Shown piece after piece: positions 1 to 29,316 of a DNA stretch of 29,316 nt. The translations under genes were made by a program, and so were the position numbers. Origin of the DNA: a virus; the IMG/VR virus record IMGVR_UViG_3300046028_003087, positions 1 to 29,316 of that record; one strand, given 5' to 3'. The notes beneath the pieces were generated by a model. The model saw only the letters and a program-made list of their open reading frames with translations. It ran no database searches and was not told the origin of the DNA. Each line of letters opens with the position of its first letter. Within the stretch, counting starts at the first letter, position 1.

Positions 1-264
1 AGAACGACTAATTTAGAGCCTAAACTTTTAACGGATAAAGACGGCAAAGTTACAAGTAGAAAGTTTTGTGTTGATTTAATAACGGCAGACCAATTATACT
101 CAAGAGCACAAATCGATGCAATGCAAAATGTTGCAAGTACAAAAGGTTATAATGATGACGTATTCAAATATAAAGGCGGTTGGCAAACTATCAAGGGTAC
201 AGTTACTCATATACCAAGTTGTCGCCATTTTTGGGAGTCAGTGTTAGTTAGAAAGAAAAAATAA
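1..264 (+). CDS. C-terminal part of a head protein (5' truncated)
   Basis: An open frame runs from the first base to a TAA at 262-264, giving 87 residues with no start in the window. The C-terminus holds the string PSCRHFW followed by a basic end (VLVRKKK). A Cys-x-His arrangement near the C-terminus recalls the Mu F / SPP1 gp7 class of minor head proteins, and the next gene looks like a head-tail connector, so a minor head or capsid-associated role is the best guess. The next ATG lies one base after the stop, as in one operon. The family call is inferred from position and one short motif. Confidence 0.55.
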   Translation, partial: RTTNLEPKLLTDKDGKVTSRKFCVDLITADQLYSRAQIDAMQNVASTKGYNDDVFKYKGGWQTIKGTVTHIPSCRHFWESVLVRKKK

Positions 265-265
265 A

Positions 266-832
266 ATGAGTTTAAAACCACTTTTCGTAAGCACCGCCAC
301 CATTAAAAAATATGGTGTAATAGAGAATAACGTAGACGATAAATTAATCGCACAAACTATTATTATGGTGCAAGATTTACAACTGCAACAAATCTTAGGC
401 AGTGACCTTTATAACGAGATAGCCGATCAAATCAACGCATCAACTTTAACGGCTTTAAATCAAACTTTGTTAGATGACTATATCAGAGATTTTATTATCA
501 ATGCTACAATCGCTGACGGGGCAATTATATTTAATTACCGATTCTCAAATAAAGGAGTAGTAACTCAAAATAGCGACAACCAACAACCAGTAAGCCAAAG
601 AGAATTAGAATTGATAGAACAAAAATGGGGACGTATGGCTGAGTTTTACGGCAAAAGGTTGTCAGGTTATCTAAGCGAATATAACACCTCATACCCTTTG
701 TGGATGTCAGGCAATAACAACGCTCAAGACATTCAATCAAGAGAATTAGGATATAACACTGGAATTTATTTAGGACGCTCAAGAAGAAAAAACAATGAAC
801 GAAAATACTACCCCTACTGTAAAGATTGCTAA
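266..832 (+). CDS. Putative head-tail connector (gp6-like / DUF6712-like)
   Basis: 188 residues. The N-terminus (residues 8-50: short strand, charged turn, then helices with a LQQILGSDLYNEI segment) resembles the small helical head-tail connectors of Bacteroidetes phages, which sit on the portal and close the head. The middle (60-90) is helical, and a long charged helix at about 110-140 is followed by an Asn-rich, basic tail ending in two cysteines. The start ATG lies one base after the upstream stop. Position directly after a head gene and before fibre and tail genes fits a connector. The last 38 bases overlap the next small gene. Family assignment is from memory of sequence character; the coding call itself is firm. 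Confidence 0.6.
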   Translation: MSLKPLFVSTATIKKYGVIENNVDDKLIAQTIIMVQDLQLQQILGSDLYNEIADQINASTLTALNQTLLDDYIRDFIINATIADGAIIFNYRFSNKGVVTQNSDNQQPVSQRELELIEQKWGRMAEFYGKRLSGYLSEYNTSYPLWMSGNNNAQDIQSRELGYNTGIYLGRSRRKNNERKYYPYCKDC

Positions 833-893
833 TAAGAAAATCACTAAAAAGAATCTTCAGAAATTGATGGTTTACATTGAAAAGAAAAAATGA
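795..893 (+). CDS. Small basic 32-residue protein
   Basis: An ATG at 795 opens a 32-codon frame inside the end of the connector gene. It ends in TGA at 891-893, which overlaps the ATG of the next gene as ATGA. The product is lysine-rich (about ten Lys) and ends in KKK. The stop/start overlap matches the coupling used throughout this genome, and it fills the only gap between the two structural genes; that is the main support. No function can be read from the sequence. Confidence 0.5.
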   Translation: MNENTTPTVKIANKKITKKNLQKLMVYIEKKK

Positions 894-3073
894 TAACTAA
901 AAACATTCTTTACAAATATTTTAAGGATTTTGCAGACAATCATTTGCAAATTAAAGACTATGGCTATGGTGACCTATGGGAGATTAGTAGTTCACAAGCG
1001 ACGACTTATCCTTTGTTTTGGGTAAGTCCGCAACCGTCTAACATAAGCGGCAATGAAATAACTTACAACTTTAATATTTTAATCGGAGATAGGCTTGAGG
1101 ATGGGGATGCAAATAAAGTCGAAGTTGAGAGTGACACTTTTCAAATTGGGTTAGACCTTTTAGCGACTTTAAACATAAATAGAGATGTTGACTTAGACAA
1201 GAACAATACTTTAACTCCTTTCATCCATGATTTTAAAGATAGGATTGCAGGGCATTTAATAACTTTAAGCGTAACGGCTGATTTTGACTACAATGAGTGT
1301 GCAGTTCCAACTACGGGAACACCAACACCTCCGACAAGTTCATGCCCAGTTGCGATAATAACAATTAACGGTGTTGCTTACGGAAGTGTGGGGAGTGGAA
1401 ACACCGAAGATATAGCAGTCGTGAATACTTTAGGTGTTCCTGTTGGTTCGTTAATTAGTGGTAATTGGGTAGTAACTGCAAGTGGTGGAGATGCAACGGC
1501 AGTACTTAAGAATAGTGCAGGAACAACGATATCGACAACAATCATAGCAAGTGGAGGGACTTCAAACATAACCGCTCCCGATGGAAGTGCAGTCCTTAAA
1601 AACACTTTAAATACAACTTTATCAACTACAAGTATTTTAAGTAATGGGTCTTCTAATATAACTGCCCCCGATTCTACTTCAGTTTTAAAAGATACGGCAG
1701 GGACTACTTTGTCAACTACAACTATTGCCAGTGGAGTTAGTACAAATGTGACTGCCCCCGATTCAACGGCAGTAATTAAAGATGACTCAGGTAATATTTT
1801 AAAAACTTCAGTAATACCAAGCAATGTTAGTCAAGATGTAACAATCAATGACTCAACTGCAGTTCTTAAAAATACATTAGCAACAACATTATCAACTACA
1901 AGTATAAACGCTGAATCTTCTGCAAACATTACCGCCCCTGATTCCACAATAACAATTAATTCAGCGAGTTTTTCTCCTTACCCAAGTGGGGCAACGTCTA
2001 ACATATTAGTTAAAGATGGAACGGGGACTCAAGTAGGTTCTAAAGTAGGTAGTGAGTGGATTGTGCCGACGGGTGGTGGTGGGACAATGACGGCAAATTT
2101 TAGTGCTGATATACTTACCGCAGAAGTTGGGCAAACAATTACTTTTACTGATACATCAGATAATAGCCCCACTGAATGGGCTTGGGATTTTAACGGTGAG
2201 GGTAGTTCTAATTTACAAAACCCTATTTTCCAATTTGATAGTGTAGGGTTAAAAACTATTACATTATTAGCGGCTAAAGATGGCGTGGGAGATTTTGTTA
2301 CTAAATCAAATTATATCCAAATTGTTCAAGATAATATAGTTACTGATTTTTTAACCGCTACAAGCATAAGCGATACAACAATTATAAGTGCATTAACTCA
2401 ATTAGTTTATGATTTAAGAGTAAATAATTTATTAAGTAAATTTACTGCCATTTATCCATTTGTCGGAGGTACTGCTACAACGCATAAATTTAATCTACTT
2501 GACCCTCAAGATACAAACGGGGCTTATCGGTTAGTATTTTCAGGAGGTTGGACACATACATCAAGAGGAATAAAACCAAACGGGACAAACGCGAGTGCTG
2601 ATACTTTTTTGGCGCAAAATGTTTTAGCACAAAATGATGTCCATGTTTCCGTTTATTTGATGGATAACTTATCAAGTTCAGGAGCTGTAAGTGGTGTTGA
2701 TATTGCAACGGGGGCAACATTTTATTTATCTTCATGGTATCAAGGTGTTGCAGGTGGGATTTCAAACGTAAATAATACGGGGTTACAAGTAATAAGTAGA
2801 ACGGATGAGGCATATTTTGGATTTTATATTGCAAGTCGGTTAAGTTCTACTACAAGAAAATTCTTTTTAAATGGTAAATTAAAAGACACATTTGTTGCCA
2901 CAAGTAACACCCCCAGTTCAACTACTTTTAAATTGTCTTTAGGGAGTGTAGGGGAATATAGTATAAGAGGTCAAGCGTTTACTTCATTAGGGGCAGGATT
3001 AACGGATAGTGAGGCAGATTTGCTTAATACAATAGTTAGTAATTACCAAAACATTTTAACCCGCAGAGTATGA
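890..3073 (+). CDS. Large fibre-like structural protein with 30-residue repeats, PKD and LamG-like domains
   Basis: 727 residues. In order: an N-terminal alpha/beta domain (1-140), probably the part that docks on the virion; a Pro/Thr linker (141-152); a short beta domain (153-200); five tandem 30-residue repeats (201-350), each opening like D-S-T-A-V-L-K and closing I-T-A-P; a Gly linker (394-398); a PKD domain (about 401-480) with the typical FTDTS and WAWDFNGEG strings; and a C-terminal concanavalin/LamG-like beta sandwich (about 515-715). PKD and LamG folds bind glycans or proteins, so a receptor-contacting fibre or virion decoration role is likely. The ATG overlaps the preceding stop, and its own TGA overlaps the next ATG. 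The long minus-strand frame across the repeats is a shadow. Confidence 0.75.
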   Translation: MITKNILYKYFKDFADNHLQIKDYGYGDLWEISSSQATTYPLFWVSPQPSNISGNEITYNFNILIGDRLEDGDANKVEVESDTFQIGLDLLATLNINRDVDLDKNNTLTPFIHDFKDRIAGHLITLSVTADFDYNECAVPTTGTPTPPTSSCPVAIITINGVAYGSVGSGNTEDIAVVNTLGVPVGSLISGNWVVTASGGDATAVLKNSAGTTISTTIIASGGTSNITAPDGSAVLKNTLNTTLSTTSILSNGSSNITAPDSTSVLKDTAGTTLSTTTIASGVSTNVTAPDSTAVIKDDSGNILKTSVIPSNVSQDVTINDSTAVLKNTLATTLSTTSINAESSANITAPDSTITINSASFSPYPSGATSNILVKDGTGTQVGSKVGSEWIVPTGGGGTMTANFSADILTAEVGQTITFTDTSDNSPTEWAWDFNGEGSSNLQNPIFQFDSVGLKTITLLAAKDGVGDFVTKSNYIQIVQDNIVTDFLTATSISDTTIISALTQLVYDLRVNNLLSKFTAIYPFVGGTATTHKFNLLDPQDTNGAYRLVFSGGWTHTSRGIKPNGTNASADTFLAQNVLAQNDVHVSVYLMDNLSSSGAVSGVDIATGATFYLSSWYQGVAGGISNVNNTGLQVISRTDEAYFGFYIASRLSSTTRKFFLNGKLKDTFVATSNTPSSTTFKLSLGSVGEYSIRGQAFTSLGAGLTDSEADLLNTIVSNYQNILTRRV
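1490..1939 (+). repeat. Five tandem 90-bp coding repeats
   Basis: Five in-frame units of exactly 30 codons (residues 201-230, 231-260, 261-290, 291-320, 321-350 of the fibre-like protein). Units 1, 2, 3 and 5 end ITAP or VTAP; unit 4 is the most diverged and ends VTIN. The third unit and the flanking ones share the A-x-T-T-L-S-T-T core. A sixth, decayed unit may start at residue 351. Such arrays usually form extended beta shafts and change copy number by recombination. Confidence 0.85.
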
Positions 3074-3534
3074 TAAAAGCGTATAAATTAACGATAGCAC
3101 AATTTAATTTAATTAATGGTAAAGAGTTTACAAAAGATGGTTTGTTTTTACCTTTTCAAGACTTTAACGGAGATTACTATATTTCTAAAGAAGAAGTTGA
3201 ACAATGTGACGTATTAGAATTTAATTGGGTCAAAGATTTAGAACTTGCTGATTACATAAGATTTAAACCTACAACCGAGTTAACTCCTTACGCAGTTGAA
3301 ATCCCTGAGATATATCAATGGGCGTTTCCTGAAAATAAGTTTGTTTTAAGTGGTTTTGAAATTCCTTTAGATGCTTATCAAAGTATAAAGGTTGTAAACT
3401 TAGCTTACTTTCAATGGGCAGAGTTTAGGGCTGAATTAGATAGTGGTAATTACGAGGCTTTAAAACGCTCTTTGATGCCTCTATGGGACTATGTAGCGTT
3501 ACAAGTATCAAACAATAATATAATCGTACTATGA
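3070..3534 (+). CDS. Fibre-associated protein of unknown function
   Basis: 154 residues, no signal peptide or membrane segment. The N-terminus (KLTIAQFNLINGKEF, then a FQDFNGDYYIS stretch) is of a kind I associate with small proteins encoded right after fibre genes in Bacteroidetes phages, but I know no function. The C-terminal third is aromatic and helical. The start overlaps the fibre gene stop as ATGA, and its end overlaps the next start the same way, so it is probably made with the fibre and may be its partner or chaperone. That role is inference from position only. Confidence 0.6.
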   Translation: MIKAYKLTIAQFNLINGKEFTKDGLFLPFQDFNGDYYISKEEVEQCDVLEFNWVKDLELADYIRFKPTTELTPYAVEIPEIYQWAFPENKFVLSGFEIPLDAYQSIKVVNLAYFQWAEFRAELDSGNYEALKRSLMPLWDYVALQVSNNNIIVL

Positions 3535-3887
3535 GGGGTTTAATCTTGTTTCTAACGGCTTTAATTCTAAAGGGCATTTTTTATCCTTTAGGGTTTTTTT
3601 ACTCTTGTTTTTTGACCTTGTTTAAAAACGGCTATGCAGAATTAGACGGATACCTTTTTAAATGTGCGATTGCAGACGATCAACAAGCGAATACTTATCT
3701 TGCTAAATTGTTCAACGATATTTTAATTAAAAAAGGCGGTCATAAATTCGGGAATCCCGACGAAACAATCTCAAGTGTTTTAGGCAAGAATTTGAAACTT
3801 AACAAACTATCCCTAATGGGAAAAGGTTTGAACGGGATATTAAACTTAATTGAAAAAGACCACTCAATCAAAGCAATAGAATTATGA
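3531..3887 (+). CDS. Membrane-anchored phage protein with FGNPDETISSVLG motif
   Basis: 118 residues. A strongly hydrophobic N-terminal segment (about residues 3-31) predicts a membrane anchor with the rest cytoplasmic or periplasmic. The central string KKGGHKFGNPDETISSVLG (about 67-84) followed by a short helix and a KDH near the C-terminus is a pattern I recognise from many Bacteroidetes prophages, where it lies beside lysis genes and has no assigned function. The start overlaps the previous stop (ATGA), and the stop overlaps the next small gene. A part in lysis or in late membrane remodelling is possible but inferred only from the neighbours. Confidence 0.65.
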   Translation: MRGLILFLTALILKGIFYPLGFFYSCFLTLFKNGYAELDGYLFKCAIADDQQANTYLAKLFNDILIKKGGHKFGNPDETISSVLGKNLKLNKLSLMGKGLNGILNLIEKDHSIKAIEL

Positions 3888-3985
3888 AATTAGAATTTAT
3901 ATTTTTTTGGTGTGCTAAAATTTGGCGAGAACGCTATGAAGAATTTATCGCAGTCGGGGTTTCTTTAGGCCTTTCAATGATATGA
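3884..3985 (+). CDS. 33-residue small protein
   Basis: ATG at 3884 overlaps the previous TGA, and its own TGA (3983-3985) overlaps the next ATG. Being coupled at both ends is the strongest support for so short a frame. The product has an aromatic N-terminal stretch, a charged centre (WRERYEEF) and a hydrophobic C-terminal end. It sits in the lysis block, so an accessory membrane peptide is possible, but no function is shown. Confidence 0.6.
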   Translation: MKLEFIFFWCAKIWRERYEEFIAVGVSLGLSMI

Positions 3986-4209
3986 TTTATCAGGCAATAT
4001 TTATGGCACACAACATTAAAAATCACATAGGAGAAATTTGCGGTACTATTTTATTCCTTTTTTTAGGCCATAATATCGACATGACGGATAAATTAATCAC
4101 GTTTTTGTTTTCGGTTGGTGCAGGTTTGTTCGTACATATTTTAAAGGAGATAAACATAGGGCAATTATTAATACAATTATTTAAAAAGAAAAATGACAAG
4201 AAAAACTAA
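3982..4209 (+). CDS. Small membrane protein, holin candidate
   Basis: 75 residues with hydrophobic segments at about 19-32 and 38-56 and a highly basic C-terminus (KKKNDKKN). Two membrane spans plus a charged tail, with the endolysin gene two genes downstream, is the usual layout of a phage holin, which forms holes in the inner membrane at a set time. An internal ATG at 4003 could give a dual start, but the first ATG is favoured by the overlap with the upstream stop. Homology was not tested; the holin call rests on size, topology and context. Confidence 0.6.
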   Translation: MIYQAIFMAHNIKNHIGEICGTILFLFLGHNIDMTDKLITFLFSVGAGLFVHILKEINIGQLLIQLFKKKNDKKN

Positions 4210-4405
4210 TACACCGAGATACCTATCTTTGCTAAGAAAGGCAATGATATATTTAGGAGGTGCAACCTTTTTACCGATGTTCTTTACTAAGGCAGGAATC
4301 CACGATGTTGAGTTCGCTCTTCAATGTTGGCTCTCAGGGATAGCAGTTTTGCAAATTTATATCGACACATTTTATAGAAAAGAAAAAGACGTTTATACAC
4401 CATGA
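4193..4405 (+). CDS. Small membrane protein, holin/antiholin candidate
   Basis: 70 residues. A basic N-terminus (TRKTNTPRYLSLLRK) precedes two hydrophobic segments (about 17-35 and 41-58) and a charged end, suggesting a two-span membrane protein with both ends in the cytoplasm. It overlaps the preceding membrane gene by 17 bases and the endolysin start as ATGA. A second small membrane protein next to a holin is often its partner or antagonist; which of the two genes is the holin cannot be told from sequence. Confidence 0.6.
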   Translation: MTRKTNTPRYLSLLRKAMIYLGGATFLPMFFTKAGIHDVEFALQCWLSGIAVLQIYIDTFYRKEKDVYTP

Positions 4406-4875
4406 TTGACGAAATAACAATAAAGCGAATAGAACTGCTACACCCGAAGATAAAAGATGAAGCTATACAAATATACTCTGAGATATGCGAAACGCTCTCT
4501 AATGGGGTTATGTGTCGTTTCTCGCACACATTAAGAACTATTGAAGAGCAAAACGATTTATACGCTAAAGGTAGAACAATAAAAGGTCAAATAGTAACCA
4601 ACGCAAAAGGCGGTCAATCATTCCATAACTACGGATTAGCAATCGATATAGTTTTGATTATAGATGGCAAGGCAACTTGGGATAGAGGCACTGACTTTGA
4701 TAGGGACGGGCAATCCGATTTTATGGAGGTTGTAAAGATATTTAAAAAGTATGGTTGGTTTTGGGGCGGTGATTTTCGAACATTCAAAGATTATCCGCAT
4801 TTTGAAAAAACATTTGGGTTGACAATTAAACAATTAAATAATAAAGAAAAAATAGGGAATTATCCGAAAATATAG
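4402..4875 (+). CDS. Endolysin: L-alanyl-D-glutamate peptidase (M15 type) with EF-hand loop
   Basis: 157 residues, no signal peptide, so it would need a holin. The VanY/M15 zinc-peptidase signature is clear: SFHNYGLAID (His75, Asp82) and DYPHFE (Asp130, His133). These match the zinc ligands and catalytic Asp of the phage T5 endolysin class, which cuts the L-Ala-D-Glu bond in peptidoglycan. An inserted loop at 98-109 reads D-x-D-x-D-G-x-x-D-x-x-E, a textbook calcium-binding EF-hand loop; T5 endolysin is known to carry a calcium-binding loop of this kind. The gene starts inside the upstream stop (ATGA) and is the last gene before a terminator, so it ends the late unit. Confidence 0.92.
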   Translation: MIDEITIKRIELLHPKIKDEAIQIYSEICETLSNGVMCRFSHTLRTIEEQNDLYAKGRTIKGQIVTNAKGGQSFHNYGLAIDIVLIIDGKATWDRGTDFDRDGQSDFMEVVKIFKKYGWFWGGDFRTFKDYPHFEKTFGLTIKQLNNKEKIGNYPKI

Positions 4876-4919
4876 TACATTTGAATCCGAATAATAGTTG
4901 TTGTTTTTCATAAGTTAAG

Positions 4920-4946
4920 AAGACCCTGAGCAATCGGGGTTTTTTT
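4920..4946 (+). terminator. Intrinsic terminator after the endolysin gene
   Basis: A 7-bp stem (4923-4929 with 4934-4940, one G-T pair) closes a GCAA tetraloop at 4930-4933 and runs straight into a T tract (4940-4946). It lies 45 bases after the endolysin stop, where the late unit should end, and before the promoter of the next unit. Confidence 0.85.
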
Positions 4947-5021
4947 ATGTCACAATTTTTGCAAAATCCATCCCGTTTTGTAATGTACTTTAAATTGTAG
5001 AATAGAAATATAAAAATAAAT

Positions 5022-5052
5022 TTTGCATTGTGAGTTTAAACTTGTAATATTG
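5022..5052 (+). promoter_or_regulatory. Bacteroidetes-type promoter, TTTG-N19-TAATATTG
   Basis: TTTG at 5022-5025 and TAATATTG at 5045-5052 are 19 bases apart, matching the -33/-7 layout of Bacteroidetes promoters with one change from TAnnTTTG. The core TTTAAACTTGTAATATTG (5035-5052) recurs exactly at 24329-24346. Only five bases separate the -7 box from the ATG at 5058, so the mRNA would begin at or next to the start codon (leaderless). Confidence 0.65.
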
Positions 5053-5057
5053 CAAAT

Positions 5058-5192
5058 ATGATTAAGAACTTAATAACAGTGAGAAACTTTGCCCTACTAA
5101 ACGGCAAGACTACGCAATGGGCATATGACCAAGTCAAGAAAAAAACGGTTAAATCGGTGGAAATTGATGGTGTAAAATTTATTGTAAAATGA
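5058..5192 (+). CDS. Small helix-turn-helix protein
   Basis: 44 residues. The order helix, LLNGKTTQWAYDQVKK, then a turn and a two-strand wing (KSVEIDGVKFIV) is that of minimal MerR/excisionase-like DNA-binding domains. It is the first gene behind the promoter at 5022-5052 and may lack a leader. Its TGA overlaps the next ATG. A first-expressed small DNA-binding protein is likely to be a regulator of the early unit, which is inference. It was found by reading the frame between the promoter and the next gene. Confidence 0.7.
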   Translation: MIKNLITVRNFALLNGKTTQWAYDQVKKKTVKSVEIDGVKFIVK

Positions 5193-5395
5193 ACGAACAA
5201 GAATATATCCACTTTTTAGAAACCGAACTTAAAAAAAAGTATGCAATGGTTAAAATTGTAGAGTATCAATGGCGATACACAATCCACTTTGGGCAAACTG
5301 AATTTGTATCCTTTGCGAATCTTCAAAAGTCAACAATCAAACCTCTTTTATCTGAGGGGTTGCTACCTTTAACAATTAAAAATTTATTAAAATAA
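5189..5395 (+). CDS. Small protein of unknown function
   Basis: 68 residues, soluble by appearance: a charged N-terminal helix with an EEL-type pattern, a short beta section (WRYTIHFGQTEFVSF) and a C-terminal helix. The start overlaps the stop of the HTH gene as ATGA, so the two are probably coupled. I do not recognise the family. Confidence 0.6.
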   Translation: MNEQEYIHFLETELKKKYAMVKIVEYQWRYTIHFGQTEFVSFANLQKSTIKPLLSEGLLPLTIKNLLK

Positions 5396-5396
5396 C

Positions 5397-5600
5397 ATGA
5401 GCAATAAAAACATGACCGCAGTCGAATGGCTTTTAGACCAAATACAACAAAAACTATACATACGAGAAAGTGTTATAGAACAAGCCAAAGAAATGGATAA
5501 AGAGCAAAAAGCAAACACTTGGAATAATGCTATTAATGCAGTAGAAAAAGACAAGTGGGAATCATTTGAACAATACTACAAAGAAACTTATGAGCAATAA
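5397..5600 (+). CDS. Small phage protein with TAVEWL...EQAKEMDKEQ helices
   Basis: 67 residues, all-helical and charged. The strings TAVEWLLDQI and EQAKEMDKEQ are of a kind seen repeatedly in small proteins of Bacteroidetes phages and prophages, with no known function. The first 17 bases of the gene are repeated exactly at the start of the next small gene (5590-5606). It begins just after the preceding stop. Confidence 0.7.
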   Translation: MSNKNMTAVEWLLDQIQQKLYIRESVIEQAKEMDKEQKANTWNNAINAVEKDKWESFEQYYKETYEQ

Positions 5601-5691
5601 AAACATAGGGAATATTATAAGATGGTTAGCAAAACAAAATAGATTCGCACTAATTAGAACATCAAGAAACTTTCAAAGAAAATATCTATGA
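5590..5691 (+). CDS. 33-residue basic protein
   Basis: ATG at 5590 lies inside the end of the previous gene, and the TGA at 5689-5691 overlaps the ATG of the next gene. The product starts MSNKN like its neighbour, because the first 17 bases are a copy of the neighbour's start, and is rich in Arg and Lys with an amphipathic helix (NIIRWLAKQNRF). It could be a remnant of a duplicated gene start or a real small basic protein. Function unknown. Confidence 0.5.
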   Translation: MSNKNIGNIIRWLAKQNRFALIRTSRNFQRKYL

Positions 5692-5870
5692 AAAATAAAT
5701 TAATCTTAGCACTAATCTGCTTTTTTTTTGGATGCGGGAAAGACCTTAATAAAAAAATAGTCAAAGACTCAGAAGGAAATTATTATGAGTTAGAAAATGT
5801 CTGCGGAGATGCTTATAAGTTAAGGTCGATTGATATAAAACAATTAGAAAAATTAGAAAAAATCAAATGA
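5688..5870 (+). CDS. Small lipoprotein
   Basis: 60 residues. Lys-rich start, a hydrophobic stretch (5-15) and a Cys at 16 (FFFGC) form a lipoprotein signal of the loose kind common in Bacteroidetes. The mature part is about 45 residues with a DSEGNYYELEN string and a charged C-terminal helix. The stop overlaps the next start (ATGA), and the next gene also encodes a lipoprotein, so the pair may act together at the outer membrane, in lysis or in exclusion of other phages. Neither role is proved by sequence. Confidence 0.65.
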   Translation: MKNKLILALICFFFGCGKDLNKKIVKDSEGNYYELENVCGDAYKLRSIDIKQLEKLEKIK

Positions 5871-6280
5871 AATACATATTAATATTACTCCTAATCCTGA
5901 CAAGTTGCCAAAGTTACCGAGCAGAAAGAAAGATTTCAAAATTAAAAGAGTGGGGATATCTTAAAGACTCCACAATAACTAAGTACGATACCCTCAGAGG
6001 CTTCACTTTGGATTCGGTTTATCTATTCGACACTACAACTATTTTAGACACCATTACACGCATTGAAAATGGGTTAAAGATTACTACGGTAATTAAATGG
6101 AAGCAAAGAGAGGTAAGACAAATTGTAAGTCAAAAGGATACTATCTTTGAACATAAATTCCAAACCAAAGTAATTAAGCAACCTATTAATTGGTGGAACC
6201 GTTTTAAAATTGGTTTAATCTTTGGAATCATTTTAACGATTGCAATTTTTTATTTAACTTATAAATTTAATAAAGTATGA
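5867..6280 (+). CDS. Probable unimolecular spanin (lipoprotein with C-terminal membrane span)
   Basis: 137 residues. A lipoprotein signal ends at LTSC (Cys14), which would anchor the N-terminus in the outer membrane. The middle (about 30-105) is rich in beta-forming, Thr-rich segments, and a single hydrophobic span at about 114-133 followed by a short basic end would lie in the inner membrane. A protein tied to both membranes is the definition of a u-spanin, as in phage T1 gp11, which has a similar length and fuses the membranes after wall digestion. It is separated from the endolysin by a terminator and promoter, which is unusual. An unrelated double-anchored lipoprotein is the alternative. 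Confidence 0.6.
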   Translation: MKYILILLLILTSCQSYRAERKISKLKEWGYLKDSTITKYDTLRGFTLDSVYLFDTTTILDTITRIENGLKITTVIKWKQREVRQIVSQKDTIFEHKFQTKVIKQPINWWNRFKIGLIFGIILTIAIFYLTYKFNKV

Positions 6281-6666
6281 CACTAAAAGAACAACAAACA
6301 CATTTTAAGGAGTTGACTAAACTAATGGAGCATACATTATTTAGTAAAGGTGATGACTACGCAAATGCTGACCGTTTAAGCAACTTTAAACTAAGCGGAG
6401 CTATCTCAGGGACTGATGCAAAACAAATTGCCTTAGACTTAATCGCAGTCAAAGTTTCCCGTTTAGGAAACTTATTCCATTCAGAGAAAGTAAACAACGA
6501 AAGTATATCGGATTCTATTTTGGATCTCGCCAACTATTCTATTTTACTTCACATGATAGTAAACGAGGGTTTGCATAGTCAAAATGAGAAACATACCTGC
6601 TTTGAGTCTACTGAATTTAAATGCAACTGCAAAATACTTTGCGAAAGAAACCCTGATTACTTATGA
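6277..6666 (+). CDS. DUF1599-type (nucleotide-modification-associated domain 1-like) protein
   Basis: 129 residues, helical. The strings LFSKGDDYANADRLSNF (22-38), AVKVSRLGNL (57-66) and ISDSILDLANYSILLHMI (77-94) fit the DUF1599 family, a helical domain that has been linked in phages with nucleotide or base modification and recalls MazG-like folds. Acidic residues at 26-27 and 79-83 could bind metal. A C-terminal extension carries Cys108, 116, 118 and 122, a possible zinc site. The start overlaps the spanin-like gene stop. The role is uncertain; the family call is from memory. Confidence 0.6.
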   Translation: MTLKEQQTHFKELTKLMEHTLFSKGDDYANADRLSNFKLSGAISGTDAKQIALDLIAVKVSRLGNLFHSEKVNNESISDSILDLANYSILLHMIVNEGLHSQNEKHTCFESTEFKCNCKILCERNPDYL

Positions 6667-6737
6667 TTTACTTATTATTTTACCTTATCGGTGCGGTTCT
6701 TTGCGTGTGTTTTATCGGCCAAGATGATTCACTTTAA
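6663..6737 (+). CDS. 24-residue membrane peptide
   Basis: ATG at 6663 overlaps the TGA of the previous gene, and the frame ends at TAA 6735-6737. About 18 residues are hydrophobic and would span the membrane once; the end is QDDSL. Support is the ATGA overlap and the clear membrane composition. No function can be assigned. Confidence 0.4.
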   Translation: MIYLLFYLIGAVLCVCFIGQDDSL

Positions 6738-6798
6738 AAAATAATCGGCTAATTTTCACATAGTTACAAATATCTTTAGACTATTTACACTTTTAATG

Positions 6799-6827
6799 TT
6801 TAAAATATCAAATAAAGTGTATCTTTG
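6799..6827 (+). promoter_or_regulatory. Bacteroidetes-type promoter with -7 box TATCTTTG
   Basis: TATCTTTG at 6820-6827 is a perfect TAnnTTTG -7 box. A weak upstream element (TTTA at 6799-6802) is at about the right distance. The ATG of the next small gene is four bases downstream of the box, again implying a leaderless message. It heads the recombination gene unit. Confidence 0.65.
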
Positions 6828-6831
6828 CCCT

Positions 6832-6924
6832 ATGAAAAACAAATTAAAAAACATCGCTTTCGGCATTTTTACCCTTGCCTTATTATTCACTTTCGTTTGG
6901 AACATCTTAATCAATTTAGTATAA
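6832..6924 (+). CDS. 30-residue membrane peptide, first gene of the recombination unit
   Basis: ATG at 6832, TAA at 6922-6924 overlapping the next ATG as TAATG. A basic start (KNKLKN) precedes one hydrophobic segment (about 8-29). The position directly behind the promoter and the TAATG junction support it, and they also show that the next gene starts at 6924 and not further upstream. Function unknown. Confidence 0.5.
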   Translation: MKNKLKNIAFGIFTLALLFTFVWNILINLV

Positions 6925-7250
6925 TGTACACACCTAAAAACAACTGGCACTATAACGGCCAACTAAATACATACTTTACTCATGAAGAGTTTGAAAAAAT
7001 TGAAGAGTGTTACAAGTTCTCAAACGAAGACATTTATATCAAGAAATTATTTTGCGATATGTATGGTGAATTTCACTTTGACTTTAATTTCAAAGGCGTA
7101 AGGTTTAACGGCACACGCAAATTAGATTCAGTTAACCAGGCTTTATGGTCTGAAGAGACAAGGGATTACATAGAGTTTGAAATGTGCTTAGAATTACTTT
7201 CACACGATGCAATGAACGATGTTTACCAAAACCACGAACTTTATTTATAA
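6924..7250 (+). CDS. Protein of unknown function (108 aa)
   Basis: An upstream ATG in the same frame exists at 6825, but the stretch 6825-6923 overlaps the promoter and the small membrane gene and looks non-coding, so the start is set at 6924. The product is acidic and aromatic, with many Phe, Tyr and Trp residues (for example EFHFDFNF), and is probably a small globular protein. The stop overlaps the next ATG as TAATG. Family not recognised. Confidence 0.6.
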   Translation: MYTPKNNWHYNGQLNTYFTHEEFEKIEECYKFSNEDIYIKKLFCDMYGEFHFDFNFKGVRFNGTRKLDSVNQALWSEETRDYIEFEMCLELLSHDAMNDVYQNHELYL

Positions 7251-7495
7251 TGAAAATAACAATCAACAAAACAATCGAAACGGAATTAGACGTGCCCCAG
7301 TACTGGGCTAACCAAAGTGAGGGCGTTTTTAAATTACTGCCTGAAGGAAGATGCCTTTGTGTTTTACCTTACGAAAAATCTCCGTTATTATCAATCGGCT
7401 CAGTGCAGAACAACTTATTAGAAAGTTCACTTGAAATTACTGAGCAAGTTTTTAACCTTAGACTTAACGAAACTAAACAATATTTAAACATTTAA
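7250..7495 (+). CDS. Protein of unknown function (81 aa)
   Basis: The start at 7250 is chosen over an in-frame ATG at 7184 because it overlaps the preceding stop as TAATG and gives a natural N-terminus (MKITINKTIETELDVPQYW). The layout is a beta-strand start, then a stretch with two Cys in GRCLCVLP and a C-terminal helix. Located just upstream of the annealing protein gene; no family recognised. Confidence 0.6.
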   Translation: MKITINKTIETELDVPQYWANQSEGVFKLLPEGRCLCVLPYEKSPLLSIGSVQNNLLESSLEITEQVFNLRLNETKQYLNI

Positions 7496-7499
7496 GCTT

Positions 7500-8144
7500 A
7501 TGAGCAACCTACCTACAATTCAAGAACTGCACGAAGAAAATGCCTTAGTTAGCTACAAGAACGACCAATTAAACCTACTCCTTAATCAAGAACCTAAAAA
7601 GGAATGGGTTAAGGAGCATCCATTTGTTAAAGGGCATAAGTATATCCCGATTGATAAAGTGGAGTTTATGCTGAGAAAGATATTCAAGAAGTACTCAATC
7701 GAGATTACTAATCAAGGGACTTCTTTTAATGGTGTTTGGGTAACAGTCAGAGTACATTACTTTCATCCAACTGAAGCAACTATGATGTATCACGACGGCA
7801 TCGGGGCGGTTCAATTACAAACGGCAAAGGGGACTTCTCCTGCTGACCTTGCTAATATAAACAACGGGGCATTGTCTATGGCTTATCCGATTGCAAAGAC
7901 TTTGGCCATTAAGGATGCGTGTGACCACTTCGGGAAGTTATTTGGTTGTGACCTTAACCGAAAGGATACAATGGCTTTTAAAATCGACACTACACCTGAA
8001 GACCTTAAAGAACAGTTAATTGAATTGTTTGAAATCAAAAAAGAAAGTTTATCTTTGAATGAGCAAGAGCATTTTGACCGCATAATAAAAATGTCTGAAA
8101 GGAAATCTTATCAAAAATCAATCGACTATCTTAAAAACTTATGA
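7500..8144 (+). CDS. Single-strand annealing recombinase (ERF/Rad52-superfamily)
   Basis: 214 residues. The core (about 45-158) has the order expected of phage annealing proteins: KGHKYIPIDKVEFMLRKIF, a GVWVTVRVHYFHP strand pair, a conserved DGIGAVQLQ turn, and the helix PIAKTLAIKDACDHFGKLFG, where A-x-K-x-A-x-x-D-A-x-x-x-F-G is the usual signature. Such proteins form rings on single-stranded DNA and pair it with its complement. The exonuclease that would supply the strand is the next gene, overlapping by four bases (ATGA). An SSB-like gene follows, completing a recombination module. The C-terminal helical tail is variable in the family. Confidence 0.7.
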   Translation: MSNLPTIQELHEENALVSYKNDQLNLLLNQEPKKEWVKEHPFVKGHKYIPIDKVEFMLRKIFKKYSIEITNQGTSFNGVWVTVRVHYFHPTEATMMYHDGIGAVQLQTAKGTSPADLANINNGALSMAYPIAKTLAIKDACDHFGKLFGCDLNRKDTMAFKIDTTPEDLKEQLIELFEIKKESLSLNEQEHFDRIIKMSERKSYQKSIDYLKNL

Positions 8145-8815
8145 GCATACAACTAAATAAAAACCGAATCGGCAATATCTCATCTTCAAACATCCATAAG
8201 ATTATGGGAAGCAAGAAGCCAAAAGAAACCTACTTAACTGAGTTATCATACGAGCGTAGATTGGGCAGAAGCTTAAGCAACGAAACAACATCTAAGCCGA
8301 CATCTTGGGGCCATCTACTTGAAAGTATTGTTTTTAATCAATTAGGTTTTGAATATTCCCTTGTATCCGATGAAACGATTAAACACCCCGACTTTGACTA
8401 TTGGTGTGGAAGCCCTGACGGATATACGAATGATTCAGTTATTGACATTAAATGTCCGTTTACCCTTAAATCGTTTGTTGAGTTAGTCGACATTAAAGAC
8501 ATAGATACTTTCAAATATGAACGCCCTGAATACTATTGGCAACTTGTGAGCAATGCAATACTTTTAGACAAACAATTTGCAGAATTAATCGTATATTGCC
8601 CGTATGAAGATGACTTAGGACTTATCAAACATGAGGCACAAAACGTCGATGCTCAAGACCTTTATAAATATTATTGGTTGGCATCAGCGACAAACGAAGA
8701 GATACCGTACATATTACCAAACAACGACTTTATAGACCTAAACAAATTCAAATTTGAAGTACCTCAAGAAGACAAAGACCTTTTAACCGAAACAATTAAA
8801 TCAATTAAATTATAA
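8141..8815 (+). CDS. YqaJ/lambda-exonuclease-type nuclease
   Basis: 224 residues. The residues of the PD-(D/E)xK exonuclease core are visible: Glu61 in WGHLLE, Asp93 in GSPDG, Asp102-x-Lys104 in IDIKCP, and Gln134 in YYWQL. The family degrades one strand of double-stranded DNA to make substrates for the annealing protein encoded just upstream, and the two genes overlap by four bases. Asp replaces the more common Glu before the catalytic Lys, which is tolerated in the family. The stop overlaps the next ATG as TAATG. Confidence 0.85.
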   Translation: MSIQLNKNRIGNISSSNIHKIMGSKKPKETYLTELSYERRLGRSLSNETTSKPTSWGHLLESIVFNQLGFEYSLVSDETIKHPDFDYWCGSPDGYTNDSVIDIKCPFTLKSFVELVDIKDIDTFKYERPEYYWQLVSNAILLDKQFAELIVYCPYEDDLGLIKHEAQNVDAQDLYKYYWLASATNEEIPYILPNNDFIDLNKFKFEVPQEDKDLLTETIKSIKL

Positions 8816-9033
8816 TGAAATCAGAAATCAAATTAGCAGAAACAAAAAAATATCCTTATTTGGGGATTTACATAAATGAAGAAGGAGAAAGAACAGTAGT
8901 ATTGTTTACTGACATTAAATTAGGCACTTGCGTTTATTCTACAATCGAAGTAAACAAAATAGGCATAAGTGCAGGGGATTGGCACGAACAAAAATTCCAA
9001 TTATTCAACGGAGAAATAACATTAAAAAATTAA
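8815..9033 (+). CDS. Small protein between exonuclease and SSB genes
   Basis: 72 residues, mainly beta by appearance: KYPYLGIYINEEGERTVVLFTD followed by GTCVYSTI and a WHEQKF string. The TAATG junction with the exonuclease gene and the position before the SSB-like gene suggest a recombination accessory protein, as small proteins at this spot are usual in such modules. No family name known to me. Confidence 0.6.
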   Translation: MKSEIKLAETKKYPYLGIYINEEGERTVVLFTDIKLGTCVYSTIEVNKIGISAGDWHEQKFQLFNGEITLKN

Positions 9034-9037
9034 TATC

Positions 9038-9334
9038 ATGGCAGAAATTCTAAGCGGTTCAATCAATCTGAACCTAATCAAAAAAGAAAACATCAAAGAA
9101 GTAACTTTGAAAGACGGCTCAACGGCTAAGTTTTTAAACATTAACATTTCAATCAACAATGAAGTAGACCAGTACGGCAATGTAGCAGGTTTAACCATCT
9201 CGCAGACTCAAGAGGAACGCCAGGCAAAGACTAAAAGAGTTTACTTAGGTAACCTTAAAAGAGTTTGGAGCGATGCCCCTGCCCCGACTTTAGAAGATAG
9301 TAAAGAACAAACAAGCGACGAGCTTCCATTTTAA
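9038..9334 (+). CDS. SSB-like single-stranded DNA-binding protein
   Basis: 98 residues. The protein ends TSDELPF, the acidic-aromatic tail by which bacterial and phage SSB proteins recruit their partners. The body is strand-rich with basic patches (QAKTKRVYLGNLKRVW), in line with an OB fold, though it is shorter than bacterial SSB and I cannot confirm the fold by eye. Neighbours are the annealing protein and exonuclease. It would protect single strands and bring in recombination or replication proteins. Confidence 0.7.
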   Translation: MAEILSGSINLNLIKKENIKEVTLKDGSTAKFLNINISINNEVDQYGNVAGLTISQTQEERQAKTKRVYLGNLKRVWSDAPAPTLEDSKEQTSDELPF

Positions 9335-9343
9335 TCTACACTT

Positions 9344-9532
9344 ATGAACTTTTTACAACTACTATCCGAACAACCTCACGAACCCTCCTCAAGTGTAATG
9401 CTTGAGGGGTTCAAGTATCAACACCTCTACAACATCAGAGCCGAAATTCTGACTTCTAAAAACTTTGCTAAGTGGAGAAAATCAATCAAGAAAGAACTTA
9501 AAAAAATTCAAAACAATGAAATTAGAAATTAA
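9344..9532 (+). CDS. Small protein of unknown function (62 aa)
   Basis: 62 residues with a basic C-terminal helix (WRKSIKKELKKIQ). Its coding sequence contains a strong inverted repeat (9380-9412). It overlaps the next gene by 17 bases. The close spacing on both sides supports translation, but no family is recognised and the hairpin leaves open that part of it serves mainly as RNA structure. Confidence 0.5.
   Translation: MNFLQLLSEQPHEPSSSVMLEGFKYQHLYNIRAEILTSKNFAKWRKSIKKELKKIQNNEIRN
9380..9412 (+). repeat. Inverted repeat / stem-loop inside a small gene
   Basis: Bases 9380-9393 pair with 9401-9412 over twelve base pairs, leaving two unpaired bases in the left arm and a seven-base loop (TGTAATG). 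No T run follows, so it is not a standard terminator. It lies near the start of the 62-codon gene, where it could slow ribosomes or protect mRNA. Confidence 0.7.
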
Positions 9533-9956
9533 ACACCTTGCCCCTTATTTGCCTTACAAAATTTGTGGGGTATGCGAAGGAGAACACGCAATAGAGTTAG
9601 TGTTAGGCGTATATGAAAACGAAATAATAACCGATATTGATGGTACAACATACGACAATTTTAAACCTATCCTTAGACCATTAAGCGACCTTACAAAAGA
9701 GATTGAACACAACGGAGAAAAGTTTGTGCCGATTGAATGGTTTGAAATAGGAGACGATGATAATTGGTTTTATGAGTTTGATTCAGGGAATATAAGATTA
9801 ATAAAAAATCTTGCAACAATATCAAAACATAATTTATCGCATGATATTAAATTTTTACCCTTTGCAGTTACTCAGCAATTAATAGAATGGCACTTCGACG
9901 TATTCGGACTGATTGAAAACAAGTTAGCAATAGACATTAACACAATTACAAAATGA
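9516..9956 (+). CDS. Phage protein with KHLAPYLPY start and C-terminal EWHFDVFGLI
   Basis: 146 residues. The start is taken at 9516 (MKLEIKHLAPYLPY) and not at the in-frame ATG at 9465, because this N-terminus and the strings KPILRPLSDLTKEIE and LIEWHFDVFGLI are the ones seen in a widespread small protein of Bacteroidetes prophages. The family has no known activity to my knowledge. The protein is acidic and probably globular. It overlaps its neighbours on both sides (17 and 4 bases). Confidence 0.75.
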   Translation: MKLEIKHLAPYLPYKICGVCEGEHAIELVLGVYENEIITDIDGTTYDNFKPILRPLSDLTKEIEHNGEKFVPIEWFEIGDDDNWFYEFDSGNIRLIKNLATISKHNLSHDIKFLPFAVTQQLIEWHFDVFGLIENKLAIDINTITK

Positions 9957-10261
9957 GAACCACAGTTAAAAAAATCGGCATGTTTTTCAACACGATCAAA
10001 GAAAGTGGCGAAGAACTGAAAGCTTCAAAAGAAAAAACACTTAAGCAAGACCAAATAATTCTAAACGCTTTTAAGCCTAACGGAATGAACAGTGCATGGC
10101 TAATGTATAACGCTAATGTATTGCCTCACGGAACGCCTATAACCTCTTATCGCAGAAGTTTCAACACTCTACTTGAGCAAGGGAAAATAGAAAGAGTCGG
10201 GCAAAGAATCGGCAACCTGGATAAAAAAGAATTTACTTATAAATTAAATTTGGAAAGTTAA
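9953..10261 (+). CDS. Putative winged-helix DNA-binding protein
   Basis: 102 residues. After a basic N-terminal arm, residues 30-100 read as three helices and a wing: LKQDQIILNAFK, SAWLMYNAN, SYRRSFNTLLEQGKIERVGQ, then KKEFTYKL. The pattern 'S-x-R-R-x-x-x-x-L-x-x-x-G-x-I-x-x-x-G' is typical of the recognition helix and wing of winged-helix proteins. It is the last gene before the promoter and RNA element at 10249-10377, so it may act on that site; this is inference. The stop is within the promoter's spacer. Confidence 0.6.
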   Translation: MRTTVKKIGMFFNTIKESGEELKASKEKTLKQDQIILNAFKPNGMNSAWLMYNANVLPHGTPITSYRRSFNTLLEQGKIERVGQRIGNLDKKEFTYKLNLES

Positions 10262-10279
10262 AACATTAACCTATATTTG
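10249..10279 (+). promoter_or_regulatory. Strong Bacteroidetes-type promoter, TTTG-N19-TATATTTG
   Basis: TTTG at 10249-10252 and a perfect -7 box TATATTTG at 10272-10279 are 19 bases apart. It is the best promoter match in the window. It fires into the structured RNA and terminator at 10285-10377 and, if transcription reads through, into the helicase and replication genes. Confidence 0.8.
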
Positions 10280-10284
10280 CAGTG

Positions 10285-10377
10285 TTATGATGGGGTGAAG
10301 ACCGTCAATTAAATAACAAGATACTTGCCACGCCTTTAGAGATTGCTTCACCAACTCTATCGGTTGTGGCTTTTTTT
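10285..10377 (+). ncRNA. Structured leader or small RNA ending in a terminator
   Basis: About 93 bases between the promoter and the T run hold no convincing gene, only a mini-frame ATG ATG GGG TGA at 10287. GGTGAAG (10294-10300) is perfectly complementary to CTTCACC (10346-10352), which lies in the middle of the 13-base loop of the terminator hairpin. The RNA can therefore form either a pseudoknot with the terminator or an alternative pairing. It could be a free small RNA or an attenuator for the operon that starts at 10388. The 5' end is approximate. Confidence 0.55.
10327..10377 (+). terminator. Intrinsic terminator before the helicase operon
   Basis: GCCAC (10327-10331) pairs with GTGGC (10366-10370), continued inward by CC/GG and, after a small internal loop, TAGAG (10337-10341) with CTCTA (10355-10359). 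Seven T follow at 10371-10377. No promoter box lies between this site and the ATG at 10388, so downstream genes need readthrough. Confidence 0.75.
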
Positions 10378-10387
10378 ATACAACAAA

Positions 10388-11761
10388 ATGAACAAACAAT
10401 ATTTAGAATTTATCGAAAACAAAAAACATTCGATTGGGGACTTTGGATTTAAGGCAAATTACATTCCTGACATTGCCTTTGACTTTCAAAAGTTTATCAT
10501 TGAAAAATCAATTAAAAAGGGGCGCATTGCGGTCTTCGCTGACACTGGATTAGGCAAAACACTTATTCAGTTATCTATTGCAAAAAACATCATTCAGCAC
10601 ACTAATAAGAAAGTTTTAATACTTACCCCTTTAGCAGTTGCATTCCAATTTATTTTAGAAGCTGAGAAATTGGGTATAGATGACATTGAATATTCAAAGG
10701 ACGGGAAACATACTAAGAAGATAGTAATTTGCAATTACGAGCGTTTACATTATTTTAATGAAAATGATTTTGTAGGGGTTATTTTAGACGAGAGTTCAAT
10801 ACTTAAAAACTTTGACGGCAAAATAAAATCAGCAGTTACCTCATTTGTTAAAAAGATCCCTTATAGATTTTTAAGTACTGCAACTCCAAGCCCTAATGAT
10901 TTTATAGAATTAGGGACGAGTTCAGAAGCTTTGGGATATATGGGGTATATGGATATGCTTGGTAAGTTTTTTAAAAATAATCAAAACTCAGTAGATTCAA
11001 ATAATAGGAATATTGGCGAAAAGTTTTATTTAAAACCACACGCAGAAAAGGACTTTTTTGCTTGGGTTAATCAATGGGCTATTATGTGTAAAATGCCAAG
11101 TGATTTAGGATTCTCAAACGATAGGTATAATTTGCCTGAATTGATAGTAAATAGACACATTGTAAAAAACCAAAGTTTAATAGATATTAACGGGCAAGTT
11201 CAAATGTTTACACCTATCGCTAAGTCAATGACCGAAGTAAGACATGAGCAAAAACAAACCGAAGAGAAAAGATGTTTTAAGGCTATTGAATTGGCTCAGG
11301 ATAAGACTTCGGTATATTGGTGTAATACAAACAATGAAAGTTCTATTTTAAAGTCCTTAGACAAAGATTCAGTAGAGATAATAGGTAGTCAATCTATTGA
11401 GAAAAAAGAAGAAATACTTTTAGCGTTTGCTAATGGCGAAATCAAAAGACTAATTACTAAAGCAAAAATGACTTCAATGGGTTTAAACTGGCAACATTGT
11501 AATCATTCAGTATTTTTCCCTACATGGAGCTATGAACAATATTACCAAGCTATTAGACGTTTTTGGAGATTCGGGCAAAAAAGCGATGTTACTATTGAAA
11601 TGGTAGTGTCTGATGGGCAAACAAGAGTATTAGAAGCTTTACAACAAAAAACCGAAAAGGCTATACAGTTACATAAAAACTTAACCGAAAACGTAAACAG
11701 AAGTTTCACAAACATTACAAAAGAATTTAACAAAGAAATAATCAAACCAACATTTATTTAA
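10388..11761 (+). CDS. SNF2-type DEAD/DEAH helicase
   Basis: 457 residues from the ATG at 10388; an in-frame ATG at 10343 would place the N-terminus across the terminator and is rejected. Two RecA lobes are visible: Walker A DTGLGKT (52-58), motif II LDES (133-136), motif III-like STATPSPND (163-171), and in lobe 2 the motif VI string QAIRRFWRFGQ (387-397). This is the layout of phage SNF2-like helicases, which move along double-stranded DNA. The methyltransferase gene follows one base later, a pairing seen in many phages. It may act in replication, recombination or protection from host restriction; sequence alone does not decide. Confidence 0.85.
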   Translation: MNKQYLEFIENKKHSIGDFGFKANYIPDIAFDFQKFIIEKSIKKGRIAVFADTGLGKTLIQLSIAKNIIQHTNKKVLILTPLAVAFQFILEAEKLGIDDIEYSKDGKHTKKIVICNYERLHYFNENDFVGVILDESSILKNFDGKIKSAVTSFVKKIPYRFLSTATPSPNDFIELGTSSEALGYMGYMDMLGKFFKNNQNSVDSNNRNIGEKFYLKPHAEKDFFAWVNQWAIMCKMPSDLGFSNDRYNLPELIVNRHIVKNQSLIDINGQVQMFTPIAKSMTEVRHEQKQTEEKRCFKAIELAQDKTSVYWCNTNNESSILKSLDKDSVEIIGSQSIEKKEEILLAFANGEIKRLITKAKMTSMGLNWQHCNHSVFFPTWSYEQYYQAIRRFWRFGQKSDVTIEMVVSDGQTRVLEALQQKTEKAIQLHKNLTENVNRSFTNITKEFNKEIIKPTFI

Positions 11762-11762
11762 C

Positions 11763-12776
11763 ATGGAAAACAAAGTAAAAGACCAATTAGTCACAGACAA
11801 CTACGCAATATACAATTCAGATTGTATGTTAGTTATGCCAACTTTAGGCGACGAAAGTATTGACCTAAGTGTTTATAGCCCACCATTTGCAGGGTTATAC
11901 AATTATTCAAGTTCGGAAAATGACTTTAGTAATTGCGAAAGCAAAGAACAGTTTTTAAATCAATATGAATTTTTAGTAGCTGAGATTTCAAGAGTTACTA
12001 AAAAAGGGCGTATTAGTGCGGTGCATTGTACGGATGTATTTGATAATACTTGTCGTTTGTGGGACTTCCCAAATGAGATTATAAGAATACATACTAAGTA
12101 TGGATTTGAGTATCGCAATAGAATTACTATTTGGAAAGAACCTTTAAAAGTTCGTATGAGAACAATGGTTCAATCTTTAATGCACAAATTTATAGTAGAG
12201 GATTCGACTAAATGTTTTACTGCAATGCCTGACTATGTTTTAGTCTTTACTAAAAAAGGCGAAAACCAAGTGCCAGTAACACACCCATTCGGTATAAATG
12301 ATTATGCAGGTGAAACACCTATTTTGCCAAATATTTTAAGGGCTTGGAATAATGCAAATAATTCAAACTTAAATGAAGTTGAACTTTGGGAACGACTAAA
12401 CAACACCAACGAAAGCGACAAGATTACTAAACTTAATCACTATATTTGGCAAAGGTATGCTTCGAGTGTTTGGGATGACATTAGAATAGATAATGTATTA
12501 CCATTTAGAGATAGCAAAGAAGAGGACGACGAAAAGCACGTACACCCATTACAATTAGATGTAATTGATAGAATTGTTGAATTATACTCAAACCCTAATG
12601 AAGTTGTTTTAACGCCTTTTATGGGTGTAGGGAGTGAAGTATTTAGCCCAGTTTCAATGGGGAGAAAAGCAATAGGGATTGAACTAAAAGATAGCTACTT
12701 CAAACAAGCTAAATTAAACTTACAAGAAGCGACTGTAAGGTATAAAAATAAAATCAAACAAGAATCTTTATTTTAA
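11763..12776 (+). CDS. DNA methyltransferase (N4-cytosine or N6-adenine type)
   Basis: 337 residues. The catalytic motif IV SPPF (39-42) precedes the SAM-binding motif I FMGVG (286-290) and GIELK (305-309), the beta-class order. SPPF is the form usual for N4-cytosine enzymes, but N6-adenine specificity cannot be excluded. A target-recognition region would lie between about 90 and 270. No nuclease gene is adjacent, so it is probably an orphan phage methylase that shields phage DNA or marks it for replication. It begins one base after the helicase stop, suggesting joint function. Confidence 0.85.
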   Translation: MENKVKDQLVTDNYAIYNSDCMLVMPTLGDESIDLSVYSPPFAGLYNYSSSENDFSNCESKEQFLNQYEFLVAEISRVTKKGRISAVHCTDVFDNTCRLWDFPNEIIRIHTKYGFEYRNRITIWKEPLKVRMRTMVQSLMHKFIVEDSTKCFTAMPDYVLVFTKKGENQVPVTHPFGINDYAGETPILPNILRAWNNANNSNLNEVELWERLNNTNESDKITKLNHYIWQRYASSVWDDIRIDNVLPFRDSKEEDDEKHVHPLQLDVIDRIVELYSNPNEVVLTPFMGVGSEVFSPVSMGRKAIGIELKDSYFKQAKLNLQEATVRYKNKIKQESLF

Positions 12777-12784
12777 ATAATATC

Positions 12785-13429
12785 ATGGCAAAAAGATTAA
12801 CTGATACGGAGAAATGGAAAAAACCATTTGTAAGGGGCTTAGATGCTCCTTACAAGCTCCTTTGGTTTTATATTTTAGATGACTGCGACCATGCAGGAAT
12901 TTGGCAAGTGGATGAAGATGTCGCTAAAATCAGAGTAGATAAAAGTATAGATTTTGAAATTGCTAAAGAACTTTTTAAAGAACAAATACAAGTAATAGAT
13001 AACGGGGATAAGTGGTTTATTTTTGATTTTGTAGAGTTCCAATATGGAGTTTTGAATCCTGATAATAGAGTTCATAAGTCAGTTTTAGACATACTAAATA
13101 AATATAAAATTAAGCCCCTTAGAAGCCCCTTAAAAGGTGCTATGGATAAAGATAAAGATAAAGACAAGGATAAAGACAAAGATAAAGAGCCGAAAAATTA
13201 CTTTGATTTAATCTTTGAAAATTATCTTGGGATGAGAAAATCAATTAAAAAACCTGCAACCGAATTAGCAATAGAATTAATTAAAAAAGATTTGAATAAC
13301 TTTGCACCTGGCAATGAAGAAAAACAAATTTTAATTTTAGAGCAATCAATTAAAAATAATTGGGCAGGGGTATTTCCATTGAAACAAAACGAAGAACCTA
13401 AAACACAATCATACTTAAAAGAATTTTAA
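12785..13429 (+). CDS. Phage replication protein with (Asp-Lys)7 linker
   Basis: 214 residues. The N-terminal part (about 10-105) reads as a winged-helix domain: PYKLLWFYILDDCDHAGIWQVD, then DKWFIFDFVEFQYG. It matches the N-termini of phage replisome organisers and DnaD-like proteins. A linker follows with seven Asp-Lys pairs (121-134), encoded by near-perfect GAT AAA repeats, then a helical C-terminal domain ending with NNWAGVFPLK, a form usual for helicase-loader regions. The DnaB gene begins right after the stop. The likely job is to bind the origin and load DnaB. Repeats near the linker may be the origin itself. Confidence 0.7.
   Translation: MAKRLTDTEKWKKPFVRGLDAPYKLLWFYILDDCDHAGIWQVDEDVAKIRVDKSIDFEIAKELFKEQIQVIDNGDKWFIFDFVEFQYGVLNPDNRVHKSVLDILNKYKIKPLRSPLKGAMDKDKDKDKDKDKDKEPKNYFDLIFENYLGMRKSIKKPATELAIELIKKDLNNFAPGNEEKQILILEQSIKNNWAGVFPLKQNEEPKTQSYLKEF
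12831..12840 (-). repeat. Inverted copy of the AAGCCCCTTA repeat
   Basis: TAAGGGGCTT here is the exact reverse complement of the 10-mer found twice at 13112 and 13123. Degenerate copies (GCTCCTTA, AAGCTCCTTT) follow within 25 bases. GC-rich 10-mers repeated three times in one AT-rich gene stand out. Confidence 0.45.
13111..13190 (+). other. Candidate replication origin: tandem iterons plus AT-rich hexamer repeat
   Basis: Two direct copies of AAGCCCCTTA (13112-13121 and 13123-13132), 11 bases apart, are followed at once by a run of GATAAA-type hexamers (about 13145-13188). Repeats next to an easily melted tract in the middle of an initiator gene are the plan of the lambda origin inside gene O. 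No function has been tested, and the hexamers also encode the Asp-Lys linker. Confidence 0.4.
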
Positions 13430-14668
13430 ATGAACAACGCAACCGACATAGAAGAATCAGTAATTGGAGTTTTAATGATTGACAGTACTGCGATAATGCG
13501 TTGTACTATTGAGCCACATCATTGCTACTCAGAGGAGAATAAAACAATCTTAAAGGCTATTTTTGAACTTGCAGAAGAGAACAAACCTTTTGACATGTTA
13601 TCAATTAATCAAAAGTTAGGTGGTAAGTTAATGAATGAGTTAGTCGCTATAAGCTCACGTCTTAGCTCAAAAGCAAACTTAGAGTACCATTGTTCAATAA
13701 TTATTCAAAAGTTCATTACAAGGGAATTAATCATGCTTTGTCAACGAACTATCAGCGAAGCAAACAACATCGATAATGATATTTTCCAAACTATTCAAAA
13801 ACACACCACCGAGTTAGAATCATATTCGATCAAACACAAAAAAGATTTTAATAAGTTTGAAACCGTTGCAAAAGAAGTAATTAAGAAAATAGAGTTGATG
13901 CAATCGAGTGGAAAGAGTTTAGTCGGTTTAGATACTGGGTATGAAAGGCTAAATAAAATTTCACACGGGTGGCATTCGCCTGACTTGGTTATTTTAGCAG
14001 CGAGACCTGCGACGGGTAAGACTGCATTCGCTTTGAACCTTGCGGTTAATTTGGCAAAACAAAATATACCAGTTGCATTTTTTAGCCTGGAGATGTCAAC
14101 CGAACAATTAGCGACAAGGGTAATTAGTTCAATGACGGGGATATACTCTAATTATTTGGCAAAGGCTGAAATACATGAGGGGAATTGGCGAACTATTTTA
14201 AGTACTGATTTTAATTTGCCTTTATATATTGACGATTCAGCGAGTTTAAATATCGTAGATTTTAAAGAAAAGGCAAGAAAAGCTAAAAAGAACTTTGGAA
14301 TTAAGGCTATATTTGTAGACTATTTACAACTTTTAACGGTCTATGGCAAAGGGAATAGAGAACAAGAGATAAGTACTATTTCAAGAACTTTCAAAGCAAT
14401 GGCCAAAGAATTAGATATTCCAATTATCGCACTGGCGCAGTTGAGTAGGGACGTTGAGAAAAGAAGTGGAGAGCCAAGATTAAGCGACTTAAGAGAGTCG
14501 GGAGCTATTGAGCAAGATGCTGACATTGTAATTGCATTACACAATGAAGAACCAGAAAGCGACAATCCATTGATAAAAGTATTATATTTGAAGCATAGAA
14601 ACGGCGAGGTAGGATTCGTTAGACTTCAATTTGAAAAAGGTAAACAATTATTTAAAGATACATTATAA
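13430..14668 (+). CDS. dnaB: Replicative DNA helicase DnaB
   Basis: 412 residues. The N-terminal helical DnaB domain (1-110) starts IEESVIGVLM, and the RecA-like ATPase domain shows Walker A ARPATGKT (191-198), FSLEMS (218-223), Walker B VDYLQLL (296-302), AQLSRDVEKR (336-345) and LRESGAIEQDAD (354-365), all standard DnaB strings. It unwinds DNA at the fork as a hexamer on the lagging strand. It starts straight after the putative loader gene. Slightly shorter than bacterial DnaB, as phage versions often are. No intein. Confidence 0.97.
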   Translation: MNNATDIEESVIGVLMIDSTAIMRCTIEPHHCYSEENKTILKAIFELAEENKPFDMLSINQKLGGKLMNELVAISSRLSSKANLEYHCSIIIQKFITRELIMLCQRTISEANNIDNDIFQTIQKHTTELESYSIKHKKDFNKFETVAKEVIKKIELMQSSGKSLVGLDTGYERLNKISHGWHSPDLVILAARPATGKTAFALNLAVNLAKQNIPVAFFSLEMSTEQLATRVISSMTGIYSNYLAKAEIHEGNWRTILSTDFNLPLYIDDSASLNIVDFKEKARKAKKNFGIKAIFVDYLQLLTVYGKGNREQEISTISRTFKAMAKELDIPIIALAQLSRDVEKRSGEPRLSDLRESGAIEQDADIVIALHNEEPESDNPLIKVLYLKHRNGEVGFVRLQFEKGKQLFKDTL

Positions 14669-14684
14669 AAAACAACATACAAAA

Positions 14685-15167
14685 ATGACAACAACAGCAG
14701 ACTCAAAACAGTACACTGACACAGAAATTAAAAGATTGTACAAACGATTACTTATTGACCATGAAAATCTAAAGATTAGATACACAAAACAATTAAACGA
14801 AAACAAACTTTTAATTGCTAAATTAGAAAGACCTAAAAGGGTAGAATTGCCAACGGACTTGCAAAGAGTAAAGGACATTATAAATAATGAATTAGGAGTT
14901 GACATTGATGTACAAATAAGGCAAAGGGATGTAGTAGACGCAAGGTCGATGTATTACTACTATATTAGACATAGCACTCTGATGTCTTTAAAAAAGATTG
15001 CATTAACTTTAGAAACAAAACACGATCATTCAACCCTGATTCATTCAATCAGTATGCACGAAGATAATATGGTTTATGATAAAGTTTACAAGTCGAAGTA
15101 CGAAACTATTTTAAGAAAAATTGCAGAATTAAACACACAAAATGAAACAAGTCCTAATAACAATTAA
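14685..15167 (+). CDS. Stand-alone DnaA domain IV-like DNA-binding protein
   Basis: 160 residues from the ATG at 14685; an in-frame ATG at 14631 lies within dnaB and is rejected. Residues 10-50 form a charged coiled coil; 57-145 resemble DnaA domain IV, with VDARSMYYYYIRHSTLMSLKK, then KHDHSTLIHSI (112-122) containing the DHST string by which DnaA recognises its box. There is no ATPase domain. A free domain IV could bind DnaA boxes at a phage origin or displace host DnaA. It lies between dnaB and ninG. The fold call is good; the role is inference. Confidence 0.75.
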   Translation: MTTTADSKQYTDTEIKRLYKRLLIDHENLKIRYTKQLNENKLLIAKLERPKRVELPTDLQRVKDIINNELGVDIDVQIRQRDVVDARSMYYYYIRHSTLMSLKKIALTLETKHDHSTLIHSISMHEDNMVYDKVYKSKYETILRKIAELNTQNETSPNNN

Positions 15168-15273
15168 GTATACTAAAGGTCTTGAAAGTAGTACTCAAGT
15201 AATAAACTTAAATGATTTTTACAAGGCCAAAGCAAGACTGGAGAAATTAGGATATAAAGTTGAAAAATTATGA
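15142..15273 (+). CDS. 43-residue protein between DnaA-like and NinG genes
   Basis: ATG at 15142 lies inside the end of the DnaA-like gene, and the TGA at 15271-15273 overlaps the ninG ATG. The product is basic, with a beta hairpin (VLITIKYT...QVINL) followed by a helix (DFYKAKARLEKLGY). The ATGA overlap and fold-like pattern support it. Function unknown. Confidence 0.6.
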   Translation: MKQVLITIKYTKGLESSTQVINLNDFYKAKARLEKLGYKVEKL

Positions 15274-15788
15274 AAACCTGCAAAATATGTCTCAATCAGT
15301 TTGAACCGAGTAAACCATTACAAGTTACTTGCTCATATTCTTGTGCATTATCGTATGCAAGAGGGCACATGGCAAAAAAAGTAAAGGCAGAGAACAAGGT
15401 TAAAAAGGAAAGGATGAAGACCAAGAGCCAACACTTAAAGGAATTGCAAACTATATTTAACAAGTACATTCGAACAAGGGATTTAAATTTGCCTTGCGTT
15501 TCATGTAATGATAGGATAAGTGGAACTCCTCACGCTTCACACTTTCTTTCAGTTGGTTCGCATCCTGCCTTAAGATTTAATGAGTTTAACGTTCATTCAT
15601 CTTGTAGCCAATGCAACACCCACCTACATGGTAACCTTGTAGAATACTCTTTAAGACTTCCCGATAGGATAGGCCAAGACAACTACGATAAGTTAATAGC
15701 CAGTAGAGGCGATAGGTTGCAGTTAAGTATTCCTGAGATTGAACTATTGAAAACCATTTATAAAAATAAAATAAAAGACTACATTTAA
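15270..15788 (+). CDS. ninG: NinG/Rap recombination endonuclease
   Basis: 172 residues. Two cysteine clusters frame a basic helix: CKICxxxF at 4-11 with Cys21 and Cys25, then CVSC (76-79), HASHF (88-92) and SCSQCNTHLHGN (111-122), followed by LIASRGDR. This is the layout of lambda NinG (Rap), a structure-specific nuclease that resolves D-loops and Holliday junctions. It fits at the end of the recombination-replication region. The start overlaps the small gene's stop. Confidence 0.9.
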   Translation: MKTCKICLNQFEPSKPLQVTCSYSCALSYARGHMAKKVKAENKVKKERMKTKSQHLKELQTIFNKYIRTRDLNLPCVSCNDRISGTPHASHFLSVGSHPALRFNEFNVHSSCSQCNTHLHGNLVEYSLRLPDRIGQDNYDKLIASRGDRLQLSIPEIELLKTIYKNKIKDYI

Positions 15789-15795
15789 AAAATAA

Positions 15796-15827
15796 TTTGG
15801 TACTTTGAAGATAAATATTTAATATTG
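15796..15827 (+). promoter_or_regulatory. Bacteroidetes-type promoter, TTTG-N20-TAATATTG
   Basis: TTTG at 15796-15799 and TAATATTG at 15820-15827 are 20 bases apart. The -7 box is the same variant as at 5045 and 24339. The ATG at 15836 is eight bases downstream. It would drive the unit that begins with the sigma-like regulator. Confidence 0.6.
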
Positions 15828-15835
15828 TAAACATT

Positions 15836-16048
15836 ATGAACGACTTAGTATACAACTATATCGACAACTTAGTAGAGAAAATCGCCACAAAAGAGGGTGG
15901 GTGTTCTCGCAACCGTAAGCCTGAAAAGGTAGAGTTTTGGATTCACCGACCTAATTATACAACGGTAGTCACAGTGACCTATAAAGAGTTAGAAAAGTGT
16001 ATGATGTTGGCTTGTTACCCTGAACATTTAATCAAGTACATTGAGTGA
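15836..16048 (+). CDS. Small protein of unknown function (70 aa)
   Basis: 70 residues: a helical start, a Cys-Arg-Asn turn (GGCSRNRKPEKVEFW) and a beta section (TTVVTVTYKELEKC). It is the first gene behind the promoter at 15796-15827. It overlaps the sigma-like gene by eight bases. No family recognised. Confidence 0.6.
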   Translation: MNDLVYNYIDNLVEKIATKEGGCSRNRKPEKVEFWIHRPNYTTVVTVTYKELEKCMMLACYPEHLIKYIE

Positions 16049-16565
16049 GAAGTTCAACATACAACTATGTGAGTTTAACGACTCAAAGATTTTTAACGAT
16101 TATTGTAAAAAGTACGGGCATAGCGACCACCAAGAATTAAAGAGCGAAGTCTTAACAATCCTTTTGGAACTGCCTCAACACAAAAAGGACACAATAGCTG
16201 AGAATAACTATTTAACTCCTTACGCTTTGCAGATTCTAAAATTCCAAGTATCACATTGTAATTGGACTGCGTTTCGCAAGAAGTTTGGCAATAGAGAGAA
16301 TTTAGTTTTAGTAGATACCTTTGAGGATATTGAGGACATTGAATATTTTGAAGATGAAATACACGTTGAGAAGATTGTAGCGAAGATTGAAGAGGATATG
16401 CTCGATCAAAACAATAAATATTTTTATCATTCAAGATTATTAAACGAACTTATTATCACTGGAGTAAACACCAAACAACTAAGCAGAGACATTGGAATCC
16501 CTTATACCTCAGTCCGTCACGCAATAAAAGAATATAGATTACACCTTAAAGAATGGTTAAAATAA
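16041..16565 (+). CDS. Sigma-factor-like transcription regulator (TTG start)
   Basis: 174 residues. No ATG fits the N-terminus, and the frame opens with TTG at 16041 inside the end of the previous gene. The N-terminal half (about 28-85: DHQELKSEVLTILLELP, then YLTPYALQILKFQV) resembles sigma region 2, and the C-terminus has a clear helix-turn-helix (about 143-166: TKQLSRDIGIPYTSVRHAIKEY) like region 4. A strongly acidic linker (DTFEDIEDIEYFEDE) joins them. Phages of this type probably use such proteins to redirect host RNA polymerase to middle or late promoters. Divergence is high, so a general HTH regulator is the alternative. Confidence 0.6.
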   Translation: MSEKFNIQLCEFNDSKIFNDYCKKYGHSDHQELKSEVLTILLELPQHKKDTIAENNYLTPYALQILKFQVSHCNWTAFRKKFGNRENLVLVDTFEDIEDIEYFEDEIHVEKIVAKIEEDMLDQNNKYFYHSRLLNELIITGVNTKQLSRDIGIPYTSVRHAIKEYRLHLKEWLK

Positions 16566-17599
16566 TATACATTAACGAAAAGGATTCGGGGATAGGCTAC
16601 CATAGATTGCAAGTTCCATTTGCGAACATGGATGAGGACTATAAGGACTTAGACATCAAAGGGACTAATGGGTTTACTTTAGACTTCCATCCTCGCCAAT
16701 TTGATATAGTAGTTTTGAATAGGCTCTACAAGCATGACGAGGACTATCTTTTAAAGGCAAAGGATAGTGGTTGTAAAATCATTTTAGACATTGACGATTG
16801 GATTCAGTTGCCAGGATATCATCACCGTGACGGGGTTAAGGACTCTATTGTAGAGCAAAGAATACTTGATGCTATAAGTTATGCTGATGTCATTTGGACT
16901 GCCTCAGAGTTTCTTAAAGAGTGTTTAAAAGACTATCATTCAAATATTGTTTACATACCTAACGGCATTGACTTTAAACAACCGCAATTTATCCCACAAA
17001 GAAACAAGCAAGAAAAATATACCATTGGTTGGATAGGGGCGAATAACCACCAATTAGATATAAGGAAATTGATTGAACCATTTAAGAAACTTCTTAAGAA
17101 CAAGAATCATAAACTTATTTTTGGTGGTTATGTCCACATCCCCGAAGAGGATAGGCAATTCCCTAAATCCCCAAGTTATTATGAAATCATAGAATCTTAC
17201 TTTACTTCAAATTCTCAAAGGCCACCTGACCAATACCAAAGGATTGAATGGATGGACATTATGAACTATGCTTTAATGTACAATTTAATGGACTGCGCCC
17301 TTGCTCCTTTAAACTCTGACAAGTTCAGTTTATGTAAATCAAACATTAAGGTACTGGAGGCAGGTGCGTTCTCATTACCGATTATTTGCAGTAACGTAGC
17401 ACCATACAAAGAGTTTATTGAACAAGGCTTAGTCTTGACACCTAAAGGGGATTGGGACGGGACAATGAAGTCTTTAATCAGCAACCCGATAAAAGGTATT
17501 CAATTAGGGGCAAAGCTTCACGAATACGTCAAAGAGAATTACAATATTAAAACAGTTAATAAAAAAAGATATGATAGTATTATCAGCCTTATGGCTTAG
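16553..17599 (+). CDS. GT-B fold glycosyltransferase (GT4-like)
   Basis: 348 residues. The N-terminal lobe starts with a strand and the loop DSGIGYHRLQVP; DIDDW (79-83), IPNGID (135-140) and IGWIGANNH (158-166) mark the lobe junction. In the C-terminal lobe, KVLEAGAFSLPIICS (266-280) is the nucleotide-sugar-binding helix of GT4 enzymes, with Glu269 as the expected ribose-binding residue. It would transfer a sugar from a nucleotide donor. Acceptor unknown: host surface glycan, virion protein or DNA are all possible. It starts 13 bases inside the sigma-like gene and leads a sugar/methyl modification cassette. Confidence 0.85.
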   Translation: MVKIIYINEKDSGIGYHRLQVPFANMDEDYKDLDIKGTNGFTLDFHPRQFDIVVLNRLYKHDEDYLLKAKDSGCKIILDIDDWIQLPGYHHRDGVKDSIVEQRILDAISYADVIWTASEFLKECLKDYHSNIVYIPNGIDFKQPQFIPQRNKQEKYTIGWIGANNHQLDIRKLIEPFKKLLKNKNHKLIFGGYVHIPEEDRQFPKSPSYYEIIESYFTSNSQRPPDQYQRIEWMDIMNYALMYNLMDCALAPLNSDKFSLCKSNIKVLEAGAFSLPIICSNVAPYKEFIEQGLVLTPKGDWDGTMKSLISNPIKGIQLGAKLHEYVKENYNIKTVNKKRYDSIISLMA

Positions 17600-17801
17600 C
17601 GGATTTGCATTCGCTCTGCATGAATTTTTCCAATTTTTAATCAGTAAGTTTCCGAATAGAAAACTAAAGAAACCATTTTCTTGCGTCACGTGTCTTTCAT
17701 TTTGGATCGGGTTGATAGCTTCAATAGTTATGTTAGACCCTTATTTAATCTTTTTACCTTTCGTGTTTACAAAAATAATCAATAGGTATTTATGGAGTTG
17801 A
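17571..17801 (+). CDS. Small membrane protein with CVTCLSFW motif
   Basis: 76 residues with hydrophobic segments at about 3-22 and 40-66 and a basic loop between them. The motif PFSCVTCLSFWIGL (35-48) is the CxxC-x-x-FW signature of a small integral-membrane family (DUF1360-like by memory). It begins 29 bases inside the glycosyltransferase gene. It might anchor the modification enzymes, but no function is known. Confidence 0.6.
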   Translation: MIVLSALWLSGFAFALHEFFQFLISKFPNRKLKKPFSCVTCLSFWIGLIASIVMLDPYLIFLPFVFTKIINRYLWS

Positions 17802-18031
17802 GCAAAATGCAATACGAGTTAATAGTTGATTCTATAAGTCGCTATCGTTTGACAATGGAGCATCGTTTCATGGTCTACACGGACGAGGACATACATAAAG
17901 CAAATGTATTAAGAAAGGATTTAGGGATAGCAGGAGAACCAGTTTGTATGTCTTGCGATGGCTTAGCATACTCTGAGGCTTTATTTGGAGCGTTAAATAA
18001 ATTAGTAATTAAATATGAGCAAATACATTAA
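17792..18031 (+). CDS. Small protein of unknown function (79 aa)
   Basis: 79 residues, helical, with a CMSC pair at about 52-55. It overlaps both neighbours (10 and 17 bases), in line with tight coupling in the cassette. No family recognised. Confidence 0.55.
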   Translation: MELSKMQYELIVDSISRYRLTMEHRFMVYTDEDIHKANVLRKDLGIAGEPVCMSCDGLAYSEALFGALNKLVIKYEQIH

Positions 18032-18788
18032 AGTAAATCATTCAGGGAATGCAGGTGACCTCATCTATTCCCTATCAAGTCTTTACCAATATTGTCAAGA
18101 CAATGACTGCAAAGTAGTTTACTACATTAAAATCGGTGTGCCAAGTGGATTTACGGATGAAACGCATCCCGTCGGTTCGGTAATGATGAATGATGCGATG
18201 TACAATTTTATTGCCCCATTGCTAAAGGCTCAACCATACATACATGATGTTATCAAATTAGCCAAAGGAGAGAACATGGTTGTAGATTATGACTTGGATT
18301 TATTTAGAAAAGAATACAAGAACTTGTCTGCAGGTAACATTCAAAACTGGATAGCAAACGCTTACCACGAATTTAGACCGAACTTAAGTAAGCAATGTCT
18401 TTTCATCCCTGAGAACATCGGCAACAATTATATCATAGTCAATAGGACTACCCGTTACAATAACTTCTTTATTGATTATTCAGTCTTAGAGAAGTACGAT
18501 AATGTTTACTTTGTAGGCACTGAGAAGGAGTTTAAACGCTTTTCAATCCACAATGATAAGATACAACACTTAAAAGTTTCAAACGCCTTAGAGTTAGCCG
18601 TAGCGATTAATGGTTGCAAGTTATTTATTGGAGGTCAGAGTTTAGCGTTTAGCATTGCAGAACAATTAAAAGTTAAACGAGTTTTAGAACAATACGTCTA
18701 CGCACCGAATGTAATTCCTCAAGGTGGCGAGTGGTTTACCTTTCACACCAACGAACAATTTAAAAACATTTTAGATAAAATATTATGA
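18015..18788 (+). CDS. Putative glycosyltransferase (GT9/heptosyltransferase-like)
   Basis: 257 residues. The N-terminus KVNHSGNAGDLIYSLSSLY (6-24) matches the first strand and loop of GT-B enzymes of the heptosyltransferase sort (the GD-x-x-x-x-L pattern), and the C-terminal LFIGGQSLAFSIAEQLKVKRVLE (about 206-228) corresponds to the donor-binding strand and helix where GT9 enzymes have G-x-x-S-G. Shorter than typical GT9. It follows another glycosyltransferase and precedes two methyltransferases, so the set could build and cap a sugar group. Substrate unknown. Confidence 0.65.
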   Translation: MSKYIKVNHSGNAGDLIYSLSSLYQYCQDNDCKVVYYIKIGVPSGFTDETHPVGSVMMNDAMYNFIAPLLKAQPYIHDVIKLAKGENMVVDYDLDLFRKEYKNLSAGNIQNWIANAYHEFRPNLSKQCLFIPENIGNNYIIVNRTTRYNNFFIDYSVLEKYDNVYFVGTEKEFKRFSIHNDKIQHLKVSNALELAVAINGCKLFIGGQSLAFSIAEQLKVKRVLEQYVYAPNVIPQGGEWFTFHTNEQFKNILDKIL

Positions 18789-19432
18789 TTGAAGAATACG
18801 AAAAAATAGGGAACAGTTACAAGAGCAAAGTCTTTGGCAACCCTCAAGACATTTACACTGATAACTATTGGTCGACACCGATAAGGTCATCCATTGACGA
18901 ACAAGTGTCTAATGTTGTAGACAAGAATAGGCTTGTTATTGAAAACTTAACACACATACATCCTAAAGTAAATTTAGAGATTGCGTGTTCTCCTGGTGTA
19001 TTGTTAGGCGAAATGGAAAATGATTTTGTATGTTTAGGAATAGAAGTTGATGAAAAGTACAAACAACAAATTGAAAAGTATTCTAAGACTGCAAAGCTAA
19101 TGTTTGGGTTTTTCCCAGAAATAACTAAAAACTTAGTACCAAATAAATTTAGCAACATAATCGCATTAGATGTATTTGAACACATAGAGGATAGTCAAGG
19201 CTTTTTAGAGGAGTGCAATCGTTTAATGGTAACGGGTGGACACTTAATAATTCAAAGTCCTATAATTTTGGAAGACGGCCAAATGGATGACAAGATGTTC
19301 AACGGCTTAGAACATATTTGGATATACGGCATCGAAGATTTAAAAGACCTATTACTTAAAAACGGTTTTGAAGTTTTGAAAGTAGATAGGCACAAAGTTG
19401 GTCACGAACAAATTGTAGCTAAAAAACTATAA
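18785..19432 (+). CDS. Class I SAM-dependent methyltransferase
   Basis: 215 residues. Motif I is LEIACSPGV (64-72), a variant of E-x-G-x-G-x-G; the acidic strand end is GIEVDE (85-90); motif IV region IALDVFEHIED (126-136) and GGHLIIQSP (151-159) are typical of the Methyltransf_11/23 group that caps sugars and small molecules. The overlap with the preceding glycosyltransferase (ATGA) suggests its substrate is the sugar product. Confidence 0.8.
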   Translation: MIEEYEKIGNSYKSKVFGNPQDIYTDNYWSTPIRSSIDEQVSNVVDKNRLVIENLTHIHPKVNLEIACSPGVLLGEMENDFVCLGIEVDEKYKQQIEKYSKTAKLMFGFFPEITKNLVPNKFSNIIALDVFEHIEDSQGFLEECNRLMVTGGHLIIQSPIILEDGQMDDKMFNGLEHIWIYGIEDLKDLLLKNGFEVLKVDRHKVGHEQIVAKKL

Positions 19433-19434
19433 TC

Positions 19435-19998
19435 ATGGCTGAAACATCTAAAAGTAAACCACGCAGAGAAGCAAACGGATTCTTTGACAAATATGTTCAA
19501 GGCAAAGTAATTGACATCGGAGTTGGTCGAATAGACACACACGATGGAGCTGATGCCTTAACGGATTGGTGCGACACTTGGGATAAAGATAACGGCAACG
19601 CAGAACTAATGGAGTCAGTCCCCGACAATACCTATGACTTAGTTTACAATTCTCACTTACTTGAACACCTTGACCGCCCTGAGTTAGCGATAATGAATTG
19701 GATGCGAATCACTAAGCCTAACGGGTATTTAATTATAGCAGTACCTCATAGAGATTTGTATGAACGTAAAATAAAGATGCCGAGCAAATGGAATAAAGAC
19801 CACAAATTCTTTATCCTACCTGACACCGAAGACCTACCTGACACCCGAAGTTTAAAACACCTTATTGAAGTTGGTTGCAGGAATTTTAACTATAAAATAA
19901 TCAGCATTGAAACCAATGACACCTCCGATAATAAGGGTGAACCCGAAGAACACGGTAACGGTGAATATCAGATTGAGGCAATTATTCAGAAATTATAA
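19435..19998 (+). CDS. Second class I SAM-dependent methyltransferase
   Basis: 187 residues. Motif I VIDIGVG (25-31), the strand DLVYNSHLLEHL (68-79) and NGYLIIAVPH (96-105) show the fold; this is again the Methyltransf_11 type. Shorter and only distantly like the preceding enzyme, so not a recent copy. It starts two bases after it. Acceptor unknown, but it most likely works on the same modified product. Confidence 0.8.
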   Translation: MAETSKSKPRREANGFFDKYVQGKVIDIGVGRIDTHDGADALTDWCDTWDKDNGNAELMESVPDNTYDLVYNSHLLEHLDRPELAIMNWMRITKPNGYLIIAVPHRDLYERKIKMPSKWNKDHKFFILPDTEDLPDTRSLKHLIEVGCRNFNYKIISIETNDTSDNKGEPEEHGNGEYQIEAIIQKL

Positions 19999-20019
19999 AC
20001 AAAAAACAATATAATACTT

Positions 20020-21027
20020 ATGATGGGACGCAACAAAATGCAAGTGAACAAATTAACTGAGGACGCAATCTTAAAGTTTCCTGAGTTATCAAAGTCTTCA
20101 ATAGCGAGATACTTACACGCTACCTACCCTTTACACTTTAACAATATAGAGAACGCCAGGTCAATGGTTCGAAAGCTAACGGGTGCGCAAGGTGAATCGA
20201 GAAGGCATTACAAACAAGTTGACCATGTGCCGAATGTTGAAACCCAATTCAACTTACCAAAGTCAGAGGGCAAGTCAAGAGAGTTCTACCACTTAGACAA
20301 GAACATTACAAACGCTTTAATCTTGTCAGACATACACTTCCCTAACCACGATGTCGAAGCTTTAAGGAATGCTTTAATCTACGGTAAGGAGAACAACATT
20401 GATTGTATAATCTTAAACGGGGATATCTTAGACAACGAACCATTCACAAATCACGATGCACCGCCTCAGAAGTTAACCGCAGTAGCTGATTGGTTTCAGA
20501 TGGCTGAGGACTTTTTAGATATGTTAATTAAAGAGTTTAACGTGCCGATACATTGGACGGAAGGGAATCACGATAATTGGTATAAGAGATGGCTAATGAA
20601 AAAAGCACCAATCCTTTTTAATGATGCTTACTATACCATGTCATCAAGACTAAAGCTAAGAGAGAAAGGAATCAAGTTCCATGACCAAGACGTAATATTT
20701 ATGGCAGGCAAACTCCCAATCACTCACGGACACTTATTAGTTAGGGGTGCATTCTCTCCAGTGAATCCATCAAAGGGAATCTTCAACAAACTAAAAGGCT
20801 CAATGTTGATAGGCCATTGCCATCAAACCTCCGAACACTCTGAAAGTTTATTAGATGGTTCTTTGATAACAACTTATTCAACGGGTTGCCTTTGTACTTT
20901 AGCCCCAAGCTATGACCCTCACAATATGCGCCATAATTTAGGATTTGCAAGAGTAGAGATAAAAGAGAACGGACACTACCGAGTACACAATAAACGGATG
21001 GACTACTTTACTAAACAAATATACTAA
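20020..21027 (+). CDS. Calcineurin-like metallophosphoesterase with N-terminal HTH-like region
   Basis: 335 residues. Metal-binding motifs are complete: SDIH (103-106), NGD (133-135), EGNHD (181-185), HGH (236-238) and GHCH (265-268). These enzymes hydrolyse phosphate mono- or diesters, including nucleic acids. The first 60 residues are helical (LTEDAILKFPELSKSSIARYL) and resemble an HTH, so it may act on DNA. Start at 20020 (MMGRNK) is one of three nearby ATGs. It sits just before the terminase genes, where phosphoesterases of this type are found in several phages; the role there is unclear. Confidence 0.85.
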   Translation: MMGRNKMQVNKLTEDAILKFPELSKSSIARYLHATYPLHFNNIENARSMVRKLTGAQGESRRHYKQVDHVPNVETQFNLPKSEGKSREFYHLDKNITNALILSDIHFPNHDVEALRNALIYGKENNIDCIILNGDILDNEPFTNHDAPPQKLTAVADWFQMAEDFLDMLIKEFNVPIHWTEGNHDNWYKRWLMKKAPILFNDAYYTMSSRLKLREKGIKFHDQDVIFMAGKLPITHGHLLVRGAFSPVNPSKGIFNKLKGSMLIGHCHQTSEHSESLLDGSLITTYSTGCLCTLAPSYDPHNMRHNLGFARVEIKENGHYRVHNKRMDYFTKQIY

Positions 21028-21257
21028 TGTGGATAGAAGTATTTGAACTAACCCAAAAGCAAGAAGAGGAAGACTTTTATAGTTTAACTGATTGCAATGT
21101 AGTAAAGAGATACTTTCTTACTATGGATAGCTTTGCCCCATACACTGACTATGACGGATTGGAGTACACCTCATTCTACTCGGGAGGTATGGAGTGGATA
21201 TCATGGCTTAGCTTACAAGAATTTATGGATATTTATATTAACCCAAAACAAGTATGA
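21027..21257 (+). CDS. Small acidic protein of unknown function (76 aa)
   Basis: 76 residues, acidic and aromatic (many Tyr, Trp, Asp, Glu), beta-rich by look. The ATG overlaps the phosphoesterase stop (TAATG), and the TGA overlaps the next ATG. No family recognised. Confidence 0.6.
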   Translation: MWIEVFELTQKQEEEDFYSLTDCNVVKRYFLTMDSFAPYTDYDGLEYTSFYSGGMEWISWLSLQEFMDIYINPKQV

Positions 21258-21400
21258 AACCAAAACAAAAAACCGACATTGACAAGTACAGTAAGCAAGG
21301 GGAGGCAACACCAAAGATTAAACGCCCTCAGTTTACGAGTAACTTCACAACCGACAATAGACTATTTTACCTTTACTTAGACATCATTAGACAAAAATAA
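21254..21400 (+). CDS. 48-residue protein before the terminase genes
   Basis: ATG at 21254 overlaps the previous stop (ATGA), and TAA at 21398-21400 is one base before the terS start. Basic N-terminal half (KPKQKTDIDKYSKQ), then an aromatic helix (NRLFYLYLDIIRQK). It fills the gap exactly, which is the main support. Function unknown. Confidence 0.65.
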   Translation: MKPKQKTDIDKYSKQGEATPKIKRPQFTSNFTTDNRLFYLYLDIIRQK

Positions 21401-21401
21401 T

Positions 21402-21827
21402 ATGGCAGGACATCCAAGAAACTTCGAAACACCTCAAGACCTATGGGCAGAGTTTTGTGCTTATGCAGAAGATACTAAGAACAAACCAAGATACAAGACT
21501 CAATTTGTAGGGAGAGAAGGAGACATGGTTAAAGAACCTTTAGAGAGACCTTTAACTATTGAAGGGTTTAAAAATTGGTGCTACGATAAAATAGGAGTAG
21601 TGGAACAATATTTAACTAATCAAGACGGTTTGTATAAAGAATACATTGGTATCTCTACACGTATACGAGAGTCAATCAGACAAGACCAAATAGAAGGCGG
21701 TATGGTTGGACAGTATAACCATTCAATAACTGCAAGGCTAAATGGTTTAGTAGATAAGACCGATAATAAGAATGAAACATCAGGCGAGATAATAGTTAAG
21801 TATGCCGACGGAGTTAATCCTGCATAA
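21402..21827 (+). CDS. terS: Terminase small subunit
   Basis: 141 residues. The N-terminus (GHPRNFETPQDLWAEFCAYAE) and the central PLTIEGFKNWCYDK string are those of Bacteroidetes phage DNA-packaging small subunits; the helices at 55-120 would form the ring, and the end ADGVNPA would contact the large subunit. It recognises the packaging site and brings DNA to TerL. The gene overlaps terL by 26 bases, the usual arrangement. Confidence 0.8.
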   Translation: MAGHPRNFETPQDLWAEFCAYAEDTKNKPRYKTQFVGREGDMVKEPLERPLTIEGFKNWCYDKIGVVEQYLTNQDGLYKEYIGISTRIRESIRQDQIEGGMVGQYNHSITARLNGLVDKTDNKNETSGEIIVKYADGVNPA

Positions 21828-22962
21828 GCCACATCAGGCACAACAAGAGATTTTAAACTGCGATAAACGATTCATTGTTTTATTGTGTGGGAGGAGGTTT
21901 GGCAAGTCTTTAATAAGTAGCCAAATTTCAATCCTTAATATAATGGCTCAAAAAAGAGTAGCCTACATTACACCGACCTATCAATTAGCATCGGTGTTTT
22001 TCGATGAGATAGTAAAGTTAGGGGGTTCGATATTCAAAACAAACCGAACCGAACTGACTATTAAATTCAACAATGGAGAGTTAAGGTTTTTCACTGGCGA
22101 GAACATAAACTCATTAAGAGGGCATAAGTTTCACATGGTTATAGTAGATGAGGCTTCATACGTCAAAGACTTAAAGGAAGCATGGGAGAGAGTTATAAGG
22201 GCAACACTAACGGATTATTCAGGCAAAGCTTTATTCGTTTCTACCCCGAGAGGGTTTGATTACTTCTTTTCACTTACTCAAAATGCAGGTGACGATTGGA
22301 AGACCTTTAAGTTTACCACATACGATAACCCATTCATCCCAGTGTCAGAGATTGAAGAGGCAAAACAAATGCTACCTAACGCAGTCTTTGAGCAAGAATA
22401 CATGGCCAACCCAATGCAGAACGCTGACAATCCATTTGGTTCTGACGCTATAAGAAACTGCATCCAACCATTAAGCATTAAACCTGCAAAGTTCTTTGGA
22501 ATAGATTTAGCGAAGTCTTATGACTATACGGTTATAATTGGTTTAGATCAAGACGGGAATGTCGCACACTTTGAACGCTTCCAAAAGTCATGGCAACACA
22601 CAAAGGATACTTTATTACAACTAAGCAGAAACACAGTAGGGTATGCCGATAGTACGGGAGTGGGCGACCCGATTATTGAGGAGATAAGTTTAAGCATTCC
22701 AAACATTCAAGGTTTTAAATTTACCTCTCAAAGTAAGCAACAATTAATGGAGGGGATAGTGAGTGCAATTCATCAAGGGTTAATAGGCTATCCAAAGGGA
22801 ACGATAACCGATGAGTTAGAAGTGTTTGAATACAAGTTCACTTCAACGGGCGTGAGATACTCAGCAAGGGACGGCTTCCATGATGACTGCGTTATGGCTC
22901 TTGCACTAGCATACAAATCATTTAAAGAAAACAAATCAATAGGCACATATCGAATACGATGA
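21802..22962 (+). CDS. terL: Terminase large subunit
   Basis: 386 residues. ATPase: Walker A CGRRFGKS (29-36), Walker B MVIVDEAS (112-119), coupling motif STPRG (147-151). Nuclease of the RNase H type: Asp235 in FGIDLA, Asp283 in YADSTGVGD and Asp361/362 in HDDCVMALA. It drives DNA into the head and cuts it. Somewhat short for TerL but with all key residues. The start overlaps terS, and the stop overlaps the next ATG. Confidence 0.95.
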   Translation: MPTELILHKPHQAQQEILNCDKRFIVLLCGRRFGKSLISSQISILNIMAQKRVAYITPTYQLASVFFDEIVKLGGSIFKTNRTELTIKFNNGELRFFTGENINSLRGHKFHMVIVDEASYVKDLKEAWERVIRATLTDYSGKALFVSTPRGFDYFFSLTQNAGDDWKTFKFTTYDNPFIPVSEIEEAKQMLPNAVFEQEYMANPMQNADNPFGSDAIRNCIQPLSIKPAKFFGIDLAKSYDYTVIIGLDQDGNVAHFERFQKSWQHTKDTLLQLSRNTVGYADSTGVGDPIIEEISLSIPNIQGFKFTSQSKQQLMEGIVSAIHQGLIGYPKGTITDELEVFEYKFTSTGVRYSARDGFHDDCVMALALAYKSFKENKSIGTYRIR

Positions 22963-23585
22963 ATATTAAAACATATCAAGAGTTATACAACGCCATTAAG
23001 TTAGGCGACAACAATGAAATTAGAACGGCATACAATGTCCTTTCGGTTTTAACAGGCAAACCTATTTCAGAATACAAGAGAATGAAATGGACGGACTTCC
23101 TAAAGGAGCAAGAGAGTGTAACCATTCCCGACATTAGTTCATTCCCTGATGCGTGGGTAACGGAGTTTGAAGTTAAGGGAGAAAGGTTCTTTGTGAATCA
23201 ATACTTAACCGATTGGAATACCGAACAGTTTATCTCTATGTCTTCATTGACAAAGGAGAAAGAAGCTATTGTAGACAACTTGCATTTAATCTTAGCGACT
23301 ATGTGCTATAAAGAAAAGGATGAGGATGTTCAGATGACTGAGTTCAATAGACGGGCGGAGTTATTCCAATCCCATTTAGATGTGGATGTCGCTTATCCTA
23401 TCGGGTTTTTTTTTGCACTTCTTTTGGTGAAATTATCGGAGGGTATCCAGTCCTCTTCAACAAAGAAACGGAAGAAGAAGAACAAGAGTCGGATTGGTTC
23501 TCTTCTAAATGGAGTTGGTATGCGACGATTGACAAACTATTTGCGAAAGAAGATAGGTCTAAATTCAACTACTACTTTAAAATGA
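22959..23585 (+). CDS. Frame-0 product of a frameshifted tail-chaperone-like gene
   Basis: 208 residues if read straight. Residues 1-148 look natural: EQFISMSSLTKEKEAI, DNLHLILATMCYKE, and RAELFQSHLDVDVAYPIGFF, a pattern like phage tail assembly chaperones. After the T9 run at 23406-23414 the frame turns into a Lys- and Ser-rich tail (TKKRKKKNKSR...) unlike a real domain. The natural continuation is in the -1 frame, see the longer product. The short form may still be made, as with lambda gpG. The start overlaps terL as ATGA. Confidence 0.7.
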   Translation: MNIKTYQELYNAIKLGDNNEIRTAYNVLSVLTGKPISEYKRMKWTDFLKEQESVTIPDISSFPDAWVTEFEVKGERFFVNQYLTDWNTEQFISMSSLTKEKEAIVDNLHLILATMCYKEKDEDVQMTEFNRRAELFQSHLDVDVAYPIGFFFALLLVKLSEGIQSSSTKKRKKKNKSRIGSLLNGVGMRRLTNYLRKKIGLNSTTTLK

Positions 23586-23653
23586 ACGCTTATGACTTCT
23601 TGAACCATTTATGTTATTTAAAAGACAAAGCTGATAATCAACCAAAGAAATAA
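22959..23653 (+). CDS. -1 frameshift product (231 aa) of the tail-chaperone-like gene
   Basis: Slipping back one base on the T run at 23406-23414 continues the protein, with no stop, to the TAA at 23651-23653. The new part reads GEIIGGYPVLFNKETEEEEQ, then SSKWSWYATIDKLF, KFNYYFKMNAYDFLNHL and CYLKDK: balanced, folded-looking sequence of a kind seen at the C-terminus of Bacteroidetes phage proteins. A tail chaperone with a -1 shift (like lambda G/GT) is the best fit. No tape-measure gene follows, which is unusual. Transcript slippage on the T9 run, or a missing T in the sequence, are alternatives. Confidence 0.7.
23406..23414 (+). other. T9 slippery run (-1 frameshift site)
   Basis: Nine T in a row, placed as TTT TTT TTT in frame 0 after GGG. 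A T-TTT-TTT heptamer lets both tRNAs re-pair after a -1 slip. U9 is also long enough for polymerase slippage. No clear downstream pseudoknot is evident by eye. Confidence 0.7.
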
Positions 23654-23731
23654 ATGTTTTTTAGTTTACATTTCTACACCCAAAGTAAACTAAGTATAGA
23701 ATTAGATTACATTCAAAATGAAAATAAGTGA
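23654..23731 (+). CDS. 25-residue peptide after the frameshift product
   Basis: The ATG at 23654 directly follows the -1 frame stop (TAA-ATG), and the frame ends at TGA 23729-23731, overlapping the next gene by 14 bases. Aromatic start (FFSLHFYTQ) and an acidic end. The junction gives it some support and also favours real translation of the -1 frame. Too short to judge further. Confidence 0.35.
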   Translation: MFFSLHFYTQSKLSIELDYIQNENK

Positions 23732-24314
23732 TGAAATATTAGACAAGTGTGCCGATGTCCTACTTGAGTGGGGCAACGCCAATGCTGAGCAGATGCGAAT
23801 CTTGTTAAGGCAAAGACTAAAGCAAAAACAAACTGAATCTAACTTAGCACAAAGTATCCAAGCGAAGAATCCGACCATCAAAGGTGGGGTTGTTTCAATG
23901 GCTATCGATCTAAATGATTATTGGATGTTTGTGGACTTGGGTGTAAAGGGTTTAGTCAATAAGTCGGCAGTCGGGATACCTACAAAGACATACACGAATA
24001 AAGACTATCCGAATGGGTTTAGTTTTAAAAACATGGGGACACCGCCTCAGATGATTAGTAATTTACAAGACTATATCGCAAGGAAAGGTATTCAAGCCAG
24101 AGTAAGTAAAACTGAAACGGGTAGACAAGTAATTCAAACTTCTTTTCAAATGGCTCAAGCTATGGCCGATGCAATCAAGATGAAAGGTATAGACGGTACA
24201 AGGTTCTATTCAGATACCTTTAACGATGAATCATACAACGAACTAACTAACAAACTAAGTTTGATTATAGGTCAAGAGGTGGAGTTTAGATTAATCACCG
24301 AATTTAAAAGATAA
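23718..24314 (+). CDS. Tail-completion / HK97 gp10-like protein
   Basis: 198 residues. A helical start (ILDKCADVLLEWGNANAEQMRILLRQRL) is followed by beta strands (VVSMAIDLNDYWMFVDLGVKG), a basic loop and KNMGTPPQMI, and a C-terminal section with KGIDGTRFYSDTF. This order, with the YW-x-F-V-D-x-G-x-x-G stretch, recalls HK97 gp10-type proteins that join tail and head. The start overlaps the small gene before it. Family call moderate. Confidence 0.6.
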   Translation: MKISDEILDKCADVLLEWGNANAEQMRILLRQRLKQKQTESNLAQSIQAKNPTIKGGVVSMAIDLNDYWMFVDLGVKGLVNKSAVGIPTKTYTNKDYPNGFSFKNMGTPPQMISNLQDYIARKGIQARVSKTETGRQVIQTSFQMAQAMADAIKMKGIDGTRFYSDTFNDESYNELTNKLSLIIGQEVEFRLITEFKR

Positions 24315-24346
24315 TTTGTTTATGATACTTTAAACTTGTAATATTG
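24315..24346 (+). promoter_or_regulatory. Bacteroidetes-type promoter, TTTG-N20-TAATATTG
   Basis: TTTG at 24315-24318 and TAATATTG at 24339-24346 are 20 bases apart. TTTAAACTTGTAATATTG at 24329-24346 is identical to the core of the promoter at 5022-5052. It begins right at the end of the preceding gene and serves the single gene at 24370. Confidence 0.65.
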
Positions 24347-24369
24347 TAGAATATTTAAATAACAACATT

Positions 24370-24585
24370 ATGATATTACCTAAAAAAGTTGCACAAACTC
24401 CAAATGGAGAAATTATTAATTACAAAAACCGAAGCAGTTTAGATGAAGTCTGCGAATTATGTATTGCTGAAGATAATGACGAGTTCCCTAATTGTATTAT
24501 GCTAGATTATCATATTGAGGATGATAGATTTTTAGATGACGATGATATTATATTTATTATAAATAACTATGATAATTTGAAATAA
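24370..24585 (+). CDS. Small acidic moron-like protein
   Basis: 71 residues, very acidic: about 17 Asp/Glu against 6 Lys/Arg, with runs such as AEDNDEF and DDDD near the C-terminus, and Cys28, Cys31 and Cys42. It has its own promoter (24315-24346) with a 23-base leader and is followed by a hairpin terminator (24636-24675), so it is an independent unit inserted between late genes. That is the plan of a phage moron, often a gene for host takeover or counter-defence. Strong acidity would suit a DNA mimic, but no homology is known to me and the function is open. Confidence 0.7.
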   Translation: MILPKKVAQTPNGEIINYKNRSSLDEVCELCIAEDNDEFPNCIMLDYHIEDDRFLDDDDIIFIINNYDNLK

Positions 24586-24605
24586 TTATTTTATCTTTGA
24601 AGTCT

Positions 24606-24613
24606 TATATTTG
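24606..24613 (+). promoter_or_regulatory. Possible -7 box TATATTTG before a hairpin terminator
   Basis: A perfect TAnnTTTG at 24606-24613, with a second one (TATCTTTG) at 24592-24599. No -33 TTTG stands at the right distance from either (the nearest is at 24576-24579), so promoter activity is uncertain. ATG TAA follows at 24617-24622. Confidence 0.4.
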
Positions 24614-24635
24614 TTCATGTAAGATTCAAAAAGAG

Positions 24636-24675
24636 AATAGGTCAGTTTACTCGCAAGGTGCTGACCTATTTTTTT
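24636..24675 (+). terminator. Intrinsic terminator with 10-bp perfect stem
   Basis: AATAGGTCAG (24636-24645) pairs perfectly with CTGACCTATT (24661-24670) across a 15-base loop, followed by a run of T to 24675. It closes the moron-like unit and separates it from the tail genes. With the -7 box at 24606 it could also end a short RNA of about 60 bases. Confidence 0.88.
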
Positions 24676-24682
24676 ATGTAGG

Positions 24683-24690
24683 TATTTTTG
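24683..24690 (+). promoter_or_regulatory. Possible -7 box TATTTTTG for the tail genes
   Basis: TATTTTTG fits TAnnTTTG and lies 24 bases before the tail gene ATG at 24715, just after the terminator, where a late promoter would be expected. No good -33 element is visible upstream, so a phage factor or readthrough may be needed. Confidence 0.4.
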
Positions 24691-24714
24691 TCATTAAATA
24701 ATATAATATAGATA

Positions 24715-25944
24715 ATGGCAGTTACATTCATTCAACAACCTGACTTATTTGTTAGTGGTTTTGACCCTATCATTTATTTGGCGAGTTCTTCTCAGACTAC
24801 TCAAACAAACTTTAGATATAGGATTCAAGTCTTAGATGCTTCGGCAAATGTAATCACCGAGTTGAGAAAACCTGCTTACTATGCTGATGGAACGGTTGAC
24901 TTAGATGCACATAGAATAATTGAGAACTATTTGAGTTATGACATGACTAATCTAATCGCAGGTTCGGTTGGTTTTAAAACGGGTGTAAATGTCTACAAAA
25001 AATTCAAGATAAACATAAGAGAGGAATACGGAACTGTTATAAGTGGGTACGCCAGTGCAGAGAGTAGTTACATTTACGCTATTAATTCGGCTCAGACTTA
25101 CCTAAAACAAATTAACAGTCCTATTGATGACTTGGTTTATAAAGGCATTCCGACAACCTACGGGACATTCTTAACTAATCAACCATCGACCATTGATATA
25201 AGAGTCGGGGATTCTTACGAGTTAGGATTCTTAAACTATGCGACAAACGGGACTGACCATATGAGGGTTAAAACTTATGACGATAGTGGAACGCTACTTA
25301 AAAGTTCAACCTTTGCAAATGCTTGGGTAGCTGACTCAACAGACAAGGAACACTTCTTAAGTGTATTGGTTGGCCCTGCAAACTTAAACTCATGGACTGT
25401 TGCAAGTGGTTCGGCTCAACCTATGATTGCTGACAATGTGGCTAAGTATGAAATCAGTTTTGAAAACAACACCCCGACAAGGGTTTCAAATACTTTGACT
25501 TTTAAAATTGATCGTGAGTGTACACGGGATGGGAATTATAATCGTTTATTTTGGCTCAATCCTTTAGGCAGAATAGATGCCTTTAATTTCACTCAAATAG
25601 CTGACGACAATATAACCGTACAAAGTTCTAACTACAATCGTTTACAAGGAACGAGAACAAGTTCAGGGATTACATTCAACACTTACTCACACGAAAGAAG
25701 CAACTTCTTTAATTCGTCAAAACAAAAATACACCCTTAACTCTGGTTATGTGAATAGCGAAACAAGTCTTTGGCTTAAGGAGTTAGTTCAATCGCCTTTG
25801 ATTTATATGATTATCGGAAGTCAGTTTGTAGCGGTCAACATCTTAACAACTGAATACCAAGCTAAGAGTACAATAAAAGAAAAACTATTTAACGTGACTA
25901 TGGAAGTGGAATTGAGTGCGGATACTAAAAGACAAAGACTATGA
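24715..25944 (+). CDS. Tail or baseplate protein
   Basis: 409 residues, beta-rich with no signal peptide or membrane segment. The start (TFIQQPDLFVSGFDPIIYLASSS) and the C-terminal part (KYTLNSGYVNSETSLWLKELVQSPLIYMI, here in pieces, then a strand-rich end) are of a type I associate with distal tail or baseplate proteins of Bacteroidetes siphophages. A conserved RECTRDGNYNRLFWLNPLG-like centre is where several such proteins have an aromatic patch. The gene is coupled to the very large tail protein by an ATGA overlap. It probably forms the ring that holds the tip. Exact part not decided by sequence. Confidence 0.65.
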   Translation: MAVTFIQQPDLFVSGFDPIIYLASSSQTTQTNFRYRIQVLDASANVITELRKPAYYADGTVDLDAHRIIENYLSYDMTNLIAGSVGFKTGVNVYKKFKINIREEYGTVISGYASAESSYIYAINSAQTYLKQINSPIDDLVYKGIPTTYGTFLTNQPSTIDIRVGDSYELGFLNYATNGTDHMRVKTYDDSGTLLKSSTFANAWVADSTDKEHFLSVLVGPANLNSWTVASGSAQPMIADNVAKYEISFENNTPTRVSNTLTFKIDRECTRDGNYNRLFWLNPLGRIDAFNFTQIADDNITVQSSNYNRLQGTRTSSGITFNTYSHERSNFFNSSKQKYTLNSGYVNSETSLWLKELVQSPLIYMIIGSQFVAVNILTTEYQAKSTIKEKLFNVTMEVELSADTKRQRL

Positions 25945-28900
25945 GGAATGAATTAGTAATAGGTGGATACTCCATCGATACCATTGAAGACCTTGACATC
26001 AACATCACTAAGGAAGTCTACAACATAGATGACCCGTCTAAGAGGCAAAGTGACTTTAGTAAGTCGGTAGATATACCTGGCAGCAAGCTGAACGATTTTG
26101 TTTTTAAATCTTTGTTTGATGTTTCCTTTAGCATTAGAAACACCGACCAACTTAACCCCGATTTCAACCCAAGCAAGAAGGCAACTTGTATTTACTATCA
26201 AGACACACTACAACAAATAAGTGGGTATTGTCAGCTTAACGAGATTAAGATATTAAACAATGACCAAGTAACCTACTCGATAACTATCTACGGAAAGAAT
26301 ATAGATATATTTTCAAGGCTAACGGATAAGACGTTAAACGATTTAACCAGTTTAGGGACTGCAACGTGGAATGATACTGAGATAGTAAACTCATGGACTG
26401 CGACCTTTGACCCCGTTATCAAGTTGACTTATCCTATGGTCGATGTTGGTTTAGATAAGTACGGATACAACGGGGATGCTTCTTATGTGATTAGTCACAA
26501 CTACAATAGTTTTAAACCTTTTATCTATGTCGGGCATATTATCAATGCTATCTTTGAGGAAGCAGGAGTAGGGTTAGAGGTTGCATCATTCTTTGGGACT
26601 CCACAATTCCAAAAGTTAATACTTCAATGTGATGTTAAGAAGTTTCAACTTAACCAAACGCAAATAGACAATAGTTTAGTTGATGGTTCGGTATTGGCTG
26701 CGGTAAATGTGAACCCAGTTACAACGGCAAACGCAGGAGATTTAAGTTTGGTTTATAGTTCAAGCCAAATAAAATACAGTGAAGTATTAGACCCAAGCAA
26801 TCAATACAATCCAACTACGGGGACATTCACCAAGTCAGGCAATGGGGCAACAAACTTTGAGATACAATTATACGGGGAGTTATACAACGGGAGTGCAACG
26901 GCAGGTGAGGTTTACTTTTCTTTAATTAGGAAAAGAGGCACAAGTTATGAAGTAATAGGTAGTGTAAGACACTTTGTAACTACTTCAACTTCAAATCCAT
27001 TTAGCACTCCAATTTATATTAAAAAGGATTCAATCGCTTTATTGGATGGTGACGAAGTTCGAGTTTGTTTACATCATAAGATTTTAAATTCAACGAGGGC
27101 AATCGATAATACAAATGTCGAGTATTACCCTAATTACTTTACTAATGGCGATGAACTTAAAGTTTATGTTGATGGGCAAATAGACTATGGGGTAACATTC
27201 CCTATTGCTGATATCCTCCCTAACATGAAGCAGACGGACTTCTTAATGGGTATTATTAAGATGTTCAATCTTTACATGAGTCCGATTTATGAAACGGGAG
27301 TAGTAATTGAGCCAAGAGATATCTACTACACCGATGATATAGTTGATTGGACGGACTTATTAGATACAAGCAAGGACTTTACTATTAAGCCTCAAGGACT
27401 ACTTGAAAACAAAGAGTTAGTCTTTACCTATGTAGAGAATGGGGATGACTTAAATAAGAAGTTTAAACAAGCGACATCTTTTAACTTTGGGTATAGGGAT
27501 TTAATCTTTGATAACGAGTTTGTTAAGGAGACTAAGAAAGTAGAAATACCTTTTTGTTTAATCCCCTTGCAAACTGATGACGATAAAAATACAGTTATGC
27601 GCACCATCTTTGATGGGGAAACGCAAGAGAAAAGTCCTAAACCGATCATTGCATACTTTGGAGGCATGAAGTCAGGCAAGTTGAGATATTGGAATAATAA
27701 CAACACAACGGCTACCGATTACTCAACTTACCCATACGCAGGACACGTCGACGATTTAACCTCCCCGAATTATGACCTTGCGTTTGATGTTCAAGACTTT
27801 TATTTTTACCTAACTCCAAATAGTTCGGGAGTTACCACAACCGACAACAACCTATACAACCAATTCCATAAATCACAATGGGAACAAATAGGGAATAAGG
27901 ATTCTAAATTAGTAGAAGCATGGTTTAAACTTAGGCCAAACGATATTGCAAACTTAGACTTTAGAAAAACATACTGGGTAAAGGATAACGCTTATCGATT
28001 ATTAACGGTTCAAGATTATGACCCAAACGGGAATCAAACAACTCTTTGTAAACTTTTAAAGTTCGCTTATCAAGATGCCTTTGTTCCGACGGTGGTTACT
28101 TCAAACGGGGGCAATGGGCAAGGTGAAAAGGACGGAGGTTATAACACCAATGGGAATGTAATTAAAAAGGGCATACTTGCAACGGGAGGAACAGTCCTAA
28201 ACGATAACACCAACGGTATAGTAGTAACGGGTAACGGAAACAATTTAGGAGGTGACAATGCTAACATTTTAATTCAAGGGGATGACAATGTAATCTTGCC
28301 AGGCATCACCGATGTTGTTTTGATTAATACAAGTGGTTTAACAATCGCTGAGAGTGGAGTTCAATACATCGACAATATCAAAGTATTAGTCGGCAGTCCT
28401 ATCAACGGGCAAGTGTGGACTTATAATGCGACAAACAATCAAATAGAATTTGCGACAAATCAATTTGCTGATTTAAATTTGTTTTTCTTTAAGACTGCGA
28501 GTGACATAGGAGGGTATTATAAAATGCTTACAAGTCCTTCAACGGGAGGTAGTCAAAATGTAACGGTTGCGAATTGTTCAGGGACTACTTTGTTAGCTAC
28601 TTTTGTGACTGAGCCATCAAGTCCAGGCACTCTATTTATTCCTACGGGAGTGTTTAAAACTCACTTTCATGCTAAGCGAACTAACGGAGGAAGTGCAACA
28701 ATCTTTGCCGAAGTGTACAAACGTAATTTAGCAGGTACTGAAACGCTTTTGGCGACAACTCCAGTGACTTCGACAACAATCACTTTGAGTATTGATGATT
28801 ACGAATTAGAAATTTACAACCCGTCTATACTTACTTTATTAAGTACGGATAGATTAGTAATTAAGTTTTATACTATTGTTTCGTCAGGCACTCCCGATAT

Positions 28901-29222
28901 TGGAATTTACATTGAAGATGCTTATTTAAGTAGATTGGAATTTTTAGCAGGTGGAGTCGGTGGTGGTGGAGGTAGTGGAACAGTAACAACTGTTGCAGCT
29001 CTGACTTTAGGTACAAGTGGCACTGATTTAAGTAGTACGGTAGCAAATCCAACTACAACACCTGTAATAACTTTAAATGTACCAACGGCATCAGCAGCTA
29101 ATAGAGGTGCATTAAATTCATCAGATTGGAGTACATTCAATAGCAAACAAAAAGCAATAACAAGTGGAACGGCTGCACCTGTAGGCGGTTCTGATGGAGA
29201 TATTTATTTACAGTATTTATAA
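25941..29222 (+). CDS. Large tail-tip / fibre protein
   Basis: 1093 residues. The N-terminal 400 or so residues (starting LVIGGYSIDTIEDLDINITKE) look like a baseplate hub or tip domain. An Asn/Gly-rich, beta-helix-like stretch lies at about 742-815 (repeated GNGNN, GDNAN, GDDN turns). A further beta domain follows, then a Gly linker (GGVGGGGGSG, from residue 1004) and a C-terminal module with A-x-R-G-A-L-x-x-x-D-W-x-T-F-N-x-K, a motif of Bacteroidetes phage fibres, and the end GGSDGDIYLQYL. It is likely the host-contact protein of the tail tip. The start overlaps the preceding stop. Confidence 0.75.
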   Translation: MRNELVIGGYSIDTIEDLDINITKEVYNIDDPSKRQSDFSKSVDIPGSKLNDFVFKSLFDVSFSIRNTDQLNPDFNPSKKATCIYYQDTLQQISGYCQLNEIKILNNDQVTYSITIYGKNIDIFSRLTDKTLNDLTSLGTATWNDTEIVNSWTATFDPVIKLTYPMVDVGLDKYGYNGDASYVISHNYNSFKPFIYVGHIINAIFEEAGVGLEVASFFGTPQFQKLILQCDVKKFQLNQTQIDNSLVDGSVLAAVNVNPVTTANAGDLSLVYSSSQIKYSEVLDPSNQYNPTTGTFTKSGNGATNFEIQLYGELYNGSATAGEVYFSLIRKRGTSYEVIGSVRHFVTTSTSNPFSTPIYIKKDSIALLDGDEVRVCLHHKILNSTRAIDNTNVEYYPNYFTNGDELKVYVDGQIDYGVTFPIADILPNMKQTDFLMGIIKMFNLYMSPIYETGVVIEPRDIYYTDDIVDWTDLLDTSKDFTIKPQGLLENKELVFTYVENGDDLNKKFKQATSFNFGYRDLIFDNEFVKETKKVEIPFCLIPLQTDDDKNTVMRTIFDGETQEKSPKPIIAYFGGMKSGKLRYWNNNNTTATDYSTYPYAGHVDDLTSPNYDLAFDVQDFYFYLTPNSSGVTTTDNNLYNQFHKSQWEQIGNKDSKLVEAWFKLRPNDIANLDFRKTYWVKDNAYRLLTVQDYDPNGNQTTLCKLLKFAYQDAFVPTVVTSNGGNGQGEKDGGYNTNGNVIKKGILATGGTVLNDNTNGIVVTGNGNNLGGDNANILIQGDDNVILPGITDVVLINTSGLTIAESGVQYIDNIKVLVGSPINGQVWTYNATNNQIEFATNQFADLNLFFFKTASDIGGYYKMLTSPSTGGSQNVTVANCSGTTLLATFVTEPSSPGTLFIPTGVFKTHFHAKRTNGGSATIFAEVYKRNLAGTETLLATTPVTSTTITLSIDDYELEIYNPSILTLLSTDRLVIKFYTIVSSGTPDIGIYIEDAYLSRLEFLAGGVGGGGGSGTVTTVAALTLGTSGTDLSSTVANPTTTPVITLNVPTASAANRGALNSSDWSTFNSKQKAITSGTAAPVGGSDGDIYLQYL

Positions 29223-29241
29223 AATTATTAATTAAAATAAC

Positions 29242-29316
29242 ATGGCATCAATAACTGACTTATCCGATTTAATAAATCGACAAACAGGCGGCAATAGTGG
29301 ATTGCCCGAAAATATC
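29242..29316 (+). CDS. Start of a structural protein (3' truncated)
   Basis: ATG at 29242, 19 bases after the tail protein stop, opens a frame that is still open at the window end (25 codons). The start ASITDLSDLINRQTGG resembles N-termini of phage virion proteins from this host group, but 25 residues are too few to name it. Confidence 0.55.
   Translation, partial: MASITDLSDLINRQTGGNSGLPENI

Follow-up and report, generated by a model that had tools for sequence, protein, structure and literature searches.

The leader of the helicase gene

The window analyzed here is a stretch of 29,316 nucleotides from a virus (IMG/VR record IMGVR_UViG_3300046028_003087), in which a leader precedes a DNA helicase gene that is followed on the same strand by genes for a DNA methyltransferase, a replication initiation protein, and a DnaB-like helicase (Table 1). 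A relative of the first helicase, in locus L001, gives matches to the Pfam families Helicase_C, DEAD, and SNF2. On the + strand, the leader presents in order a promoter, a 5' hairpin (H1), a linker of 8 nt, a terminator hairpin, a run of seven T, and the helicase ATG.

Table 1. Features of the leader and of the genes behind it, with their positions in the window.
Feature	Position	Strand	Description or basis
Bacteroidota-type promoter	10250-10279	+	TTG at 10250-10252, 19-nt spacer, -7 box TATATTTG at 10272-10279
Predicted short RNA, ~96 nt	10283-10378	+	Both ends inferred; fold z-score, minimum free energy
H1, 5' hairpin	10283-10318	+	Outer stem 10283-10288/10313-10318, inner stem 10289-10293/10302-10306, 8-nt loop 10294-10301; minimum-free-energy fold
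Kissing word GGTGAAG in the H1 loop	10294-10300	+	Exact complement of 10346-10352
Single-stranded linker AGATACTT	10319-10326	+	Sequence
Intrinsic terminator	10327-10377	+	Outer stem 10327-10334/10362-10370, apical stem 10337-10345/10352-10359, T-run 10371-10377
Kissing word CTTCACC in the terminator apical loop	10346-10352	+	Sequence, detector, fold
Helicase gene	10388-11761	+	PHROG 62, DNA helicase, E 1.4e-50
DNA methyltransferase	11763-12776	+	PHROGs
Replication initiation, O-like	12785-13429	+	PHROGs
DnaB-like helicase	13430-14668	+	PHROGs

The promoter motif is of the type found in Bacteroidota, with TAnnTTTG at -7 and TTTG at -33 (PMC7366714), and H1 starts approximately 3 nt 3' of the -7 box. 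The first-pass annotation regarded this promoter as the best in the window and as the only one serving the downstream genes. The promoter itself is borne out, but the superlative is too strong, given that strict matches to the motif also occur inside open reading frames (8025, 28450, and 28574). The second statement also goes too far, since other genes, too, are preceded by a recurring promoter-like element; nonetheless, the interval from the terminator to the helicase ATG contains neither of the two. The recurring element is a direct repeat whose end reads (C)TTGTAATATTG or similar; its copies at 5007-5052, 15782-15827, and 24301-24346 lie shortly upstream of three different genes, and it may represent a second class of promoters in this phage.

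The coordinates previously given for the pairing of GGTGAAG with CTTCACC were right, and the two words form a perfect helix of 7 bp. What had been overlooked is that H1 is a full hairpin (10283-10293 with 10302-10318), and therefore that its pairing with the terminator is a loop-loop, or kissing, contact. The terminator was also correctly described, with its seven T ending ten bases before the helicase ATG; a standard terminator scan missed it because the loop limit of the scan was 8. The leader has a fold z-score of -3.4, with none of 200 shuffled sequences being equally stable. The terminator hairpin by itself reaches -19.2 kcal/mol, and the predicted short RNA reaches -28.2 kcal/mol with the kissing pairs left out.

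A detector was built for hairpins whose loop is complementary over at least 7 nt to the loop of a terminator hairpin further downstream. It gave exactly one match on both strands of the window, which is the unit described above, and this unit remained the sole match when the detector was anchored to the promoter and words of at least 6 nt were allowed. The chance background of the detector is 12 matches per shuffle of 684 kb and, therefore, lone unanchored matches were not counted as evidence.

Two other features of the window were observed. At 24586-24715, -7 boxes are followed by a strong hairpin with seven T and then by an open reading frame (24715), without a kissing word. Repeats spaced by 90 nt at 1495-1905 fall within the open reading frame 890-3073 and belong to a repetitive protein of structural type.

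Recurrence in other phages and placement before genes

Relatives of the helicase were collected from 80 IMG/VR loci, and their leaders were read directly. The same architecture is found upstream of the helicase in sequences that are otherwise unrelated, with word pairs such as CTGGAAC/GTTCCAG (L018), GCTTCGAC/GTCGAAGC (L079), CCGCCAAG/CTTGGCGG (L056), GTAGTAGC/GCTACTAC (L022), and CGGGCAGG/CCTGCCCG (L072). A kissing unit is present in 8 of 51 non-redundant helicase leaders of 170 nt, versus a mean of 0.035 in 200 dinucleotide-shuffled sets. In the larger collection, the 44 non-redundant promoter-linked units located within 45 nt of an open reading frame carry 44 distinct words of 7-12 nt. Of 66 units, 23 have a -7 box no more than 22 nt from H1, versus 5 of 198 chance units. 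The median distance from the end of the box to H1 is 4 nt (44 units) and, therefore, H1 should form the extreme 5' end of the RNA. The linkers have a median of 17 nt and are 83% A+T. Linker length is not correlated with stem length across the units and so lends no independent support to the intramolecular geometry.

Units were also found in cultured Flavobacterium phages (snusmum), and in Flavobacterium phage snusmum6-1, the genome of which is complete (39 kb), the promoter-anchored detector finds exactly three places (units at 9728, 13667, and 14705). Several phages have two or three units with differing words. Loci anchored on the terminase (0.9 Mb), which served as a negative control for the regions of structural genes, held few units, namely five promoter-linked ones versus 0.5 in shuffles, and four of these five lie upstream of initiator-like genes.

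Among the helicase relatives, L028, L038, L044, and L045 have a different structured leader directly before the helicase, which has no kissing word and consists of the hairpin TTGACACGATGTCAA and, behind it, the terminator GTGGGCGGTT...AACTGCCCAC with long arms. One relative named 'Rhodobacteraceae phage' (L096, OP947161.1) is 79% identical in the helicase region to the window's Bacteroidota-type phage, and its host assignment may merit a check.

The units are placed close to gene starts. Indeed, 86% of 72 promoter-linked units lie within 45 nt of the start of an open reading frame, versus 33% for plain terminators and 31% for random positions. This leaves no room for a further promoter, and the promoter-motif scan found no fitting -7 box between terminator and ATG. 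The layout is thus that of transcription attenuators in general, with a promoter, a terminator, and a gene, and no promoter motif between the last two. The order promoter-terminator-ATG occurs in six non-redundant helicase leaders, all of which carry the kissing unit, while no terminator lies between promoter and ATG in the related helicase leaders without a unit.

These observations bear on the possibility that the unit is a boundary element, the terminator of which closes the preceding operon, with the kissing contact only stabilizing the terminator or the RNA end and the downstream gene being expressed by unregulated leak. Phage operons are compact and a kissing contact is able to stabilize the 3' end of an RNA, which makes such an arrangement conceivable. 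However, a boundary terminator normally lies upstream of the promoter of the next gene, whereas all promoter-linked units have their promoter upstream of the terminator, and the related leaders that lack the unit have no terminator at this position. For these reasons, we regard a boundary element as rather improbable.

The genes that follow the units code mainly for helicases, replication initiation or primosomal proteins, a DnaG zinc ribbon, and a Prim-Pol. Proteins with Lin1244_N, DUF1376, or DUF6291, also found after units, are tied by PHROGs to replication initiation or primosomal proteins, and genes of HNH or T5orf172 proteins of the homing endonuclease type lie downstream of some units. 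Given that the queries used to collect the loci were helicases, initiators, and terminases, and for most loci replication genes, the bias in gene class is suggestive only.

Covariation of the kissing helix

The first-pass annotation proposed that covariation of the pairs be looked for in related phages. It is found in homologous leaders of other phages, and not within the closest relatives of the window (L001-L003), which are too similar. Since these relatives are near-identical, what is concluded for the window unit is drawn from the shared architecture.

Two sets of homologous leaders were aligned. In the first set (A1), made of 29 distinct leaders upstream of a DUF1376-like gene, 99.4% of the cells are paired, versus 37-40% in slid controls. 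Ten pairs changed on both sides and, in the kissing helix, double changes affect five of the seven pairs, all of them Watson-Crick. In the second set (A2), made of nine leaders upstream of a DUF6291 gene, 99.3% of the cells are paired, versus about 32-42% in slid controls, and three of the nine kissing pairs changed on both sides. Compensatory changes are thus present in H1, in the terminator, and in the kissing helix, which shows that the kissing contact is maintained by selection.

Hypervariability of the words was considered as a general rule and rejected. It holds in A1, where the mean pairwise divergence is 39.6% in the kissing columns versus 12.4% in the other helices, and fails in A2, where the corresponding values are 14.2% and 17.6%. 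Separately, the linker in A1 (columns 32-53, leaders L229-L306) is near-invariant, with a divergence of 0.9%; it reads ATGTGTTTAGTGGTTAAATAA and could be an open reading frame of six codons, the stop of which is lost in L285.

Search for known RNA families and regulatory devices

At gathering thresholds, Rfam has no match in the window or in 14 relatives. With the threshold relaxed to E<=10, the matches of the window unit are all to other families and attributable to chance. Flavo-1 (RF01705), which the first-pass annotation wanted excluded while knowing of no named family for this RNA, is unmatched at both levels. At E<=10, the window unit and 20 other isolated units match neither skipping-rope (RF02924) nor Flavo-1 nor any riboswitch. 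Membership of the window unit in one of these known families is accordingly extremely improbable, even if skipping-rope invites the comparison by being an RNA with a covarying pseudoknot in Rfam 14 (PMC7779021).

The units and skipping-rope are alike in being pseudoknotted small RNAs of variable sequence, and skipping-rope was examined as a candidate and rejected. Its model is unmatched (E<=10) in 21 phage records as well as in the window unit and the 20 isolated units. The model was also run over 296 + 398 + 200 genomes, and this genome search gave two genuine skipping-rope RNAs, L384 and L385 (43.9 and 42.4 bits). In both, an outer stem closes a multi-hairpin junction with conserved GAGGU and GAGAU segments. 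This closed junction with its segments is absent from the units, and the unit detector in turn skips L384 and L385. A sub-threshold match of 28 bits in the Bacteroidota genome L094 was dismissed as chance.

The units were further searched for the parts of known regulatory devices. Pairing of an antiterminator with the 5' arm of the terminator is not enriched in 56 units (mean z -0.21, s.e. 0.15). For this reason, of the pseudoknot or competing structure initially suggested for the leader, the pseudoknot stands as a kissing pairing that covaries in relatives, and the classical competing antiterminator does not. Leader peptides are not enriched either, with a short open reading frame in 16 of 44 units versus 20.8 in shuffles. 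With regard to the TAnnTTTG type, an antisense -7 box is absent from the window leader and occurs in 7 of 44 units versus 6.0 in shuffles. In the literature, no description of such a kissing-hairpin terminator element was found.

These results also bear on an attenuator controlled by antisense RNA, as in pT181 and pIP501, in which an RNA from the opposite strand would bind H1 and trigger the terminator. The layout of leader hairpin, terminator, and replication gene is alike, and kissing loops are also used there (PMC4878617). Nonetheless, the window leader has no antisense -7 box, the family shows no enrichment for one, and no antiterminator pairing was detected, which makes antisense control very unlikely.

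Proposed function of the unit

The first-pass annotation left the choice between an attenuator and a phage small RNA. With a recurrent and covarying structure at hand, the attenuator is favored because the units are tied to gene starts and to replication genes; only its classical form with a competing structure falls away. We consider it reasonably probable that the leader is a cis-acting conditional intrinsic terminator of the phage replication genes, with an intramolecular kissing loop, and the placement of the unit argues for this reading. Given that the sole promoter motif seen for the helicase precedes the terminator, the gene would depend on read-through, for which the terminator would have to be partial.

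Under the proposed mechanism, RNA polymerase would initiate at the promoter and H1 would be made first. As the apical loop of the terminator emerges, the H1 loop could form base pairs with it, over 7-12 bp in the family, and whether this contact has formed while the polymerase is near the T-run would set how frequently the terminator fires. The contact could either delay closure of the terminator stem or keep the terminator compact. Terminated transcripts would be short RNAs of ~95 nt, while read-through transcripts would extend through the helicase, methyltransferase, initiator, and DnaB genes. The outcome may be set by the released RNA or by a factor of the phage or of the host.

The main alternative is that the unit makes a stand-alone phage RNA of ~95 nt with a kissing loop that acts in trans, perhaps by binding other RNAs or a protein of host or phage, with the downstream genes being transcribed by incidental read-through or from further upstream. 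Such an RNA would have here a complete small gene, with a promoter, H1 at the extreme 5' end, a 3' terminator, and a compact fold, and the several units per genome with differing words would also suit it. The tie to gene starts, mostly of replication genes, is not needed for action in trans, and there is no sequence conserved throughout the family that a protein or a target RNA could read, given the 44 different words. A trans-acting RNA is, for this reason, unlikely, though a serious contender.

A further idea, which is quite improbable, makes the released ~95-nt RNA a sensor of copy number. Since each RNA would bear both complementary loops, a released RNA could occupy the nascent H1 before the nascent terminator loop appears and so decide between stop and go. 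Swapping loops with nascent leaders would in this way give feedback from the copy number of the phage genome to the replication genes without an antisense gene. If so, fast-changing words, as seen in A1 but not in A2, would prevent cross-talk between co-infecting phages and between sister units, in the manner of plasmid incompatibility.

The window unit proves to be one of a broad group of phage leaders that was apparently not described before. The device is conserved in structure but not in sequence across the family, is found in many related phage contigs upstream of replication genes, and is absent from Rfam. Sequence-based tools overlook it because mainly base-pairing is kept. These findings suggest that replication in such phages is gated by a contact between a hairpin and a terminator, and the units would be a natural source of orthogonal kissing-loop terminators.

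Comparison with known systems

Type III toxin-antitoxin systems (ToxIN) have the same order as the units, with a promoter, a pseudoknotted RNA, a terminator, and a gene. The units differ in having no single downstream toxin gene, given that the genes vary and are mostly of replication, and in being one unit and not tandem repeats.

The replication leaders of IncB/IncI plasmids (PK-repBA RF01089, PK-repZ RF01087) resemble the units in that a replication gene has a loop-loop pseudoknot in its leader. These plasmid leaders are not known to contain a terminator, and the order of their two loops is the reverse of that in the phage units. Their pseudoknots control translation and are disrupted by antisense RNA (PMC9977716). 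Neither model matches the window unit (E<=10); the only match, below the cut-off, is that of the unit before the L031 helicase (L195, 70-125), with 26.6 bits versus a cut-off of 45. This unit has in common with the plasmid pseudoknots a AACUUGGC loop, to which the score is due, and has the terminator loop AACUUGGCGG, and its likeness to the plasmid pseudoknots is probably convergence.

In terminator riboswitches of the fluoride type, a leader pseudoknot near the terminator sets the read-through (PMC11077080). There, the aptamer sequence is conserved and pseudoknot and terminator stem are competing structures, whereas the units have no family-wide sequence conservation and their kissing pairs lie in the loop of the terminator.

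In pT181 and pIP501, an antisense RNA acts on the leader through kissing loops and attenuates the replication gene at a terminator (PMC4878617). The window has, as these plasmids do, a structured leader, loop-loop pairing, and an intrinsic terminator in the leader directly upstream of a replication gene. The plasmids need an antisense RNA and an antiterminator, neither an antisense promoter nor an antiterminator pairing having been found here, whereas in the phage units both kissing partners reside in one RNA.

Follow-up and report, generated by a model that had tools for sequence, protein, structure and literature searches.

A conserved T9/T10 run at a −1 frame transition in a tail-chaperone-like gene of a largely uncultured tailed-phage clade

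Gene organization around the T9 run

The window, that is, the whole 29,316-nt stretch of the virus record IMGVR_UViG_3300046028_003087 analyzed here, carries an uninterrupted run of nine T residues inside the gene that follows the terminase large subunit gene (terL), hereafter called the slip gene (Table 1). The stop codon of terL and the start codon of the slip gene overlap as ATGA, and the run is set in the sequence GGG-T9-GC at positions 23403-23416. The frame-0 ORF, the T9 run and the open −1 frame were all found at the positions given in the original prediction. Read after a −1 shift, or from a transcript one nucleotide longer, the −1 extension stops at 23651-23653, and the fused product of the N-terminal domain and this extension would be 231 aa in length. 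As had been pointed out, an ATG follows this stop codon directly, at 23654, but it opens only about 25 codons, and the next conserved gene starts at 23718.

The window copy of that next gene had no PHROG match. Its homologue in the relative L076 matches phrog_29822 (E = 0.0028), and the P12024L member of phrog_29822 is in turn a weak match to the tail completion/Neck1 family phrog_5. The tape measure gene lies outside the window; in the relatives L044 and L047 it directly follows the homologue of the 1093-aa tail gene. Between the replication genes and the terminase, the window also holds a glycosyltransferase/methyltransferase-like block (16553-19998), which is conserved in L044 and L047.

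Table 1. Features of the window in and around the slip gene.
Feature	Coordinates	Strand	Evidence or remarks
Small terminase-like gene	21402..21827	+	Pfam GP3_package PF16677, E = 1.3e-11
Terminase large subunit (TerL)	21802..22962	+	phrog_2, E = 3e-42; Terminase_6N, E = 7e-12
Frame-0 ORF, 208 aa	22959..23585	+	N-terminal domain and frame-0 tail; putative short, G-like product
T9 run, putative slip site	23406..23414	+	T9/T10 in 212/212 loci
−1 frame extension, T-like domain	23408..23653	+	Conserved C-half alignment; −1 wobble pattern
Frame-0 tail after the run, 56 codons	23415..23585	+	Lys/Ser-rich, poorly conserved
Next gene	23718..24314	+	HK97 gp10/neck-like by position and by similarity to its family
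Structural gene of the module, 409 aa	24715..25944	+	Syntenic in L029, L044, L047 and L076
Tail gene, 1093 aa	25941..29222	+	phrog_38559, E = 2e-9

Conservation of the run among relatives

The protein encoded in the window had no Pfam or PHROG match and no match in INPHARED or PLSDB by tblastn, and no relative was found in the bacterial genomes scanned. A search of IMG/VR with the part of the gene before the run returned 33 close relatives (78-100% identity), all of which have GGG-T9-GC at the same place followed by a conserved −1 ORF, with a frame-0 tail that drifts. Further scans yielded distant relatives at 62% (L073, L074) and 28% (L076) identity. Two isolates, Nonlabens phages P12024L and P12024S, were reached through their large tail protein, and their genes were joined to the window family by profile comparison (hhalign E = 9e-6) and gene order. 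A profile of the distant-relative group, with patterns in the −1 part, matched 546 IMG/VR stretches, and a profile of the N-terminal part alone, upstream of the run, matched 588; the best 80 were kept in each case. Because the search with the −1 part and the search with the N-terminal part alone agree, the presence of the run is not a product of how the relatives were found.

Across 212 loci (211 relatives and the window), the run was T9 in 198 and T10 in 14, never shorter and always uninterrupted, and every locus requires a −1 transition to enter the conserved C-terminal domain; one further locus, which ends at the contig end before the run, is outside this count. The expectation that the T run and both frames would recur in homologues was borne out even at 16% identity, and none of the relatives lacks the shift. 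At a clustering threshold of 85% identity, 91 representatives remained, and their median identity to the window is 21%. N halves and C halves were aligned separately. Invariant F, F, F, W and W columns run through the C-half alignment of the −1 extension.

Homopolymers are error-prone in sequencing and assembly, and the gene could on that account be continuous in reality. We assign this explanation a negligible probability: the run is T9 or T10, and nowhere in frame, in every one of 212 assemblies, which represent many samples, and in two isolates that have been sequenced. Long homopolymers are also mutable, and in DNA-level phase variation the run would change between T9 and T10 within a phage population, switching the long form on and off; but an on-state run is seen in none of the 212 assemblies, and the T10 members lie in other sequence contexts in which the shift is needed as well, which makes phase variation very improbable. 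Both explanations were rejected in view of the agreement of 212 independent copies, not one of them in frame. The frame transition at the T9 run is real and not a sequencing error.

Some close relatives of the slip gene follow a terL of another type than that of the window (10868-12028 in L047, the contig of L024, and 2838-4001 in L074). The junction is kept despite this change, with a G.GTY.IR end and the ATGA overlap, and the change looks like a terminase cassette exchange that ends exactly at the slip gene.

Selection on the two reading frames

Among 23 distinct close relatives, the variable columns before the run peak at the wobble position of frame 0 (49/29/125 by codon position), and those after the run peak at the wobble position of the −1 frame (20/52/25). 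This move of the wobble peak indicates that selection changes frame at the run. When the differences after the run were read in the −1 frame, 3122 were synonymous and 1944 non-synonymous, compared to 811 synonymous and 4787 non-synonymous when the same stretch was read in frame 0. Given the wobble pattern and the mostly synonymous differences, the −1 frame encodes a protein under selection downstream of the run.

The frame-0 tail of the window had been described as degenerate and rich in Lys and Ser. It is indeed Lys/Ser-rich and it drifts in relatives, but most of it is the acidic −1 sequence, with its GAA repeats, read in another frame. Its length, which had been considered odd, proved unremarkable in the window when the −1 frame was randomized synonymously (P = 0.285). 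In a larger marine/freshwater clade the tail is open for 56-70 codons (L152, L175, L190, L197 and L221), longer than the −1 protein would predict (P between 0.0005 and 0.024), and there it may be functional.

Identity of the encoded protein

In near-complete relatives the gene order is TerS, TerL, slip gene, a small gene in most subfamilies, a neck-like gene, a gene of about 400 aa, a gene of about 700-1300 aa, tape measure, protease and major capsid, with the portal and DUF6712 genes at the other end of the contigs. The slip gene is thus upstream of the tape measure gene in the same module and not directly adjacent to it, with two to four genes between them, among which are two or three large structural genes. 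Its place beside the terminase, noted as odd in the original prediction, does depart from the textbook order, although it is the standard order in this clade and still upstream of the tape measure. Neither L044 nor L047 has a small gene directly before the tape measure gene, so the slip gene is the only chaperone candidate seen.

Structure and profile searches gave weak matches. The N half of the homologue L175 was modelled with a pLDDT of 91.6. The model had no fold match among solved structures (PDB), and among predicted viral structures (Foldseek) it matched P12024S and many unnamed phage proteins, with further, weak matches to proteins annotated as tail assembly chaperones (prob 0.69 at best). 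For the −1 half of the window gene, the model reached a pLDDT of 62, too poor for a fold search. In sequence profiles, 2 of 45 family members matched Pfam Phage_TAC_7 (PF10109), which covers chaperones of the P2 E, Mu 41 and HP1 14 type, but these few matches lie below the curated cut-off (best E 0.0045); 6 of the 45 matched the 'tail protein' family phrog_166 (best 5e-5). Flavobacterium phage 6H (L226) also has a fold-search match to the N domain, at 10352-10927 on the minus strand and without T9; it stands a few genes before a putative tail protein gene, and its continuation appears to need frame changes, the frames being broken.

The slip gene resembles the lambda G/GT pair in several respects: a single start with two products, a shift into the −1 frame shortly before the first frame ends, a C-terminal domain that would be present only in a minority form, a position early in the tail module, and the status of the only frame-shifted gene found in that module. 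Unlike G/GT, with which it shares no detectable sequence similarity, it is separated from the tape measure gene by three or more genes and about 5 kb, it has a frame-0 tail of 16-70 codons, and its slip site is a T9/T10 in any codon phase and without RNA structure rather than a 7-base heptamer. In P12024L (genes 40/41) and P12024S (genes 38/39), both of the genus Inhavirus, the homologous gene likewise stands right after TerL with T9 and a −1 extension; it differs from the window gene in having the T9 in another codon phase and in being annotated as two unrelated hypothetical proteins, and its two halves make up phrog_32199 and phrog_38404.

The frame transition could be genuine and yet belong to a protein of another kind, such as a head-completion or connector protein made in two forms, and not to a tail assembly chaperone. 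The gene does adjoin TerL, lies near a neck-like gene and not directly before the tape measure, its chaperone profile matches are weak, and no solved structure resembles the N domain. Against this, the two-frame product, the small size and the place before the tail module match chaperones, no other candidate is present in the module, and, outside the family, the strongest matches with a name are to tail assembly chaperones; we regard a non-chaperone as rather unlikely. Considering its place in the packaging-to-tail module, ahead of the tape measure gene, the lack of another small gene before the tape measure in L044 and L047, and the weak profile and fold matches, we take the slip protein as a probable tail assembly chaperone of the G/GT type, even though its gene does not directly precede the tape measure gene.

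Evidence on the step that slips

A correctly phased U_UUU_UUU heptamer is present at every site, and ordinary −1 ribosomal frameshifting could act on it by slipping of tRNA-Phe pairs, in the manner of other phages' G/GT genes, in which case the nine T residues would come only from the flanking codons. The hydrophobic flanks (V/L/I before the run, and F/L after it in the −1 frame) do force some of the extra T residues. A T-rich shift site is reported for P2-like chaperones, which counts for a ribosomal shift, and the −1 site of P2 is shorter than the T9 run. The known route to tail chaperone pairs is also −1 frameshifting (PMC5009743). However, a ribosomal −1 shift requires only six or seven bases in a single phase (U_UUU_UUN), so T7 or T8 would suffice, yet neither occurs at any of the 212 loci, and the run length is kept through three codon phases. 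The run is in phase 0 at 41 loci, in phase 1 at 161 and in phase 2 at 10 (TTT TTT TTT, NTT TTT TTT T.. and ..T TTT TTT TT., in different subfamilies), and a length of 9-10 in all phases is as expected for a length-dependent, phase-blind mechanism.

A slippery heptamer tolerates A, U or C as its last base (PMC10885494). Where the run is in phase 1 and the −1 codon reads TTA or TTG, a C in place of the eighth T leaves the permitted heptamer U_UUU_UUC and is silent in both frames. This run-breaking substitution, which falls on the wobble base of the second slip codon, is available to 74 of the 91 representatives (less than 85% identical to each other) and is used by none, which speaks against a ribosomal shift on the heptamer. 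From joint codon usage, the chance of seeing no silent C among 74 is about 7e-4, a value for one codon position that treats the representatives as independent, though they are related.

A census of runs was taken over 478 ORFs of at least 100 aa from these phages, comprising 365,541 bases. All 49 runs of nine or more T residues were in the slip gene; synonymous shuffles predict about 16 in total. T7 (28 vs 70) and T8 (8 vs 17) were below the shuffle expectation. In many bacteria, selection against slippage-prone A/T runs is evident from nine nucleotides (Baranov and colleagues, PMC1088944). The only other T9 of the window (5721-5729) is inside a 60-aa lipoprotein-like ORF (5688-5870), below the ORF size of the census, and no relative with this run was found in the contigs checked. 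A T9 also follows a GGGAGGC...GCTTCCC inverted repeat in L041 (4743) and L043 (454), where it is intergenic, near the portal gene, and resembles an ordinary intrinsic terminator.

Stimulators of ribosomal frameshifting were not detected at the site. Six downstream regions folded no better than their shuffles (z from −0.74 to 1.64), giving no sign of a stem-loop or pseudoknot, and no Shine-Dalgarno-like site was evident by eye in seven upstream regions; this speaks against a ribosomal shift, although some such sites need no stimulator. A conserved, unbroken run of about nine or more A or T residues, independence of codon phase and lack of a ribosomal stimulator are features expected of transcriptional slippage, and all were found here. 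Because of the invariant run length, the three phases, the unused silent C, the run census, the lack of structure and the nine-nucleotide threshold, transcriptional slippage appears to fit these sequences better than ribosomal slipping on U_UUU_UUU alone, and we consider the latter an unlikely, though still serious, explanation.

Discussion

The original prediction was a programmed frameshift in the style of the tail chaperones G/GT. Comparison of the homologues supports well a programmed −1 transition in a tail-chaperone-like gene, and a G/GT-like role is probable, but the evidence favors the RNA polymerase over the ribosomal shift that had been implied. We slightly favor an explanation in which two products are made from one start through slippage of RNA polymerase on T9, and in which the pair acts like lambda gpG and gpGT. 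The majority of transcripts would keep U9 and yield the frame-0 protein, composed of the N-terminal domain and a dispensable frame-0 tail. In a fraction of transcripts, the RNA polymerase would slip on T9 and add one U (or lose two), and ordinary translation of these would enter the −1 frame and fuse the N domain to the conserved C-terminal domain. The short form would then coat the tape measure protein, and the long form would bring in the tail-tube subunits.

Transcriptional slippage on A9 or T9, giving alternative C-terminal products at a fixed ratio, is known from Thermus dnaX and from Shigella mxiE and spa13 (PMC1088944, PMC5009743). These genes share with the slip gene a run of nine A or T residues inside the coding sequence, but they are bacterial genes and not phage tail genes. 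The literature searched, which lay mostly outside subscription journals, yielded no tail chaperone gene reported to use transcriptional slippage. What is new here is the breadth and exactness with which T9/T10 is conserved, and its bearing on the mechanism.

The annotation can be repaired in hundreds of contigs and in two isolates, where this gene stands as two hypothetical proteins or without its C-terminal domain. The two known isolates of the clade infect a marine flavobacterium. In tailed phages, ribosomal frameshifting is the known means of setting the ratio between the two chaperone forms. For a large, largely uncultured clade of these phages, we propose that slipping of RNA polymerase on T9/T10 sets it, and judge the chances of this to be even. 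If true, it would provide a natural and very deep set of slippage sites for the study of RNA polymerase, and it would mean that a second molecular machine has arrived at the same ratio, so that selection keeps the ratio and not the mechanism.
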